Shown piece by piece: positions 1 to 57,310 of a DNA stretch of 57,310 nucleotides. Each line of letters starts with the position of its first letter. Positions within the stretch are counted from its first letter, which is position 1. Source of the DNA: a bacterium (lineage in GTDB: Bacteria; Patescibacteriota; Andersenbacteria; UBA10190); assembly GCA_030698495.1 (NCBI GenBank), contig JAUYKA010000018.1:1-57310 (forward strand), written 5' to 3'. A program made the position numbers and the translations under genes. The notes below the pieces were generated by a model that saw only the letters and a program-made list of their open reading frames with translations, had not been told where the DNA came from and made no database searches.

Positions 1-55
1 TGACGGTTACTTTGAGCCCTTGTAAGGAAAAGATTTCGGCGATATTGTTAGCCAT
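1..55 (-). CDS. 5' end of an unidentified protein running off the window
   Basis: An ATG at 55 opens a frame with no stop to the window edge (18 codons, beginning MANNIAEIFS). It is divergent from aspS. The fragment is too short to assign to a family; the call rests only on the open frame and the divergent layout. Confidence 0.4.
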   Translation of the reverse strand, partial: MANNIAEIFSLQGLKVTV

Positions 56-106
56 AAAGGCGGTTTGTGTTAAGGATGTTGGTTTGTCCCTACACTAACC
101 GCCTTT
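56..106. repeat. Inverted repeat between two divergent genes
   Basis: Arms AAAGGCGGTT and AACCGCCTTT pair perfectly, and after one mismatch GTGT pairs with ACAC, giving a stem of about 14 pairs with a 21-nt loop. It lies between the divergent starts of the left-edge ORF and aspS. It could be a regulatory hairpin; the T-run after it is weak, so it is not a clear terminator. Confidence 0.5.
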
Positions 107-149
107 TGTTAGTTTTGCACCACCATAAAGTGAGAAGAGCCCTTTTCTG

Positions 150-178
150 TTGCCCAAGCGCACTACCTCCAGTAATAT
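150..178 (+). promoter_or_regulatory. Putative aspS promoter giving a leaderless transcript
   Basis: TTGCCC (150-155), a 17-nt spacer and TAATAT (173-178). The -10 ends 6 nt before the aspS ATG, so transcription would begin at or next to the start codon. No Shine-Dalgarno sequence is seen. Confidence 0.5.
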
Positions 179-184
179 GAAGCC

Positions 185-1984
185 ATGCCAGAAAAACCGG
201 CCATTACCTCCAATATTTACCGCACCCACACCAACGGCGAACTCACCACCGACAACATCGGCGACCAAGTAAAACTGTCCGGCTGGGTGCATGCCCGCCG
301 CGACCACGGCGGCCTTATTTTTATCGACTTGCGCGATCGTTGGGGAATCACCCAACTAACCTTCGACCCTTCCAAAAACAAAGATGCCTGGCAAACAGCC
401 GAAAATCTTCGCAGCGAATATGTCATCAGCGTAACCGGTCAAGTTACAGCGCGCCCTGCTGAAATGATTAACAATAAATTGACTACCGGCGCCATAGAAG
501 TTGCCATATCTGACATAAAAATACTAAGCCAAGCCGACGCCTTACCCTTCGAAATAGCCGACGATCAAGATGTCAACGAAGAACTGCGCCTGCAATACCG
601 TTTTCTTGATCTGCGCCGCCGGCGCCTGCAAGACATCATGCAAAAGCGCGATGCCTTCATCACGCACATCCGCCGCTACATGCATGAGCGCAATTTCACC
701 GAAGTAACCACCCCCATTTTAGCCAACTCCTCGCCCGAAGGCGCGCGCGATTATCTGGTACCCAGCCGCCTGCATCCCGGCAAATTTTACGCCTTGCCGC
801 AAGCGCCCCAACAATTCAAACAACTCTTAATGGTTGCCGGCGTTGATCGTTATTTTCAAATCGCGCCCTGTTTCCGCGACGAAGATCCCCGCGCCGACCG
901 CCACCCCGGCGAATTTTATCAGCTCGATTTGGAAATGAGTTTTGTTGAACAGGAAGATATTTTCAATCTGGTGGAACCGCTCATGATAGAACTCACCGAT
1001 AAATTCAGTGACAAAAAAATCACTAAACAGACATTCCCGCGCCTGACTTGGCGTGAAGCCATGTCTAGATACGGCTCCGACAAACCGGATTTGCGCTATG
1101 ACCTGCCCCTTACCGATGTTACCGATACTGTCACAGACAGCGGCTTCAAAGTTTTCGCCGATGCCGTCGCCGGCGGGGGAGTGGTCGGCGCTCTACGGAT
1201 ACCCGGAGGCGCCGCTTTCACTCGTCAGCAAATAGACAAACTTACTGAACACGCCAAGCAATTCGGCGCCGCCGGCTTGGCATATATTTTAATTAAAGAT
1301 GAACCAACCTCGCCCATAATCAAACATTTGGGGGAGGGGATAACCAAACAAATTATTGACACCGTCAAAGCCCAACCGGGCGACGCTATCTTTTTCGGCG
1401 CGGACAAATGGCTTAACGCCAGTAAAGTCCTGGGCGCGATCCGCATTATGTGCGCCGACATACTTAAACTAAAAAAATCCGACCAAGCCGCCTGGTGTTG
1501 GATTACCGATTTTCCCATGTACGACTGGAACGAAGACGAAGACAAAATTGATTTCTCGCACAACCCCTTTTCCATGCCGCAGGGCGGAATCGAAGCTTTA
1601 AACACCAAAGAACCGACCGCCATTTTAGCCTATCAGTACGACCTTGTTTTAAACGGATTTGAAATAAGCTCCGGCGCCATTCGTAACCACGAACCGGCCA
1701 CCATGTACAAGGCCTTCGCCATTGCCGGCTACACCCAAGAAGAAGTCGACGCCAAATTCGGAGGGATGATTCGCGCTTTCAAGTTCGGCGCCCCTCCTCA
1801 CGGCGGTATCGCGCCCGGCATCGATCGTCTTATGATGGCTCTGTGGGAGTTACCCAGTATTCGCGATATTTATGCTTTCCCTAAAAACGGCAAAGCGCAA
1901 GACGTGATGATGAACGCTCCTTCTACCGTCAGCCAAAAACAATTGGATGAGCTATCGATTTCCGTAAAAGAAGTGGCGGAATAA
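185..1984 (+). CDS. aspS: Aspartate--tRNA ligase (class II)
   Basis: Charges tRNA-Asp with aspartate using ATP in the cytoplasm. The 599 residues match full-length bacterial AspRS: an N-terminal OB-fold anticodon-binding domain (about 1-120), a catalytic core with the motif 2 region FRDEDPRADRHPGEFYQLD, an inserted GAD-like domain (about 290-420) and motif 3 GGIAPGIDRLMMAL near the C-terminus. The ATG at 185 is preferred because a promoter lies directly upstream and the protein starts as expected. Whether it also charges tRNA-Asn cannot be decided here. The S41 protease follows after 24 nt with its own -10-like box. Confidence 0.97.
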   Translation: MPEKPAITSNIYRTHTNGELTTDNIGDQVKLSGWVHARRDHGGLIFIDLRDRWGITQLTFDPSKNKDAWQTAENLRSEYVISVTGQVTARPAEMINNKLTTGAIEVAISDIKILSQADALPFEIADDQDVNEELRLQYRFLDLRRRRLQDIMQKRDAFITHIRRYMHERNFTEVTTPILANSSPEGARDYLVPSRLHPGKFYALPQAPQQFKQLLMVAGVDRYFQIAPCFRDEDPRADRHPGEFYQLDLEMSFVEQEDIFNLVEPLMIELTDKFSDKKITKQTFPRLTWREAMSRYGSDKPDLRYDLPLTDVTDTVTDSGFKVFADAVAGGGVVGALRIPGGAAFTRQQIDKLTEHAKQFGAAGLAYILIKDEPTSPIIKHLGEGITKQIIDTVKAQPGDAIFFGADKWLNASKVLGAIRIMCADILKLKKSDQAAWCWITDFPMYDWNEDEDKIDFSHNPFSMPQGGIEALNTKEPTAILAYQYDLVLNGFEISSGAIRNHEPATMYKAFAIAGYTQEEVDAKFGGMIRAFKFGAPPHGGIAPGIDRLMMALWELPSIRDIYAFPKNGKAQDVMMNAPSTVSQKQLDELSISVKEVAE

Positions 1985-1996
1985 TCTCCAAGTCAT

Positions 1997-2002
1997 TACA
2001 CT
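1997..2002 (+). promoter_or_regulatory. -10-like box just before the S41 protease
   Basis: TACACT lies in the 24-nt gap after aspS and ends 6 nt before the ATG at 2009, the same spacing seen for aspS. No clear -35 was identified. Confidence 0.35.
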
Positions 2003-2008
2003 ACAACC

Positions 2009-3235
2009 ATGCCTGAACCAGACATTACGCCGCGCGTCGTTCACCGGCCCAACCTTCACTATCGCCAATGGCTCGGCCTTATTCTCATGCTACTGGCCGG
2101 TGTTTATATCGGCCGCTATCTTTTACCCGGTGTGCCGCCGGCTTCTTTGCCCACGGTAACGATCGACCAAAACGGCGAGCGGCAAATAGCTTTTCCTACT
2201 TTTTGGGAGGCATGGGATCGCCTTCATGAGAAATTCATCGGCGATTTATCCGATGATACACTAATGTATGGCGCTGTCTCTGGCATGATCTCGGCCGCGG
2301 GCGACCCCTACACCGTTTTTGCCGACCCTGATGCCACCAAGCAGTTTAACGAAACCCTCGGCGGCAGTTTTTCCGGAATCGGTGTAGAAATGGGCATGCG
2401 CAACGGCGCTGTGACTGTTATCGCTCCGCTCGACGGCTCACCCGCCCAGACCGCCGGCATCCGTGAAGGCGATATTATCGTTGCTGTTGACGACACACCC
2501 TTAACGCAAGACACCACCTTGGATGAAGTAGTGCAAAAAATACGCGGTGCTCGCAGTACAAAAGTAAAACTCACCGTGCTGCACAAAGGCGACCAGGAAA
2601 CAGCGGTCATTACCATAACGCGCGACACTATCCACATCGACAGCGTTAAACTTGATATAACCGACAACATCGCGCGCATAACCGTAACCAGTTTCAACGA
2701 AGACACCGCCTCGCAATTCTTAACCGCGGCGCGGCAAATTACCCGCCAGTCAGTCTCCGGCATTATTCTTGATTTGCGCAATAATCCCGGCGGCTTCCTG
2801 CAATCGGCCGTTGATATTGCCTCCCGCTTTATCCCCGAGGGCCAGCTGATTGTTTCGGAGCGTGGCACCGATACCACGGAATATAAAGCCGAAGGCAACG
2901 ATATCTTAAACGGCATCCCGCTGGTTGTGTTGGTTAATGAAGGCTCCGCTTCCTCCAGTGAAATCTTATCAGGCGCTTTGCGCGATAACCTCCAGGCCTC
3001 AATAATCGGCACCACCACCTTCGGGAAGGGTTCCGTTCAGGAACTTATCAAACTAAAAGATGGCTCCAGCCTGCGCGTCACCGTGGCCAAATGGTTTACT
3101 CCCAGCGATCACAATATCAACGAATCCGGCATTGAACCGGACATTCAGGTTGAACAAAATTACGACACGACCGAAGACGAACCCTTGCTGCGCGCCACCG
3201 AAGAAATAACTAAACTGATTAATAACGCGCAATAA
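2009..3235 (+). CDS. S41 carboxyl-terminal processing peptidase with PDZ domain
   Basis: A membrane-anchored serine protease of the CtpA/Prc family, acting outside the cytoplasmic membrane on C-terminal regions of envelope or misfolded proteins. One N-terminal transmembrane segment (about 20-42), a PDZ domain (about 115-200, FSGIGVEMG...GIREGDIIVAVDD) and the S41 core are present. The catalytic serine is in GSASSSEILSGAL and the general-base lysine in TFGKGSVQ. Its 408 residues are normal for the family. It lies between aspS and acyP on the same strand. Confidence 0.93.
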   Translation: MPEPDITPRVVHRPNLHYRQWLGLILMLLAGVYIGRYLLPGVPPASLPTVTIDQNGERQIAFPTFWEAWDRLHEKFIGDLSDDTLMYGAVSGMISAAGDPYTVFADPDATKQFNETLGGSFSGIGVEMGMRNGAVTVIAPLDGSPAQTAGIREGDIIVAVDDTPLTQDTTLDEVVQKIRGARSTKVKLTVLHKGDQETAVITITRDTIHIDSVKLDITDNIARITVTSFNEDTASQFLTAARQITRQSVSGIILDLRNNPGGFLQSAVDIASRFIPEGQLIVSERGTDTTEYKAEGNDILNGIPLVVLVNEGSASSSEILSGALRDNLQASIIGTTTFGKGSVQELIKLKDGSSLRVTVAKWFTPSDHNINESGIEPDIQVEQNYDTTEDEPLLRATEEITKLINNAQ

Positions 3236-3239
3236 CCAA

Positions 3240-3548
3240 ATGACCTCGCCAACTGACCAGCCCCGCGACAATCAAATCGGGGAACTGTGCCTATTGGTTT
3301 CCGGCCGTGTTCAGGGCGTATTTTACCGCGCCACCGTGCGTCGATGGGCGCGCGAACTAAAACTAAACGGCTATGCCAAAAATCTACCCGACGGCCGCGT
3401 AGAAATCGTAGCGCAGGGGAGTAAAGGCCACCTAGCCACTATACTGCGTCAGTGCTACAATCAAGTTAGGGCGGCTCGTGTGGAGCACATCGATGTCACC
3501 TGGAGGGACAAGCCGAGCGAACTTTATAAAGATTTTATAATTCTTTAG
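3240..3548 (+). CDS. acyP: Acylphosphatase
   Basis: A small enzyme hydrolysing acyl phosphates such as 1,3-bisphosphoglycerate. The family signature VSGRVQGVFYRAT supplies the catalytic Arg and phosphate loop, and GYAKNLPDGRVEI the catalytic Asn. It has about 100 residues, with a short polar N-terminal extension. It starts 4 nt after the S41 protease stop, so the two are probably co-transcribed. Confidence 0.93.
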   Translation: MTSPTDQPRDNQIGELCLLVSGRVQGVFYRATVRRWARELKLNGYAKNLPDGRVEIVAQGSKGHLATILRQCYNQVRAARVEHIDVTWRDKPSELYKDFIIL

Positions 3549-3567
3549 ATAAGGAGTTAAATTTCTT

Positions 3568-4059
3568 ATGTCAAAGAAGGTACAAGTTATTTTGTTGGAG
3601 AATATTGCTTCCTTAGGCCGCGCCGGCGATATAGTCGTCGTATCCGAAGGACACGCTCGCAATTTTTTATTCCCGCAAAGCAAAGCCGCTTTGGCGGATA
3701 GTAAAACTCAAAAACAACAAACCCAAAGGCTTGCCAAAAAACAAGCGGAATCTTCGGCTGAAACTAAAGCCTGGCAAGAACAAGCCGAACTGTTATCCCG
3801 CGCCGAGCTTTCTTTGGTGGCGGCCATAAAAGACGGCGATGACATATTCGGCACTATTACCCCGGCGGTTATCGCCAAGGAGTTAACCAAACAGGCCGGG
3901 ATAAGCGTGAAAGCCTCGCAAATCACGACCGAAGAACCGATTAAAAAAATAGGCGGTTACAATATTTCAGTTAACCTTTCACCGGACGTTGAGGCCAACC
4001 TGCGTCTAAATGTGACGGCAAAACCAGGAACCGGTCCGAGTAAAGACGAAGAAGACTAA
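3568..4059 (+). CDS. rplI: 50S ribosomal protein bL9
   Basis: Large-subunit protein bL9, which binds 23S rRNA near the L1 stalk. The N-terminal domain is typical (VILLENIASLGRAGDIVVVSEGHARNFLFP), followed by the connecting helix rich in K, Q, A and E and a C-terminal domain (about 75-150). The 163 residues include a short acidic tail. A clear AAGGAG lies about 12 nt upstream. bL9 is reported missing from part of the Candidate Phyla Radiation, so its presence is mildly informative about lineage. Confidence 0.95.
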   Translation: MSKKVQVILLENIASLGRAGDIVVVSEGHARNFLFPQSKAALADSKTQKQQTQRLAKKQAESSAETKAWQEQAELLSRAELSLVAAIKDGDDIFGTITPAVIAKELTKQAGISVKASQITTEEPIKKIGGYNISVNLSPDVEANLRLNVTAKPGTGPSKDEED

Positions 4060-4074
4060 GTAGCTGCCAAACAT

Positions 4075-5832
4075 ATGTCCCCCCAAAAACATCGCCGTCC
4101 CGTTCACCGGCGCCGGCGCGTTAAATACATTTTTGTTACCGGCGGAGTTCTCTCCGGCTTAGGCAAAGGCATAACCGCCGCTTCCATCGGTAATCTCTTA
4201 AAAAGCCGCGGGTTTTCCGTTAATATCCAAAAGTTTGACCAATATATTAATGTCGATGCCGGCACGCTCAACCCGGCCGAACACGGCGAAGTTTTTGTTA
4301 CCGACGACGGCGCCGAATGCGATTTAGATCTGGGTCATTATGAGAGGTTCTTAAACGAAAACCTGAAAAGCACCGCCTCCGTTATGACAGGGGAGATCTA
4401 TCAAGCGGTAATCAGCCGCGAAAGACGCGGCGACTACCTGGGCAAAACCGTGCAGGTTATTCCCCAAGTTACCGACGAAGTAAAAAAACGCGCGCGCCGG
4501 GCCGCGTATTCCAACGGCTATGATTTTCATATCGTCGAAATCGGCGGCACGGTAGGGGATAACGAAGGGTTTCATTTTCTGGAAGCCGCCCGCCAAATGA
4601 GTCTCGATGAAGGCGCGGATAACGTCTTATACGTTCATGTCGTTTTTCTGCCGTATTTGAAAGCTTCCGATGAGGTCAAAACCAAGCCGGCACAAAACAG
4701 TGTCAGAGAACTGCGCAGTATCGGCATTCAGCCGGACGTTCTAATCGCCCGAACCGATTATCCCGTGCGCGACAACATTGTTGATAAACTTTCTCTCTAC
4801 ACCAACGTTGCGCCCGAGGCCATTATGCCGCTTGTCACCGTGCCCAGCGTTTACGAAGTCCCTCTACTAATGGAAGCGAAACAACTCGACCATGTTATTT
4901 TAAACAAACTGGGACTTAAAGCCCGAAAGAAAGACAACAGTCGCTGGCGCAAATTCGTGCAAAACATTAAAAAAGACAAAGCCAACGTTACCATTGCCAT
5001 GGTTGGCAAATACACCACCATGCTGGATACTTATGCCAGCTTAGTTGAAGCGCTCAAAGCCGCCGCCTGGCACAATAATCGCGACCTAACCCTGCGTTGG
5101 GTGGATGCCGAAGAACTGGAAAAAAGCGACCCGGCTAATTCTCTGGATAATATTGCCGGCATTGTCGTCCCTGGCGGTTTCGGTATCCGCGGCACTGAAG
5201 GTAAAATAAAAGCTATCCAATACGCTCGGGAAAATAAAATTCCGTATCTGGGTATTTGCCTGGGCATGCAGTTGGCTACCATAGAATTTGCCCGGAATGT
5301 GCTTGGAGTATCCCAGGCAACCAGTGAAGAATTTATTGATGAAGGAGATGTTTCGGACAAACTGCGCCAAGCTTGCGTCATTCATATAATGGACGATCAA
5401 AAATTTGTGAAAGAAAAAGGCGGCACCATGCGCCTGGGCGGCTGGGATTGTTGGCTGAGGGAAGGCACTAAAACATATACCGCATATAGCTCTATATTCA
5501 AGAAAGATTCACCATATTCCAACCTCCTCAGCCAATCCGCCGTAGCCTCCGCCAAAGGCGGAGCGAAGGAGGATCAATCCAATAAAAAGATAATCCGTGA
5601 ACGCCACCGCCATCGCTATGAATTCAACAATGACTTTCGTCAGCAACTAACCAACGCCGGCTTGCGTGTTGCCGGAACTACTCCCGACAACAAACTGGTC
5701 GAAATAATTGAAGTCGCCGATCACCCCTGGTTTGTCGGTGTTCAATTTCATCCTGAATTTACTTCCCGTCCCAACCTCGGCCATCCACTGTTCAACGCAT
5801 TTTTAGCCGCTGCCATCAAGCAATCAACTTAA
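4075..5832 (+). CDS. pyrG: CTP synthase (glutamine hydrolysing)
   Basis: Converts UTP to CTP with ATP and glutamine. The synthetase domain begins at KYIFVTGGVLSGLGKG (P-loop). The class I glutaminase domain carries the nucleophile in GICLGMQLA and the HPEF end of the triad. Two oddities: an N-terminal extension of about 17 residues rich in Arg and Pro, for which no better in-frame start is visible, and an extra low-complexity stretch near residues 475-505. The latter is partly encoded by a palindromic repeat (5536-5573) and falls just before the conserved ERHRHRYEFN. At 585 residues it is longer than the usual 530-550. Confidence 0.95.
   Translation: MSPQKHRRPVHRRRRVKYIFVTGGVLSGLGKGITAASIGNLLKSRGFSVNIQKFDQYINVDAGTLNPAEHGEVFVTDDGAECDLDLGHYERFLNENLKSTASVMTGEIYQAVISRERRGDYLGKTVQVIPQVTDEVKKRARRAAYSNGYDFHIVEIGGTVGDNEGFHFLEAARQMSLDEGADNVLYVHVVFLPYLKASDEVKTKPAQNSVRELRSIGIQPDVLIARTDYPVRDNIVDKLSLYTNVAPEAIMPLVTVPSVYEVPLLMEAKQLDHVILNKLGLKARKKDNSRWRKFVQNIKKDKANVTIAMVGKYTTMLDTYASLVEALKAAAWHNNRDLTLRWVDAEELEKSDPANSLDNIAGIVVPGGFGIRGTEGKIKAIQYARENKIPYLGICLGMQLATIEFARNVLGVSQATSEEFIDEGDVSDKLRQACVIHIMDDQKFVKEKGGTMRLGGWDCWLREGTKTYTAYSSIFKKDSPYSNLLSQSAVASAKGGAKEDQSNKKIIRERHRHRYEFNNDFRQQLTNAGLRVAGTTPDNKLVEIIEVADHPWFVGVQFHPEFTSRPNLGHPLFNAFLAAAIKQST
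5536..5573. repeat. Palindromic repeat embedded in the pyrG coding sequence
   Basis: TCCGCC and GGCGGA pair around AAA, with further TCCGCC and AGGAGGA outside, in the style of the GC-rich palindromes between genes elsewhere in this window (for example 39510-39535). It is read in frame as Ala/Ser/Lys/Gly-rich sequence (SAVASAKGGAKED). Confidence 0.6.
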
Positions 5833-5908
5833 CTCTTGCCAATTAAGCATTTATAGATTAAACCAAAAACAGGGTTAATCAGTTCTTTGGCCAATTCAGG
5901 AGATCAAC

Positions 5909-6184
5909 ATGGTCAGTGCAAACACCTCTTGCCCCGAATCGCTGTGTATGCAAATATTCATCGGCTTAAGACCATACCCCGGCCTGTTCGACCGATTTCG
6001 GATCAGGTTTGGCGAAATTCAGAGATTTTTCGCCAATCCGCCCAATCCTGCAACCGGCCACCAGCTGCGATGTTCCCTAATGCGGCTCATCGGAGAATTC
6101 GATCATTGGCACTTCCATGTCCTGTCCGAACAAACCACAGCGCTCATCAATATGATCAACAATCACCTGAACGCCAAAAAATAA
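5909..6184 (+). CDS. Small protein of unknown function
   Basis: 91 residues with no family recognised. AGGAG lies about 8 nt before the ATG. The sequence has aromatic and Arg-rich stretches (RPYPGLFDRFRIRFG) and ends in a Lys pair; no transmembrane segment is obvious. A bidirectional hairpin terminator follows directly. A longer overlapping frame (5887-6375) lacks these signals and runs through the terminator. Confidence 0.6.
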   Translation: MVSANTSCPESLCMQIFIGLRPYPGLFDRFRIRFGEIQRFFANPPNPATGHQLRCSLMRLIGEFDHWHFHVLSEQTTALINMINNHLNAKK

Positions 6185-6215
6185 AAAACCGTGACCTTTC
6201 AAGGTGCACGGTTTT
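6185..6215. terminator. Bidirectional intrinsic terminator
   Basis: AAAACCGTG pairs with CACGGTTTT and the inner ACCTT with AAGGT, with A- and T-runs at the two ends. It lies between the convergent 5909 ORF and rpmA. Confidence 0.85.
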
Positions 6216-6230
6216 CTATCTTCACCAGCC

Positions 6231-6506
6231 TTACTTTTCCACGCTGACAAAGACCGCTTTTTTCAGGACGCCGCTAAAGCGTTTTATTTTCTTGGCTGCG
6301 AACTTGACCACGCCGGTTGAGGCGGCATACAACGTGTCATCACCGGCGCGACGCACGCCGTCACCCGCCCGGTAATGAGATCCGCGCTGGCGTATAATTA
6401 TCTCGCCCGCTCGCGCCTTCTGTCCGCCAAATATCTTCACTCCCAATCTTTGGGCGGCGGAATCTCGTCCTAATTGTGTTGACCCTCCGGCTTTCTTATG
6501 CGCCAT
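6231..6506 (-). CDS. rpmA: 50S ribosomal protein bL27
   Basis: Large-subunit protein whose N-terminus reaches the peptidyl transferase centre. It begins [16 protein letters not shown], with the conserved [23 protein letters not shown] region. It starts directly with the mature type of N-terminus, without the cleaved extension known in some Firmicutes. The 91 residues are normal. It usually follows rplU, which is not present here, so it stands alone. Confidence 0.96.
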
Positions 6507-6572
6507 AACTTTTATTAATAACTATTAATAAAAAACTTACCAAATCTCAAAACCTTCCAGACTTTCCCATTA

Positions 6573-7811
6573 TTACACCTTCCGCAATTTGATAATTTCT
6601 CTTCCTACCAACGCATCCGGACGGGCATAAATCATCGTCCCGCGGCTGTTTGCTTGAAACAAACCCGCCAAAGCATCAGGCAGAAGATGTTCTTGACTAT
6701 AACCAAGCTTGCCCGCGAAGTCAAGCAAGGTAGGGGAGAGCACGGTAAACGAATATCCCCGGCGGCTCGACCGCCAGGCGGGCAAACAAAAAACCAGATA
6801 GCCGCCATTTTTTAAAATAGGCAAAATATTTTTTAAAGCGTCTTGGTATAAACCGATAATTGACTCGCTTACTTCGTTCAATTCTCGCTTTGATAGGGGA
6901 GAACTAATCGGATTTCCTAAATAACCCTCCGTTACTACCGCATCAAAAAGTTTCTGCCGAACACTTCTAAACGGCTGCCGCATATCCTGGACAAATAATT
7001 CCGGGAGGAGTAAGTCGTTTACCTCGGGAAAATTAGTCGACAGCCACAACAAATTATTACGGCTGGCTTCTATCATTGTCTCGCTAATGTCACTGCCGAA
7101 CATACGCGCACCCATTAACCAGCCTTCCTGCAAAATAGTGCCCATCCCGCAAAAAGGATCCAGCACAGACTGCTCCGGATTGATCTCCGGCAAAGCCAAG
7201 TTGATTAAAATCTGCGCCAACTTTGGGGGCAGCATTCCTACTCGTGCATCCCGCGCCGGCCGCGACGTGTCGCGCTTGGCGTAAGCGGCAATGTCCTGCA
7301 CAAAAATTGTCTCGGCGAGGACATATTCGTTTGCGGCTGTTTTAATAACCGACAGCTCTTTGTTGGGCGGCTGATGTAATTTATTAAATATAACTTGTGC
7401 CGCATTTAGACGGGTATCTTTACCGCCGGGCAGCACAAATCTCATTTTTACCCCTTTTGAACGCAATATCTTTTTTATATCAACGGCAATCTTCTTTATG
7501 TTTTCAAACACATCGCCGTATTGACTTATCCCGACTACAAACTTGGGAGCACTTGTGCCAGTGGATATTATTTCAGCCAAATCCTGAACAGGCCACACTT
7601 TATTCGTCTTTTTAATTACCCGCGCCACCCTGTCCGTACCGCCCAACCTGTTTAATAATTCTGTGCCTGGCTCTTGATTCAACTCGACTTCCATCCGCTG
7701 CCCGGTCAAGCCGATAACCTTGGGCTCAAGCTCCCCGGCAGTCAACACCCCCCAAACCTCCGCCGCTGACAGTTGCGGATTACTACCCAAAAAGAAAATA
7801 TATGTTTCCAT
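6573..7811 (-). CDS. TRM11-like RNA methyltransferase
   Basis: A class I SAM-dependent methyltransferase of the UPF0020/TRM11 type, probably modifying tRNA. The N-terminal half resembles the NFLD/THUMP-like region. The SAM motif VLDPFCGMGTILQEGWLMGA is clear. The usual (N/D)PPY catalytic motif is replaced by VTEGYLGNP, similar to the TEPYLG variants of this group. The track ORF begins at 7835, but the protein aligns best from the internal ATG at 7811 (METYIFFLG). The exact nucleotide target is unknown. Confidence 0.8.
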   Translation of the reverse strand: METYIFFLGSNPQLSAAEVWGVLTAGELEPKVIGLTGQRMEVELNQEPGTELLNRLGGTDRVARVIKKTNKVWPVQDLAEIISTGTSAPKFVVGISQYGDVFENIKKIAVDIKKILRSKGVKMRFVLPGGKDTRLNAAQVIFNKLHQPPNKELSVIKTAANEYVLAETIFVQDIAAYAKRDTSRPARDARVGMLPPKLAQILINLALPEINPEQSVLDPFCGMGTILQEGWLMGARMFGSDISETMIEASRNNLLWLSTNFPEVNDLLLPELFVQDMRQPFRSVRQKLFDAVVTEGYLGNPISSPLSKRELNEVSESIIGLYQDALKNILPILKNGGYLVFCLPAWRSSRRGYSFTVLSPTLLDFAGKLGYSQEHLLPDALAGLFQANSRGTMIYARPDALVGREIIKLRKV

Positions 7812-7897
7812 AATAACAATGTAACAATTTAACAATATAACAATTAATTAAGCAAAAACATCTTGCTCGTATCCTGCTATAGCCACAAACTGAAAAC

Positions 7898-8581
7898 ATG
7901 CCTAAAAACAAAATTCATCTCGCCATCATTCCCGACGGCAACCGCCGCTGGGCTAAGAAAAAATTACTTAAGCCCTGGGAAGGCCATCAACAAGCCCTTG
8001 ATAACAGCCGTGCTCTCATAGAATGGTGCCGGCAAGAGCCGCGTATTGCCACTCTGACATTATGGGGCTTTTCCACGGAAAATTGGGACCGCAGTCCGGA
8101 AGAAATAAGCCAACTAATGAGGATATTTGAGCAATATTTAAAAGATGAACGAAAACAAATCACTGCCAACAAAACCCGCTTTATTCACAGCGGCCGCTTG
8201 GATAGGTTGCCTCCTTCTTTAGCTCATCTTATCAGTGACATTGCAACGGAAACCAAAGATAACAACGATTTTACCTTTAACTTGGCATTAGACTATGGCG
8301 GCCGGGACGAAATTATCCGTACTATCCGAAAAATTCCCGCGGCGCAACATAAAGATATAGACGAAACAACAATACGCGCCTATTTTGACCATCCCGAATT
8401 GCCCGATATCGATCTTGTTATACGCACTTCCGGTGAGTATCGCACCAGCGGTTTTTTCATCTGGCAAACCGCTTATACTGAATGGATATTCGAGACCAAA
8501 CTATATCCCGAAATTACCCCGCATGATCTCGAGGGTTATATAAAGGAATACGATAATCGCCACCGCCGCTTCGGCCGGTAA
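7898..8581 (+). CDS. uppS: Isoprenyl transferase (undecaprenyl diphosphate synthase type)
   Basis: A cis-prenyltransferase that elongates farnesyl diphosphate with isopentenyl diphosphate to make the lipid carrier for peptidoglycan and surface glycans. The hallmark IPDGNRRWAKK (catalytic Asp), GFSTENW and the C-terminal RTSGEYRTSGFFIWQTAYTEW are present. At 227 residues it is at the short end for the family. TATAGC lies about 15 nt before the ATG and no SD is seen. Confidence 0.95.
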   Translation: MPKNKIHLAIIPDGNRRWAKKKLLKPWEGHQQALDNSRALIEWCRQEPRIATLTLWGFSTENWDRSPEEISQLMRIFEQYLKDERKQITANKTRFIHSGRLDRLPPSLAHLISDIATETKDNNDFTFNLALDYGGRDEIIRTIRKIPAAQHKDIDETTIRAYFDHPELPDIDLVIRTSGEYRTSGFFIWQTAYTEWIFETKLYPEITPHDLEGYIKEYDNRHRRFGR

Positions 8582-8589
8582 TTACAAGC

Positions 8590-8640
8590 AAGTACAGTTA
8601 CTGTATTCACTGTATTTACTGTCCTCGCTGTATTTACTAG
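8590..8640. repeat. GTAAATACAG-family intergenic repeat (copy 1)
   Basis: Several overlapping CTGTATTTACT units, including TTTACTGTCCTCGCTGTAT, nearly identical to the copy at 30404-30446. It fills the gap between uppS and the next gene. Confidence 0.7.
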
Positions 8641-8655
8641 TATAAACGTGTGGAC

Positions 8656-9114
8656 ATGACTTCCCTCTGGGTATTGGTAAAAACCAAACGCGAATTGCTT
8701 TCCGGCATTCTTCTCGGCTTGGTGCTGTTTGGCGCCGGTTGGCAAACGGGGCGCGTCTCTTCCCCGTACTACGCCGCTAACCCGATAATTTTTTCAGATA
8801 CTTCATCGGCAAATTCACCAGCAGGCGACCAGGAACAATTAGTTGATCTGCAAGAGCAGGGGATAGCGCTGCGTTCTCCTGCCGCTACTGCTGTAAATGC
8901 AAATACGGCAACGCCGGCAGTAGCCGCCGCATCAACAACGGCACCGACCATGCTCTTTGTTGGCAGTGTAAATTCAACTCTTTACCATCACAAAGACTGC
9001 AGTACTGCCAAAAGAATAAAAACCGAGAACCAAATCTGGTTTTCTACCCCCGAAGAAGCCGAGGCTGCCGGCTATTCTCCCTCCCAGTGCACCAAAGAAA
9101 AACTGGGAATATAA
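8656..9114 (+). CDS. Membrane-anchored protein with C-terminal Ada-like metal-binding domain
   Basis: A short basic N-terminus, one transmembrane segment (about 14-33), an Ala/Thr/Asn-rich linker and a C-terminal module (about 98-152) resembling the Ada zinc-binding fold: FVGSVNSTLYHHKDCSTAKRI and FSTPEEAEAAGYSPSQC. Only two Cys remain, with nearby His, so metal binding is uncertain. The domain would be extracellular. The ATG at 8656 is preferred over the track's GTG at 8650; TATAAA lies 9 nt upstream. Confidence 0.7.
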   Translation: MTSLWVLVKTKRELLSGILLGLVLFGAGWQTGRVSSPYYAANPIIFSDTSSANSPAGDQEQLVDLQEQGIALRSPAATAVNANTATPAVAAASTTAPTMLFVGSVNSTLYHHKDCSTAKRIKTENQIWFSTPEEAEAAGYSPSQCTKEKLGI

Positions 9115-9144
9115 CAACACATAATCATATATAGTCAATAATAG

Positions 9145-9150
9145 TGGGGG
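9145..9150. repeat. Target-site duplication of the IS, left copy
   Basis: TGGGGG directly abuts the left inverted repeat and is repeated at 10134-10139 next to the right one. Confidence 0.75.
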
Positions 9151-9174
9151 GAGCTTGATGAAAAACTAACCTAA

Positions 9175-9195
9175 AGCACAAAAAGTGCTGTTTTT
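9175..9195 (+). terminator. Hairpin with T-run inside the IS left end
   Basis: AGCAC-AAAAA-GTGCT followed by GTTTTT, upstream of the transposase start. It may stop outside transcription from entering the transposase gene, as known for some IS elements. The stem is only 5 bp. Confidence 0.45.
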
Positions 9196-9242
9196 GGTAT
9201 GATAGATGTGCTAAACAAACTAACACCAAAACCAACACTTTT

Positions 9243-10118
9243 ATGTACTCTCAACATATTCCTACCTACGCTAGGTTTCAATGGATAAACAGTCGCAGAG
9301 TAATTTGTCTTTTAGAACAAGCGCTACCCTATGCCGGCACAGGGCGGCGGGGTCATAGCAAATCTTTGTTGTTCCGCTGGCTGATGTACAAACAAGTGAT
9401 GGGTTGCAGTTACCGCGATCTAGAGAGTATGAGCGGTGTGGATTTCACTACCTTTATCAAGTTTCGTGAGAAAATTAAACAGCAATGTTGGCTGGATAAT
9501 GTTTTTACTATCGTTGCCAAATCAGTGGTTAAAACAAGAAAATCACTCACGCTCATTACCGATTCTTCCTTTGTTGAACAGTATGCCAGACATAAAGAAA
9601 CAGGTGCTGAATATTCTGGCCACAAAGAGAAAACCGGCTTTAAACTGCATCAAATCATTGATTTCCGTACTCGTTTGCCGATGGCACAAGTTACTACAGG
9701 TGGCGCGAGAGCGGATGTGATACTAGCCCAACAGTTGGTGCAGAAATTACCTAAACGTTGGCCAGTGAAATCCTTTCTGGCCGACAAGGGTTACGATAGT
9801 AATGCCTTTGCGCAACAACTGCATCACAAATGGTTCGGCATCAAAGTTGGTATACCGGTCCGACGAACTGGTCAGGCTGCGAGAAAATCTAAGCGACAGG
9901 AGACGCCACTGAACAGACAGGCCAAAGAAGCTAATCGATGCCTTGATCTAAAGCTCTACAACAAACGCACCGAAGTTGAACGCTACTTTAGCCGTAAGAA
10001 ATATGTCTTCAATCTGGGCTGTGAACGTACATGTGGCATCGATAACTTTGATACTAATTGCTTAATGACATCTGTAATGGAACAGCTGGAGTACCTGGCA
10101 CGGCCGGGGTTAGGCTAG
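9243..10118 (+). CDS. DDE transposase of the IS4/IS5 superfamily
   Basis: 291 residues. The N-terminal part (about 30-80, RWLMYKQVMGCSYRDLE) is the helical region typical of IS5-like transposases. The likely triad is D107 (ITDSSF), D181 (ADKGYDS) and E246 (RTEVERYF). HKEKTGFKLHQIID is also conserved in the group. It lies entirely within the inverted repeats. No frameshift is needed, so it is probably active. Confidence 0.92.
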   Translation: MYSQHIPTYARFQWINSRRVICLLEQALPYAGTGRRGHSKSLLFRWLMYKQVMGCSYRDLESMSGVDFTTFIKFREKIKQQCWLDNVFTIVAKSVVKTRKSLTLITDSSFVEQYARHKETGAEYSGHKEKTGFKLHQIIDFRTRLPMAQVTTGGARADVILAQQLVQKLPKRWPVKSFLADKGYDSNAFAQQLHHKWFGIKVGIPVRRTGQAARKSKRQETPLNRQAKEANRCLDLKLYNKRTEVERYFSRKKYVFNLGCERTCGIDNFDTNCLMTSVMEQLEYLARPGLG

Positions 10119-10139
10119 TTTTTCATCAAGCTCTGGGGG

Positions 10140-10915
10140 AGAGAAGTACTCTTTTATCCGACCCAAGCATTACTATTAGAAAAATAGATCTATCGAGATA
10201 TACATATCCCCACAAAACAGGGGAGAGAACTGTGCCTAAACCAGATAGAAGAATAAAAAAATGAGATACAAATAATTGCGTAGGGAAAAGCAAATTGAGA
10301 AGTTGACATGAATATGAAAAATGTTCGTGTCCTGTGGATAACATAAGGGGGAACATGCTAAGTTCGCAAAAGGTACATTGTGCGACGCATATATATTCCT
10401 ATGCGTTATTACTCGCTGCGCTCCTTGATGCCCTCGCTCTTGTCCCGTCCCTGCCTGTCTTATGTCTACCCCCTACTACCGCTCCCCTAAATTTCCCGGA
10501 TTTTTACACTCGCTTCTTTTATAGTGTATATCAGTAAAAAAGTTTACCTTCTCTATCAGAAAAATTTTACGATCATGATTATAATTATGACGCATTTAAA
10601 TCGCTTGTAAGAGATCTTCAGTATTCAGATACCCTTAACTTCATTCAATTAGCACCAGCGTAATTATAGAGCACGCTTATATGCATACCCACCGCTTCTC
10701 TTCCTGGGCATTCATACAAAACAAACTTTAATAATAAGTATTAGCTCTCGCGTTTTTATTTTTTACACTACCTCTTAGCACGTTTGCACGCATTGTTTTT
10801 TGTCTTTTTTGCGTATTTAACTAAAATGTATCCAGATAAAACATCAGGCCAGACCCAAGAAGCGTCGCACAATATAAAGTAGTAAGCAGACAAGAATTAT
10901 ACTAAGCTACAATAT
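10140..10915. other. 776-bp gap without convincing genes
   Basis: AT-rich sequence between the IS and the next ORF. A 67-codon frame (10334-10537) has no SD and looks random. One perfect DnaA-box-like TGTGGATAA occurs near 10334, but no second box was found, so an origin is not supported. It may be decayed DNA near the IS. Confidence 0.5.
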
Positions 10916-11332
10916 ATGGCCAATACTCCCGAAGCGCCTCGTCAGAAATTTCTATTCAACACCGGCGACGGCGACGATAATGAACCAACTCCTATCCCCT
11001 CCTCGGAACCAACTTTAAAGGCTAAGGAACAATTATTATTGGATTTTTTAAATTTATTGCGCCATCAAGCGAAACGGTCGGAATGGGAAAACCTGCCCGA
11101 TCAAAAAAACAGAAACGCCGACTTGGCCAGGGCAGATCTCCAAGATAATAATAGCCGACCGACCAAAAAAAATATCAACGTCAACCACCATCCTTCTTCC
11201 AGTCTTTATGCTTCCCTGCTTAGAGAAGATCCCGCCACTATGTCCGAAGAAAGATATCGTGAACTTCAAGAAGAATTTAACTTCTTTCAGGATTTATTTA
11301 ACCACCAAAGAAAAAAGCCCCGGCCGCGCTAG
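10916..11332 (+). CDS. Hypothetical polar protein
   Basis: 138 residues, unrecognised. It is highly polar, with an acidic/Pro N-terminal region, a helical LLLDFLNLLRHQ segment and a C-terminal helix (SEERYRELQEEFNFFQDLF) ending in basic Pro/Arg residues. No signal peptide or membrane segment is seen. TATACT at 10896-10901 lies 14 nt before the ATG and could be a -10. Coding is supported by length and composition only. Confidence 0.55.
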   Translation: MANTPEAPRQKFLFNTGDGDDNEPTPIPSSEPTLKAKEQLLLDFLNLLRHQAKRSEWENLPDQKNRNADLARADLQDNNSRPTKKNINVNHHPSSSLYASLLREDPATMSEERYRELQEEFNFFQDLFNHQRKKPRPR

Positions 11333-11363
11333 CTCTCCCCTGCTCTGTCCCTTATATCAACAC

Positions 11364-11582
11364 TCAAACTAAATTAGCCGCTCGCCCCAACGCCCACAAC
11401 GCGCCCAAAATTACTACCGCCAGTAAAATCAGCAGAATAAACCACTTCAGGGTTTTAAAAATGAAGCGGGACATTAGCGCCGTTACTACCGTCGCGATAA
11501 TTCCAATCGCATACCATTTATATGGTCCCTCAATATCGGTGACAAAGCTAATCGCTTGTTTCAGTAATTCTTGTTGATCCAT
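11364..11582 (-). CDS. Small two-helix membrane protein
   Basis: 72 residues, with hydrophobic segments at about 22-40 and 46-66 and a charged N-terminus (MDQQELLKQ). It starts 9 nt after the stop of the 42-codon ORF, as the last gene of the M23 peptidase operon. Function is not recognised. Confidence 0.6.
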   Translation of the reverse strand: MDQQELLKQAISFVTDIEGPYKWYAIGIIATVVTALMSRFIFKTLKWFILLILLAVVILGALWALGRAANLV

Positions 11583-11591
11583 AAGCTTAAC

Positions 11592-11720
11592 TTATTCATG
11601 CCTGAATATTTCATGCCACAACAAACGCAGAATATAAAAGATCGCGTAAAAAGGACCCCAAAGCGGTACGAGAGACGTAACCACTCTATCAAATACCTTA
11701 TCCGGATCAAAGCGTGCCAT
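11592..11720 (-). CDS. 42-residue ORF coupled to the M23 peptidase gene (not in ORF track)
   Basis: The peptidase stop TAA and this ATG share one base (TAATG), so it is probably translated by reinitiation. It begins MARFDPDKVFDR and ends with an aromatic, hydrophobic stretch (LWGPFYAIFYILRLLWH), most likely one membrane helix. The next ORF follows closely. It is too short for the track but well supported by position. Confidence 0.65.
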   Translation of the reverse strand: MARFDPDKVFDRVVTSLVPLWGPFYAIFYILRLLWHEIFRHE

Positions 11721-12922
11721 TACAAATACTTACGCGCATTAACCGGCTGACCGTTTTCTCTCACCTCAAAATGCAAATGAGGTCCTGTGGAAAGTCCGGC
11801 GCCGTTCATTCCCGGTGCCCCGCCGGTATAGCCGATGACAGTACCCCTGGTTACCGTCTGACCTTCGCTAACCGCAAATCCGGATACGTGACCATATACC
11901 GTAGAAACATTACCTCCATGCAGTAACATAATATAGCTATACCCCGGTCCCTTGGCGTCATAAACCTTGGCCACATACCCGTCTGCGGGCGCTTTAATAG
12001 CCGTACCTACATATGCCGGAATATCCATGCCGCTATGGGGGCCGATTAAATAAGCGAATGGATAGTCCGTGCAGTGAAACTCGCAGGCAATGCCGAATTC
12101 CGGACTCACCGGCCAATCCATTATGCCCACGCTGGGTAAATTACCGTAGCCTTGCTTTTCCAGCTCTTCCCGTAGTTGCGCGTCAATCCGGCTCATTTCC
12201 GCTTGCGCCTGTTCATGGGTAGCCTGCGCTTCTTTTAGTAAAGACTGATATTGCTGTTCCTGCTGATTGGTTAAATCAAGAATCCTGGCCTTGGATTGCT
12301 TCTCGTCGCCAAGTTCCTTTTGCTCGCCCTCCTGTCTGGCACGCAGGGCATCCAGCGTTTGTTTAAAGTCATTCAAATCGCGCCGTTTGGCATCCAACTC
12401 ATCGCGCAACTGTTGAATAGCTACCAGCGTCTCCTGTCCCCTATTCTGCAACTCTTCAAAAGTTTGCGCCTCGTTTACCGCTTGGGAAAAAGTTTGATAT
12501 TTCAAAAATACCGTCACGGAAGATTGCTGATCCAGATCATGCATTTGCCTGATGTATCCCGCCAGGCGGTCTTTTTGAATTTTTATCTCCGCTTCCTTCT
12601 CGTCAATTTCCTGATTAACCTCGTCAATTTCCAGCGAAGTCTTTTCTATTTCCAGTAACGTTCGCGATAAACCCAGCTCCAGTTCGTTTATATTATCATC
12701 AAGAATCCCGATCTGATCCTGCAATGTGCGCGCTTCCTGTTTTTTTACCTGTACCTGTTCCTTGAATTGACTGATTTTATCTTCTGCCGCTTTTAACTCG
12801 TTCTTTTTAGCCTCCAGCTGCTGGCGCAGCTCGTCCACGCTATCCGCTGCCGCCAAGCGGGGAACAAGCGTAACTGCCGTTACTGCCGCTAAACAAAATA
12901 ACACGAAAAATACCCGCCTCAT
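11720..12922 (-). CDS. Secreted coiled-coil M23 peptidase (murein hydrolase or activator)
   Basis: A signal peptide (1-26), a long coiled coil (about 27-255) and a C-terminal LytM/M23 domain (about 285-400). Zinc ligands are visible in HSGMDIP and GPHLHFEVR, so the domain may be catalytic, unlike E. coli EnvC. The layout matches the EnvC and PcsB type that works with FtsEX at division; ftsEX is 19 kb away in this window. It sits between the 30- and 42-residue membrane ORFs in one operon. Confidence 0.9.
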   Translation of the reverse strand: MRRVFFVLFCLAAVTAVTLVPRLAAADSVDELRQQLEAKKNELKAAEDKISQFKEQVQVKKQEARTLQDQIGILDDNINELELGLSRTLLEIEKTSLEIDEVNQEIDEKEAEIKIQKDRLAGYIRQMHDLDQQSSVTVFLKYQTFSQAVNEAQTFEELQNRGQETLVAIQQLRDELDAKRRDLNDFKQTLDALRARQEGEQKELGDEKQSKARILDLTNQQEQQYQSLLKEAQATHEQAQAEMSRIDAQLREELEKQGYGNLPSVGIMDWPVSPEFGIACEFHCTDYPFAYLIGPHSGMDIPAYVGTAIKAPADGYVAKVYDAKGPGYSYIMLLHGGNVSTVYGHVSGFAVSEGQTVTRGTVIGYTGGAPGMNGAGLSTGPHLHFEVRENGQPVNARKYL

Positions 12923-12938
12923 GATATGAATTTATCGG

Positions 12939-13031
12939 TCAGGGTAAAAAAGCGAAAAAAACCATGCCCAAGGCGATTATGGCCGTAAGCACAATATAAG
13001 TGATGCGCTGCCAACGCTTTAAATGACTCAT
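12939..13031 (-). CDS. 30-residue single-pass membrane ORF (not in ORF track)
   Basis: Begins MSHLKRWQRIT (basic) and continues into one hydrophobic helix ending FFAFLP. It stops 16 nt before the M23 peptidase ATG. TATACT (13039-13044) ends 7 nt before the ATG, so a leaderless mRNA could start here and carry the whole M23 operon. Function is unknown. Confidence 0.55.
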   Translation of the reverse strand: MSHLKRWQRITYIVLTAIIALGMVFFAFLP

Positions 13032-13038
13032 AGCTTTA

Positions 13039-13044
13039 AGTATA
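13039..13044 (-). promoter_or_regulatory. -10-like box for the M23 operon
   Basis: TATACT on the minus strand, 7 nt before the ATG of the 30-residue ORF and just after gltX. No good -35 was found. Confidence 0.35.
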
Positions 13045-13049
13045 AATAA

Positions 13050-14399
13050 TTATACTCCTCTTGTTATCTTTTTAAACGCCCCATCCAGTCTTTCCAGCGT
13101 CCGAGCTTTCCCTAAAACTGCAGCCGTCTCAAACGGACCCGGCGAATTTTCCCGTCCTGTCAACGCTACCCGCAACGGCCACAACGTGTTGCCGCGCTTT
13201 AACCCCTTCTCTTCAACCCAACTCATTAGCGTGTCTTTTAAAGTTTGTTCCGTCCAGACATTATCACCTAATTCATCCAAAAAATCCTTTAACTGTCCGA
13301 TTATCTCTTTCGTTTCCTTCTCGTTACTGTCCCGCCACACCAGAAGACTTGGTGAATAATCACCCGGCCAGTCCGGACTAAAAAAAGACACTCCCGACGC
13401 CAGCTCTTCTAAGGTAGCCGCCCTGGCTTGCTCTACCGCTAAGGCGTCCCGCCAATACCGTTCGTCATCTATAATGTAACCCGCTTTTTTCAACCACGGA
13501 CGGGCTTTTTCCAGCAATTCCTCCCGCGTCAATTGCCGCAAATAATGTTTATTAAATGCCCCCAATTTTGTTTCATCAAAAATAGCCCCGCCTTTTTGTA
13601 CGCCCGCCAGTTCAAACTTTTCTCGAAGCTGGTCGTGGCTGAAAAACTCCTCGTCACTCTTGGGATTCCAACCCAGCAATGCCAAATAATTAAGCATAGC
13701 TTCCGGTAAAAACCCCCGATCACGATACGCCAGTAAGTTTACTTCACCGGTTCGTTTAGAAAGCTTACGTCTGCTTTTATCCAGCAATAAAGGTAAATGA
13801 GCATATTGCGGCATCGGCAAACCCAATGCCCGCTGCAGCAAAATATGCCGGGCGGTATTAGTCAAGTGATCTTCTCCTCGGATAACATGACTGATTGCTT
13901 GCGCCGCGTCATCTACAACCACCGCCAAATGAAAAACGGGATCGTCCAGAGAACGGGCAATCACAAAATCACCCCCCCATGTTTCTGGATTTACTGTAAC
14001 CTCTCCCCTTATTAAATCATTAAAAACGACATCTTCCGGCGGCACTCTCAGCCTGATCGCTTCACCATCTTCAACCGGATAAGCGCTGTCTTGTGCCAAT
14101 AATTTTTCCAAAGCACCCCGATACATTGCGCCGCGCTCCGATTGTCGGTATGGACCGAAATCGCCGCCGATATCCGGTCCTTCGTCCCAAGTCAAACCCA
14201 ACCAGCGCAGGCCGTCCAAAATTATCTGCTCATATTCTTTTTTGCTCCTTTCCCTATCGGTATCCTCAATTCTGACAATAAACTTGCCGCCCGTCTTACG
14301 GGCAAAAAGCTCGTTAAACAATGCTGTTCTGGCTGTGCCTATATGCATTAAGCCGGTTGGACTGGGAGCGATTCTCGTGCGAATCATTTTATCATCCAT
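13050..14399 (-). CDS. gltX: Glutamate--tRNA ligase (class I)
   Basis: Attaches glutamate to tRNA-Glu. In lineages without GlnRS it also charges tRNA-Gln, which is then amidated by GatCAB; no glnS is seen here. It contains PSPTGLMHIGTARTALFN (HIGH region) and RRKLSKRTGEV (KMSKS). The 449 residues are slightly shorter than the 470-500 common elsewhere. It overlaps the upstream NUDIX ORF by 8 nt, implying translational coupling. Confidence 0.95.
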   Translation of the reverse strand: MDDKMIRTRIAPSPTGLMHIGTARTALFNELFARKTGGKFIVRIEDTDRERSKKEYEQIILDGLRWLGLTWDEGPDIGGDFGPYRQSERGAMYRGALEKLLAQDSAYPVEDGEAIRLRVPPEDVVFNDLIRGEVTVNPETWGGDFVIARSLDDPVFHLAVVVDDAAQAISHVIRGEDHLTNTARHILLQRALGLPMPQYAHLPLLLDKSRRKLSKRTGEVNLLAYRDRGFLPEAMLNYLALLGWNPKSDEEFFSHDQLREKFELAGVQKGGAIFDETKLGAFNKHYLRQLTREELLEKARPWLKKAGYIIDDERYWRDALAVEQARAATLEELASGVSFFSPDWPGDYSPSLLVWRDSNEKETKEIIGQLKDFLDELGDNVWTEQTLKDTLMSWVEEKGLKRGNTLWPLRVALTGRENSPGPFETAAVLGKARTLERLDGAFKKITRGV

Positions 14400-14982
14400 A
14401 CAAAAGTTTTTTTAAAGCCTGCTTCTTGGTTGCGTCAATCTGCGCTTCCAGTAATTTTATTCGCAGCATCCAGTCGCGCAATTTTATATTTTGTCCAAGT
14501 TGTAAAAACTCATCAAAACTGAATCGTACCGGAGATATTCTTTCCCCTGCTTCTAATTTGGGCTGCGTTACTTGTCTTACATCTCTGCCGACAAAAGCAT
14601 GTGTCAGCATATCCATCTTGGCGGAAGGACGATAAGAATGCCAATGAATTAAACTGCCCGCTTCGTAACCAGTTTCTTCTTTAAACTCTCGTGCCGCCGC
14701 TTGGTTTGGCTCCTCCCCCTCATCCACTCCCCCTCCCGCCGGCGTCAGTACTACCCCCCTATCCGGCTGCTCATCCTCAACTAATAAAACCCTTCCGTCC
14801 GGCTCCACGCCGATTACGTAAGCATAATCCTTGCGGGACATGCGCTCGAAAATATCTCTGCTACCGTCATAACACTCTTGCTCCCACTGCCAAACCGAGA
14901 CGGTTTTGCCGTGAAAAACCCGGTGCGCGTCAGACGGTATCGGTTTTACGCCAAAATCATTAATAGGCTGCAATTTAGTCAT
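14392..14982 (-). CDS. NUDIX hydrolase (ADP-ribose pyrophosphatase-like)
   Basis: The full Nudix box GX5EX7REUXEEXGU is present (GGGVDEGEEPNQAAAREFKEETGYE), which binds Mg and cleaves nucleoside diphosphates linked to another group. The track start is a TTG at 15012 inside a terminator hairpin; the in-frame ATG at 14982 is more likely. About 196 residues. Substrate is not determined; the layout resembles ADP-ribose pyrophosphatases. It overlaps gltX by 8 nt. Confidence 0.85.
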   Translation of the reverse strand: MTKLQPINDFGVKPIPSDAHRVFHGKTVSVWQWEQECYDGSRDIFERMSRKDYAYVIGVEPDGRVLLVEDEQPDRGVVLTPAGGGVDEGEEPNQAAAREFKEETGYEAGSLIHWHSYRPSAKMDMLTHAFVGRDVRQVTQPKLEAGERISPVRFSFDEFLQLGQNIKLRDWMLRIKLLEAQIDATKKQALKKLLYG

Positions 14983-15013
14983 ATTGCCATCATAGTGCCA
15001 ATACCCCCTCAAC

Positions 15014-15042
15014 GCAAAAACCCGCTGAATGCGGGTTTTTGC
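15014..15042 (-). terminator. Intrinsic terminator after the 15060 gene
   Basis: GCAAAAACCCGC and GCGGGTTTTTGC form a 12-bp stem around a 5-nt loop, directly downstream of the 15060-15662 gene and upstream of the NUDIX gene. Confidence 0.8.
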
Positions 15043-15059
15043 GATTACTCTTGCCGATT

Positions 15060-15662
15060 CTAGATAAACACGTAAGTGTACTGACTCAAATTCTGTAACT
15101 GCGCACTATTCAGATTTCCAGCCTCGTTTACCGCTTGAGCAGTCAAATCATAAGGTATTGTCATCGTTTGCCCCAGCGCCAGCGGCTGTGAACTCAAATT
15201 TTTGCGAATATAATCTTCTATATATATTCGGTGCTCGTTAGTAACATCATAACCGGCGGAATTTTCACTTAACCAGCGAGTCGTTGCCCGACGAGCCAGG
15301 TTTGTTACTCCATCTCCCGCTTGAGCTACTTCCGCGTAACCTTGGTCGTTTCGAGTGGCCTCTGGTAATTGCTGACTTTCCTGCGCCAACTGTTGAGGCG
15401 ATACCGATTCCATTGCTACCACCGCCGGCTCTTCGCCTGTCGTCTCTTCGCCGGTCGTCGCCTCGCTCTGTTCGTTCGTTTGCTCGCTGGCCACCTCCTC
15501 GTCAGTCGCCTGCTGGTCACTGGTATCACTTTGTTTATTTCCGGAGAAAGCGTAAACTGCCGCGGCCACAATCAGAATAATAATCAGCGCTGAAACCGTC
15601 CGCGGTGATTCTTTAATTCTCTCCACTAGACCCTTTGGCTCTACTTCATAATCTTCAGCCAT
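15060..15662 (-). CDS. Single-pass membrane protein with extracellular domain
   Basis: A cytoplasmic basic segment, one membrane helix (about 24-42), a long acidic Glu/Thr/Gln linker (EEVASEQTNEQSEATTGEE) and a C-terminal domain of about 90 residues (LARRATTRWLSE...LALGQTMTIPYDL). The end is reminiscent of peptidoglycan-binding repeats of the LysM type, but I cannot confirm this. AAGGAGG abuts the track's GTG at 15674 and lies 11 nt before the ATG at 15662, which decides the start. Confidence 0.7.
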   Translation of the reverse strand: MAEDYEVEPKGLVERIKESPRTVSALIIILIVAAAVYAFSGNKQSDTSDQQATDEEVASEQTNEQSEATTGEETTGEEPAVVAMESVSPQQLAQESQQLPEATRNDQGYAEVAQAGDGVTNLARRATTRWLSENSAGYDVTNEHRIYIEDYIRKNLSSQPLALGQTMTIPYDLTAQAVNEAGNLNSAQLQNLSQYTYVFI

Positions 15663-15808
15663 AGCCCGACTCACCTCCTTCTTGTGATAAAATCCGGTAG
15701 CATAAAAAATCGACCATCATTTCACCCTATGTGGACAAAGCATTACCGTCAATCAAGGCCAGTTGTGCAAAAATCGATTATACCGCTTAACAAAGCAAAT
15801 ACAACAAT

Positions 15809-16612
15809 TTAAATCGCCTCGCTACTTTTCTGTTTTTGTTTATTGATTAACAAAGGAAACAAAACAGTCGCGCGCCAAATCCTTGGTAATCTTGCCGGCT
15901 CAAGCACTAACCGCCACAGCCACTCCGCGTTGAGGCGGCGAAATATATACGGCGCGCGCGGCTTTTCTTCCCCGATAATCGCGAACGCTCCGCCAACGCC
16001 TACGGCCACCCTAACTCCGCTTAAGGCGTTCCTGTTATTCTCCAACCATACGGTTTGCTTAGGCGCGCCGTAAGCTACCAATAACACTGCCGGCCTATTA
16101 TCTCTAATCGTCTGTAGAACATGTTCTGGACCATTTATATCATAACGGTGTGGCTTGGCGGTAACAATTTTCAAAGAGGGAAATTTGCGTCGCAATACCG
16201 TCGCTGTCTTATCGATCTGATGGCCTGTTCCCCCCACTAATCCCAAACCCATATTTTTTTTAGCGCAAAGCTTGGCTAACTTTATTACCAACTCAACCCC
16301 CGTCACTCTTTCCGCACTGACAAACGGAAACGCTAATAGACTGGGCCACAGCGACCAAAATTGCGAACGAATATACCACCGCGCCCAAATTAGACCCGCC
16401 CCGTCGGGAACACGCAAATCCGCTCCGGCAACCGCCGCGGCAAACTTCCGGTCCCGCTCGGCCAGCATAACCATTTCCGGATTTAATGTCACCACATGGT
16501 GTAACTTGTCCTTTTCCAGCCAACTTTCAGCCAAAGCTAAAAAATCAGGCAGGCGCATAAAATCGCATTTAGTCTGACCCAGGAATAAACTTTCAATTCT
16601 CTCCATATTCAA
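15809..16612 (-). CDS. WecG/TagA/CpsF family glycosyltransferase
   Basis: Transfers a sugar such as N-acetylmannosamine(uronic acid) to a lipid-linked acceptor in surface polymer synthesis. Family blocks are visible: VTLNPEMVMLAERD, RVPDGAGLIWAR, LVGGTGHQIDKT, GAPKQTVWLENN and VGVGGAFAIIGEEKPRAP. 267 residues. It starts 3 nt after the thpR stop. The nucleotide-sugar dehydrogenase at 44.2 kb could act in the same surface-glycan pathway. Confidence 0.9.
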   Translation of the reverse strand: MNMERIESLFLGQTKCDFMRLPDFLALAESWLEKDKLHHVVTLNPEMVMLAERDRKFAAAVAGADLRVPDGAGLIWARWYIRSQFWSLWPSLLAFPFVSAERVTGVELVIKLAKLCAKKNMGLGLVGGTGHQIDKTATVLRRKFPSLKIVTAKPHRYDINGPEHVLQTIRDNRPAVLLVAYGAPKQTVWLENNRNALSGVRVAVGVGGAFAIIGEEKPRAPYIFRRLNAEWLWRLVLEPARLPRIWRATVLFPLLINKQKQKSSEAI

Positions 16613-16615
16613 GGG

Positions 16616-17191
16616 CTAATCGGATAATAATATTGTTCCCAACACCTCATATACGGACCCGCCTGGTGTTAAGCAACTGCGGTAAATTTTAGCCTCCTTA
16701 ACCGCAAAGTTAACCATTGCCGGTTCGTCGGCTAAACCTATGCCTCCCGCCATGCCAAAAAGATCCGCCACATGAATATGCGGTACATACTGGCGTTGTC
16801 TGATTTTACCCAGATCCGGAAAACGCATTGTTCCCAACCGGTCGAAAATCTGATCCCGAATACCTGTTAACACCGTTGCCGGATCAACATACGCCCATAA
16901 CTGCGATCGCTGTAACCCCCGCCCCACATGGTTAACTCTAATAGTCGGTACAAAACCTTGCCGCATGTTTCTTGTTAACCGCGACAAATATTGTTTTGGG
17001 TTCTCCACTTCTCCCAACCAAGCCAGCGTCACGTGCCATTTATTGTCAGGCGTAACTTGTTTAATATACTGCGGATACTCACCCAACGACCGTCTGATAA
17101 TCCTTACAGCTGTTTCCGGTACATCTACAGCCACAAAAACTCTCTCATTGGCTACTACAGGGGTTTTAATCCCCATTATAAGATCCTTCAT
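16616..17191 (-). CDS. thpR: RNA 2',3'-cyclic phosphodiesterase (2H family) with one altered motif
   Basis: A 2H phosphoesterase-fold protein, 191 residues. The first HxTx motif is intact (WHVTLAWLG). The second reads PHIHVADLF, with Thr replaced by His, which may reduce or change activity. The N-terminus may begin at the track start or at the nearby MGIKTP. It is probably co-transcribed with the glycosyltransferase downstream. Confidence 0.75.
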   Translation of the reverse strand: MKDLIMGIKTPVVANERVFVAVDVPETAVRIIRRSLGEYPQYIKQVTPDNKWHVTLAWLGEVENPKQYLSRLTRNMRQGFVPTIRVNHVGRGLQRSQLWAYVDPATVLTGIRDQIFDRLGTMRFPDLGKIRQRQYVPHIHVADLFGMAGGIGLADEPAMVNFAVKEAKIYRSCLTPGGSVYEVLGTILLSD

Positions 17192-17311
17192 AATATGTTT
17201 CTACTGTAGGCAATGTCTTCTCAATCAGCAAGGCCTCCCTAATTTGTAGTCCTCTGCTGTCCCGTAAGCTTATGCTACAATAACCCTATTATATTCTTAG
17301 GGGGATTTTTC

Positions 17312-17815
17312 ATGTATGGAAAACTAGCTAAACAAGCGGCCGAATATCTGGTTAAAAGCGGTAATATTTTGCCTTTTCCCGGTGTTTTGCTTCCTGACCT
17401 GCGCCGCCAGCGCGCTTGTTACGTATCGATTATAGAAAATCCCGGTCGACGCTTGCGCTCAATGTCCGGCTCCGTTCTACCCCAAACTCCAAACCTGGCC
17501 GCCGAAATCATTCACAATACATCCAATGCCCTCTCTGCTTGCCGCATTACTCGTCCCGATTTGCCTAACCTGCGTTACAGCGTAGCCTTACTTGGGACGC
17601 TGCAGCGCATTAGTGACCCATCCCATTTAAACCCGTCTTTGTATGGCCTCTATGTTACTTCCGACCGCGGTAAGTCCGCCCTCTTACTCCCTAACCGTGC
17701 CGGCATAGAAACCGCGGACGACCAAATTGCCACCGCTCTTCGCGAAGCAGGCATACTAACTCGTTACGAATCATATAGTCTTTACCGTTTCGACGTTTCT
17801 TATGACGATGCATAG
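17312..17815 (+). CDS. AMMECR1 domain protein
   Basis: 167 residues resembling the AMMECR1 family (COG2078): a central ACYVSIIENPGRRLRSMSG segment in place of the GCIG-containing strand, a SVALLG strand and LYVTSDRGKSALLLPNRAG like the family GLLLP block. In other genomes AMMECR1 is often fused or adjacent to Memo and radical-SAM partners; none is here. Biochemical function is unknown. AGGGGGA lies about 6 nt before the ATG. Confidence 0.75.
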   Translation: MYGKLAKQAAEYLVKSGNILPFPGVLLPDLRRQRACYVSIIENPGRRLRSMSGSVLPQTPNLAAEIIHNTSNALSACRITRPDLPNLRYSVALLGTLQRISDPSHLNPSLYGLYVTSDRGKSALLLPNRAGIETADDQIATALREAGILTRYESYSLYRFDVSYDDA

Positions 17816-17821
17816 ATTCTT

Positions 17822-17843
17822 CTAGAGTCTCGCCAGGACTCTA
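17822..17843. repeat. Short inverted repeat between AMMECR1 and priA-like genes
   Basis: TAGAGTC-TCGCCAG-GACTCTA forms a 7-bp stem with a 7-nt loop in the gap. No T-run follows, so this is a structure rather than a clear terminator. Confidence 0.45.
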
Positions 17844-17866
17844 CCTTGCCGATACACTGTGGAGAT

Positions 17867-19768
17867 ATGAACAAAATCACCCACCAGCCTATTTATGCCG
17901 ACGTAGCTCCATCTATACCCCTCTCTCCGTTGGGTAGACAAAGCTATACATACAAATTTTCCGGCAATCTTCCAACCGCCAATATATTACACCGCATTGT
18001 GAACATCCCCTTCGGTCCGCGTGTAATACCCGCCGTTGTACTCAAAACACACACCAGGGCATCAGTTAAGCCCCCCAAAACAGCCGTTTTACCTCATTTC
18101 CCCGTTTTTCTTACCCGCCGGCAAATACAATTCGCGCAAATCATCAGCTTAATTTCCCACGGTGGCTTGGGGTACACCTTGCGCCTCTTTTTTCCGGCCA
18201 ACATTAACAATCCCGCCCCGACAGATCAAGCTCTCTCAACCTATCGACCCTCTCGGCGCTTAACCAAACAGACGGCCGCCCCTCTTAAACCCGGCGGTGT
18301 CCATTCGTTATTGGAATCCAACCGCCTTTCTCGCTGGCGGGAATTTATACGCTTAGCTCAAATTACTTTGGGCCAAAACCAATCTGTCCTTATATTGGTA
18401 CCGGAAATATGGCTGGCCGAAGAATTAACAAAATATTTTCGCCGCTCTCTCCCGGATCAAACCGCTATTCTGCATAGCGGCCTTGGCGCCAGCGCCGGTG
18501 ACAATATCTGGCACTTGCTTTCTCGCAGTGAACGCGGACAAGTTATTATCGGCACGCAAAAAGCTCTTTTTCTACCCTGGCGACGCCTGGGCTTAATTAT
18601 TGTTGAAGAAGAATCATGGCCGGCGCACAAACTGTGGGATGCTTATCCTAAACTGGACAATCGATGGGCCGCCGCGCAGCTGGCTCAAATTCATAAAGCG
18701 CCGCTGATATACAGCGGTAGTTTTCCCTCTTTGGCTCTTTATTATTCCATTAAAAACAAAACAGTATCGGTACTGCGCGACAATCCTCAAAAAATAGCCG
18801 TCAATATTATTTATCCTTCCCCGTCGGACTATCAGAAAAAACTGCTTCTACCTAATCAATTCATTACCCAACTTAAAACCTGGCGCCGCCGCGGCAGTGT
18901 TTTTGTTTTATATAATCGCCGCGGATTTTGGGCGCACCTGTCCTGCACGTCTTGCCACCACGTCTTAAGATGCCCTACGTGCGAAGCTGTTCTGGCCGTA
19001 CCCGGCACTAAAAAAACCAACCAGCTTTTATGTCGGCAATGCGGCTGGCAAGGCGACGTGCCTCTCACCTGCCCCGAATGCGGTCAAAAAAAACTTCGCC
19101 GGGCAATTGCCGGCGCTAACCAAATCGCCGCTATTCTCAACCAAACAATTCCTAACGCCACTGTCAAAGTTTTGGACGCCGGTTCTGTTCGTAAAAAAGA
19201 CCATTTCTTTTCCCTGCTCGTACCGGGCAACATCTATCTTGGTACCACCGCGGCCTTTAAGCATATCGCGGCACGCACCGTTGACCGCGTTGCTTTTCTT
19301 TTGCCGGAAATGTCTCTTAATTATCCCGACTACCGTAGTCACGAACGTGCCGTCCTGCTAATTTCCCGCCTCCAATCTATTACTAAAGCTTCGCGTCCTG
19401 TAACACTCATCACTCGTCACCCTCGCCTGATTCAGGACGCCATTTCCTCCGGCATGCATACCTGGTACAACAAACAGCTTGCCGAAAGACGACGCCTCCA
19501 CTATCCTCCCTATAGCGATATGGTCCGCTTAACCGTTACCGCGCCCACGGACAAACAAGCGCAAAAAAAGGCTGTCGCCGTCCGCCACCGCCTAACCGCT
19601 GATAATCCCGAAATTATTACGCGCGGTCCGTTCGCCGGTTTTCATCCCGTCCGCCGGCGCCGCCGCGCCGCCCACCTAATCCTGCTGGGGGACGTTAAAA
19701 AAATGGCCGAAGCCTACCGCCATTTACCCGTCGATGCGGCCGATCTTTTTCCGCAGGATATTCTTTAG
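17867..19768 (+). CDS. PriA-like primosomal protein without helicase motifs
   Basis: It aligns along most of PriA: an N-terminal DNA-binding region (about 1-110), a RecA-like core, the Cys-rich zinc-binding insert (CTSCHHVLRCPTC, CRQC, CPEC) and the C-terminal domain. The Walker A region is replaced by GGVHSLLESNRLSRW, the DEEH box is IIVEEES, and the GRAGR motif VI is gone. ATP hydrolysis is therefore unlikely. A structural role in replication restart is possible. The track starts at a TTG (17846); the ATG at 17867 is preferred. Confidence 0.85.
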   Translation: MNKITHQPIYADVAPSIPLSPLGRQSYTYKFSGNLPTANILHRIVNIPFGPRVIPAVVLKTHTRASVKPPKTAVLPHFPVFLTRRQIQFAQIISLISHGGLGYTLRLFFPANINNPAPTDQALSTYRPSRRLTKQTAAPLKPGGVHSLLESNRLSRWREFIRLAQITLGQNQSVLILVPEIWLAEELTKYFRRSLPDQTAILHSGLGASAGDNIWHLLSRSERGQVIIGTQKALFLPWRRLGLIIVEEESWPAHKLWDAYPKLDNRWAAAQLAQIHKAPLIYSGSFPSLALYYSIKNKTVSVLRDNPQKIAVNIIYPSPSDYQKKLLLPNQFITQLKTWRRRGSVFVLYNRRGFWAHLSCTSCHHVLRCPTCEAVLAVPGTKKTNQLLCRQCGWQGDVPLTCPECGQKKLRRAIAGANQIAAILNQTIPNATVKVLDAGSVRKKDHFFSLLVPGNIYLGTTAAFKHIAARTVDRVAFLLPEMSLNYPDYRSHERAVLLISRLQSITKASRPVTLITRHPRLIQDAISSGMHTWYNKQLAERRRLHYPPYSDMVRLTVTAPTDKQAQKKAVAVRHRLTADNPEIITRGPFAGFHPVRRRRRAAHLILLGDVKKMAEAYRHLPVDAADLFPQDIL

Positions 19769-19786
19769 AAAACTAATAGTCAACCC

Positions 19787-19894
19787 CTAGTTGTGATAAA
19801 ACACAAACATTAAAGCTAATATCGCTATTAACACAACCTGCACAAAAAACCTTTGTTTCCCCGTATAAAACGGCGGCGGACTGGCTGGCTCCAT
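19787..19894 (-). CDS. 35-residue membrane ORF (not in ORF track)
   Basis: Begins MEPASPPPFYTGKQRFF and continues into one hydrophobic helix ending FVFYHN. Its ATG lies 5 nt after the stop of the 19900 gene, consistent with co-translation. The layout, a small single-pass ORF next to an envelope gene, repeats that seen at 11.6-13.0 kb. Confidence 0.55.
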   Translation of the reverse strand: MEPASPPPFYTGKQRFFVQVVLIAILALMFVFYHN

Positions 19895-19899
19895 AACCG

Positions 19900-20379
19900 C
19901 TAAAAAACTTTTGCCCTGTCCGCCGTGCTTGCTCTGACAGTCAGCGGCAAAGTAGTGATACCGCCGCCCGGCTTGAATAATTGCAGCACATATTCACCCG
20001 ATTCTTCCACTTGCCAACAGCAGAATCTGTTTTCACCGCCGCTAAGTGTTATTTGGTTGGGGCTAAGATTGGTAATCTGCCCCGCACTATTTAATAATCG
20101 TGCCGGCATAACCGCTTTTTGTCCTGAATCAGCCTCGGCCATTATCCGCAAACCAATTTGATCGGTTGTGTAAAAGTCCTTTGTCTCCTTTATTGCTTGT
20201 GCACCGGATTTGCCGTCTGGAAATTGACCCAGAATAACTTCGTTTATGCGTACCGGCCGTGAAACGGACATTGATGATTTTTCTGCGCGCTCGCTCCAGT
20301 AAAAAGCTGTCACCACTCCCAGCCCTATTACCGCCACTGCTACCACAGCGCCGGCCGCCAGCCTTACTCCCGTTCTCAT
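19900..20379 (-). CDS. Membrane-anchored extracellular protein, unknown
   Basis: 159 residues with one N-terminal membrane helix (about 6-28) and an extracellular part. The C-terminal half (ITLSGGENRFCCWQVEESGEYVLQLF...LPLTVRA) has the alternating pattern of a beta-sandwich. No family is recognised. It starts 7 nt after tktC and ends 5 nt before the 35-residue ORF, so it is likely the distal part of the pentose-phosphate operon. Confidence 0.65.
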   Translation of the reverse strand: MRTGVRLAAGAVVAVAVIGLGVVTAFYWSERAEKSSMSVSRPVRINEVILGQFPDGKSGAQAIKETKDFYTTDQIGLRIMAEADSGQKAVMPARLLNSAGQITNLSPNQITLSGGENRFCCWQVEESGEYVLQLFKPGGGITTLPLTVRASTADRAKVF

Positions 20380-20386
20380 AAATTCT

Positions 20387-21373
20387 CTAGTGCTTACGTT
20401 TAATCACCTTTATAACGGCATCAACCATGGCCGCCGCGTTCAGACGATATTTACGCCACAACTCTTCCGGCTGACCCGATTCGCCAAAACTGTCGCGCAT
20501 ACCCACCATCTCTACCGGCACTGGATAACTTCTGGCCAAAGTCTCCGCCACGGCGCCGCCCAATCCGCCCGCCACTTGGTGTTCCTCGGCCGTAACCACC
20601 GCCCGGCATTCACGCGCCGCCCGTTCCACTGTCTCCTCGTCCATTGGCTTAATACTGGCCATGTTAATAACCCGCACCGATATCCCCTTCTCCACCAACC
20701 GATCCGCCGCCACCAACGCCTCATAAACCAATGGGCCGCAAGCAATTATTACTGCGTCTTTCCCGTCATGCAAAACGCGCGCCTTTCCGACAGTAAAAGG
20801 TGTTTGCGCAGTTGTAAACACCGGCGACTTCTCCCGCGAAAATCGCAAATACACGGGTCCTTTTATCGCCGCCGCCGCATGTGTTGCTTTTCTGGCCTCT
20901 TCCGCGTCGCACGGCGCCAGCACTGTTAAACGGGGCAAAACCCGCGTTAACGCTAAGTCTTCCAGTGCCTGATGTGTCGCTCCGTCCGGCCCCACGGACA
21001 AACCGGCATGGTGTCCGGCCAGCTTCACGTTAGCGTTGTTATAACAAACAGAAATCCTGATCTGATCCCACGTCCGCCCCGGCGAAAAAACGGCGTAAGT
21101 GGAAACAAAAGGAATTTTTCCCTGCAAAGCTAGCCCCACCGCCACTGTCACCATGTTCTGCTCCGCCACGCCCATTTGAATAAACCGGTCCGGATACAAA
21201 TCACGAAACTTTGCCGCTCTGGTCGACTCGGTTAAATCGGCTGATAAAGCCACTACATTGACATTCTTCTCCGCAACTTCCACCAAGCCGATACCGTAAC
21301 CGTCCCGCGTCGGCGCCATCTCAATGTCTTTACCGAAAATATTCCTCTTCAGATGTGATTCTTTAGTGAGCAC
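20387..21373 (-). CDS. tktC: Transketolase, C-terminal subunit
   Basis: Pyrimidine-binding and C-terminal domains of transketolase as a separate polypeptide, pairing with the N-terminal subunit encoded just upstream. It transfers two-carbon units in the non-oxidative pentose phosphate pathway. RFIQMGVAEQNMVTVAVGLA contains the Glu that activates thiamine diphosphate. The track start is GTG; an ATG at 21319 (MAPTRDGYG) is an alternative. 328 residues, normal for the split form. Confidence 0.92.
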   Translation of the reverse strand: MLTKESHLKRNIFGKDIEMAPTRDGYGIGLVEVAEKNVNVVALSADLTESTRAAKFRDLYPDRFIQMGVAEQNMVTVAVGLALQGKIPFVSTYAVFSPGRTWDQIRISVCYNNANVKLAGHHAGLSVGPDGATHQALEDLALTRVLPRLTVLAPCDAEEARKATHAAAAIKGPVYLRFSREKSPVFTTAQTPFTVGKARVLHDGKDAVIIACGPLVYEALVAADRLVEKGISVRVINMASIKPMDEETVERAARECRAVVTAEEHQVAGGLGGAVAETLARSYPVPVEMVGMRDSFGESGQPEELWRKYRLNAAAMVDAVIKVIKRKH

Positions 21374-21410
21374 AACTAGATAATTTATTAATTGAAATAT
21401 TTATTAAAAA

Positions 21411-22265
21411 TTAATAGTGAAGCTGCCGCAGCGCTGCCTCTAACTGTTTGTTTTTCGGCGGTGCTTTTTCCGTATCCAGTCCTCCCGGCGCTACCCCGTG
21501 CCAACGGTAATCTCCTTCCATAAAATCCACTCCTTTGCCGGGAATGGTATGAGCGATTAAACAAACCGGTTTTTCTCCGATAGCCCGCGCTTCCTGACAG
21601 GCGTCGATTATCTGCTCAATATTATGACCGTCTATTTCAATCACGTGCCAACCGAACGCTTCGTAGCGCTCGCGCAACGGTTCCTTGCCCATTACTTTCT
21701 CCGTCGGCCCGTCTATTTGAATATTATTACGGTCAACAATCGCCGTCAGGTGCTGCAGCTTATAATAACCGGCAAAATTAACCGCTTCCCAAGTTGACCC
21801 CTCGTCATGCTCGCCGTCGGATACCACACAATACGTCTGATAGTTTTTTCCATCCATGGCTGCCGCGTAAGCGCATCCGGCCGCGATCGATAACCCCTGC
21901 CCTAGACTAGCTGCTGTCGACTCCACTCCCGGTACCGTCAAGCGGTCGATGTGTCCCTGTAGGCGCGAGCCCAGCTTGCGCAAAGTCTTCAACTCTTCCA
22001 CGGGGAAAAACCCCGCCCGCGCCAGTGCGGCATACCAAATTGGTGCCGTGTGCCCGCAGGATACAAATAACCTATCCCTGTCCGGATCATTCTTGCGGCG
22101 TGGATCAATGTTTAAAACATTAAAATACATGGCGGCGGCAATATCGGCCAAACCCAACGGACCGGCCGTATGTCCAGACCCCGCCTCCGCCAGCATGGTC
22201 ACTACATCCCGGCGCAACGTGTTGGCCATCCGGCTTAAGCTGTCTAGTGTGGTAAGTTTCTTCAT
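21411..22265 (-). CDS. tktN: Transketolase, N-terminal subunit
   Basis: The diphosphate-binding domain of a split transketolase. The TPP/metal motif is SDGEHDEGSTWEAVNFA...IVDRNNIQ, and SCGHTAPIWYAALARAGFFP holds substrate-binding residues. 284 residues. GGAGGGATA lies directly before the ATG, a good SD. The C-terminal subunit follows after 37 nt. Confidence 0.93.
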   Translation of the reverse strand: MKKLTTLDSLSRMANTLRRDVVTMLAEAGSGHTAGPLGLADIAAAMYFNVLNIDPRRKNDPDRDRLFVSCGHTAPIWYAALARAGFFPVEELKTLRKLGSRLQGHIDRLTVPGVESTAASLGQGLSIAAGCAYAAAMDGKNYQTYCVVSDGEHDEGSTWEAVNFAGYYKLQHLTAIVDRNNIQIDGPTEKVMGKEPLRERYEAFGWHVIEIDGHNIEQIIDACQEARAIGEKPVCLIAHTIPGKGVDFMEGDYRWHGVAPGGLDTEKAPPKNKQLEAALRQLHY

Positions 22266-22301
22266 TATCCCTCCATTATATCACGTCTGTTTCCTGCTTC
22301 C

Positions 22302-22739
22302 CTAAATATCTGTCCATTTTATCTCTTTCCAGTCTGGTTCTATTTCTCTTTCATTACTTTCCCACCACAACTGGCAACCGAATTTTATATTGGGGCAATA
22401 TTTATGTGCCTTTAACCTTAACTCCCTTTCCCCCATAAGCTCCTTGCCTAGTTCAGGAAAGTTTTCTTTTGCCCATTCCAGTAAATCCATCGCTATTAGC
22501 AAGTCGTGTTTTCTCATCCGGTGATCTTCTGCTTCGCTGGCCCGGCCGGAAAAACTCATTATCGTGGTTGTAATATCCGCGCTAGACAAGCTTGGCTTTA
22601 TAATACCCGCTTCTTGCAAAACACCTTTATAATCTGGTAACTTTCCTGTCCTTATATCCGCAAAATCCAATCGCCTTTCCTCGTCAACGGGCGGTTCTTC
22701 TTTTGCCTTTTCTAATATCGGTGCTGTTTCTATGGACAT
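22302..22739 (-). CDS. Unknown protein within the pentose-phosphate operon
   Basis: 145 residues, soluble, unrecognised. An acidic N-terminus is followed by helical segments (HDLLIAMDLLEWAKENFPELG) and an ending rich in Trp and Cys (YCPNIKFGCQLWWES). It starts 5 nt after rpe and precedes tktN, so it is co-transcribed with sugar-phosphate enzymes. A role in that pathway is only inferred from position. Confidence 0.65.
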   Translation of the reverse strand: MSIETAPILEKAKEEPPVDEERRLDFADIRTGKLPDYKGVLQEAGIIKPSLSSADITTTIMSFSGRASEAEDHRMRKHDLLIAMDLLEWAKENFPELGKELMGERELRLKAHKYCPNIKFGCQLWWESNEREIEPDWKEIKWTDI

Positions 22740-22744
22740 ACAGT

Positions 22745-23410
22745 CTATAACGCCGCCTCGGCCAGCAACTGCAACTGCTTCAAATTCTCTTGCGGTTCTC
22801 CACTGCCGAAGATAGCCGTGTTTGTGTACAACAGGCTCGCACCGCTTTTAACGTAATATCCGATAGTTTCCTTATCGACATGGCCATCAACCGCGATTCT
22901 TGCCTCCTTATTTTTAGCTCTAAACTCCGCTATTTTATTGAAAATCCTCGGATCTATTTCTTGATTGGCAAAACCGGGCATATAACCCAAAAAAGTCACA
23001 AAATCAATCATGCTCAAATGTTCTTCCAGCCAAATCATGGGACTATCCGGATTAAGCGCCAACGACAATTCCGACTGCGTGGCCGAACGTAATTTTTCAT
23101 AAACCATCTTTGTATCACCGGTCCCTTCAAAGGCTTCGATATGAAAAATACAGCGCGCCGGGTTTAGATCAATAACGTCATCCACATAATTAGCCGGTGT
23201 GTGCACCATTAAATGCAGATCGGTTTTTTGACTTTCCACTAATTGTTTTAAGCGCCGAATATCTCTAAAAGAACCGTCTCCGGCAAACACACCGTCCGTA
23301 ATATCAACTTGAATATGATTGGTGCCGTGGCGCACCTTCTCCCAGTCTTCTTCCAGCTTCTCGTAAGTTTTACGCAAAATCGCCGGCACCACTTCCACAC
23401 TTTGTTGCAT
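22745..23410 (-). CDS. rpe: Ribulose-phosphate 3-epimerase-like protein
   Basis: A TIM-barrel epimerase interconverting ribulose 5-phosphate and xylulose 5-phosphate. Family blocks: IQVDITDGVFAGDGSF (usually HxDxMDGxFVPN), DLHLMVHTPANYV, MPGFANQEI and IAVDGHVDKET. The first metal-ligand His is Gln here, and the Met beside the catalytic Asp is Thr, so this is a divergent member. The neighbours rpiB and transketolase support the call. 221 residues. Confidence 0.85.
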   Translation of the reverse strand: MQQSVEVVPAILRKTYEKLEEDWEKVRHGTNHIQVDITDGVFAGDGSFRDIRRLKQLVESQKTDLHLMVHTPANYVDDVIDLNPARCIFHIEAFEGTGDTKMVYEKLRSATQSELSLALNPDSPMIWLEEHLSMIDFVTFLGYMPGFANQEIDPRIFNKIAEFRAKNKEARIAVDGHVDKETIGYYVKSGASLLYTNTAIFGSGEPQENLKQLQLLAEAAL

Positions 23411-23450
23411 AAGATAATAATTTTATTTATAAAATACCATTCTAAATAAC

Positions 23451-23906
23451 CTAAAGAACATCGCGACATTCATATGCGCTAATTTCATTCAAACGCCTTT
23501 GGTGACGCTCGTTATTAACAAACGCGGTGTCTAAAAATACCCGCACTACTTCTTTTGCCTGCTCTAAAGAAATAAAATCAGCGCCCAGAGCCAGTACGTT
23601 CATGTTATCATCGCTTCTGCCGATCTTAACAATTTCCACATCATGCACCAGGCCGGTGCGTACACTCCTTACCTTATTAGCCGCTACCGCCATACCGATA
23701 CCGGAGCCGCAAACTCCAACACCGAAACTACCCGGCTCGGCTTCCACCGCCTCGCCCAGCTTTATCCCATACTGCGAGTAGTCGTCATCCTCAACCAAAC
23801 TTTCCGCTCCCAAATCCACTACTTCCCTACCCTCTTCCTCAAGCCAAGACTTAAGTTCCTCCTTTAATGTAAACCCCCGATGATCCGCCGCTAAAAATAC
23901 TTTCAT
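23451..23906 (-). CDS. rpiB: Ribose 5-phosphate isomerase B
   Basis: Interconverts ribose 5-phosphate and ribulose 5-phosphate. It begins MKVFLAADHRGFTLKEELK, and the active-site Cys is in GVCGSGIGMAVAANK. 151 residues. It is first in the operon rpiB-rpe-unknown-tktN-tktC, which supplies the non-oxidative pentose phosphate steps needed for nucleotide precursors. GATAGT lies 9 nt before the ATG. Confidence 0.96.
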   Translation of the reverse strand: MKVFLAADHRGFTLKEELKSWLEEEGREVVDLGAESLVEDDDYSQYGIKLGEAVEAEPGSFGVGVCGSGIGMAVAANKVRSVRTGLVHDVEIVKIGRSDDNMNVLALGADFISLEQAKEVVRVFLDTAFVNNERHQRRLNEISAYECRDVL

Positions 23907-23950
23907 ACTCTTAACACTATCAAAACGCTACCAAAAAAACCACAGTGCCT

Positions 23951-23984
23951 AAACGGCTCACCCGTACGGATGAGCCGTTTTTTT
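23951..23984 (+). terminator. Hairpin with T-run upstream of rpiB
   Basis: AAACGGCTCA pairs with TGAGCCGTTT, followed by a T-run on the plus strand that runs into the TTGACA of the next promoter. The same core occurs at 38786. It lies between divergent genes, so which plus-strand transcript it would end is unclear. Confidence 0.6.
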
Positions 23985-24012
23985 GACAATCGCCTTGCCA
24001 CCGCTGATAGTA
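23984..24012 (+). promoter_or_regulatory. Putative promoter of the 24065 gene
   Basis: A consensus TTGACA overlapping the end of the preceding T-run, about 17 nt, then GATAGT. It points at the 24065 ORF some 50 nt downstream. Confidence 0.45.
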
Positions 24013-24064
24013 GAGGAAAACTATTATCAGGCGCATTAACGCCAAAAACCACCAATTAAAGCCT

Positions 24065-24661
24065 ATGCCTCCATTTTCTCCTCTCATTATTATCGTTGCC
24101 GTAACGGCCGCCGTTGCCTTGGCTGTTGTTGCCGGCATTTCCTTAAATAACACAACTACATTAAACCTCACTTCTTCTCGTGTCTCATCAACACCGGCCG
24201 CGCCTTTACCGTCAAATCAACCCGGTACAATCGCGGCCTCCCAACCACCGATTTCATCTGGCAATCATTCAACCACCCCCACCATAACAGCTACCCCCTC
24301 GCTCACCCCGAACCCCCCAGACACATCATCCAACGAAGCAATCAGTATTGTATTCTTCGATACACCCTCAACCGTCGCCTCCGGCCAAACGTTCACCGTT
24401 AACTGGCGGGTTACCGGCCCGTCTGGCATCTTGGGAGACAACGCCACTATAAAAACATCTTATCATGTCAGCTCTTCCTCCGGCGGCTCCAGCTCCAACG
24501 TCAACACCGACAACTCCAACTCTTTCGGCTCGTTCACTATCCCTAAAACTTTTTCCAGTAATTACACCTTCACCGGCCCCGGCGCTGTCGAAGTAACCAT
24601 CTCCGCCGCCATAGACGATAAAACCGTCAGCACCAGTAAAACCATCACACTGACCGACTAA
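24065..24661 (+). CDS. Secreted or membrane-anchored protein with Ig-like C-terminal domain
   Basis: An N-terminal hydrophobic helix (about 5-27), a Thr/Ser/Pro-rich linker (about 35-92) and a C-terminal domain of about 95 residues (FFDTPSTVASGQTFTVNWRV...KTITLTD) with alternating beta strands like an Ig/PKD-type fold. 198 residues. Probably a cell-surface protein; specific function is unknown. Confidence 0.65.
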   Translation: MPPFSPLIIIVAVTAAVALAVVAGISLNNTTTLNLTSSRVSSTPAAPLPSNQPGTIAASQPPISSGNHSTTPTITATPSLTPNPPDTSSNEAISIVFFDTPSTVASGQTFTVNWRVTGPSGILGDNATIKTSYHVSSSSGGSSSNVNTDNSNSFGSFTIPKTFSSNYTFTGPGAVEVTISAAIDDKTVSTSKTITLTD

Positions 24662-24703
24662 AACTTATCTCAAAAATAATTCTCCCCCTTGATTTTAACC
24701 ATC

Positions 24704-25060
24704 TCAACCGGCTTTTTTCTTCTGCCACCAACTTGCTAAATATAAAACCCCAACCAATGCCGCCGGACCGGCAATAAAAGCATACCAACTCCAGGGCCGA
24801 TCAAAACCTACCATCCGCACATAAAAAACGGCTGCGGCCAGAAATACCGCCGCACCCACCAAATCGTGCTTCCAGGCCACTACCATAACCGCCAACAAAA
24901 CAAACGAAGGCAGAAGATGCATAAACAGCGCCAGTAATACTTGCCAGCCGCTATATTCCCCGAACACATCTAAAGCAAAAATCGATAGAAACAAAACGAA
25001 AGCCACACTTAAGATCCGCGGCAACCAATAAGCTATTTTTTTTATATTAACTCCCATCAC
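24704..25060 (-). CDS. Small integral membrane protein
   Basis: 118 residues with four likely membrane helices (about 8-30, 33-53, 57-78, 85-108) and a basic C-terminal tail (WWQKKKAG). No family is recognised. It is convergent with the 24065 gene. Confidence 0.6.
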   Translation of the reverse strand: MMGVNIKKIAYWLPRILSVAFVLFLSIFALDVFGEYSGWQVLLALFMHLLPSFVLLAVMVVAWKHDLVGAAVFLAAAVFYVRMVGFDRPWSWYAFIAGPAALVGVLYLASWWQKKKAG

Positions 25061-25127
25061 TATCTCTTTAATTCACTAATTATATATTAACCTGCCAACA
25101 AATTATAGTTCACTCGCTACACCGCGT

Positions 25128-25156
25128 TTGACTATCCAATAACTAAGCGGTATAAT
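25128..25156 (+). promoter_or_regulatory. Consensus promoter of the DHH phosphoesterase gene
   Basis: TTGACT (25128-25133), a 17-nt spacer and a perfect TATAAT (25151-25156). The expected start of transcription is near 25163, about 59 nt before the chosen ATG. Confidence 0.75.
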
Positions 25157-25221
25157 AATAAAACGGTTTTCGAACAAGCCGGATAATGTACCATCACAAT
25201 TCACGAACAAAAGAGGTAGTC

Positions 25222-26280
25222 ATGAACACTGCATTAAGACTGACACACCTGCTTCACGTTGTTGATCAACTGCCTGAAAATCAACCTATTAGAGCAATCA
25301 TCACCCAAGTCGACCCGGACGCCATGGGTGCCGCCGCCGGGTTCCGCCATCTTCTTAGTGTCACCAGCCAACACCCCGTACGCGCTGAATATTGTGGATC
25401 TATTGGTCATCCCCAAAACAAATTCCTGTTTACCAAATACGATCTCCGTCGATTCATGCAGCCGGTTCTCACGGGGCAAACGGTGCCGCCCTCAAAAGAC
25501 CCTATGGCGCTCATAGACTCGTGCTCGACCAGGGATAGCAGACTGATACAATATTACCCGGGTATCAAACCAATTATTGTCATTGACCATCATCGTGGGT
25601 CGGACATTGCCCCGGAAACGCCGAACCATTTCATCTGGATCGAAAACGTTGGTGCCGCCTGTACGCTTGTCGTTGAGCTATTACAAGAAGCCAAATGCGA
25701 TTTATCGCCGGAAGAACACCAATGGCTCGCCGTTTTATTGGCGTTAGGCATCTATACGGATACCAAAGGACTCGTGTCCGCCTGTTCTCGGGATCGTGCC
25801 GCCTACGCTTGGGCTATGAACTTCACTGACAACCGGGAGTTGATGGCACTTATTAACTACCCCATTTCCGAGTCGTATTACAGCCGTCTCGGACGAGCCA
25901 TCAGCACCAAGGTTACAAGAGGCCCCCACCTTCTCACCGGCATCGGTTATGTTGATCCGGGCAATGGTGACGACGTCTCCAGTGTTGCCGATCTACTTAT
26001 GCGCATGGAAGGCATTACCCTAATAATCGTCTGGGCTATTATTGGCAACACTGTACGCATTAGCGCTCGCAGCGCTGACGCCAGTTTTCCGCTCGACACT
26101 TTCATGAAAGAGAAATTCGGCCCCGGCTCCGGCTCAAAAATCACCCCGGACGGACACGGTGAAGGCGGCGCCCGCCTGGAACTGCCGTTGCCCGGCATCT
26201 GGTTTTCTCCATCGGTCAAAGACGATTATAACATAGTCGTCGCCAGGCGCCTTGAAGAAATCATCTTCAGTGCAGAATGA
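25222..26280 (+). CDS. DHH-family phosphoesterase (NrnA-like)
   Basis: Probably cleaves short RNA/DNA oligonucleotides or phosphoadenosine phosphate, like NrnA. DHH domain motifs: AIITQVDPDAMGAAAGFRHLL, MALIDSCSTRDSR and IIVIDHHRGSD. The C-terminal DHHA1-like region carries DGHGEGGARLELPL in place of the usual GGGH motif. AGAGGT lies 6 nt before the ATG at 25222, so this start is preferred to 25186. About 352 residues. It could also be a cyclic-dinucleotide phosphodiesterase relative. Confidence 0.8.
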   Translation: MNTALRLTHLLHVVDQLPENQPIRAIITQVDPDAMGAAAGFRHLLSVTSQHPVRAEYCGSIGHPQNKFLFTKYDLRRFMQPVLTGQTVPPSKDPMALIDSCSTRDSRLIQYYPGIKPIIVIDHHRGSDIAPETPNHFIWIENVGAACTLVVELLQEAKCDLSPEEHQWLAVLLALGIYTDTKGLVSACSRDRAAYAWAMNFTDNRELMALINYPISESYYSRLGRAISTKVTRGPHLLTGIGYVDPGNGDDVSSVADLLMRMEGITLIIVWAIIGNTVRISARSADASFPLDTFMKEKFGPGSGSKITPDGHGEGGARLELPLPGIWFSPSVKDDYNIVVARRLEEIIFSAE

Positions 26281-26297
26281 CCCTAGCACTTTACTCC

Positions 26298-26333
26298 AAG
26301 ACCGCCCGTCTCACCCCGCGCGGTCTTTTTCTT
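26298..26333 (+). terminator. Intrinsic terminator after the DHH gene
   Basis: AAGACCGC pairs with GCGGTCTT, followed by TTTCTTT, 18 nt after the stop codon. Confidence 0.8.
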
Positions 26334-26374
26334 TCACAAAAAAAGAAAGCCGAATAACAATTCCAGCTTTCTGT

Positions 26375-27064
26375 TTACTCGCACCTTTCCAGATTGTCAG
26401 ATATGGCGCGTAGTTTTTTCAATGCCGGCAGGCAATCCTCTACCCGATACTTCAGTGGGCTCATGCCGCAAGGCAACGTCAAGAAGTCTCCGGTCTGAAA
26501 ATCCTTAACATCCTCAAGTCTTTCAACGCCCCACACTATCCTTTTATTACCCCGGTATTGCGGATACCCGGTCACGTCGAATTGCGAAGCGTCAAAGCTA
26601 ATTACCCTAACAACATCAGACCGAAACAAAACATCCCAGTCCATGTTGCCGCAACAATGAACGCCGGCGGTTACTGGAAACGATTCGAATATGGGTGCCC
26701 ACAACTCTTCAAATTTCAAGCCGCTTTGTCCCAACGACGGCTCATCCAAAAACAGAATCACCTCGTCCGCCTTAAGCTTGCCCATAATAACCGACACATG
26801 CTCGACTATTCTCGCCACCGCTTCGTCCGGACTATACCCGACCGAAACCAGCGTTGTCGGCCCCACGCATTGTATTTTAACGCAGGAAAAACGGTGCCGG
26901 GAAAACTCATCCAGACAACTCAACCTGCCCGGATGTTTAATATACTCAAGCATCAAGTCTCCAAGCTTGGGCAGCTCCGGCAGAAACGGAATCTCGTGCT
27001 CCAAGCTATAGTGAATAGCCTCTTCTACGTTGTCGTACGGTAATGAGCCGATTTGTGTAATCAT
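26375..27064 (-). CDS. MetE C-terminal-domain-like (UROD/MetE superfamily) methyltransferase
   Basis: It begins MITQIGSLPYDNVEEAI, as in proteins related to the C-terminal catalytic half of cobalamin-independent methionine synthase. Candidate zinc ligands lie in GVHCCGNMDWDVL and LPCGMSP; KIQCVGPTTL and EVILFLDEPSL match barrel strands. At 229 residues it is short; stand-alone MetE cores are usually over 300. Related core enzymes can use methylcobalamin, which is notable beside the B12 operon at 52.4-55.8 kb. The substrate is not proven. Confidence 0.7.
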   Translation of the reverse strand: MITQIGSLPYDNVEEAIHYSLEHEIPFLPELPKLGDLMLEYIKHPGRLSCLDEFSRHRFSCVKIQCVGPTTLVSVGYSPDEAVARIVEHVSVIMGKLKADEVILFLDEPSLGQSGLKFEELWAPIFESFPVTAGVHCCGNMDWDVLFRSDVVRVISFDASQFDVTGYPQYRGNKRIVWGVERLEDVKDFQTGDFLTLPCGMSPLKYRVEDCLPALKKLRAISDNLERCE

Positions 27065-27185
27065 ATCAACTTCCCTATTCGATTGTTAATGTAGACTGTA
27101 GTTACGCGCAAAGAACAGCTCCAATGTAGAGAACATAATAAGTCCCTTAACAACCTCGCGTCAACAGCAACCGCAAAAACCTTAA

Positions 27186-27554
27186 TTACAGCCGCCCAAT
27201 CTTCTGTTCGTGACGCTGAACTGATTCCTTCACTATTTCCATGTCGACTGTCAGCTGACCGGTTTGTTCAAAAATAACATCCACTTTTTCTGTCATATGA
27301 TCCATCCTTTCTGTCATGTTGTCCATCCTTTCTGTCATACCATCCATCCTCCCCGTCATATCATCCATCCTCCCCGTCATATGATCCATCCTTTCTGTGA
27401 GGTGAGAGATGTTTTCTTTTATGGTAGATATGTCATCAGAAATAATCTCGAGCTTGTAATCTGTGTTTTTAGTAAGCCCTTCAATCTTATCGTCAGTATG
27501 TTTAGCATGTTTTGCTAAAATTTCTTCTAGTCCTTTTCTATCAATTTTATCCAT
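27186..27554 (-). CDS. Coiled-coil protein with heptad repeats
   Basis: 122 residues. The central part is five near-identical heptads (MDxMTxR) encoded by 21-bp tandem repeats, flanked by further coiled coil (KIEGLTKNTDYKLEIISDD). This type of small coiled-coil ORF is often annotated hypothetical. TATCAT sits 6 nt before the ATG with TTGCGA 17 nt further upstream, suggesting a leaderless mRNA. Confidence 0.7.
   Translation of the reverse strand: MDKIDRKGLEEILAKHAKHTDDKIEGLTKNTDYKLEIISDDISTIKENISHLTERMDHMTGRMDDMTGRMDGMTERMDNMTERMDHMTEKVDVIFEQTGQLTVDMEIVKESVQRHEQKIGRL
27297..27402. repeat. 21-bp tandem repeat (about five units)
   Basis: Units of the form ATCATCCATCCTCCCCGTCAT, with T/C variation, encode the heptads of the coiled-coil ORF. 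Confidence 0.8.
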
Positions 27555-27560
27555 GGCCCA

Positions 27561-27589
27561 ATGATACTGTATTTACAAGAACGTCGCAA
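27561..27589 (-). promoter_or_regulatory. Putative promoter giving a leaderless coiled-coil mRNA
   Basis: TTGCGA (27584-27589), a 17-nt spacer and TATCAT (27561-27566), ending 6 nt before the ATG at 27554. Confidence 0.5.
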
Positions 27590-27644
27590 TTTAATAAGCC
27601 ACCCTTGATATATGGATGGCTTATTTAGTAGTTGATTATTACAA

Positions 27645-28481
27645 CTAACTTGTCTTTGCAATGATTTCCTCCGCTAATCCTGGGTACGGGGTCAGCAGGA
27701 CTTCCATTCCAATGTGATTCTCATACGACAGTGGCCGACCATCAGGGAAGAAAGCGACACTATCCTGAATTTCTGGAGACACCATTTCCCTCATGAAAAG
27801 ATGCCCAGCAGCGAAGTCCCAGACACAGGCGCTACGCTCGGGGATGTGGATGTTCAAGTAGGCATCAATTTCGCCTTGCACGAGCTCATAAACGCTGTAG
27901 ACGGCGGAGAGATTGGCATGGCTGCCTCTGGCGGCCGTAATCAGCGCCAGCTGTTTTTGAGCGCGCGTCTCATCAAGGTAGTACCACTCAACCCCAATTA
28001 CAGATTGATTGAGAGGCACGGTACCGCTGGCGGCTTGCCGTTGGCCGTTGACGAAGCACCCGCCTCCTCGGGAGGCGGTAATCATCACATCAATCACCGG
28101 GAGAAAGACTGCTCCGGCAACCGGCTGATTATCTTTTATCAGGCAAGCAGTCGTGCCCCACTTAAAAGACTTATGGCGAGTGAAATTGGTTGTACCATCA
28201 ATAGGATCAACGACAATTTTGTCACCGGCACGAGCTAGCTTCTCAAGCTCTCGGCGAGTTTTACCTTCCTCGCCAATAAGGGTAACTCCGGGAAATTTCG
28301 GACCCAGAGCATCAAAGATGAGCCGCTGCACGGCCGGGTCAACTTCGGTCAGGATATCTCTCGGATCTCCTCCTTTAGTAGTGATGTCAGCAGCGCTGAC
28401 GCCCGGACGCATTTGCAGTGCTAGCTGCCCGCCACGTTTGACGGCATCTCTGATGATTTCTAGCTCGCGTTCATAAGACAT
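27645..28481 (-). CDS. suhB: Inositol monophosphatase family phosphatase
   Basis: Mg-dependent sugar or inositol phosphate phosphatase fold. Metal-binding motifs: LIGEEGKT (Glu), VDPIDGTTNFTRHKSF (DPxDGT) and VWDFAAGHLFMRE (WDxAAG). 278 residues. AAGGAG lies 8 nt before the ATG. The substrate could be inositol 1-phosphate, fructose 1,6-bisphosphate or 3'-phosphoadenosine phosphate; the symbol is by family only. Confidence 0.88.
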   Translation of the reverse strand: MSYERELEIIRDAVKRGGQLALQMRPGVSAADITTKGGDPRDILTEVDPAVQRLIFDALGPKFPGVTLIGEEGKTRRELEKLARAGDKIVVDPIDGTTNFTRHKSFKWGTTACLIKDNQPVAGAVFLPVIDVMITASRGGGCFVNGQRQAASGTVPLNQSVIGVEWYYLDETRAQKQLALITAARGSHANLSAVYSVYELVQGEIDAYLNIHIPERSACVWDFAAGHLFMREMVSPEIQDSVAFFPDGRPLSYENHIGMEVLLTPYPGLAEEIIAKTS

Positions 28482-28642
28482 AGAAGTCTCCTTATACTGA
28501 AATTGTAACAGGTGCAGTCAACTTTCCTACACTTGGCTACACTAAATAATGAAAGGTAAACTGTCAACGACATCCACTTGTTCCGAATGGCGCGTGAACT
28601 TAGAACCGTTATTTTGAACGGCTGGCACTCCTACAAAATGGA

Positions 28643-28963
28643 TTAAATATTATGCTCTAATAATTTCTCTGCCGGGGAGATACCGCCAATGGCCTCGTGC
28701 GGGAAATAATTCCAGGCGTCGGTTACCAACTCGAGAATATTACTCAATTCCGAAGCGTCTCCGCCCCGATCAAACATCGCCACGACTTTCATCATGTCGT
28801 CCTGATCTTCTTCGTAAAAAATAACGTCTTTGACGTGACCAAGAGAAAAAGGGCTTTGGGTTTCAACAAGCATGTCCACAATTTCTTGCTCGATTTCTTT
28901 TTGGCGTTCAATAATTTGCCTGCCCCGAGCCGAGTTTAAGGGTTGTTTCGATTCGATTTTCAT
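28643..28963 (-). CDS. Hypothetical protein with a transposase-like C-terminal motif
   Basis: 106 residues. The C-terminal stretch DAWNYFPHEAIGGISPAEKLLEH resembles the end of integrase-core transposases (WN..yPH..LgG.sP.E), but no DDE core is present. It is either a remnant or an unrelated small protein that shares the phrase. The N-terminal part is charged and helical. Confidence 0.5.
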   Translation of the reverse strand: MKIESKQPLNSARGRQIIERQKEIEQEIVDMLVETQSPFSLGHVKDVIFYEEDQDDMMKVVAMFDRGGDASELSNILELVTDAWNYFPHEAIGGISPAEKLLEHNI

Positions 28964-29011
28964 AAAGTTACTTTAGTCAAAACACCAGCAGAATACAAAG
29001 ACAAATTAATG

Positions 29012-29082
29012 TTCCGGGACAGGGATTCGAACCCCGATTTTCAGGTTCAGAGCCTGACGTCCTGCCTTTAGACGATCCCGGA
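29012..29082 (-). tRNA. tRNA-Gln (anticodon CTG)
   Basis: The acceptor arms TCCGGGA/TCCCGGA pair fully. The anticodon stem TCAGG/CCTGA encloses CTCTGAA, giving CTG. The T-arm GGGGTTCGAATCCC is standard. CCA is not encoded. Confidence 0.9.
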
Positions 29083-29161
29083 ATATGATTATCTAACCAC
29101 AAAATGACAATACAGAATATTCTTTTATTCTGCAAAAGAAGTTGTTTTTGTAATTTTCCTG

Positions 29162-29191
29162 TTGATATTCTTATATTTCAAGCAGTACAGT
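29162..29191 (+). promoter_or_regulatory. Putative promoter of tRNA-Arg
   Basis: TTGATA, an 18-nt spacer and TACAGT, about 36 nt upstream of the tRNA 5' end. Confidence 0.4.
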
Positions 29192-29226
29192 ATAAAAGTC
29201 ACCGCCCCGCAATATACGGGAATGAC

Positions 29227-29299
29227 GCGCTTGTAGCTCAGTGGATAGAGCGTTGGCCTCCGAAGCCAAAGGCCGCAGGTTCGAATCCTGCCAAGCGCA
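29227..29299 (+). tRNA. tRNA-Arg (anticodon CCG)
   Basis: Acceptor GCGCTTG/CAAGCGC, D-arm AGCTCAGTGGATAGAGC, anticodon stem TTGGC/GCCAA around CTCCGAA (CCG), T-arm GCAGGTTCGAATCCTGC. CCA is not encoded. The ORF at 29104-29307 merely reads through it. Confidence 0.93.
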
Positions 29300-29309
29300 C
29301 TCTTTGAAC

Positions 29310-29331
29310 GGTCGCCTTGGGCGACCTTTCT
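29310..29331 (+). terminator. Intrinsic terminator after tRNA-Arg
   Basis: GGTCGCC-TTG-GGCGACC followed by TTTCT, 10 nt after the tRNA. Confidence 0.8.
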
Positions 29332-29428
29332 CATATTCGTTTCCTTGTTTCAAAGAACTTTGAGCGAATCCCGCAGCAGCGGGATGAGTCGAAAAGCTGC
29401 TTCTCCAAAAACATCAGGCTCTTCTCTG

Positions 29429-29437
29429 TGATATAAT
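29429..29437 (+). promoter_or_regulatory. Extended -10 for the orphan ABC ATPase
   Basis: TGATATAAT ends 7 nt before the ATG at 29445, so the mRNA would be leaderless. No SD is seen. Confidence 0.5.
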
Positions 29438-29444
29438 CAAATCC

Positions 29445-30398
29445 ATGGAGGACGCTCCTTCTTTTATTGAAGTCAGCAAAATATACGCCGAATATTCTGC
29501 GGGCAATCGCAGCCTAAAACGGCTGCTTGGCCGTGCGCCGCAAACTCACTCTGTCCTGCGCGACTTAAGCTTTAAATTATCCATCGGTGATCAAGTTACG
29601 CTGTTTGGCCTGCCCGGCTCCGGTAAAACCACTCTGCTGCGCCTTTTGGCCGGCATTATCCAGCCTTCCTCCGGCAAGCTCACCGTTAACGGCCAGCCGC
29701 CATTGTCATACAAAGATTTAGCCGCCGGTTATGTGTCAATCGAAGAATCCGAACCGGCCGGCGAAACCGTCCACGATATTCTCTACACTTTCGGCCGCAC
29801 TCACGACATCACCAGTCTGCCAGCGCGCTTGGGAGAAGTGGCGGAACAACTCGGTTTATCACCGGCCCTCAATCGTCCCGCTCGCACCCTGGCTACTACT
29901 GAACGTCTTCGGCTGAACCTGGCGCGCGCCGCTCTTTCCGATACCCCCCTATTACTCTTGGATGACACTGCCGACCAATTAGGAACAGACTTTATCCGTG
30001 AAATATTAACCGGCGTATTTGACGGCCGTACCGCCATTGTCGCCACCCGCTTCGCTTCAACCGCCGAACGACTCGACCAGCCTATCTTTATTTTACACCA
30101 AGCTACCCTAGCTCAATCCGGCACACGTGATGAAATGGCCGCTACCGTCGGCTGTCAGCGGGTCTTGGAAGTTTGGATAGAAGGCCTGCGCTATGATCTA
30201 CTGCGCCAGCTAAAAAAGCATGCCGGCGTAACTTCCGTCCGCCTCCTACCCACCACCCAATTTTCCGGACAAAAACTGCGTGTTGTCTTACGCTCCTCCC
30301 GCTACCTGCCATCTTTCTACGACCTAATCAGTCAAGCGCCGCTGGTGCGCGTCGAAGAACTCCCGCCGTCGCTAAACGAAATAATCAGTCGTTTGTAA
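29445..30398 (+). CDS. Orphan ABC ATPase with divergent catalytic motifs
   Basis: 317 residues: an ABC domain (about 1-220) and a C-terminal extension as in exporter ATPases. Walker A GLPGSGKTT is intact. The signature is TLATTERLRL instead of LSGGQ, Walker B ends LLLLDDTAD (Asp for the catalytic Glu), and the H-loop His is Arg (IVATRFAS). ATP binding is plausible and efficient hydrolysis doubtful. No permease is adjacent, so partner and substrate are unknown. Confidence 0.8.
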   Translation: MEDAPSFIEVSKIYAEYSAGNRSLKRLLGRAPQTHSVLRDLSFKLSIGDQVTLFGLPGSGKTTLLRLLAGIIQPSSGKLTVNGQPPLSYKDLAAGYVSIEESEPAGETVHDILYTFGRTHDITSLPARLGEVAEQLGLSPALNRPARTLATTERLRLNLARAALSDTPLLLLDDTADQLGTDFIREILTGVFDGRTAIVATRFASTAERLDQPIFILHQATLAQSGTRDEMAATVGCQRVLEVWIEGLRYDLLRQLKKHAGVTSVRLLPTTQFSGQKLRVVLRSSRYLPSFYDLISQAPLVRVEELPPSLNEIISRL

Positions 30399-30403
30399 CG
30401 GCT

Positions 30404-30446
30404 ATATTTACTTAATTTACTGTATTTACTGTCCTCGCTGTTTCTA
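30404..30446. repeat. GTAAATACAG-family intergenic repeat (copy 2)
   Basis: TATTTACTTAATTTACTGTA followed by TTTACTGTCCTCGCTGT, filling the 45-nt gap between the convergent ABC ATPase and ftsX. Confidence 0.7.
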
Positions 30447-31370
30447 GTCTCTCAGGTATCTCCGAATAGCAATCATACTACTGATAATCGCCAGGCCAAC
30501 CGCCGCTCCTACTTGCAAGCCGATCACTCGCGCCCAATGAGTAACAGCGTAATCATAGATATTAAACGGACTGGACTGCGCGTCAAAGAAAAAACGTTGT
30601 AAGTGCGGCGCGATGGTATTCAACACTGGATACAAAATAGCCGTGGAAATAATTACCGCGAACAGACTCACAATCACCGATTCAATAATAAACGGGCCCT
30701 GAATAAACCAACGCGATGCCCCCACCAGGCGCATAATGTCGATCTCCTCGCGGAAACTGTAAATAGCCAGCCGCACCGTGTTAAACATAATCAACACCGC
30801 CAGCAAAGCGAATACGATAGTAATAACTGTCCCGACATTTTTCACCGAGGCAATCAACGCGATTAATCGGTCGATAACCGTACTGGAACCCTCGTAGTTA
30901 ACACTATCGATAAAAGGCGTGTATTTATCCGACTCCAATTGTTTCGCAATGTTTTCGTAAAATCTGGGCTCCGTCGCCAGAATAAAAATACTGGCCGGTA
31001 ACGGATTGTTCTCCAGCTCTCCCAAAGACTCCTCGATTAACGGATCGTCCGTGTGCCGACTCTTAAAACTTTCCAGTGCCTGATCACTGGTAATAACCGT
31101 TACTTTTTCCACGTCCTGTCGCGTTTCCAGCTCATTGGCCACCGCTTGAATATACTGTTCCTGAACATCCTCCTTAAACGTCACCGATAAATCCACTTTT
31201 TCCTGAATGCTATGTAAAACCTGTCCGCCGAAAATATTAGCAAAATACAAAAAAGATATCATCAGCAAAGTTATCACCATAATCGCCGCCGTCGCTACCG
31301 ACAGCCAAATATTGCGCCAGAAGTTCTGGAGTGCCGCTTTAAATATTCTTGCCAACGAAATCCCTACCAT
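30444..31370 (-). CDS. ftsX: Cell division protein FtsX
   Basis: The membrane subunit of FtsEX, which couples ATP hydrolysis to peptidoglycan hydrolase activation at the septum. 308 residues: an N-terminal helix (about 20-45), a large extracellular domain (about 46-170) and three C-terminal helices, with the typical FREEIDIMRLVGASRWFIQGPF. It follows ftsE after 33 nt. The M23 coiled-coil protein at 11.7 kb is a plausible partner. Confidence 0.95.
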   Translation of the reverse strand: MVGISLARIFKAALQNFWRNIWLSVATAAIMVITLLMISFLYFANIFGGQVLHSIQEKVDLSVTFKEDVQEQYIQAVANELETRQDVEKVTVITSDQALESFKSRHTDDPLIEESLGELENNPLPASIFILATEPRFYENIAKQLESDKYTPFIDSVNYEGSSTVIDRLIALIASVKNVGTVITIVFALLAVLIMFNTVRLAIYSFREEIDIMRLVGASRWFIQGPFIIESVIVSLFAVIISTAILYPVLNTIAPHLQRFFFDAQSSPFNIYDYAVTHWARVIGLQVGAAVGLAIISSMIAIRRYLRD

Positions 31371-31403
31371 AAAGTTTGGAAATTGGAAATTGAAGATTGA
31401 AAA

Positions 31404-32084
31404 TTACAACTTATATGTTCCCCCCTGCTGATCAGACACAACCTTGCCGCCGTTCAGCGTCACCACTCTTTTCTTGAGGGCATTCACAATATCGTCATTA
31501 TGTGTAGCGAGCAGCACTGTAGTTCCCAGCTTATTAATCTTAATTAAAAGCTGCACAATATCCCAAGAGTGCAATGCGTCCAAATTACCCGTCGGCTCAT
31601 CCGCCAACAAAATCTGCGGTTTATACGCCAGCGCCCGGGCAATCGCCACCCTTTGCTTTTCGCCACCCGATAGTTTAGTGGGATACTCGTCCGCCTTGTT
31701 GACTAAATTCACTAATTTTAAAATGTGCGGCACGGTATTTTTAATCTCCTTTGGTATCGCCCCGCCTACCTCCATGGCGAACGCCACGTTTTCGAACACG
31801 GTGCGCTTAGGTAACAATTTAAAATCCTGAAATACCACCCCGATTTGCCGGCGTAAATGCGGTACCTGCCATTTCTTTATCCGCGTGATATCCCAGCCGT
31901 CAATCACCACGTTGCCGGCCGTCGGTCTCTCCTCCGCCGACAATATCTTAAGCAGAGTAGACTTGCCCGCCCCGCTTTGCCCTACCACCGAGACAAAATC
32001 TCCCGTCGGTATATTAAGCGTCACATCATCCAAAGCGGCGCTGTTCGGGGTGTATGACTTGGAAACTTTCGTGAAGGTAATCAT
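31404..32084 (-). CDS. ftsE: Cell division ATP-binding protein FtsE
   Basis: The ABC ATPase of FtsEX. Walker A GQSGAGKSTLLK, Q-loop VVFQDFKLLPKRTVFENVAFAME, signature LSGGEKQRVAIARAL and Walker B ILLADEPTGNLD are all intact. 226 residues. It lies 9 nt after prfB, so prfB-ftsE-ftsX keeps an order also common in Firmicutes. The short gap to ftsX is filled by a GGAAATTGGAAATTG-type repeat. Confidence 0.96.
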   Translation of the reverse strand: MITFTKVSKSYTPNSAALDDVTLNIPTGDFVSVVGQSGAGKSTLLKILSAEERPTAGNVVIDGWDITRIKKWQVPHLRRQIGVVFQDFKLLPKRTVFENVAFAMEVGGAIPKEIKNTVPHILKLVNLVNKADEYPTKLSGGEKQRVAIARALAYKPQILLADEPTGNLDALHSWDIVQLLIKINKLGTTVLLATHNDDIVNALKKRVVTLNGGKVVSDQQGGTYKL

Positions 32085-32092
32085 CGTACCAT

Positions 32093-33194
32093 TTATTGTG
32101 CACTAAAAGGCGTATCAATAAAAGCGGACAAATTTCCATCCAGAACCGCCTCCACATTTTTGTCTTCAATCTTACTCCGGTGGTCTTTTACCAGCTTGTA
32201 CGGATGCAAGACATACGACCGTATTTGATTGCCCCAAGCCGCTTCTTTCACCTTTCCCTTTAATTGGCTGATTTCCTCGGCACGCTGTTCTTCCATTAAC
32301 ACCTGCAATTTAGCTTTCAATACGCTCATCGCCTGCATCTTATTTTGCGCTTGCGAGCGTTCATTCTGGCACTCCACTACCAGACCGGTCGGCAAATGCC
32401 GCACCCGTACCGCTGAACTGGTTTTATTCACATGTTGTCCCCCGGCGCCGCTGGCGCGAAAGGTATCGATCCCCAAATCCTTTGGATCAATTTCGGGCAA
32501 TTCCTTCTCCGGCAATTTCGGCAGTACTTCCACCCGCGCGAACGAAGTCTGCCGCAAGTTGTCGGCGTTAAACGGAGATAATCTCACTAGTCGATGCACG
32601 CCGTTTTCTTCCTTCAAGATTCCGTAAGCGTATCTTCCTTTTATTTCAAACGTCGTGTGCTTAATACCCGCCTCCTCCCCCGCCGACCGGTTCAACATTT
32701 TTGTCGGCCAGCCTTGTATATCCGCAAAGCGCAGATACATTCGCTCCAACATTTCCGCCCAATCCTGCGCGTCCGTGCCGCCCGCCCCGGACTGAATAGT
32801 CATAATTACCTCCGCCTTATCATGCGGCCCGTCAAAGCGAAGCTCGCGCTCTTTCTTTATAATTTCTTCCTCAATCGCGGCCACTTCCTCCTGCAGCAGC
32901 TGAACCATCTCGTCCCCGTCTTGTTTTTCAAGCAGCTCCTGTGACTGCCACTGCGGATCGGCCAACTCACCCAAACGCTGCTCAATATTTTTAAACCAGG
33001 CAACTTCGGCGGATAAATCGGCATATTCCTTGCGCTTATCCTGTAATTCGGGCGTCCAAGTCGATACCTTGGCAAACTGATCTTCTAGATTCTTGATTCT
33101 TAATTCTAGATTCCCGTAGTCAAAGACGGTCGGCCACTGTTTGCAGCCGCTTCTTAAGTCCCGCTATTTTCTTGGTTAAAGCCTCATCATTCAT
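32093..33194 (-). CDS. prfB: Peptide chain release factor 2 (with programmed +1 frameshift)
   Basis: Terminates translation at UGA and UAA. The ORF track shows only the second part (32974 down). Upstream, an ATG at 33194 opens a 24-codon frame ending CTT TGA C at 33125-33119, the classical RF2 shift site. A +1 shift past the T enters the main frame (DYGNLEL...), giving about 366 residues. GGQ is in [18 protein letters not shown]. The spacer between shift site and core includes repeat-like DNA (TTGATTCTTAATTCTAGA). TATATA with TTGCCG 17 nt upstream lies 12 nt before the ATG. Confidence 0.94.
33119..33125 (-). promoter_or_regulatory. Programmed +1 frameshift site of prfB
   Basis: CTTTGAC on the minus strand. 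When RF2 is scarce, ribosomes stall at UGA and slip to GAC, so RF2 regulates itself. The strong SD-like element upstream in E. coli is not obvious here. Confidence 0.9.
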
Positions 33195-33280
33195 AACTGC
33201 AGTGTATATATACTTCGAAAAAATAAAAACGGCAATTGTCGATTATCAATAATTACCATCAACACAGTTTCTGATTAGCT

Positions 33281-33299
33281 AATGTTAAGACATAACATT
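33281..33299. repeat. Inverted repeat AATGTTA...TAACATT
   Basis: A 7-bp stem with a 5-nt loop, enclosed by GCTAAT and ATTAGC (33278-33315). It shares AATGTTA(A/C)GACATAAC with the palindrome at 47652. Confidence 0.55.
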
Positions 33300-33356
33300 G
33301 CATTGTAAAATTAGCCGAGTCTTTGTTGCCGCCAAATATTCCGCACAATCAATTTG

Positions 33357-33392
33357 CTCACATTACCACATATCGATATGTGGTAATGTGAG
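33357..33392. repeat. Perfect 36-bp palindrome
   Basis: Half-site CTCACATTACCACATATC followed by its exact reverse complement, with no loop. It lies between prfB and tRNA-Thr. It could extrude a cruciform or be a dimer-binding site; no T-run follows. Confidence 0.9.
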
Positions 33393-33432
33393 GCCGGTCT
33401 TGATTCTTAATTCTGTATTCTTAATTCTACAA

Positions 33433-33506
33433 TGGAGCCGAAGACGGGAATCGAACCCATATCTCTGCTTTACGAAAGCATTGCTCTGCCATTGAGCTAC
33501 ATCGGC
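33433..33506 (-). tRNA. tRNA-Thr (anticodon CGT)
   Basis: GCCGATG pairs with CTTCGGC with one U-U mismatch. D-arm GCTCAATGGCAGAGC; anticodon loop TTCGTAA gives CGT; T-arm GGGTTCGATTCCC. CCA is encoded, unlike in the other intact tRNAs here. The discriminator is T. Confidence 0.9.
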
Positions 33507-33523
33507 GTTTCTCTACATCTAAC

Positions 33524-33811
33524 CTAAGCCAAAACACCTTCTTTTGCCAATAGCTTCCGCTTCATTCCCTTTCCCCGGTTATACCCGCCAATCTTCCCGT
33601 CCGACCCTACCACCCGATGACACGGTACTGCCGGATCGTAATTTTTATGCAAAATATTACCCACCGCCCGCCATGCCCGCGGCCGCCCGGCCGCAGCTGC
33701 TACCTCCCTATAAGTCATCACATGTCCTACAGGAATACCTGACACTACGGACAACACTGAATATGTAAATTCTCCCTTACTACTTACTACTTGCTGCTTA
33801 CTACTCGTCAT
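33524..33811 (-). CDS. ogt: MGMT-like alkyltransferase DNA-binding domain protein
   Basis: 95 residues corresponding to the C-terminal domain of O6-alkylguanine-DNA alkyltransferases. The methyl-acceptor motif PCHRVVGSDGKIGGYNRG is intact (Cys present, so not an ATL protein). MTYREVAAAAGRPRAWRAVGN holds the recognition helix and Arg finger. The N-terminal domain is absent. Its ATG overlaps the htrA stop (ATGA), so it is translated with htrA. Confidence 0.88.
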   Translation of the reverse strand: MTSSKQQVVSSKGEFTYSVLSVVSGIPVGHVMTYREVAAAAGRPRAWRAVGNILHKNYDPAVPCHRVVGSDGKIGGYNRGKGMKRKLLAKEGVLA

Positions 33812-35046
33812 TGTTGCGGCACTTCCGCCAAAGTTACCGTCACTGTTTTCTCCTGTCCTTGATGCAGAACTTTCAAAGTCAGCGTATCACCCACATTTTT
33901 ACTGCTGACCATCGAAGACAAACTGGTATTTTCATCCAGCTTCTGTCCGCCCACTTCCAGGATGATGTCGTTTTCCTGCAGACCCGCTTTATCCGCCGGT
34001 GAACCCGGTACCACTGCTAACTGACTGGAATCACTGCCGCGTGCAATTAGTACGCCGTAATCAACTGACAGCTTATTTTGATCTTTCAAGGCCGGTGTTA
34101 TCTGAACGTATCGAATCCCCAAAAAAGGCCTGATAATACGCCCCGTCTTAGCCACTGTTTCGGCAATGCCTTTTACCAGATTGGAAGGCAGAGCGAATCC
34201 TATATTCTGCCCGCTTTGCGCAATCGCTACGTTAACGCCCACTACTTTACCGGACAGATTCAATAGTGGTCCTCCGGAATTACCGGGATTAATCGCCGCG
34301 TCTGTTTGAATAACATTACTTAAGTGTTCCGCCTGTCCCTGGCCGTCTCCGGCCGTAATTGACCGGGACACTCCGGATAACACTCCTACCGACACCGTAT
34401 TGCGGAACTCTCCCAAAGCGTTGCCGATAGCAATCAAAGTTTGTCCCACCTGTAATTGATCGGAATCATCAAATTGCAAAAAAGGCATATTATTCGCGTC
34501 AATCTTCAATACCGCTATGTCATTGGAAGGGTCGCGAGCTATCACCGTAGCATCGTATGTTTTGCCGTCATTGGTCAATACCGAATATTGCGCGTCGGTC
34601 TGATCCACTACGTGCTTGTTGGTAATAATCATACCGTCAGCTGATACCAAAAAACCCGACCCGCCGCCGACTTCCTGCTTTTGTGTTCCGTTCTGACGCA
34701 GTTGCGGCACGTTAAAATTGAAGAAAGGGTTGCCGAAGAAATTATTAAACGGCTGGCTGGGGTAATACTGCTCTAACACCGGCACGTCCTTCGTAATAAC
34801 CACCGAAACCACTGCCGGCGACGTTTCTTTCACCACATTCACCACCGAATCGGGCTGTCCGGATGATGCGGCACTCCCCGTGCTTTCCGCAGCCGGCACC
34901 GCCGTACTATTCCCCAAGGCGTTAATTGTTGTCTTAAAATTTAATCCCCCCGGTAAAGTTGTGGCCAGTACCAGCATTGCCCCTAAAAGCCCCGCTACAA
35001 AGCCGACTACGATTGTACCGCCGAATTTACCCAAAAATTTTTCCAT
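33808..35046 (-). CDS. htrA: HtrA/DegP-type serine protease with PDZ domain
   Basis: A membrane-anchored quality-control protease outside the cytoplasm. One membrane helix (about 10-30), a Ser/Ala-rich linker and a trypsin fold with His in ITNKHVVDQ, Asp in DPSNDIAVLKI and Ser in NPGNSGGPLLN, followed by a C-terminal PDZ (GSPADKAGLQENDIILEVGGQ). The track start at 35097 adds 17 residues; MEKFLGKFG at 35046 fits the family better. About 412 residues. Confidence 0.94.
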   Translation of the reverse strand: MEKFLGKFGGTIVVGFVAGLLGAMLVLATTLPGGLNFKTTINALGNSTAVPAAESTGSAASSGQPDSVVNVVKETSPAVVSVVITKDVPVLEQYYPSQPFNNFFGNPFFNFNVPQLRQNGTQKQEVGGGSGFLVSADGMIITNKHVVDQTDAQYSVLTNDGKTYDATVIARDPSNDIAVLKIDANNMPFLQFDDSDQLQVGQTLIAIGNALGEFRNTVSVGVLSGVSRSITAGDGQGQAEHLSNVIQTDAAINPGNSGGPLLNLSGKVVGVNVAIAQSGQNIGFALPSNLVKGIAETVAKTGRIIRPFLGIRYVQITPALKDQNKLSVDYGVLIARGSDSSQLAVVPGSPADKAGLQENDIILEVGGQKLDENTSLSSMVSSKNVGDTLTLKVLHQGQEKTVTVTLAEVPQQ

Positions 35047-35135
35047 ATTTTTTGCTTCATAAAAAATACTAAAAACCCGCCATCTAATATATGCCACTTA
35101 TCGGGGTTTTAGCCAAGCCTTCGTTCGAAGCCCGA

Positions 35136-35170
35136 TCACCCATGTCCACACCGGGTGTGGACATGGGTGA
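35136..35170. repeat. 17-bp-arm near-perfect palindrome
   Basis: TCACCCATGTCCACACC, a single G, then the exact reverse complement of the first arm. It lies upstream of htrA, in the gap before the 35305 gene. No T-run characteristic of a terminator follows on either strand, apart from CATTTTT on the plus side. Confidence 0.85.
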
Positions 35171-35234
35171 CATTTTTAAAAATAAATACACCTTACATAT
35201 ACCAAAATAATTATGATTTTCAAGATAAAAATGA

Positions 35235-35271
35235 GCCCGCCTATTTTGCCGTAGCAAAAATATTGGCGGGC
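35235..35271. repeat. CCCGCC...GGCGGG palindromic repeat (copy 1)
   Basis: GCCCGCCTATTTTGC and GCAAAAATATTGGCGGGC form a long imperfect stem. The same family occurs at 42596-42630 and 45605-45639. Confidence 0.7.
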
Positions 35272-35304
35272 CCAAAAGAACCCAATTCGGTCAGTCCCTC
35301 AAGA

Positions 35305-35496
35305 CTAAGGGGTGATCCCGGGGCCAAAGATTCTTGGCAGAACCCTGGCCACAATCATGCCTCCCAAAACGGAAATTGCCGCCAGGGCAACCCATTTGTG
35401 AACGCACGTGATCACCTCCAGATTCATCCCCAACTGTCCTTGCACCACGGCGACGGCGGCAAGAACGAGAATGATCAGAAGAGCATACTTAGTCAT
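35305..35496 (-). CDS. Small two-helix membrane protein
   Basis: 63 residues, hydrophobic segments at about 5-22 and 33-52. AAGGAGG lies about 6 nt before the ATG at 35496, so this start is preferred to the track's 35529. It is 40 nt downstream of the 35537 ORF and probably shares its promoter. Function is unknown. Confidence 0.7.
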   Translation of the reverse strand: MTKYALLIILVLAAVAVVQGQLGMNLEVITCVHKWVALAAISVLGGMIVARVLPRIFGPGITP

Positions 35497-35536
35497 GTAT
35501 GCCTCCTTCGATCTGGGGACTGACACCATGCCCGCT

Positions 35537-35785
35537 TCAATCCCCCGGGCACGCTAGGGGTTCGACGTCTTCTTGGAGCTGACGATCGTACTCGGCCAAC
35601 AACTGACCAAGCGTCATCTCCTCCATCTCTTCCCAGGAAACGCCAACTGCTTCCAGCATACACATTGCTGTCAGCACCTCGGCTGCTTCCTCTGGGAACT
35701 CGTCGCGGTCGTGCAGTGAATCGAGCAAGTCCTCCTGCTCCTGCAAGGCCGCCAGAATGTCGCCTTCCCTGACTACTCGAACCAT
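35537..35785 (-). CDS. Small acidic protein of unknown function
   Basis: 82 residues, very acidic and helical (EEAAEVLTAMCMLEAVGVSWEEMEEM), no membrane segment. GGAGG lies 8 nt before the ATG. It is transcribed from a near-consensus promoter at 35959-35987 through a leader of about 167 nt with a 16-bp stem. A second small SD-led gene follows. No family is recognised. Confidence 0.7.
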   Translation of the reverse strand: MVRVVREGDILAALQEQEDLLDSLHDRDEFPEEAAEVLTAMCMLEAVGVSWEEMEEMTLGQLLAEYDRQLQEDVEPLACPGD

Positions 35786-35855
35786 CTAAATCCCTCCATG
35801 AAAAGAACTTGTTACACCACCCTTCTATACAGCGGGATGAAGGCAGTATAACGTT

Positions 35856-35910
35856 ACCCATCTCTCGCGACCAGATAGATGACTACCTGCATCGCGAGGG
35901 ATGGGTAGCC
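35856..35910 (-). promoter_or_regulatory. Structured 5' leader hairpin
   Basis: TACCCATCCCTCGCGA and TCGCGAGAGATGGGTA (minus strand) form a 16-position stem with one mismatch around a 21-nt loop, between the promoter and the 35785 start. It does not match a riboswitch class I recognise. Confidence 0.6.
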
Positions 35911-35958
35911 CTGCGTATTGACTGTCTACTGATATCCGGCCCCATCACCGAACTTATA

Positions 35959-35987
35959 ATCCTAGCATAAACTTATAAAAATGTCAA
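35959..35987 (-). promoter_or_regulatory. Near-consensus promoter for the 35785/35496 genes
   Basis: TTGACA (35982-35987), a 17-nt spacer and TAGGAT (35959-35964). It gives a leader of about 167 nt. Confidence 0.7.
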
Positions 35988-36166
35988 TAGTAACAAAAAA
36001 ATAAAAGTCACCACCCCCGCATATTGCGGGGTGGTATTACGGGCAACGAGTAACAACACAACAATATAGCCATCACTTCGCGATATCTGGCGCAGCCGGA
36101 TAATTTAACAATTCGATATTAACAAACCCTGGTCACTGCTCGCTAAATACATGATACTGATAATCA

Positions 36167-37150
36167 ATGCCAATTATAAAAACCGTGAACTTAACCAAGG
36201 AATACAAAGTCCACGAAAAGGACCCAGGCTTTATTGCTTCCGTGAAAAGCTTGTTTTCCCGCAAGTATAAAATTGTCGAAGCCGTCAAAGCCATCAACAT
36301 TAGCATCGACGAAGGGGAACTGGTCGGTTTCATCGGCCCCAACGGTGCCGGCAAAACCACCACGCTTAAAATGCTATCAGGGCTGCTCTACCCCACGAAC
36401 GGTACTGCCCAAGTCATGGGCTTCACCCCCTGGCAGCGCCGCAAAGATTTTTTGAAACAATTTTCTTTGGTGATGGGTCAAAAAGCGCAACTTTGGTGGG
36501 ACTTACCCTTATATGATTCACTACTGCTCCAGCGTGACATCTACGAGATGACTAAACCCGATTTTCAAAACAGCCTGGAAGAACTGGTGGAAATGCTTGA
36601 GTTACAAAAATTTTTAAAAACACAAGTCAGAAAGCTTTCCCTTGGCCAGCGTATGCGCGGCGAATTGGCCGCCGCCTTCATTTACCGCCCGCGTGTTCTC
36701 TTTCTGGATGAGCCGACCATCGGTTTGGATATTGTCGTCCAGAAAAAAGTCCGCGAGTTTATCAAAGGCTATCAACAACGCTACGGCGCCACCATTATTC
36801 TAACCAGCCATTATTTGGATGACGTCAGTGAATTATGTGATCGCTTGATTATCATTGACCATGGCCAAAAAGCATTTGATGGTTCCACTACTGAACTAAT
36901 CAGTACGCACATCGACCACAAACGCATTGTGTTGTCTTTTAATAAACCGGTCCAAAAAACCGATTTATCCACCTACGGCAAAGTTATCCACTATCAGCCG
37001 TACAAAGCAACTATTCAAGTTGAGCGCAATCAAACTACCGGGCAGGCTGCCGCCATGTTAACCACATTACCCGTCAGCGATGTCTCTATTGAAGAACCGT
37101 CATTGGAAGACGTTGCCCGCGAACTCTTCACCGGCCATGATTATTCGTAA
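36167..37150 (+). CDS. ABC-2 exporter ATP-binding protein
   Basis: COG4586-type ATPase. Walker A GPNGAGKTTTLK, signature LSLGQRMRGELAAAF, Walker B VLFLDEPTIGLD and the H-loop ILTSHYLD are intact. 327 residues including a C-terminal extension. It forms an operon with the two permeases that follow, each overlapping the previous gene. GATACT lies 8 nt before the ATG. The substrate is unknown. Confidence 0.92.
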   Translation: MPIIKTVNLTKEYKVHEKDPGFIASVKSLFSRKYKIVEAVKAINISIDEGELVGFIGPNGAGKTTTLKMLSGLLYPTNGTAQVMGFTPWQRRKDFLKQFSLVMGQKAQLWWDLPLYDSLLLQRDIYEMTKPDFQNSLEELVEMLELQKFLKTQVRKLSLGQRMRGELAAAFIYRPRVLFLDEPTIGLDIVVQKKVREFIKGYQQRYGATIILTSHYLDDVSELCDRLIIIDHGQKAFDGSTTELISTHIDHKRIVLSFNKPVQKTDLSTYGKVIHYQPYKATIQVERNQTTGQAAAMLTTLPVSDVSIEEPSLEDVARELFTGHDYS

Positions 37151-37934
37151 GCTTTGGCGGGTACTGGCCCTAGACTTCAGTCGTACGTTGCAATATCGTA
37201 CCGACGCTCTGCTTTGGATGCTAGCCGAAGCCGCCATTCCGCTTGTCGCCATGTTTATTTGGCTGGCCGTATCTGCAGGGTCGAATAAAGGACCGACCGG
37301 TCAGGAAATATTGTCATATTACGTGGTGGTTATTTTTGTTAAATTGCTAACCGATGCCTGGAACGGCGCCTTTATGGCGCAGGATATTTTACAAGGCGAA
37401 ATCGTCCAGGATTTGGTTAGACCTATTCCGGTAGTGTTTAAATACATTGCCAACAACCTGACTGAAAAAGTGATAAAACTTATACTGCCCATAGCCGCTA
37501 TTATCTTTATTGCTTTATTAAAACCGGATTTTTTTTCCAACGCGCTTTTACTGCCACATCGTTGGTTGTTGTTTGTGATTAGCCTGGCCTTAGCCATGAC
37601 TCTACAGTTCCTGATAGATATGGTTATCGGCACGCTGGCGTTCTGGTTGGAAGATGTTAATCAGTTACGACAATATAAAGAAATGCTAAGCTCTGCCGCC
37701 TCCGGATTGTTAATCCCCTTGGCTTTTCTCCCCTCGGTGTTTGTTACCGGGCTTAACTGGCTCCCCTTTCGCTATGTCATCTCCGCACCGGCGGAAATTT
37801 TGACTGGAAACTATGTTAGCTTAACCGCACCTAGTCTTATCACCATTCAAGCCGCTTGGGTATTTGCCTTAGTTCTTATTATTCGCTGGCAGTGGCGCGC
37901 CGGCTTACGCCGCTATGCTATCCCCGGTCAGTAA
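37137..37934 (+). CDS. ABC-2 family permease, subunit 1
   Basis: COG4587/COG3694-type membrane protein with about six helices, pairing with the ATPase before it. The ATG at 37137 (MIIRKLWRVLALDFSR) overlaps the ATPase stop by 14 nt and is preferred to the track's 37080, which would add 19 polar residues. The ending WQWRAGLRRYAIPGQ resembles the end of the second permease, showing that the two are paralogues. Confidence 0.88.
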   Translation: MIIRKLWRVLALDFSRTLQYRTDALLWMLAEAAIPLVAMFIWLAVSAGSNKGPTGQEILSYYVVVIFVKLLTDAWNGAFMAQDILQGEIVQDLVRPIPVVFKYIANNLTEKVIKLILPIAAIIFIALLKPDFFSNALLLPHRWLLFVISLALAMTLQFLIDMVIGTLAFWLEDVNQLRQYKEMLSSAASGLLIPLAFLPSVFVTGLNWLPFRYVISAPAEILTGNYVSLTAPSLITIQAAWVFALVLIIRWQWRAGLRRYAIPGQ

Positions 37935-38724
37935 TCTCAAACATTGGACACGAGTCTGGCTCTCCGGCACCAGAGCCAGTCTTGTTCGCGAAATGGAATT
38001 TCGTGGTAACTTTATTGCCGGCCTTATTCGTCAATTGATATGGGTATCTATCTTTGTGCTAATGGTAGAAGTTATGTTCAGCAACACCAACCAATTGGCC
38101 GGCTGGGATCACGCGGAAGTACTGCTGTTACTGGCTCTGTCCCGCATTATCGAAGGATTAATGAACGCGCTTTTTATCAACAACCTCATGCACCTGCCGG
38201 AAATAGTGCAGCAGGGAAAATTTGATTTTCATCTCGTCAAACCTCTGCCTGTTCAATTCTATACTTCTTTACGCAGCGCTAATATTAATCAAACGGCCAA
38301 CATTGTCGCCGGAGTTTTCCTGCTATTTTATGCCTCTACCGCGGCGCATATTTCGCTATTCACTGTCAGCTGGTTATGGCTTGGATTCTTGGCAATTGCC
38401 GGCATGATCATTTACTACAGTCTGCTGATAATAGCCGCCTCGCTTGTTTTCGTTCTTGAGCGACTGGAGTTTTTATGGGGATTCAACATGATAATCTCCG
38501 AACCACTGACCGTCCCCTTTGATATTTTTCCTAGCGGTGCTCGCGTATCTCTTACCTATCTTCTGCCCCTGGCTTTTATTGTCTACGTTCCGGCTCAAGC
38601 CGTCACCGGACGCTTAACCGGCCAAACAATTATCCTGGCCTTTTTTATCGCCGCTATCACCTTAACCCTTGCCAACCTGGCGTGGCGCGCCGGCCTGCGC
38701 CGTTACTCCAGCGCCAGCTCGTAA
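37915..38724 (+). CDS. ABC-2 family permease, subunit 2
   Basis: The second membrane subunit, 269 residues with six likely helices. The N-terminal LVREMEFRGNFIAGLIRQ amphipathic segment is typical of the DUF990-like group. It overlaps the first permease by 20 nt and ends AWRAGLRRYSSASS. With the ATPase it makes a complete heterodimeric exporter. Confidence 0.88.
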   Translation: MLSPVSNLKHWTRVWLSGTRASLVREMEFRGNFIAGLIRQLIWVSIFVLMVEVMFSNTNQLAGWDHAEVLLLLALSRIIEGLMNALFINNLMHLPEIVQQGKFDFHLVKPLPVQFYTSLRSANINQTANIVAGVFLLFYASTAAHISLFTVSWLWLGFLAIAGMIIYYSLLIIAASLVFVLERLEFLWGFNMIISEPLTVPFDIFPSGARVSLTYLLPLAFIVYVPAQAVTGRLTGQTIILAFFIAAITLTLANLAWRAGLRRYSSASS

Positions 38725-38732
38725 ATACACCG

Positions 38733-38757
38733 CGTTCTAAACCTTAGGTTTAGAACG
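38733..38757. repeat. Perfect 11-bp hairpin between convergent genes
   Basis: CGTTCTAAACC-TTA-GGTTTAGAACG, 9 nt after the permease stop, before the larger terminator hairpin. It may assist termination or protect the 3' end. Confidence 0.7.
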
Positions 38758-38785
38758 ACCTTAATACGGCTTGTAGCGGCAAAAT

Positions 38786-38814
38786 AAACGGCTCAAGCGA
38801 CGCTTGAGCCGTTT
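38786..38814. terminator. Bidirectional intrinsic terminator
   Basis: AAACGGCTCAAGC-GAC-GCTTGAGCCGTTT, a 13-bp perfect stem between the convergent permease and tspO genes. It shares the AAACGGCTCA core with 23951. Confidence 0.75.
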
Positions 38815-38822
38815 AACCTCTT

Positions 38823-39299
38823 TTAATTCAACGCCCAAATGGCGTAATTTAGATAACTGGCAAAACTAACCCAAAGCAAATAAGGCAACAACAAATACGC
38901 CGCCGGTTTGGAAATCCTATAAAACAACACAATCGTCCATACAATCGCCAACCACATCGCCGCGATTTCCAGCAGTGCCAATCCGGGATTTTGCATGCCA
39001 AAGAAAATAATCGACCAGACAGAATTCAACACCAACTGAACCGCAAACACCCCTACTGCTTTTTTCACATCGCTTCTCTGCCAGCCTCTCTGCCACACCA
39101 ACCAAACTGCGATACCCATCAGCAAATACAACGTCGTCCATACCGGACCAAAAATCCAATTAGGCGGCGCCAGCACCGGCCTGATCAAAGTGGCATACCA
39201 ATTAGGTATCGCCGAGGTGGTAAAAAAAGCCCCCAAAATCCCCGCGCCTTCGCAAATAATTACCGCAACAACCAACCCAATCCATTTATTCACTAACAT
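38823..39299 (-). CDS. tspO: TspO/MBR family membrane protein
   Basis: 158 residues with five membrane helices. The family block LAPPNWIFGPVWTTLYLLMG is clear, together with LNSVWSIIFFGMQNPGLALLEI. TspO proteins bind porphyrins and other tetrapyrroles and take part in stress responses. It stands alone. Confidence 0.92.
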   Translation of the reverse strand: MLVNKWIGLVVAVIICEGAGILGAFFTTSAIPNWYATLIRPVLAPPNWIFGPVWTTLYLLMGIAVWLVWQRGWQRSDVKKAVGVFAVQLVLNSVWSIIFFGMQNPGLALLEIAAMWLAIVWTIVLFYRISKPAAYLLLPYLLWVSFASYLNYAIWALN

Positions 39300-39371
39300 A
39301 CAAACATTTTAACACGATATAGACAATACGGATACAACGGAGCGGGTAACGGGAATCGCCCACTAATATAG

Positions 39372-39394
39372 CGGGCGCCCGCCGTACTGGCGGG
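39372..39394. repeat. GC-rich palindrome within the broken tRNA
   Basis: CGCCCGCC and GGCGGGCG around GTACT, inserted within what would be the T-loop of the broken tRNA-Gly. Confidence 0.6.
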
Positions 39395-39410
39395 CGAACC
39401 CAATACTGTG

Positions 39411-39481
39411 AGCGGGATACCAGAATCGAACTGGCGCATCCAGCTTGGGAAGCTGGCGTACTGCCACTGTACTAATCCCGC
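39411..39481 (-). tRNA. tRNA-Gly (anticodon CCC)
   Basis: GCGGGAT pairs with ATCCCGC. Anticodon stem CCAGC/GCTGG around TTCCCAA gives CCC; T-arm GCCAGTTCGATTCTGGT. CCA is not encoded. It is intact and lies inside the split tRNA-Gly(TCC). Confidence 0.92.
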
Positions 39482-39509
39482 ATAGAGCTACTGTCCTTAC
39501 CTTGCCTTG

Positions 39510-39535
39510 TCCGCCGAAGCTTTAGCGAAGGCGGA
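39510..39535. repeat. TCCGCC...GGCGGA palindromic repeat
   Basis: TCCGCCGAAGC TTTA GCGAAGGCGGA, placed directly after the anticodon of the broken tRNA-Gly(TCC). Confidence 0.7.
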
Positions 39536-39566
39536 GGAAGGTCGTGTTCTACCACTGAACCATACC

Positions 39567-39602
39567 CGCCTACGCTTTCAGCTACGGCGGGCAATGCCCG
39601 CT
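39567..39602. repeat. CCCGCC...GGCGGGC palindrome upstream of the broken tRNA
   Basis: CCCGCC TACGCTTTCAGCTA CGGCGGGC, overlapping the first bases of the tRNA fragment, with further GCCCGC just beyond. Confidence 0.6.
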
Positions 39603-39620
39603 TGCTGAACCAACTGTCCG

Positions 39621-39658
39621 GCTGTATTTACTTAATTTACTGTACTCGCTGTATAACT
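39621..39658. repeat. GTAAATACAG-family intergenic repeat (copy 3)
   Basis: CTGTATTTACTTAATTTACT followed by GTACTCGCTGTAT. It runs into the last codons of the 39637 gene. Confidence 0.65.
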
Positions 39659-40206
39659 CGTCCTTCCTGCCTATCCCACTTTAAATGAAACGGCAGTACC
39701 ACGACAAGTCTTTCTTTCGCTAGCTGCTGATATAAATCATCCGGCGTTTCCGCCGAGCGCTGTTGGCGCAAACTCTCTTGCTCCAAATATGGCAACAGGA
39801 CATAGTTGTCATAATCGTCCAGTATTAATCCGGTTGTATCCTTAATCTGATTTTCTTGACTCACATTTAATATTTCCGTGCGGTATCTTTCCGCGTCAGC
39901 TAAGGTGACATTCTGGCGCAGTTGCGCGTAATGCGTCAGATGCTGGCGTGCCAGCGTGTTTAATGCGTCAGCCGCCGTTGGTATCTCTTGTCCGGTTTTT
40001 TCCGCAAACGTCTGCTGAATTTTTTCTTCCTTCAGCCACCGCGTTGAACTGACGCAGCCCCTGGTTGTACACACTACCGGCCAAGGAAAATATTCCGCCA
40101 ACACGTTTCCGGCCGGATCGCTCCCAGCCAAAACCCATGCCCAGCCGCCAAGCAGCAGTAATAAAAAGACTAATATTACCAACCCTGTTATCAATAGCCA
40201 GCGCAT
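39637..40206 (-). CDS. Membrane-anchored protein, possibly SurA-N-like
   Basis: 189 residues: one membrane helix (about 3-27) and an extracellular helical domain (WLKEEKIQQTFAEKTG...ALNTLARQHLTHYAQLRQNVTLADAERYR) reminiscent of the N-terminal helical region of SurA/PrsA-type chaperones, without a rotamase domain. This is a weak resemblance. The C-terminus overlaps a dispersed repeat. It follows ftsB after 3 nt. Confidence 0.6.
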   Translation of the reverse strand: MRWLLITGLVILVFLLLLLGGWAWVLAGSDPAGNVLAEYFPWPVVCTTRGCVSSTRWLKEEKIQQTFAEKTGQEIPTAADALNTLARQHLTHYAQLRQNVTLADAERYRTEILNVSQENQIKDTTGLILDDYDNYVLLPYLEQESLRQQRSAETPDDLYQQLAKERLVVVLPFHLKWDRQEGRVIQRVQ

Positions 40207-40209
40207 ATC

Positions 40210-40605
40210 TTATGTATCCTCGTCGTTAAAATCAAACGCATCGCCTACAAAAAATATGCGCCACCATCTTTCCGGCACCGGTCTGATTGGCACTTCAGCG
40301 TTAGCTTGACCATTCTCACTGCTCTTTTGCTCTTCATTGGGAATAAGCACCACTTTTTCCCCCGGCGCGCGGTAATTCAATTTCTCCCGTGCCAGTCTGT
40401 CCTGATAAGCGTCGGTATTAAAATATTGATTCAAATTTTCCAGCTCCGCCGCACTCTTTTGCATATCCTGCACCTGTTTTTCCAGCTTATTCACCTCTCG
40501 TTGCACACTAAGCCGACGATTCATTTCCTGTGCCAGGGAAATTAAAAGCCCTAAAACCACCACCACAACTACCGCCACCACAATTTTCGGCTGAAGGATA
40601 TTCAT
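40210..40605 (-). CDS. ftsB: Septum formation initiator, FtsB/DivIC family
   Basis: A single membrane helix (about 8-28), then a coiled coil (EMNRRLSVQREVNKLEKQVQDMQ) and the family end (DRLAREKLNYRAPGEKVVLIP). FtsB/DivIC links early and late division proteins. 131 residues with an extra C-terminal tail. It is co-transcribed with the 39637 gene. Confidence 0.88.
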   Translation of the reverse strand: MNILQPKIVVAVVVVVVLGLLISLAQEMNRRLSVQREVNKLEKQVQDMQKSAAELENLNQYFNTDAYQDRLAREKLNYRAPGEKVVLIPNEEQKSSENGQANAEVPIRPVPERWWRIFFVGDAFDFNDEDT

Positions 40606-40616
40606 GGATCCATTAT

Positions 40617-40702
40617 AAAGTAAATTAAGTAAATACAGTAAATTAAGTAAATACAGTAGCTGTATTTACTGTACTCGCTGAGTTCACTGTATTTACTGTT
40701 TA
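40617..40702. repeat. GTAAATACAG-family repeat cluster (copy 4)
   Basis: AAATTAAGTAAATACAGT is directly repeated, followed by the inverted form CTGTATTTACTGTACTCGCTG and another CTGTATTTACTGT. It fills the gap between ftsB and the pseudoprotease gene and includes its last codons. Confidence 0.75.
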
Positions 40703-41754
40703 ACCGTCACCGTTAATGTTTGCTCACCCCTTACTACCGTCAAGTTAAGCGGCAAACTTGTCAGTTGCGCCACAACGCTTTTCTGCCAATCCAACTGCTG
40801 ATCCCCTATTTTTGTTATTACATCGCCTTTCTTCATCCCGGCTGTTGCTGCCAGGCTATCCAACGTTACGGCATTAACGTGCGCTGTAAAAATCACCGCC
40901 TTGTCCTGACCCGGCCGACTAAAGGCGTAACTTATATCTAGTCCCAAATCAGTCAGTGGATTTAATTCCCGCTGGTTACCCACCACCCTGGCAAAACTTT
41001 CCCGTAAAACACTCACCGGTATTGCTGCACTTCCGGGCGTATCCATCATTACTGCCGCCAGTTTTCCCTCATCGTCCAATATCGGACTGCCGGTCCAGGC
41101 TTCTTTTGGCAACTCACTGCCCGCCAACACTTTTTGCAGTCCCGCTGGGCTGCCCCCGTCTGGCAAAACATAATCGCGTGCCTGAAATTGCCACGCTTTC
41201 GCGGCAAAAGTATTACTATTTCGTGTCAAAGACAACAAGTTTTGTCCGACCGACGGATCGTCTTGACTCATATCCAATGGCACTACCACGTAGTCGGTTA
41301 AGCGGTAATAAGTTAATCCGAATAACTCGTCTTGCCCGGCCAGCGCCAAAGGCAAAGCGCGTCCGGTATTGTCATAGGCTTGTACCTGACTTATCGGCGG
41401 TAACGTCGTTGCCACCAAACCATCACTTGTTACCGCCACCGCGGTACCGGCAATATTCACACCATCGCTCGCGGTGGTACCCAATAGAAAAACCGAACGC
41501 TGGGTCTTGTCCACCATATCCGCTGCCGCCCTATTTGGTGAAATAGTCACTTCTTGCACAGTCGTAAACAACTTATCGTTATCAGAAGACGCCAGGGGCG
41601 GCATTTGCGGCTCAACAATTTTTTGCCCCACCAACCCGCCAATAATACCTACGGCAAAAATCGATACCACCGCAGCCGTCATCCATGTCAGTGAAACTCT
41701 CACTACTTGTGGCTGTTTCTCCTCATTGTTTTGCCGGTCCATACTCATATCCAT
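40693..41754 (-). CDS. HtrA-like pseudoprotease with PDZ domain
   Basis: 353 residues: one membrane helix (about 22-45), a trypsin-like fold (about 75-265) and a PDZ domain (about 270-350, LAATAGMKKGDVITKIGDQQ). The three catalytic positions are altered: VATTLPPIS where TNxHVV is expected, LFGLTYYRL for the Asp strand, and AWTGSPILDDEG for GNSGGPLLN. It is therefore probably inactive as a protease and may act as a sensor or scaffold. It overlaps the upstream membrane gene by 10 nt. Confidence 0.8.
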   Translation of the reverse strand: MDMSMDRQNNEEKQPQVVRVSLTWMTAAVVSIFAVGIIGGLVGQKIVEPQMPPLASSDNDKLFTTVQEVTISPNRAAADMVDKTQRSVFLLGTTASDGVNIAGTAVAVTSDGLVATTLPPISQVQAYDNTGRALPLALAGQDELFGLTYYRLTDYVVVPLDMSQDDPSVGQNLLSLTRNSNTFAAKAWQFQARDYVLPDGGSPAGLQKVLAGSELPKEAWTGSPILDDEGKLAAVMMDTPGSAAIPVSVLRESFARVVGNQRELNPLTDLGLDISYAFSRPGQDKAVIFTAHVNAVTLDSLAATAGMKKGDVITKIGDQQLDWQKSVVAQLTSLPLNLTVVRGEQTLTVTVKQ

Positions 41755-42518
41755 CTGGCCGTCAATAATAAAAGCAAAAGTGCTGCTGTTCCCAGAATAA
41801 CATACTCGGTAATCTCGTGCCGACCGGATTTTCCTTCATAGCCGATTCTGATTAGATGGAACAAAACGTAATAAAACACTACGATCACTCCCGCTTGCAC
41901 CAAAAAATGAATCGGTAGAAACTGCAGTACCCAGGCCAGTTGCGTCAGCACCATCGCCACACCCAGAGACAATAGGACGCCTTTCAACAAGCCGGGGAGT
42001 ACTCGCCGCAAGGCTTGCAGCAGCAACAGAAACGACGCCAGGAAAATAAAAACTAACGTTAACAGCAGCGGTAGAAACAGATGATAACGCAGACCCAGCA
42101 CCACCGCCGTGTTCAAGAAAAACACCAACACCGTGATAATCCAGTTCCAGGTGGGAAAAGCCTGTTTAGCGCCATGGCGCAGCAGTAGAAAAAACACCAC
42201 CGCCGCCAAGACATAATACATATGAATCAGTGGCGTCAATGGTATGAATAACGAAAACCCGGCCAATCCCATCGCTGTCAGCACCGGCAAAACCGTCTGG
42301 GTTAAATTAAACCTACCCCTTTCCTCCCAGCGCACCAGAAAAATACCGTAAGAAATAAGCAGTAATAGCACTACGGCCACCCCCATTATCCATTGCTGAA
42401 ACGACATCATTAATTCCAGCCCCACAAAAAACAGCAGGGATAGCAGTAGATAGTGAGATGTCGCAAACTTCGCCAGCCGTTGTATAAAACCCAGAAAACT
42501 AGTAAATATTTTCTTCAT
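41745..42518 (-). CDS. Multi-pass membrane protein, unknown
   Basis: 257 residues, very hydrophobic with about eight helices, N-terminus basic, few polar loops (RWEERGRFN, RHGAKQAFPTWN). No transporter motif is recognised. Its 3' end overlaps the pseudoprotease start, so the two are coupled. Confidence 0.7.
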   Translation of the reverse strand: MKKIFTSFLGFIQRLAKFATSHYLLLSLLFFVGLELMMSFQQWIMGVAVVLLLLISYGIFLVRWEERGRFNLTQTVLPVLTAMGLAGFSLFIPLTPLIHMYYVLAAVVFFLLLRHGAKQAFPTWNWIITVLVFFLNTAVVLGLRYHLFLPLLLTLVFIFLASFLLLLQALRRVLPGLLKGVLLSLGVAMVLTQLAWVLQFLPIHFLVQAGVIVVFYYVLFHLIRIGYEGKSGRHEITEYVILGTAALLLLLLTARWI

Positions 42519-42540
42519 AATCTACCAGCAAGATAAGCCA

Positions 42541-42582
42541 TAACAGTAAATACAGCAAGGTCAGTAAATACAGTAAATTCAG
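42541..42582. repeat. GTAAATACAG-family repeat (copy 5)
   Basis: ACAGTAAATACAGCAAGG followed by TCAGTAAATACAGTAAATTC, adjoining the long inverted repeat at 42572. Confidence 0.7.
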
Positions 42583-42630
42583 CCCAGCCTTCGCCCGCCA
42601 ATATTTTGCTTCGCAAAAAATAGGCGGGCT
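42572..42630. repeat. 59-bp inverted repeat, left copy
   Basis: Exact reverse complement of 45602-45660. It contains the CCCGCCAATATTTTGC palindromic element (42596-42630). The two copies bracket trxB, grx and the dehydrogenase gene. Confidence 0.9.
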
Positions 42631-42680
42631 TCGGCCTTCAACTCCGAGGCTCAGGCTCGAAGAGCGGGCAAAGCGAAGCT

Positions 42681-42735
42681 AGTAAATTCGGTGATTACAG
42701 AAGCTTTATTTACTGTATTTACTTAATTTACTGTT
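42681..42735. repeat. GTAAATACAG-family repeat (copy 6)
   Basis: TTTATTTACTGTATTTACTT followed by AATTTACTGTTT, running into the trxB stop region. Confidence 0.7.
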
Positions 42736-43657
42736 TTCTAACTAAATAGTCTCCCGCCGACAACGCCGCCGAGCAGCCTTGCCCGGCTGCCACAATAATT
42801 TGTGCGTCTCTGATATTAGTAGCGTCTCCCGCCGCAAAAAACCCGGGAACACTGGTTACGCCGTACCTGTCCGCTTCAATAGCGCCAAAACGGTTTAATT
42901 TTATTAAATCTTTAACCGGCTCTGTATTTGGTATAGCGCCTATAGCCACAAATACCCCCTCAACTTCCAATGATTTCTTCTCGTTTGTTTTTACGTCCTT
43001 GTAATCCAGCTTCTTAACCATAACCTCTCCCCCGAGTTCTTCCACCTGGGCGTTAAAAATAGCCGATATTTTAGGATCGTTAATAAAACTATCAACCAAA
43101 ACCGGATCGGCTGTCAGCTCTTCCAAATTCTGCAATAGATATATCTTTCCGGCTATCTTTTGCAGCATAATAACTGCCTCCGCCGCCGTATTGCCTCCGC
43201 CTACAACCGCCACCGTTTTCCCCTGAAAAAGAGGCGCATCGCAGGTCGCGCAGTAAGTAATGCCTCTGTTTCTGAAACTGTCTTCCCCGGGCACACCCAG
43301 CTGGCGCGGACGGCGTCCCGCCGTATAAATAACTGTTTTCCCTTGATACTCTTTTCCATCTGCTCCCGTGCACACAAAAACATCATCGCGTTTTTCTATC
43401 CGCGCCACCTTCTTTACCTCAACCGCCACCATATCCTCATGCAGTTTCAAATGATCAACCAGTTTCTGTGCCAGCGTGTTGCCATCCGTCACGCCATCTC
43501 CTGGCCAATTTTCAATCTCCCCGGAATTTCTCACCTCTCCGCCCGGCAGCTCGCCGAACAGAAGAACGCTCAACTTCTTGCGCGCCGCGTAGATCGCCGC
43601 CGTCACCCCGGCCGGACCGTATCCGACAATAATAATGTCATAATTTTTTTTAACCAC
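42728..43657 (-). CDS. trxB: Thioredoxin-disulfide reductase
   Basis: An FAD/NADPH flavoprotein that reduces thioredoxin or the adjacent glutaredoxin-like protein. FAD site VGYGPAGVTAAIYAARK, redox pair YCATCDAPLFQ, NADPH site VVGGGNTAAEAVIML and C-terminal FAD motif GFFAAGDATNI. 309 residues, normal. It lies 21 nt after the glutaredoxin gene. Confidence 0.95.
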   Translation of the reverse strand: MVKKNYDIIIVGYGPAGVTAAIYAARKKLSVLLFGELPGGEVRNSGEIENWPGDGVTDGNTLAQKLVDHLKLHEDMVAVEVKKVARIEKRDDVFVCTGADGKEYQGKTVIYTAGRRPRQLGVPGEDSFRNRGITYCATCDAPLFQGKTVAVVGGGNTAAEAVIMLQKIAGKIYLLQNLEELTADPVLVDSFINDPKISAIFNAQVEELGGEVMVKKLDYKDVKTNEKKSLEVEGVFVAIGAIPNTEPVKDLIKLNRFGAIEADRYGVTSVPGFFAAGDATNIRDAQIIVAAGQGCSAALSAGDYLVRKQ

Positions 43658-43678
43658 AACCTTGTTATAAGAAAAATA

Positions 43679-43936
43679 TTACGCCCCGGCGATACCTAAA
43701 GCCTTGGCTAAACGCGCCTGATCAAAACCGATAATCAATTCTTCCTGATCACCATCTTTTATTGCAATCACCGGCACACCCATCTGTCCGGATTTCTCAA
43801 TCATCTCGCGCGCCTTTTCCTGATTAAGACCAACATCTATATCCTCAAACGCTACATTATTAGCCTGAAAAAATTCTTTAGCCGCCTTACAGTAGCCGCA
43901 AGTCTGTGTGCTGTAAATAGTAACTTGTTTTGCCAT
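43679..43936 (-). CDS. Glutaredoxin / NrdH-like redoxin
   Basis: A thioredoxin-fold redox protein with CGYC in YSTQTCGYCKAAKEFFQ and the cis-Pro strand MGVPVIAIKDG. The start is set at the ATG at 43936 (MAKQVTIYS); the track's 43996 adds an unlikely hydrophobic leader. About 85 residues. The neighbour trxB suggests it may be reduced directly by TrxB, as with NrdH. Confidence 0.9.
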   Translation of the reverse strand: MAKQVTIYSTQTCGYCKAAKEFFQANNVAFEDIDVGLNQEKAREMIEKSGQMGVPVIAIKDGDQEELIIGFDQARLAKALGIAGA

Positions 43937-44064
43937 AGCAATTTTATTACAAATAATAAAACAACCAATAAGTTGTATCAATACACTATACAACACACCT
44001 CCTGTTATCGCCAGCCTATTTAACGGGCACGGTCAATTAGAGATAAACGATAAATTTTAAATTC

Positions 44065-44147
44065 TTAATTTTTAATCAATTAACTAATGTTTTAATAACC
44101 TAAACAAATTAGAACATTCAATAATTAAAGAATTGATTAAAAATTAA
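44065..44147. repeat. AT-rich 17-bp inverted repeat
   Basis: TTAATTTTTAATCAATT and its exact complement AATTGATTAAAAATTAA, 49 nt apart, upstream of the dehydrogenase gene. GAATTGATTAAAAATTA recurs at about 52364. Confidence 0.75.
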
Positions 44148-44182
44148 AAATTGGAAATTAAAAATTATCTTTTGTCTATTCC

Positions 44183-44211
44183 TTGCATCAAGCAGGTTAA
44201 AGAGCTATTTT
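44183..44211 (+). promoter_or_regulatory. Putative promoter giving a leaderless dehydrogenase mRNA
   Basis: TTGCAT (44183-44188), a 17-nt spacer and TATTTT (44206-44211), ending 6 nt before the ATG at 44218. Confidence 0.5.
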
Positions 44212-44217
44212 TTATCC

Positions 44218-45552
44218 ATGTCCATGACTAAGCAAAAAACCAAAACCGTAGCTGTTGTCGGCCTGGGCTATGTCGGCCTGCCGGTGGCCATACTGGCCGC
44301 GGCCAAAGGCTGGCGTGTCATCGGTCTCGATAAAGATGCTAACAAAGTAGCCGCCATCAACGCTGGCCGCTCTCCTCTGAATGATGCCCAACTCAACAAA
44401 CAACTGAAAAAAGTAACCATCGAAGCCACTACTGATCCTGTCGCTATCAAACAAGCCAGTCATATAATAGTTGCCGTACCCACTCCGGTCAGCGATGGCA
44501 ACCTGCCCGATCTTACCCCCCTAAAATCAGCCGTTGAGTCTCTATGCCCTCATTTGCAGCCCGGCCAGTCTTTAATTATCGAATCAACCATTAACCCCGG
44601 CGTGACGGACGAAATCATAGTTCCCATACTTAGGAAACAACCCGGCCTAGTTTTGGATGTTGACGGTTACAGTCGCACGGCGGTCTGTTTAGCGCATTGC
44701 CCGGAACGTATTAATCCGGGCGACTCCCAATGGACTGTGCGCAATATCCCGCGCGTTATCGGCGGGTACTCGAACCCCGGCGTGACTAAAGCAAAATCTT
44801 TCTATGATAGCATCGTCGAGGCCCCTATCAAACGCATGAATTCCATCCAAGAAGCTGAAGCCGTCAAAATATTGGAGAATACTTTTCGTGACATTAATAT
44901 CGCTTTCATTAATGAAATGGCCAAATCTTTTGCCAAACTTAACATTGATATCTTAAACGTCATTGCCGGCGCGGCTACCAAGCCGTTTGCTTTTCTCCCT
45001 CACTATCCCGGCAACGGCGTCGGCGGCCACTGCATTAGTGTCGACCCCTACTACATGATTGAACGCGGCCGTAAAGCCGGTTTCGACCATGAATTTCTAA
45101 AGCTGGCACGGCGCATCAATGACAGCATGCCTGCGTACACCGTTGAATTATTATTAACCGGTTGGGAAAAACTGTCCGTTAAATCTTCGGCGCAAAAAGT
45201 AGCCTTACTGGGCCTGGCCTATAAAAAGAACATCGACGATTTGCGGGAAAGCCCAGCGCTGGAAATTAAGCGCCTACTGGAAAACAAAAAAATTTCCATA
45301 AATATCTACGATCCCTATGCCGCCAAACAATCAACTGTGAACAGTCTTGACCAAGCGCTGGTCGGAGCCAGTGCCGTTATGCTGGCCTGCGACCACGACG
45401 AATTTACTAAAAAATTAACGCCCGATTATCTCAAATCTTCCGGTATCCAACTGGTTATCGACGGAAAAAACGCGCTTGATGGCGATGGTATCGCCGCTGC
45501 CGGCATCTATTACTACGGCATCGGTCGTAAACGTTTACCAGCTATACAGTAA
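44218..45552 (+). CDS. Nucleotide-sugar dehydrogenase (WecC/WbpA/Ugd family)
   Basis: NAD-dependent oxidation of a UDP-sugar to the uronic acid for surface polysaccharide. Rossmann motif VVGLGYVGLPVAILAA; catalytic Cys in GNGVGGHCISVDPYY; C-terminal domain KVALLGLAYKKNIDDLRESPAL. 444 residues. The sequence favours the UDP-N-acetylhexosamine type, but the substrate is not certain. Confidence 0.92.
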   Translation: MSMTKQKTKTVAVVGLGYVGLPVAILAAAKGWRVIGLDKDANKVAAINAGRSPLNDAQLNKQLKKVTIEATTDPVAIKQASHIIVAVPTPVSDGNLPDLTPLKSAVESLCPHLQPGQSLIIESTINPGVTDEIIVPILRKQPGLVLDVDGYSRTAVCLAHCPERINPGDSQWTVRNIPRVIGGYSNPGVTKAKSFYDSIVEAPIKRMNSIQEAEAVKILENTFRDINIAFINEMAKSFAKLNIDILNVIAGAATKPFAFLPHYPGNGVGGHCISVDPYYMIERGRKAGFDHEFLKLARRINDSMPAYTVELLLTGWEKLSVKSSAQKVALLGLAYKKNIDDLRESPALEIKRLLENKKISINIYDPYAAKQSTVNSLDQALVGASAVMLACDHDEFTKKLTPDYLKSSGIQLVIDGKNALDGDGIAAAGIYYYGIGRKRLPAIQ

Positions 45553-45592
45553 ATTCAGTAACTACAGCTGCTTTATTTACTAATCTCGCTTT
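45545..45592. repeat. GTAAATACAG-family repeat (copy 7)
   Basis: TACAGTAAATTCAGTAACTACAG followed by TTTATTTACTAATCTCGCT, directly after the dehydrogenase stop. Confidence 0.6.
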
Positions 45593-45601
45593 GCCCGCCA
45601 T

Positions 45602-45660
45602 AGCCCGCCTATTTTTTGCGAAGCAAAATATTGGCGGGCGAAGGCTGGGCTGAATTTACT
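45602..45660. repeat. 59-bp inverted repeat, right copy
   Basis: Exact reverse complement of 42572-42630, containing CCCGCCTATTTTTTGCGAAG. It is followed by ATATTTACTT of the GTAAATACAG family. Confidence 0.9.
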
Positions 45661-45664
45661 ATAT

Positions 45665-46093
45665 TTACTTAATATTCTGGTCTTCCTCAATAATAGAGGC
45701 TGTATTCTCTGGTGATGTGGCTTCAGGTTCTTCTGTTGACGTTTCTTGTGCTTCCTGACTCATTAATTCCCGAGAGGCTGCTGCAATGTCTTGAACAGCG
45801 CTTTTAAACTCATTTACCGGTGATTGCGCCGTCGCCGGTGTACCAGTATTCTGTCGCCACTCACTTCTCTGCTTCTGATAATTACGATACCCCCCCCAAA
45901 TCAAACCGGCCAAAAACACCGGGAACCACACTAACGTCAAAAACTGCGATAATACCGATAATAAAAACAGCAGCAAACCGGCCACTACGCCGTAAGCCAG
46001 CGCCCAATACATCACCGGATAAATATTAGGCTTAAACTCTTGCCCGGTGCTTTGGTTATTCATCCCTCCCCCAACTGATTGTTCTGGTTCCAT
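45665..46093 (-). CDS. Hypothetical two-helix membrane protein
   Basis: 142 residues. A polar N-terminus with a Met at residue 11 (MNNQSTGQ) as an alternative start, two membrane helices (about 30-48 and 52-70), then an Arg/Gln-rich and acidic, disordered C-terminus (TSTEEPEATSPENT). No family recognised. It follows dacA after 21 nt. Confidence 0.6.
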   Translation of the reverse strand: MEPEQSVGGGMNNQSTGQEFKPNIYPVMYWALAYGVVAGLLLFLLSVLSQFLTLVWFPVFLAGLIWGGYRNYQKQRSEWRQNTGTPATAQSPVNEFKSAVQDIAAASRELMSQEAQETSTEEPEATSPENTASIIEEDQNIK

Positions 46094-46114
46094 ACGCCAA
46101 TTATACTCCGCTCC

Positions 46115-47014
46115 CTACGGCGCCGGCAAATTAATTAAACTGGCAATATCATTAAAATGTTGCTGCTCGCTGGGGCTGTCTAATACCACGGCTATCCTAT
46201 CGGCCTGTTCTCCGGATCCGCGCACGACCAGACAATAAGCCGCTTCGTACAAATATCCTGTCTTACTGCCCAAAAAAGTATAATTTTGTTCAGAAATAAG
46301 TTTGTTAGTATTTTTTATCATGTGTTCCCTGCCGGATCCACCAAGCACAAAGGTATAGTTTTGCTGGCTGGTTGCCTGGGTGATTTCGGGATAATTTTTA
46401 AAAGCGTAAGCCGCCATCTTCGCCACCTCATAAGCCGTGGAAACATTATCCGGATCCAGCCCTGTTACGTCCGTAAATTTAGTTTGCTCCAAATCCAGCG
46501 CTATCGCCTTGCGATTCATTTCCCTGATAAACTCTTCTTCGTCCACGCCCAACTCTCTCACGAATGCCGCCATAGTATTATTAGCCGACCCCAGAAGAGA
46601 CACATTAAACAAATCTTTCATCGTCGCCGTTTCCCCGGGCTGCATCATCAAAGTTCCCCCCTGCAAATATTCTTCCGGTAGAATAGTGGTTGTTTTATCC
46701 CAATCAATGCCGTGATCAAGCGCCACCATCGCCGTCATTAATTTGGTGATACTGGCAATCGGCCGACGCTCAAAAGCGTTTTGTTCGAATAAAATCTTTT
46801 CTTGATTCATATCCCATAGTACCGCGTTGCGCCCGCTGATTTTAACCGGTTCATCTTTTTGTTCAATACCGCCCACGCCAAAAGCCACGGAAATTCCTTT
46901 CACTTGCGCCGGATTATTTATAATCAATTGCCTCACCGCCAAAACCGTGGCCGCACCCAAGGCCACGGCCAATATTGCCAAAACTATTGTACTGCGGTGA
47001 AATCTTATTGACAT
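46115..47014 (-). CDS. dacA: D-alanyl-D-alanine carboxypeptidase
   Basis: A penicillin-binding protein of family S11 trimming peptidoglycan stem peptides. All three active-site motifs are visible: SITKLMTA (SxxK), GSANNTM (SxN) and GSKTGYLY (KTG). An N-terminal helix (about 10-30) secretes or anchors it. 299 residues; the C-terminal beta domain of larger PBP5 proteins is absent. Confidence 0.94.
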   Translation of the reverse strand: MSIRFHRSTIVLAILAVALGAATVLAVRQLIINNPAQVKGISVAFGVGGIEQKDEPVKISGRNAVLWDMNQEKILFEQNAFERRPIASITKLMTAMVALDHGIDWDKTTTILPEEYLQGGTLMMQPGETATMKDLFNVSLLGSANNTMAAFVRELGVDEEEFIREMNRKAIALDLEQTKFTDVTGLDPDNVSTAYEVAKMAAYAFKNYPEITQATSQQNYTFVLGGSGREHMIKNTNKLISEQNYTFLGSKTGYLYEAAYCLVVRGSGEQADRIAVVLDSPSEQQHFNDIASLINLPAP

Positions 47015-47038
47015 TACTCTTTCCTATTCAGGTACACT
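47008..47038 (+). promoter_or_regulatory. Putative tsaC promoter
   Basis: TTGACA (47008-47013), a 19-nt spacer and TACACT (47033-47038), ending 7 nt before the ATG at 47046. The spacer is longer than ideal. Confidence 0.4.
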
Positions 47039-47045
47039 ATAAACA

Positions 47046-47651
47046 ATGTACACGCAAATCACCAAAAATGAAGGCATCGCCGCGACCATAATAGGCGAGG
47101 GACGCATAGCCGCCTTCCCAACCGGCACCTCGTACGGCTTGGCCGCCGACGCACTGCAAGGCTTTGCTCTGCAGCGGCTGCGCCAACTGAAAAACCGCCC
47201 GACCGCCAAGACATTTACCATTATGCTTACTGTCAGTCTCTGGGACAAATATCTGCTGCTTACCAATGACGAGCGCAAACTATTAAATCAATATAAAGAC
47301 CAACCGCTCACGCTGCTGGTGAAACCAAAACCGTCCCTGGAACACCTGGCTAAAAACGGTTTCGTGGGATTGCGCGTTATTGACCATCCGCTCATGAAAG
47401 CGCTTGCTGAAGCTGCCCGAGTACCATTGACCGCCACCAGCGCCAACCAAGCCGACCAAAAACCTTGCCACAGTGTTGACTGCATTGTTAAAACATTTCC
47501 CGGCCGCATCGACGAAACCACTTACGATCTTTCGCTCGGCTGTATTTTAGACGGTGGCACACTGTCGGAAAATCCGTCCACCACAATTGCCAAACTGGAA
47601 AAAGATAAAATAAAAATCGTCCGCCAAGGCGCACTAATATTTCCATTATAA
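47046..47651 (+). CDS. tsaC: Threonylcarbamoyl-AMP synthase (Sua5/YrdC family)
   Basis: Makes threonylcarbamoyl-AMP for the t6A37 modification of ANN-decoding tRNAs. YrdC motifs: GRIAAFPTGTSYGLAADA, LKNRPTAKTFTIML, GLRVIDHPLMKALAEAARVPLTATSAN and the C-terminal PSTTIAKLEKDKIKIVRQGAL. 201 residues, without the Sua5 extra domain. A long palindrome begins directly after the stop codon. Confidence 0.93.
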   Translation: MYTQITKNEGIAATIIGEGRIAAFPTGTSYGLAADALQGFALQRLRQLKNRPTAKTFTIMLTVSLWDKYLLLTNDERKLLNQYKDQPLTLLVKPKPSLEHLAKNGFVGLRVIDHPLMKALAEAARVPLTATSANQADQKPCHSVDCIVKTFPGRIDETTYDLSLGCILDGGTLSENPSTTIAKLEKDKIKIVRQGALIFPL

Positions 47652-47683
47652 AATGTTACGACATAACGTTATATCGTAACATT
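47652..47683. repeat. 32-bp near-perfect palindrome after tsaC
   Basis: AATGTTACGA and TCGTAACATT enclose ATAACGTTAT, which is itself palindromic; only one position pair mismatches. A T-run follows 14 nt later, so it may aid termination. It is related to 33281-33299. Confidence 0.8.
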
Positions 47684-47704
47684 CCGAACCGATTTTTTTG
47701 TTAT

Positions 47705-47739
47705 AGAAAAGACCATCCGCTCTCGGCTGCGAATGGTCT
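47705..47739 (-). terminator. Intrinsic terminator of the 47760 gene
   Basis: On the minus strand AGACCATTCGC pairs with GCGGATGGTCT (one G-U), followed by TTTTC. Confidence 0.75.
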
Positions 47740-47759
47740 CATGTTTCCAACTAGGCGGA

Positions 47760-48026
47760 TTATCGCTCTTGAGCCATCCTTTTGACTCTCGCTGCGATTA
47801 AAGGGTAACGATCTTCAAATGTCTGATCACCTTCCGTATCAGGCCAGTTGAAAAAGAGCTCCCGATGGAAATTGGTCGGGTCACTAGTTTGCCACTGCTG
47901 CAACCAGTAATTCTGGTTGTCTTCGTCAAGTTCCCTCCAAATCTCGGCAAACTCTCCTGGCGACAGGTCGGCTCCGGGGCAGCTCTTGTAAACGTTGTAC
48001 GCAAGATTCAGCTCAAGATCGCACAT
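47760..48026 (-). CDS. Small acidic protein, unknown
   Basis: 88 residues, Trp-rich and acidic (FAEIWRELDEDNQNYWLQQWQ), no membrane segment. AAGGAG lies 8 nt before the ATG, and its own terminator follows. The leader shares AAGTTCTTTTC with that of the 35785 gene. No family recognised. Confidence 0.7.
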   Translation of the reverse strand: MCDLELNLAYNVYKSCPGADLSPGEFAEIWRELDEDNQNYWLQQWQTSDPTNFHRELFFNWPDTEGDQTFEDRYPLIAARVKRMAQER

Positions 48027-48106
48027 TGTTCCGCTCCTTGTTCTAAGAAAAGAACTTCAAGAAAAGGCCCTCACACTGTGAGCACATTATCCTAAAAATT
48101 ATTTTT

Positions 48107-48667
48107 TTACAAACCCAGCTTGCCGCTTATTCCCTGCATTGCTCGCAGCACATTACCAATGTGCTCTTCCAGGCTTAATTCCAGCTCTTCGGCCCCCGTT
48201 TTTATATCTTCCCTGTTTACTCCTGCCGCGAACGCCGACTGTTTCATTTTTTTTACCACCGCCGGGACATCAACATCCGCCAGCTTCTTAGACGGTCGCA
48301 CTAAAGCCACTGCCACAATCAATCCCGTTAACTCGTCCACAGCAAAAATAGTCTTCTCCAACAAAGACTCTCTCGTTGTGCCCGTATGCGGCGCATGTGC
48401 CATGATCGCTCGCTTTAGTTCTTCACTATAACCTTCGCCAGTCAATATCTCCTGCCCTCTATAGGGATGATCTTCCAGCGACGGATATTTCTCGTAATCG
48501 AAATCATGCAACAACCCCACTATCCCCCATTTTTCTTCATCTTCAGCAAACTTACGTGCATAATATTTCATCGCCGCCTCTACGGCCAGTGCGTGCTTTA
48601 TTAAATTTTTATTTTTCGTATAGCTCCCCAGTAGCGACCAGGCGTCGCTTCTTGTTTTATCAGGCAT
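48107..48667 (-). CDS. HD-domain phosphohydrolase
   Basis: 186 residues with the HD metal-binding pattern: His in NLIKHALAVE, GLLHDFDYEKYP (HD) and a distal Asp in FAVDELTGLIVA. Such proteins hydrolyse nucleotides or phosphate esters; the substrate is not determined. It is 6 nt downstream of the 48674 gene stop. Confidence 0.85.
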   Translation of the reverse strand: MPDKTRSDAWSLLGSYTKNKNLIKHALAVEAAMKYYARKFAEDEEKWGIVGLLHDFDYEKYPSLEDHPYRGQEILTGEGYSEELKRAIMAHAPHTGTTRESLLEKTIFAVDELTGLIVAVALVRPSKKLADVDVPAVVKKMKQSAFAAGVNREDIKTGAEELELSLEEHIGNVLRAMQGISGKLGL

Positions 48668-48673
48668 ATCTTA

Positions 48674-49771
48674 CTATTTCTTCTTACCGCCAACCGGATG
48701 TTGGACAATCGAGATTAACGCCAGTATCAGCGCCCCTAAGGACAATACCATCATAATCAACACAAACAAGCCGCCGATCAACGGCACAATCCTGACCGTC
48801 GCGAATATTACTGCTCCCATTAGCGCGTGCTGCCACGTGTTATGCCCGATCTCCTGCTTTAATAACTTCACCGCTACCCACTCGCCAACCAGAATAGCTA
48901 TATACCCAATAGCCGTAATTACCAATGCTATCGTTGCCAACACGGCGATTATTGCCAGCGGAATGCCGACCACAGTGACTAACAGCAGGACAGATAATGG
49001 TATAGCCACTAATAGCCATAAAATTCCCACCCCGAAAGATTTCAAGGTTTGTTTTTTGGCTGTTTCAAAAACCGTTCGCGTTAATCCGGGTAGCAAGAAA
49101 AGCAATACCAGCGCGAATACAAACCAGGTCACCACACTGCGTACCCAGTTTAAGATATACAGTCGCTGACTTATTTCTTTTGCTCCCGATACGTGTTGGG
49201 TAACAACATGCTTTACTTCTCCTCTAATTATAGCGCCATCGTCAATTTGCACCTTCGCTTTTTCTTCTCCGTATGTAATAAGATCACCGTTAATAACCGC
49301 GCTGGCAGTAACCAACAACGACGGAGCCGCTACTTTGACCGCGCCGTCTATTGTTCCCGAAATTTCTACTGTTGAACCGGCTAAATAAGCATCACCCGAT
49401 GCGTTTACCTCTTGAGATAAGGTAACGTTATTTCCGGCCGCAAAAATATCATCAGCTTCAGGCGATTCCACCCGCACCGTATTGCCGGCCGCATACACAT
49501 CATCACCCACCGAGCCGCTCACCGTCACCGAACTTCCGGCCGCATACACATCCTGGCCGACCGAACCGCTTATCTCCACCGCATTTCCGGCCGCGAAGAC
49601 GTCGTCTTTTACCGGCTGGTCAATGGTAACTCGTTGCCCGGCTATGTAAGCATCATCTTGTACCGCATTATCGGGAGACACATTTTCTCCCGCCGCAAAA
49701 TAAGCTGCTCCTGCCGCCGTTGGCAAAACCATAACCAGCGCCAGAACAATCGCCAAACTGTAATATTTCAT
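48674..49771 (-). CDS. Bactofilin-like beta-repeat surface/membrane protein
   Basis: A signal peptide (1-22), then about eight short repeats of the type GDDVYAAGNTVRVESP that form a beta-helical, polymer-like fold, a further beta domain (to about 195), and a C-terminal region with four membrane helices (about 208-355). 365 residues. The repeats resemble the polymer-forming bactofilin/DUF583 group. Likely an envelope structural protein. Confidence 0.75.
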   Translation of the reverse strand: MKYYSLAIVLALVMVLPTAAGAAYFAAGENVSPDNAVQDDAYIAGQRVTIDQPVKDDVFAAGNAVEISGSVGQDVYAAGSSVTVSGSVGDDVYAAGNTVRVESPEADDIFAAGNNVTLSQEVNASGDAYLAGSTVEISGTIDGAVKVAAPSLLVTASAVINGDLITYGEEKAKVQIDDGAIIRGEVKHVVTQHVSGAKEISQRLYILNWVRSVVTWFVFALVLLFLLPGLTRTVFETAKKQTLKSFGVGILWLLVAIPLSVLLLVTVVGIPLAIIAVLATIALVITAIGYIAILVGEWVAVKLLKQEIGHNTWQHALMGAVIFATVRIVPLIGGLFVLIMMVLSLGALILALISIVQHPVGGKKK

Positions 49772-49899
49772 AGAAAATTATTTAAGGAAAAGACCTCTTA
49801 TCTCTAAATATAGCCTGTTTTACAAAAAATACGATACCACTTCGCAGTTAGTAATGCACGATTTACAGCAATGTAACGCAAACCAGGTTATTCCAAATA

Positions 49900-50106
49900 T
49901 TACTCCTTGTCTGAATATTTCTGCTCTATCTTCGTTACCTTATTCTCAATTTCCTTTAATCGTTTCTTAAGCGCCGCCGCCAATTCCAAACCCCGTTCAA
50001 ATCGCGGTAAATCTTTTTCCAAATCCAATTCGTGCGATTCAAAATCGGACACGATTTTTTCCAGCTCTTCATAAGCTTTCGCAAAAACAAACTTTTCTTC
50101 AGTCAT
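49900..50106 (-). CDS. xseB: Exodeoxyribonuclease VII small subunit
   Basis: 68 residues with the family core FAKAYEELEKIVSDFESHELDLEKDLPRFERGLELAAAL. It binds the large subunit, encoded 23 nt upstream. Confidence 0.94.
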   Translation of the reverse strand: MTEEKFVFAKAYEELEKIVSDFESHELDLEKDLPRFERGLELAAALKKRLKEIENKVTKIEQKYSDKE

Positions 50107-50129
50107 ATAAAAACTATTGATGGTTTAAT

Positions 50130-51284
50130 CTAATTAACCGTCGACTCTATTTCCCCCCGCGCCAACTGACTGGTTATCACCGCTCCGGCTGGCAATTGCA
50201 ACGCGCTTTTTACTATATCACCCGCTTCGTTTTTTGTAATACTAAAACCTCTCCGTAGAATATTAGCCGGAGACAAAGAAGCCAGCAGACGCGTCGTCTG
50301 TAATAGGGCTTGCTGTTTATCTCCTACGGCAACCCCAAAGATTTCTTGGAGCCTCTCCACCCACGCTTCGGTCTGTTGCCTAAAACCGGCCGTCAGGTTC
50401 TTCAACACCGCCACTTGCCTGTCCACCGATTGACTTTTTTCCCGTAAGTCCATCAATACTTTTCCCCTCATATATTCCGTCATATTAATAATCGCGCTCG
50501 CTACCTCTTCTCGCGATCTCACTGCCAACTCCGCCGCATTACTGGGTGTCGATGCTCTAACATCGGCCGCCAACTCCGCCAGACAGACATCTCTTTCGTG
50601 TCCAATGCCAACCACTGTCGGCGTGCGCGAAGCCGCTACTGCTCGTACTACCGACTCGTCATTAAAAGCATGCAAATCTTCCAGGCTGCCTCCGCCGCGT
50701 ACCAATACCAGAACATCTAAATCTTTCAAATTGGTATTGGCGTATTCCAGCGCCGCAATAATCTGACGCGGCGCGTCCTCACCCTGTACCTGTGTGTGTA
50801 AAAAATAAATATCTAATCCGCCAAACCGTGCTGCCAGCACCTTCAGAAAATCGTTATATGCCGCCGCTTCCTGTGATGTTACCAGGGCAATTCTTTGCGG
50901 GTGCCGAGGCAGAAGGCGCTTTCTCTCCGGCGCAAATAATCCTTCCGTTGCCAATTTTTGCTTTAGTAGCTCAAATGCTCGTTTCAATGCCCCTTCCCCC
51001 GCCGGTTGAACATCGCTTAAAACAAAACTGAAAAACCCTTTATTGCGCAACGCCGGCCGTCCTTTTACCCGCACCAACATCCCGTCTTCGACTTGCGCCT
51101 TAAAATCCCATATTGGCATAAAACATCCTACCGAACTCTCCTCGTCTTTTAACGAAAAAATTACCCACTTATTATGGATAATCTTGAATTGCTCCACTTC
51201 CCCCTCCACTGTCAAACCCGCCAACGACTGCAAAGTGTTGTTCACGGCCTCCACTAATTGGCTTACCGATAAAACTTCAGACAT
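50130..51284 (-). CDS. xseA: Exodeoxyribonuclease VII large subunit
   Basis: Degrades single-stranded DNA with XseB. N-terminal OB fold (VEGEVEQFKIIHNKWVIFSLKD), catalytic core (RIALVTSQEAAAYNDFLKVL and VRGGGSLEDLHAFNDESVVRA...GIGHERDVCLAELAADVRASTPSNAAELAV) and a C-terminal helical region. 384 residues, slightly short. It begins 13 nt after the exchanger gene. Confidence 0.95.
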   Translation of the reverse strand: MSEVLSVSQLVEAVNNTLQSLAGLTVEGEVEQFKIIHNKWVIFSLKDEESSVGCFMPIWDFKAQVEDGMLVRVKGRPALRNKGFFSFVLSDVQPAGEGALKRAFELLKQKLATEGLFAPERKRLLPRHPQRIALVTSQEAAAYNDFLKVLAARFGGLDIYFLHTQVQGEDAPRQIIAALEYANTNLKDLDVLVLVRGGGSLEDLHAFNDESVVRAVAASRTPTVVGIGHERDVCLAELAADVRASTPSNAAELAVRSREEVASAIINMTEYMRGKVLMDLREKSQSVDRQVAVLKNLTAGFRQQTEAWVERLQEIFGVAVGDKQQALLQTTRLLASLSPANILRRGFSITKNEAGDIVKSALQLPAGAVITSQLARGEIESTVN

Positions 51285-51297
51285 GAATACAATGACT

Positions 51298-52269
51298 TTA
51301 TCCGCGTATAACCAGAAAACCGGTGTAAGCCGCGTATAGCGCCAAAAACGACACCCCTTCCCACCGCTCCAGCACTTTTTTTCTGCCTGTAAACATAGCT
51401 ATAAACAGCAGTAACGCCGCCGCTATCATTACCGTCAGATCAAAGTTCAAACCGCTTGTTAATGGCAGCGGCCTAATTACCGCCGTAGTCGCCAAAATAA
51501 ACAACAAATTAAAAATATTTGAGCCGACAATATTACCCACCGCGATATCTACGTTTTTACGCCAGGCTGCCACCACTGACGTCGCCAGCTCCGGCAAAGA
51601 TGTGCCGATTGCCACAATACTCAAGCCGATTACCGCCTCACTCACTCCTAAAGCCGTGGCGAACTTGGTTGCACTATCGACCATCCAATAACCACCCAGC
51701 ACTAAACCGGCCAACCCTCCACTTATCATTAATGAAGCTTTCTGCCAACTGCGTTTTTTAATATCAGGATTGTCTGTTCCGCCCTTCACCCGACTAATGC
51801 CGTAGGTGTAATACAAGAAGATCGAAAACAGTAAAAGCAGAACCAAACCGTCTATCCGTGTTACCGCCGATTGGCCGGCGCCATCAATGGCGCCGTCATT
51901 CACCAAAAAAAGCACCGCCAGCGATGCCAACAACATTAACGGAATTTCGCTCCAAATCGTACTGCGTTTAACCGCCAACGGCGCGATAATCGCCGTCACA
52001 CCTAAAATAAGCAAAACATTTGCTATATTACTGCCGATAATATTCCCCAACGCCAGCTCCGTACTGCCGCGTATGGCCGACAACAAATTAACCACCAACT
52101 CCGGGCTAGACGTGCCAAACGCCACTACCGTTAAACCGATAACCAACTCACTCACCCCAAATTTTTTCGCCAACGACCCCGCGCCATCAACTAATAAATC
52201 GGCGCCCTTAATCAGCGCCACTAAACCCAATACGAAAAAAATCAAACTTCCTACCATCATATCTACCAT
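51298..52269 (-). CDS. Calcium/sodium antiporter (CaCA family, YrbG-like)
   Basis: About 10 membrane helices in two inverted halves. The alpha-repeat motifs VVAFGTSSPELVVNLLSA and IVAIGTSLPELATSVVAA carry the ion-binding Glu, each followed by GNIIGSNIANVL or GNIVGSNIFNLL. The track start at 52311 lies upstream of the expected N-terminus; the ATG at 52269 (MVDMMVGSLIFF) fits better. About 323 residues. Confidence 0.92.
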   Translation of the reverse strand: MVDMMVGSLIFFVLGLVALIKGADLLVDGAGSLAKKFGVSELVIGLTVVAFGTSSPELVVNLLSAIRGSTELALGNIIGSNIANVLLILGVTAIIAPLAVKRSTIWSEIPLMLLASLAVLFLVNDGAIDGAGQSAVTRIDGLVLLLLFSIFLYYTYGISRVKGGTDNPDIKKRSWQKASLMISGGLAGLVLGGYWMVDSATKFATALGVSEAVIGLSIVAIGTSLPELATSVVAAWRKNVDIAVGNIVGSNIFNLLFILATTAVIRPLPLTSGLNFDLTVMIAAALLLFIAMFTGRKKVLERWEGVSFLALYAAYTGFLVIRG

Positions 52270-52433
52270 TATAGCAGCAATTATCCTCCCGCCACATCCC
52301 CCGTATTTCAAACACCAATGACCAATTAACGACGTCGCTGTCAGTGATCATTAAGTAATTGAAGAATTGATTAAAAATTACTGTGTCGGCCATAGCCTTG
52401 TGCGACGGCTGAAAAATTGATAATTGAAAATTC

Positions 52434-53012
52434 CTACCATAAATCAGATTTTACCGTTCTACCCAATCTCTCATGCTTCCCTAAAGCTAACAGAGATTTA
52501 AGACTATAGGGTGCCCACTCCGCCAACACAAACAACACTCCCGTGTACGCCAAATTTCCCAGCAAGTTATACCGGAAAAAAGGAATCGCGTAATAATAAG
52601 ACAAAATCAAACCGTCACCCGTCAGCGGATAATAACCGCTAAACCGCCACACCGCTAAATTGGTCGCCAGGTAAAAAATTATCGAGCTGGCCAAAGACGC
52701 CCCTATAATCGGCAAAGCCCGACGTCGCTCGCGTAACCATGTGCCCAGCCAAACCGTCAACGCGAAAGACCCGTACACCGCCGCCATTGTCGGCCACTCA
52801 TAAAAACCAAGCAATAAATCAGAAGCAAACATAGCAATAAGCGGTACCAGCAATGCCCACGGGCGCTTAAGCAAAGCACCGGATAACAAAGCCACAGCCG
52901 CTATCGGCGCCACGTTAGGCACGTGCGGCACCAACCTTAAAATCATTGAACCGCCGACTAGAATCAGTATTAACCATGTCTCAACGGATAATAGCTTCTT
53001 GTTTATTGTCAT
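52434..53012 (-). CDS. DUF6580/ECF S-component-like membrane protein in the B12 operon
   Basis: 192 residues with about five to six membrane helices. The region LRLVPHVPNVAPIAAVALLSGALLKRPWALLVPLIAMFASDLLLGFYE matches the DUF6580 type, membrane proteins that look like substrate-binding subunits of energy-coupling-factor transporters. Its ATG overlaps the stop of the transcobalamin-like gene (ATGA). Its place in a riboswitch-controlled operon suggests it carries cobalamin or a precursor through the membrane. No EcfA/EcfT is seen in the window. Confidence 0.7.
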   Translation of the reverse strand: MTINKKLLSVETWLILILVGGSMILRLVPHVPNVAPIAAVALLSGALLKRPWALLVPLIAMFASDLLLGFYEWPTMAAVYGSFALTVWLGTWLRERRRALPIIGASLASSIIFYLATNLAVWRFSGYYPLTGDGLILSYYYAIPFFRYNLLGNLAYTGVLFVLAEWAPYSLKSLLALGKHERLGRTVKSDLW

Positions 53013-54967
53013 AATAATTTTGTTAATAATCGAGTAATACTAACACCGATACCTATGTTAGCCAAGCTGAATAGACCCACCGCGAACTGCTTATCTTTGG
53101 CATTTAAAGGCACAAATCCCGCCGGAGTACTTTCATCAATAACTTGCTCCGCCCTTTCTTGTTTTTGCGTTGCCTTGACTGGTAACTCCTTATCTTGACC
53201 TGATATTACGGCCGATTGAACAGATTCGTCGTTACTGACAACTCCCATTACCATTCCCGTCGGTGACGGACTGATACTTGACTGACCAATACTGGTAATA
53301 TTAATAGACTGCCCCGGCACGTACGTTAGCGCCTCGCTTCCTATCACCGCCGTCGCTATCTTCATTATCGGCCATGGACTTTGCTCAAGCGCCGTTGCCG
53401 CGTAAGCCGTCATTAGTGCCGAGCTATCATTCTGGCCGCGCCAGCCGAACGCTCCCGATTCATTTTGATAGCCGAGTAAAGCCGTCCAAGGATCACCCGC
53501 GGCCACACGCCAGGCGGCCGGATCTTCGCCCAACGATATAATCGCCTGAATAGCCCACGAGGTTGTCGCGCTGTTTCCCCCAAAGCCGCCCGAGTCATCT
53601 TGATGATTTTTTAGCCAACCGCGCGCCTTGTCTCTTGCGTTATGTATATCTATCCCCCCGCCATCCTTTTGGTAAGCCCCTAAAGCCTGCACCGCCGCCG
53701 CAGTCAAATCAATGTTATTAGTCCAGTCTCCACTCGCGCCTTGCGTTGCGATAAGATGCTCTATCGTTCGGTTCAAATTGGAGGAACTAGCGTTTTCTCC
53801 CGCCGCCAGCCAAGCCAGTACGCCAAAAATATCATCGTTGATCAATCCTTCTTCTCCGACTTGTCCGTCATGATAATACCCGTTAAGACGCTCAATCAAA
53901 TCATCGCCGTTAAAATTTCGCGGGTTGGCTCCGGAGGCTCTTACTGCCAAAATCAACCTCTCCACATCCGTGGCGCTATTTAAAGGAGTTTGGCCTAACG
54001 CCGCCAGCAGTGAATTACCCCCCTTGGTTATTTGCGCGCTTGATTGTTCATTCGCGCCCAATGCTACTGCCGCCCAGGCGCTTGTTATATAACCATCAAT
54101 CAACCCGTCAATATTTTGCTGTTGTTCCAAGTAGCGCAAGGCTTTGTCGGCCGCGTCTTGTCTGCTGTCTTCCGTCATCGACAGCACCGCCGCCGTCGGT
54201 GTTACTGTTGGCGTTGCCGTGGGTGTCATCGTCGGTGTCGACGCAATCAACGGCGTCGGAGTTACTATTGCAGCCACCAGCTGCAAAGGAGCGCTTCTGA
54301 TCAAACCGTCCCCTTCGGCTTGAACCAACAACGAATTATCTACCGCCAAACTTACCGTCACTCTGCCGTCATCCGGTACCGTTAGAATTTTCTCTCCCGC
54401 TCGCAATGTCTCTCCGCTAGCCGGCTCCCAATGCCCGTGCCATACCCAATTATCGTCCGTTTCCCCAATTCTTTTTTCAACCACAACAACAGTTTGCTCA
54501 TCTCCCGCTTCTGCCTCTGATGCCGTTATTCTTAGCGGCGCGTCGCCAAAAGCCGCCAACGCCAACAATAAATCGTCCCCATCTTTAATCTGATAATCAG
54601 CCACACCAACGTCCGCCGCGTCGTAATTGACCCAAAAACTCCAATATTTGGAATAATCATCCGGCGCCTTCTCACCGTCAATATCGGTGATAAACAAACC
54701 AAATCCGAAATCGGATACATTAAAACCAAACTGCTTTTCGTCATTAGCCACCGCCAAGGCGCAAGCCGCCACTTTTTCTAATTGATGTTCGTTGCCGGTG
54801 TTATCAACAATCACGCAATCATTGACGGCGACATCATGGTTGTAAATAGTATTCTTCTCTCCCTCAACACGAAGATGAACCGTTATTGTATTATCCGCGT
54901 TACTGACGCCAACCAACCCGCCTAAAGCCAGCCCCAGTACAAGCAACCAATAAAAAATATTTTTCAT
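53009..54967 (-). CDS. Secreted transcobalamin-like protein: DUF4430 + alpha/alpha toroid
   Basis: 652 residues. Signal peptide (1-24); DUF4430/transcobalamin beta-domain (about 27-140, ending YSKYWSFWVNYDAADVGVADYQIKDGDDLLLAL); a beta region (about 145-235); a Pro/Thr stalk (TPTMTPTATPTVTPT); an alpha/alpha-toroid of prenyltransferase/squalene-cyclase type (about 265-545, with QGASGDWTNNIDLTAAAVQAL and HQDDSGGFGGNSATTSWAIQAI); a C-terminal membrane helix (about 627-648). Transcobalamin and intrinsic factor have the same two folds in the opposite order. Likely binds B12 at the cell surface. It starts 1 nt after the preceding gene. Confidence 0.82.
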   Translation of the reverse strand: MKNIFYWLLVLGLALGGLVGVSNADNTITVHLRVEGEKNTIYNHDVAVNDCVIVDNTGNEHQLEKVAACALAVANDEKQFGFNVSDFGFGLFITDIDGEKAPDDYSKYWSFWVNYDAADVGVADYQIKDGDDLLLALAAFGDAPLRITASEAEAGDEQTVVVVEKRIGETDDNWVWHGHWEPASGETLRAGEKILTVPDDGRVTVSLAVDNSLLVQAEGDGLIRSAPLQLVAAIVTPTPLIASTPTMTPTATPTVTPTAAVLSMTEDSRQDAADKALRYLEQQQNIDGLIDGYITSAWAAVALGANEQSSAQITKGGNSLLAALGQTPLNSATDVERLILAVRASGANPRNFNGDDLIERLNGYYHDGQVGEEGLINDDIFGVLAWLAAGENASSSNLNRTIEHLIATQGASGDWTNNIDLTAAAVQALGAYQKDGGGIDIHNARDKARGWLKNHQDDSGGFGGNSATTSWAIQAIISLGEDPAAWRVAAGDPWTALLGYQNESGAFGWRGQNDSSALMTAYAATALEQSPWPIMKIATAVIGSEALTYVPGQSINITSIGQSSISPSPTGMVMGVVSNDESVQSAVISGQDKELPVKATQKQERAEQVIDESTPAGFVPLNAKDKQFAVGLFSLANIGIGVSITRLLTKLL

Positions 54968-54968
54968 A

Positions 54969-55535
54969 TTACTTAAGCTCCTTCTCGGCTTCGTATTTCC
55001 ACGTTACTCTGTCGCCCGGCGCCGCCATCGTTGTGGAAGCACCCGTCGGAGTCAAGCGGTCATTAACATACAACTGCCAATAAAGATTTTTCGCCGCGTC
55101 ATTGTCCGTGCCGTTTATGCTTTCCACAAACACACCCAGCGTACCCCCGTAATCTTTCGTTCTTAACTGTAAACCTTGGCTTTTCGCCTTTTCCAGTATT
55201 TGCGCCACATTTTCATTTTGACCAGCCGCAACTTCATAGACATCCGTGCTGCTAGGACCCGTAATTTCTAGGCTTACCGTTTGAGTATTCGCACTAACAT
55301 CTTGCTGACTGTTTTGCTCGCCCCTTACCGGCGTTAACGCCTTGTTAGCACTGTTTTCTACCGCTATCTCTCCCGACTCATCAGTGATTGTCTTTACCGC
55401 ATCTTCTTTTATATTAGGCAACCGGAATAAAACCGCCGCCAGCACCAACGCTAACGGTAATAACAACCCCAACGCGATCAACTCCGGCTTAATATTTTTT
55501 CTCCCCACCGCTTTCTCTGTTTTATCATCCTGCAT
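54969..55535 (-). CDS. Membrane-anchored DUF4430 (transcobalamin beta-domain) protein
   Basis: 188 residues: a basic N-terminus, one membrane helix (about 17-37), a polar linker and a C-terminal DUF4430 domain (about 90-188; YGGTLGVFVESINGTDNDAAKNLYWQLYVND...MAAPGDRVTWKYE). It is the first gene behind the cobalamin riboswitch and terminator and is almost contiguous with the transcobalamin-like gene. Likely a surface cobalamin-binding protein. No strong SD sits directly before the ATG. Confidence 0.82.
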   Translation of the reverse strand: MQDDKTEKAVGRKNIKPELIALGLLLPLALVLAAVLFRLPNIKEDAVKTITDESGEIAVENSANKALTPVRGEQNSQQDVSANTQTVSLEITGPSSTDVYEVAAGQNENVAQILEKAKSQGLQLRTKDYGGTLGVFVESINGTDNDAAKNLYWQLYVNDRLTPTGASTTMAAPGDRVTWKYEAEKELK

Positions 55536-55574
55536 ATTTTTTATCTTTAAGGGTAATTCCCTCCCCCGCCGCCA

Positions 55575-55605
55575 TAAAAAAACTCTGCCTAAGCAGAGAA
55601 AAAAT
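55575..55605 (-). terminator. Riboswitch-linked intrinsic terminator
   Basis: CTCTGC-TTAG-GCAGAG followed by a run of seven T on the minus strand, between the riboswitch and the first gene of the B12 operon. It is suited to attenuation when cobalamin is bound. Confidence 0.85.
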
Positions 55606-55635
55606 TGGACTAACCAATAAATTACCTTCCTCCTG

Positions 55636-55797
55636 CTCGGGATCTAACATCACAAAGACGAAGGGTCGGACTTTCTTAAATCTCTGATAAAGAAATTTAA
55701 GATTACCGTTGCGGCACAGTGCGGGATTTACACCCGCTTCACTTGTCTTGCTTGCCGCGAAGCACTCGCGGCTTTTTTGATAAATGACAACCTGTAT
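55636..55797 (-). promoter_or_regulatory. Cobalamin riboswitch
   Basis: On the minus strand the leader contains ATACAGGTTGT near its 5' end, then the characteristic core GCGGGTGTAAATCCCGCACT followed by GTGCCGCAACGGTAA, and a 3' AAGTCCGACCC element like the B12 box. The order and spacing match the cobalamin (AdoCbl/MeCbl) riboswitch family. It is followed by a terminator and then the DUF4430 genes. A 98-codon ORF in the track over this region is spurious. The ligand form cannot be told from sequence alone. Confidence 0.9.
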
Positions 55798-55801
55798 CAA
55801 C

Positions 55802-55831
55802 ACTATACGGTCGGCCATCAAGTCCAGTCAA
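55802..55831 (-). promoter_or_regulatory. Promoter of the riboswitch operon
   Basis: TTGACT (55826-55831), an 18-nt spacer and TATAGT (55802-55807). The expected start of transcription is at about 55795, the beginning of the riboswitch. Confidence 0.7.
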
Positions 55832-56075
55832 CGACAAACCCCGACACTTTTCCCCAGAATCTATCTTTTTTTAAACTTTGTTTCTTCTTATGATATACAT
55901 ATAGCATACCTCCGACCGGGAACTCTCCGGAAACGCCAATCATCCCGAGGCCAGGAGGTAGCCGCCAGGTAATATTGAATGGTTTCTTTGTGCCCCTGAC
56001 CACTCAATATGCAGCCCACTCGTCGTGGAATCTGCACTGGCGGTTTTTTCTTTTCGCCAAAATAATAGGTATGTA
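55832..56075. other. Gap between the riboswitch promoter and the SIMPL gene
   Basis: About 240 bases. Short frames on the minus strand (for example 55818-56003) have no good start; an SD-like GGAGGT at about 55910 precedes only very short frames. Nothing firm is seen. Confidence 0.4.
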
Positions 56076-56834
56076 TCACTTTATCTCGTAAGTTACCGTA
56101 ACTGTGGCCGTAACATCCTGACTGCCGGCCGGTACCTCCACGCCTCCGCCCACGGCATCGTTTTCTAAAGCGGCCCTGGCATAAATAGGCGGCTGATCAG
56201 GTACTTGAGTACTGGCGGAAAAAGTTTTTACCTGACCCAAATGTACCCCTAGAGCTTTAGCCAACTCGTCCGCTTTGCTCTTAGCATTTTTTATCGCTTC
56301 TTCTTGTGCCTGTAAACGCAAGTCTTCAGGATCATCGATAGTAAAACTTATACCGCCAACCTGATTAGCGCCCTCGCCAGTGGCTTTGGTTACTATGTCT
56401 CCTATTCTATCCAAATCTCTGATTTTCACCTGCACCGATTCACTGGCTTCATACCCGCGCAACTGCTGCCGACCATCGCTATAATCGTAAACCGGATTAA
56501 TAGACAAATTAGTCGCTTTTATATCTTCTTCCTTTACGCCGTCTTTCTTCACCGAGGCCACTACCGCGTTAAACTTTGTTTCCAATATTGATATTGCCGC
56601 CGAGGCTGTTGTTTGCGCACCCGTTTGCACTCCTAAATTGATTTGCGCTATGTCCGGTACCGTTGTTACTTCCCCCGTGCCCTCAACTGTGATTTCCCTA
56701 TTAGCCGCAGCTTCTTGCTGAATGCGCTGCGGCTGGGAACCTACATACTGACCCCCCAAATAAAACAAACCGCCGATAATAACCGCCGCAAAAATTACAT
56801 TTTTTCTATTATTCAAATTATTTTCTTCTAACAT
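56076..56834 (-). CDS. SIMPL (DUF541) domain protein
   Basis: 252 residues: one N-terminal membrane helix (about 10-28) and an extracellular SIMPL domain starting ITVEGTGEVTTVPDIAQINLGVQT, with YEASESVQVKIRDLDRIGDIVTKATGEGANQVGGISFTIDD. DUF541 proteins include periplasmic stress-related proteins; the molecular role is unclear. Confidence 0.9.
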   Translation of the reverse strand: MLEENNLNNRKNVIFAAVIIGGLFYLGGQYVGSQPQRIQQEAAANREITVEGTGEVTTVPDIAQINLGVQTGAQTTASAAISILETKFNAVVASVKKDGVKEEDIKATNLSINPVYDYSDGRQQLRGYEASESVQVKIRDLDRIGDIVTKATGEGANQVGGISFTIDDPEDLRLQAQEEAIKNAKSKADELAKALGVHLGQVKTFSASTQVPDQPPIYARAALENDAVGGGVEVPAGSQDVTATVTVTYEIK

Positions 56835-57272
56835 AGTAATAATAAATTATCTTACCTTAAGCATACTATTAAAAGATAAAATATAGGAATGTAAAAGCTC
56901 ACTCGACGTGCGTCTGAATTCGGGCTATCCAGACCCCCCATCACCCGCCGAGTGAGCTAAGTCCAGTCTGCCTGCATGAAAGGACTTAGACTGGCCGCTT
57001 AAAATATCAACAAGAACGTACAAATAGGCATCCATGCCTCTTGGGGAACACGTTCCCGCCGCAGGACATAAGTCGGATCACCTCCCTCCTACATAGGGGA
57101 AGGGAACGCGTCCGGGGAACATCCAGTGTTCATATCTTTATATAGCACGACGTTATGTAATGCAACCCGCAGTCTTGTCTAATACAAGACTGGCCTGAAC
57201 AACCCCTCGGTTTCTAACACAAAAGTGGCCTGAAGCCGAAACTAAAAAGCGTGTGCCGTAGCATAGGGATAT
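56835..57272. other. Structured non-coding region, 438 bp
   Basis: Several stems are visible: AGCTCACTCG...CGAGTGAGCT (56896-56958), CTAAGTCC...GGACTTAG (56957-56989) and CAGTCTTGT-CTAAT-ACAAGACTG (57170-57192). A minus-strand promoter-like TTGCAT...TATATA lies at about 57139-57165. The only ORF with an SD is 20 codons. It may be a leader or an unknown small RNA. Confidence 0.45.
57007..57069 (-). CDS. Possible 20-residue ORF with an extended Shine-Dalgarno sequence
   Basis: An ATG at 57069 opens a 20-codon, Cys-containing frame (MSCGGNVFPK..., ending SC). AGGAGGGAGGTGATC upstream contains GGAGGTGATC, fully complementary to the standard 3' end of 16S rRNA. Spacing from GGAGG to ATG is 11 nt. 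It could be a leader peptide within the structured region. Confidence 0.3.
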   Translation of the reverse strand: MSCGGNVFPKRHGCLFVRSC

Positions 57273-57310
57273 ATGACCATCACTATGAACAACACACGCG
57301 TTCTTACCAT
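57273..57310 (+). CDS. Possible start of a gene running off the right edge
   Basis: ATG at 57273 (or in frame at 57285) opens a frame without a stop to the edge (MTITMNNTRVLT). AGGG lies just upstream. Too short to assign. Confidence 0.3.
   Translation, partial: MTITMNNTRVLT

Follow-up and report, generated by a model that had tools for sequence, protein, structure and literature searches.

How does a bacterial chromosome come to carry a glycine tRNA gene in pieces, with a second, whole glycine tRNA gene lying between them? We analyzed a stretch of 57,310 nt (the window) from the genome of an ultra-small bacterium of the order Andersenbacteria (Patescibacteria), for which the original prediction had described the pieces of a broken tRNA-Gly with an intact tRNA-Gly(CCC) between them. 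Direct reading of the sequence, ARAGORN and Rfam confirmed both genes where they had been placed, with all parts on the minus strand. We refer to the broken tRNA gene as A and to the intact one as B. The parts of the locus are as follows:

39637..40206, minus strand: gene adjoining the tRNA locus and part of a syntenic block (tblastn)
39591-39565, minus strand: third palindrome, CCCGCC...GGCGGG, whose right arm extends into the 5' piece of A by five bases (sequence)
39569-39536, minus strand: 5' piece of the broken tRNA-Gly(CCC) A, GCGGGTATGGTTCAGTGGTAGAACACGACCTTCC, from position 1 into the anticodon loop (sequence comparison)
39535-39510, minus strand: anticodon-loop palindrome of A, TCCGCCTTCGCTAAAGCTTCGGCGGA, composed of TCCGCC-TTCGCTAAAGCTTC-GGCGGA (sequence, fold)
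39482..39509, minus strand: 28-nt linker with a decayed remainder (CAAGG...) (sequence)
39481-39410, minus strand: intact tRNA-Gly(CCC) B (ARAGORN; Rfam RF00005, 66.1 bits)
39401-39395, minus strand: T-arm start of A, GGGTTCG (sequence)
39394-39357, minus strand: double palindrome (17-nt hairpin, CG, 17-nt hairpin, CG) inserted between G57 and A58 (sequence, covariance model R1)
39356-39339, minus strand: 3' piece of A, ATTCCCGTTACCCGCTCC, made up of ATTCCC, the acceptor strand TACCCGC and TCC (sequence comparison)

A is interrupted by a single hairpin in the anticodon loop and by a double hairpin in the T-loop. The core of the anticodon-loop palindrome is also present elsewhere in the genome, and this palindrome may be of a generic kind, so that the left break is perhaps an unrelated later insertion. 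Perfect hairpins with arms of at least 9 nt are frequent in the window, with 14 occurrences against 1-4 in shuffled sequence (a count made for the window only); examples lie at 15013-15043, 33357-33392, 35136-35170 and 38785-38815, and some may be terminators. No broken copies lie near the three remaining tRNAs of the window.

To identify A, we compared its pieces with the intact orthologous tRNA genes of related genomes. Both pieces come from one tRNA-Gly, as predicted, since each matches the orthologue of relative G007 far above shuffled sequences: the 5' piece is identical at 32 of 34 nt and reaches an SW score of 58 (maximum of 19 in 1000 shuffles), and the 3' piece (GGGTTCG+ATTCCCGTTACCCGCTC) scores 40 (maximum of 17 in 1000 shuffles) and is identical at 24 of 24 nt to the orthologues of G003, G007 and G009. 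The anticodon of A had been taken to be TCC, which proved to be wrong. When the palindrome is skipped, the loop reads TTCC followed by CAA, after a CGACC stem, and TTCCCAA is the CCC anticodon loop of the intact orthologues in G003, G005, G007, G008 and G009, which rules out the TCC identity. The expectation that another tRNA-Gly(TCC) exists in the genome was borne out, as we found it intact at G000:C22:9003-9074 among the 43 tRNAs above cut-off in the window genome (G000). This genome also encodes tRNA-Gly(GCC) at C1:32027, and its CCC tRNA is B, presumably the working copy. Because an intact TCC tRNA exists and A, a CCC tRNA, is covered by B, there is no need for the rescue of A by unusual processing that had been considered. 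ARAGORN in intron mode, run on both pieces of A joined as one split tRNA, returned nonsense models only.

The surrounding genes place the break in its genomic context. The genes at 42728, 41745, 40693, 40210 and 39637 form a block on the 5' side of the locus that is kept in seven relatives (tblastn), and exactly one intact tRNA-Gly(CCC) lies behind the block in each of them. This tRNA is of the A type in G003, G005, G007, G008 (reversed) and G009, of the B type in G002 and of another type in G001. The relatives thus carry an intact tRNA-Gly at the position of the 5' fragment and not an unrelated sequence, which had been named as grounds for abandoning the prediction. Given this synteny and the matches of its pieces, it was here that the resident A was broken, in both its anticodon loop and its T-loop, and an intact, divergent tRNA-Gly(CCC) of the G002 kind, B, took over between the pieces; the proposed destruction of A by palindrome insertion is supported. 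B matches the tRNA at the syntenic position of G002 (G002:C3:180468-180542) at 87%, and its similarity to this gene and to other families of the phylum suggests an outside source and not a neighbour of A.

The insertion in the T-loop recurs at the same site. We found the same double hairpin between G57 and A58 (TTCG/hairpin-CG-hairpin-CG/ANTCC) in about 18 tRNA loci of the order Andersenbacteria, and also in Portnoybacteria and Elusimicrobia, in tRNAs for Gly, Val, Arg, Lys, Glu, Ala, Ser, Thr and Leu (searches of 13 genomes, plus contexts). In an alignment of 13 examples (A1), pairing is complete (156 of 156 pair cells) and 4 pairs show compensatory changes; sliding the pair partners destroys the pairing. 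A broad DNA pattern search of the contigs gave five exact places only, and a covariance model (R1) was needed; it gives strong matches in several Andersenbacteria genomes and across tRNA genes of many isotypes, and the TTCG and ANTCC flanks that it includes favour T-loop sites. The window copy, one of the 13 used for building the model, scores 70.4 bits (E 7e-19). About five of the model's matches in these genomes are double hairpins outside tRNAs (G009:C8:23677-23723, G009:C28:639-685, G008:C27:12014-12060, G010:C13:85154-85200 and G010:C25:14424-14470), some of them possibly within protein-coding genes.

Two layouts are seen at the T-loop sites. In type 1, the 5' part of a tRNA up to TTCG is followed by the hairpins, ANTCC and an intact tRNA of the same isotype downstream; in type 2, an intact tRNA is followed by a short spacer, TTCG, the hairpins and a tRNA 3' end. 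A nested arrangement like that of the window locus is found at the tRNA-Val(TAC) locus of the same genome (G000:C1:30000-30170; L063, L086), with a 5' piece (GGGCGGTTAGCT) carrying a D-arm palindrome, an intact tRNA, a hairpin-split T-loop and the 3' piece ACCGCCC. Further palindromes have gathered in dead 5' pieces at other loci. The T-loop palindrome pair of the window locus is a repeated, site-specific element of tRNA T-loops, and its complete forms are tied to a GIY-YIG nuclease gene and a replacement tRNA; the original prediction had missed this.

A complete element consists of a tRNA 5' piece, one or more hairpins in its D-, anticodon or T-loop, a small GIY-YIG gene (about 80 residues) and an intact tRNA of the same kind. 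T-loop copies with the GIY-YIG ORF between the hairpins and the intact tRNA occur at a Gly locus (G012:C55), a Lys locus (G010:C27) and a Ser locus in Elusimicrobia. The 5' piece of the Gly copy stops exactly where the hairpins begin, and along 57 nt it has 100% identity to the tRNA-Gly gene that is intact in G010. When a clean empty site was sought for the Lys copy of G010, G012 proved to have one intact tRNA-Lys close to the same gene, but with a local inversion. The GIY-YIG domain (PF01541) scores above the Pfam cut-off in complete relatives, and Y5, Y15, G17, R25 and E60 (Y, Y-x-G, R and E) are invariant in the protein alignment (A2). No PHROGs family matched two of the GIY-YIG proteins at E<=0.001.

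We then counted tRNAs near single-domain GIY-YIG loci, which were chosen by score and for which the opposite strand is the only control. In other Patescibacteria, 41 out of 66 such loci have a tRNA at <=300 nt on the same strand and 0 have one on the opposite strand; a further 18 Patescibacteria loci gave 13 and 2, respectively, and hence 54 out of 84 against 2 overall. The same was seen for 23 out of 30 GIY-YIG genes in Elusimicrobiota, with 1 on the opposite strand. By our own estimate (about 45 tRNAs per 0.9 Mb), such proximity is expected for about 2% of genes, in agreement with the opposite-strand counts. About one third of the GIY-YIG genes at the Patescibacteria loci have no called tRNA close by. 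At 22 out of 41 loci, the stretch preceding the GIY-YIG gene fits the tRNA downstream of it better than it fits all tRNAs of other isotypes (about 1 expected).

The broken tRNAs at these loci, as classed by eye, are cut in the D-loop (Asn, Pro, Asp, Ser, Glu and Gln), the anticodon loop (Cys, Gln, Leu, Ser and Tyr) or the T-loop (Lys, Tyr and Gly), and the loop that is cut carries one or two hairpins, unrelated in sequence. The duplicated piece begins 0-6 nt upstream of tRNA position 1 in 18 out of 18 scored loci, which were selected for sharing an exact 9-nt match with the beginning of the intact tRNA, a choice that favours pieces reaching position 1. This start may be due to the mechanism or to fast-diverging flanks. 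We also observed a second style, in which the intact tRNA comes first (Ala, Ser, Met, Gln or Tyr), followed by a hairpin built on its 3' end and the GIY-YIG ORF; at tRNA-Ala and tRNA-Ser loci, the first arm of the hairpin is the tRNA 3' end. Second-style loci with intact or decayed tRNA-Ala or tRNA-Ser are present at G000:C1:14400-15065, G000:C34:17607-17987, G003:C5, G004:C62 and G001:C11.

A phage enzyme offers the closest comparison. SegB of T-even phages is a free-standing GIY-YIG homing endonuclease (PMC13096335, PMC2988022) that cleaves at the motif RAWTSGAAC and drives tandem copying of a tRNA and its own gene (PMC13096335). The reverse complement of this motif, GTTCSAWTY, is the tRNA T-loop consensus. 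Among tested enzymes, SegB is the closest analogue of the bacterial family, and both have a GIY-YIG nuclease gene adjoining tRNA genes. However, SegB is a phage gene between tRNAs, whereas the elements described here lie inside tRNA loops of bacterial chromosomes and feature hairpins, a 5' tRNA copy and a restored tRNA.

A GIY-YIG family of tRNA loops is well supported by these observations, and we infer cleavage, homing and the origin of the replacement tRNAs. In the simplest reading, these are homing elements whose targets are the conserved tRNA loops. We propose that the GIY-YIG protein would cut a tRNA gene within a loop, for the T-loop class at GTTCG^ANTC, a site suggested by the insertion site and the SegB motif. 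Repair would copy in the hairpin-and-nuclease unit and would either duplicate the tRNA from its 5' end or bring in a homologous tRNA from the donor, so that a working tRNA is retained; only repairs that leave an intact tRNA would survive. The hairpins would abolish the site of cutting; they may also shape the leader of the mRNA for the nuclease, and this mRNA would be made from the tRNA promoter. Left- and right-handed repair could account for the type 1 and type 2 layouts.

The window locus has the loop hairpins and the intact tRNA of the same isotype, and it lacks the GIY-YIG ORF. Complete elements carry this ORF at the place of the 28-nt linker; none is present there, and no PF01541 match was found on the window contig (G000:C4). 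We therefore call the locus a scar without the nuclease and not a complete member, and its membership rests on the hairpin, the site of insertion and the nested layout. It is probably a degenerate copy, without GIY-YIG, of a small selfish DNA element that settles in tRNA genes by homing. In such a history, the GIY-YIG gene would have been lost afterwards and A would have decayed, and the anticodon-loop palindrome could be part of the history of the element or a later generic insertion. In a wider reading, which we hold to be about evenly balanced, these elements form a minimal class of mobile DNA across Patescibacteria and Elusimicrobiota, consisting of loop hairpins and a nuclease of about 80 residues, which invades many isotypes at conserved loops, copies a tRNA 5' piece exactly from the first base and replaces or swaps essential tRNAs; in the window, the resident tRNA-Gly(CCC) would have been exchanged for a foreign one.

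The most serious competitor holds that generic palindromes of the genome landed by chance in a redundant tRNA-Gly pseudogene beside a second tRNA-Gly, with no nuclease element involved here. The excess of perfect hairpins in the window (14 vs 1-4 in shuffles), the recurrence of the anticodon-loop palindrome core, the palindromes in dead 5' pieces at other loci and the missing GIY-YIG gene would all fit this account, but chance would have to place the hairpin pair at G57^A58 in about 18 tRNA loci that span several isotypes, and again in two further lineages, with a GIY-YIG gene next to some of these loci, and would have to yield the nested layout a second time at tRNA-Val. We consider it unlikely.

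An integrative element that targets tRNAs might instead have left an attR-like duplicated tRNA end before being deleted. Type 2 loci, with an intact tRNA, a spacer and a 3' copy, do resemble attL/attR, and exact 3' copies exist at Lys loci in G009 and Portnoybacteria. Yet by inspection we noticed no integrase on reading the loci or among the ORFs listed around the window locus, the spacers are merely about 8-65 nt long, and loci that have 5' copies and a GIY-YIG ORF bear the same pair of hairpins. To our knowledge, integrases never leave a double hairpin in the T-loop, and we regard this origin as very improbable. Still harder to credit is a functional split tRNA, with pieces joined after transcription or hairpins removed like introns: the acceptor complementarity is kept between the pieces (GCGGGTA/TACCCGC) and the hairpins sit in loops, where RNA often tolerates cutting, but the anticodon 3' strand and the variable loop are lost between the pieces, and an intact tRNA with the same anticodon lies inside. 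In most of the complete elements that we read there is also a whole tRNA of this kind, for which there would be no need if the broken copy worked. A degenerate homing element remains our preferred reading.

Other known systems share some of these features. Insertion sequences in rRNA genes of CPR bacteria include some that encode GIY-YIG proteins and match no intron; the insertions lie mostly at the top or base of stem-loops of the rRNA, and the study that describes them regards GIY-YIG as not spread by homing and makes no mention of tRNA, hairpins or palindromes in its main text (PMC11270868). They resemble the elements described here in host group and in GIY-YIG ORFs that lie in stable-RNA genes and not in group I/II introns, but they target rRNA and not tRNA. 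The mitochondria of fungi and algae contain double-hairpin elements and GC clusters, in which two G+C-rich hairpins lie side by side and enter loops of structural-RNA genes; the elements described here differ in having a nuclease ORF, exact tRNA sites, tRNA restoration and a bacterial host. Rickettsia palindromic elements and other bacterial palindromic repeats are likewise dispersed palindromes that enter genes, but we know of no nuclease partner or fixed tRNA-loop site for them. Integrative elements that target tRNA genes likewise keep one intact copy, but they depend on integrases, exchange the 3' end alone and do not leave hairpins in loops.

A literature search, with subscription papers and preprints largely outside it, gave no description of GIY-YIG elements in the tRNA loops of these bacteria, and a widespread selfish DNA of tRNA loops with a small GIY-YIG nuclease is apparently undescribed. 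As tRNA loops are among the most conserved sequences of a genome, a single loop-reading nuclease could enter nearly every tRNA gene. By breaking an essential tRNA and yet leaving an intact one, such an element would illustrate how selfish DNA lives in indispensable genes and would offer a route for horizontal tRNA replacement; it may also explain the many small GIY-YIG genes in otherwise streamlined genomes. In addition, it connects the chromosomes of bacteria with SegB, a tRNA-cutting phage enzyme reported recently, and both kinds of enzyme are testable with short proteins and short DNA targets.

Several observations on these genomes stand beside the main analysis. A group I intron was considered and rejected, as an Rfam search of the window and nine loci returned tRNAs and one LOOT RNA and no group I intron; for a group I intron with a GIY-YIG protein, one ORF gave a weak TIGR01453 match below the cut-off. 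The LOOT RNA (RF03000, 74.3 bits) lies at L190:2626-2743 in relative G004. The window genome has two very unlike tRNA-His(GTG) genes (G000:C17:29025-29098 and G000:C12:20715-20785). At its tRNA-Cys locus (G000:C1:36800-37450; L203), a 5' piece with a palindromic insert in the anticodon loop precedes a GIY-YIG ORF, an intact tRNA-Cys follows 23 nt past the GIY-YIG core, and a 3' tRNA-Cys piece with a near-identical anticodon-loop insert comes last; this is the fullest two-sided copy that we observed in this genome. At another tRNA-Cys locus (G049:C33; L232), the 5' part of the broken tRNA is preserved, as are a hairpin in the anticodon loop and everything from the T-loop to the 3' end; a GIY-YIG gene and an intact tRNA-Cys with the same 5' part follow.
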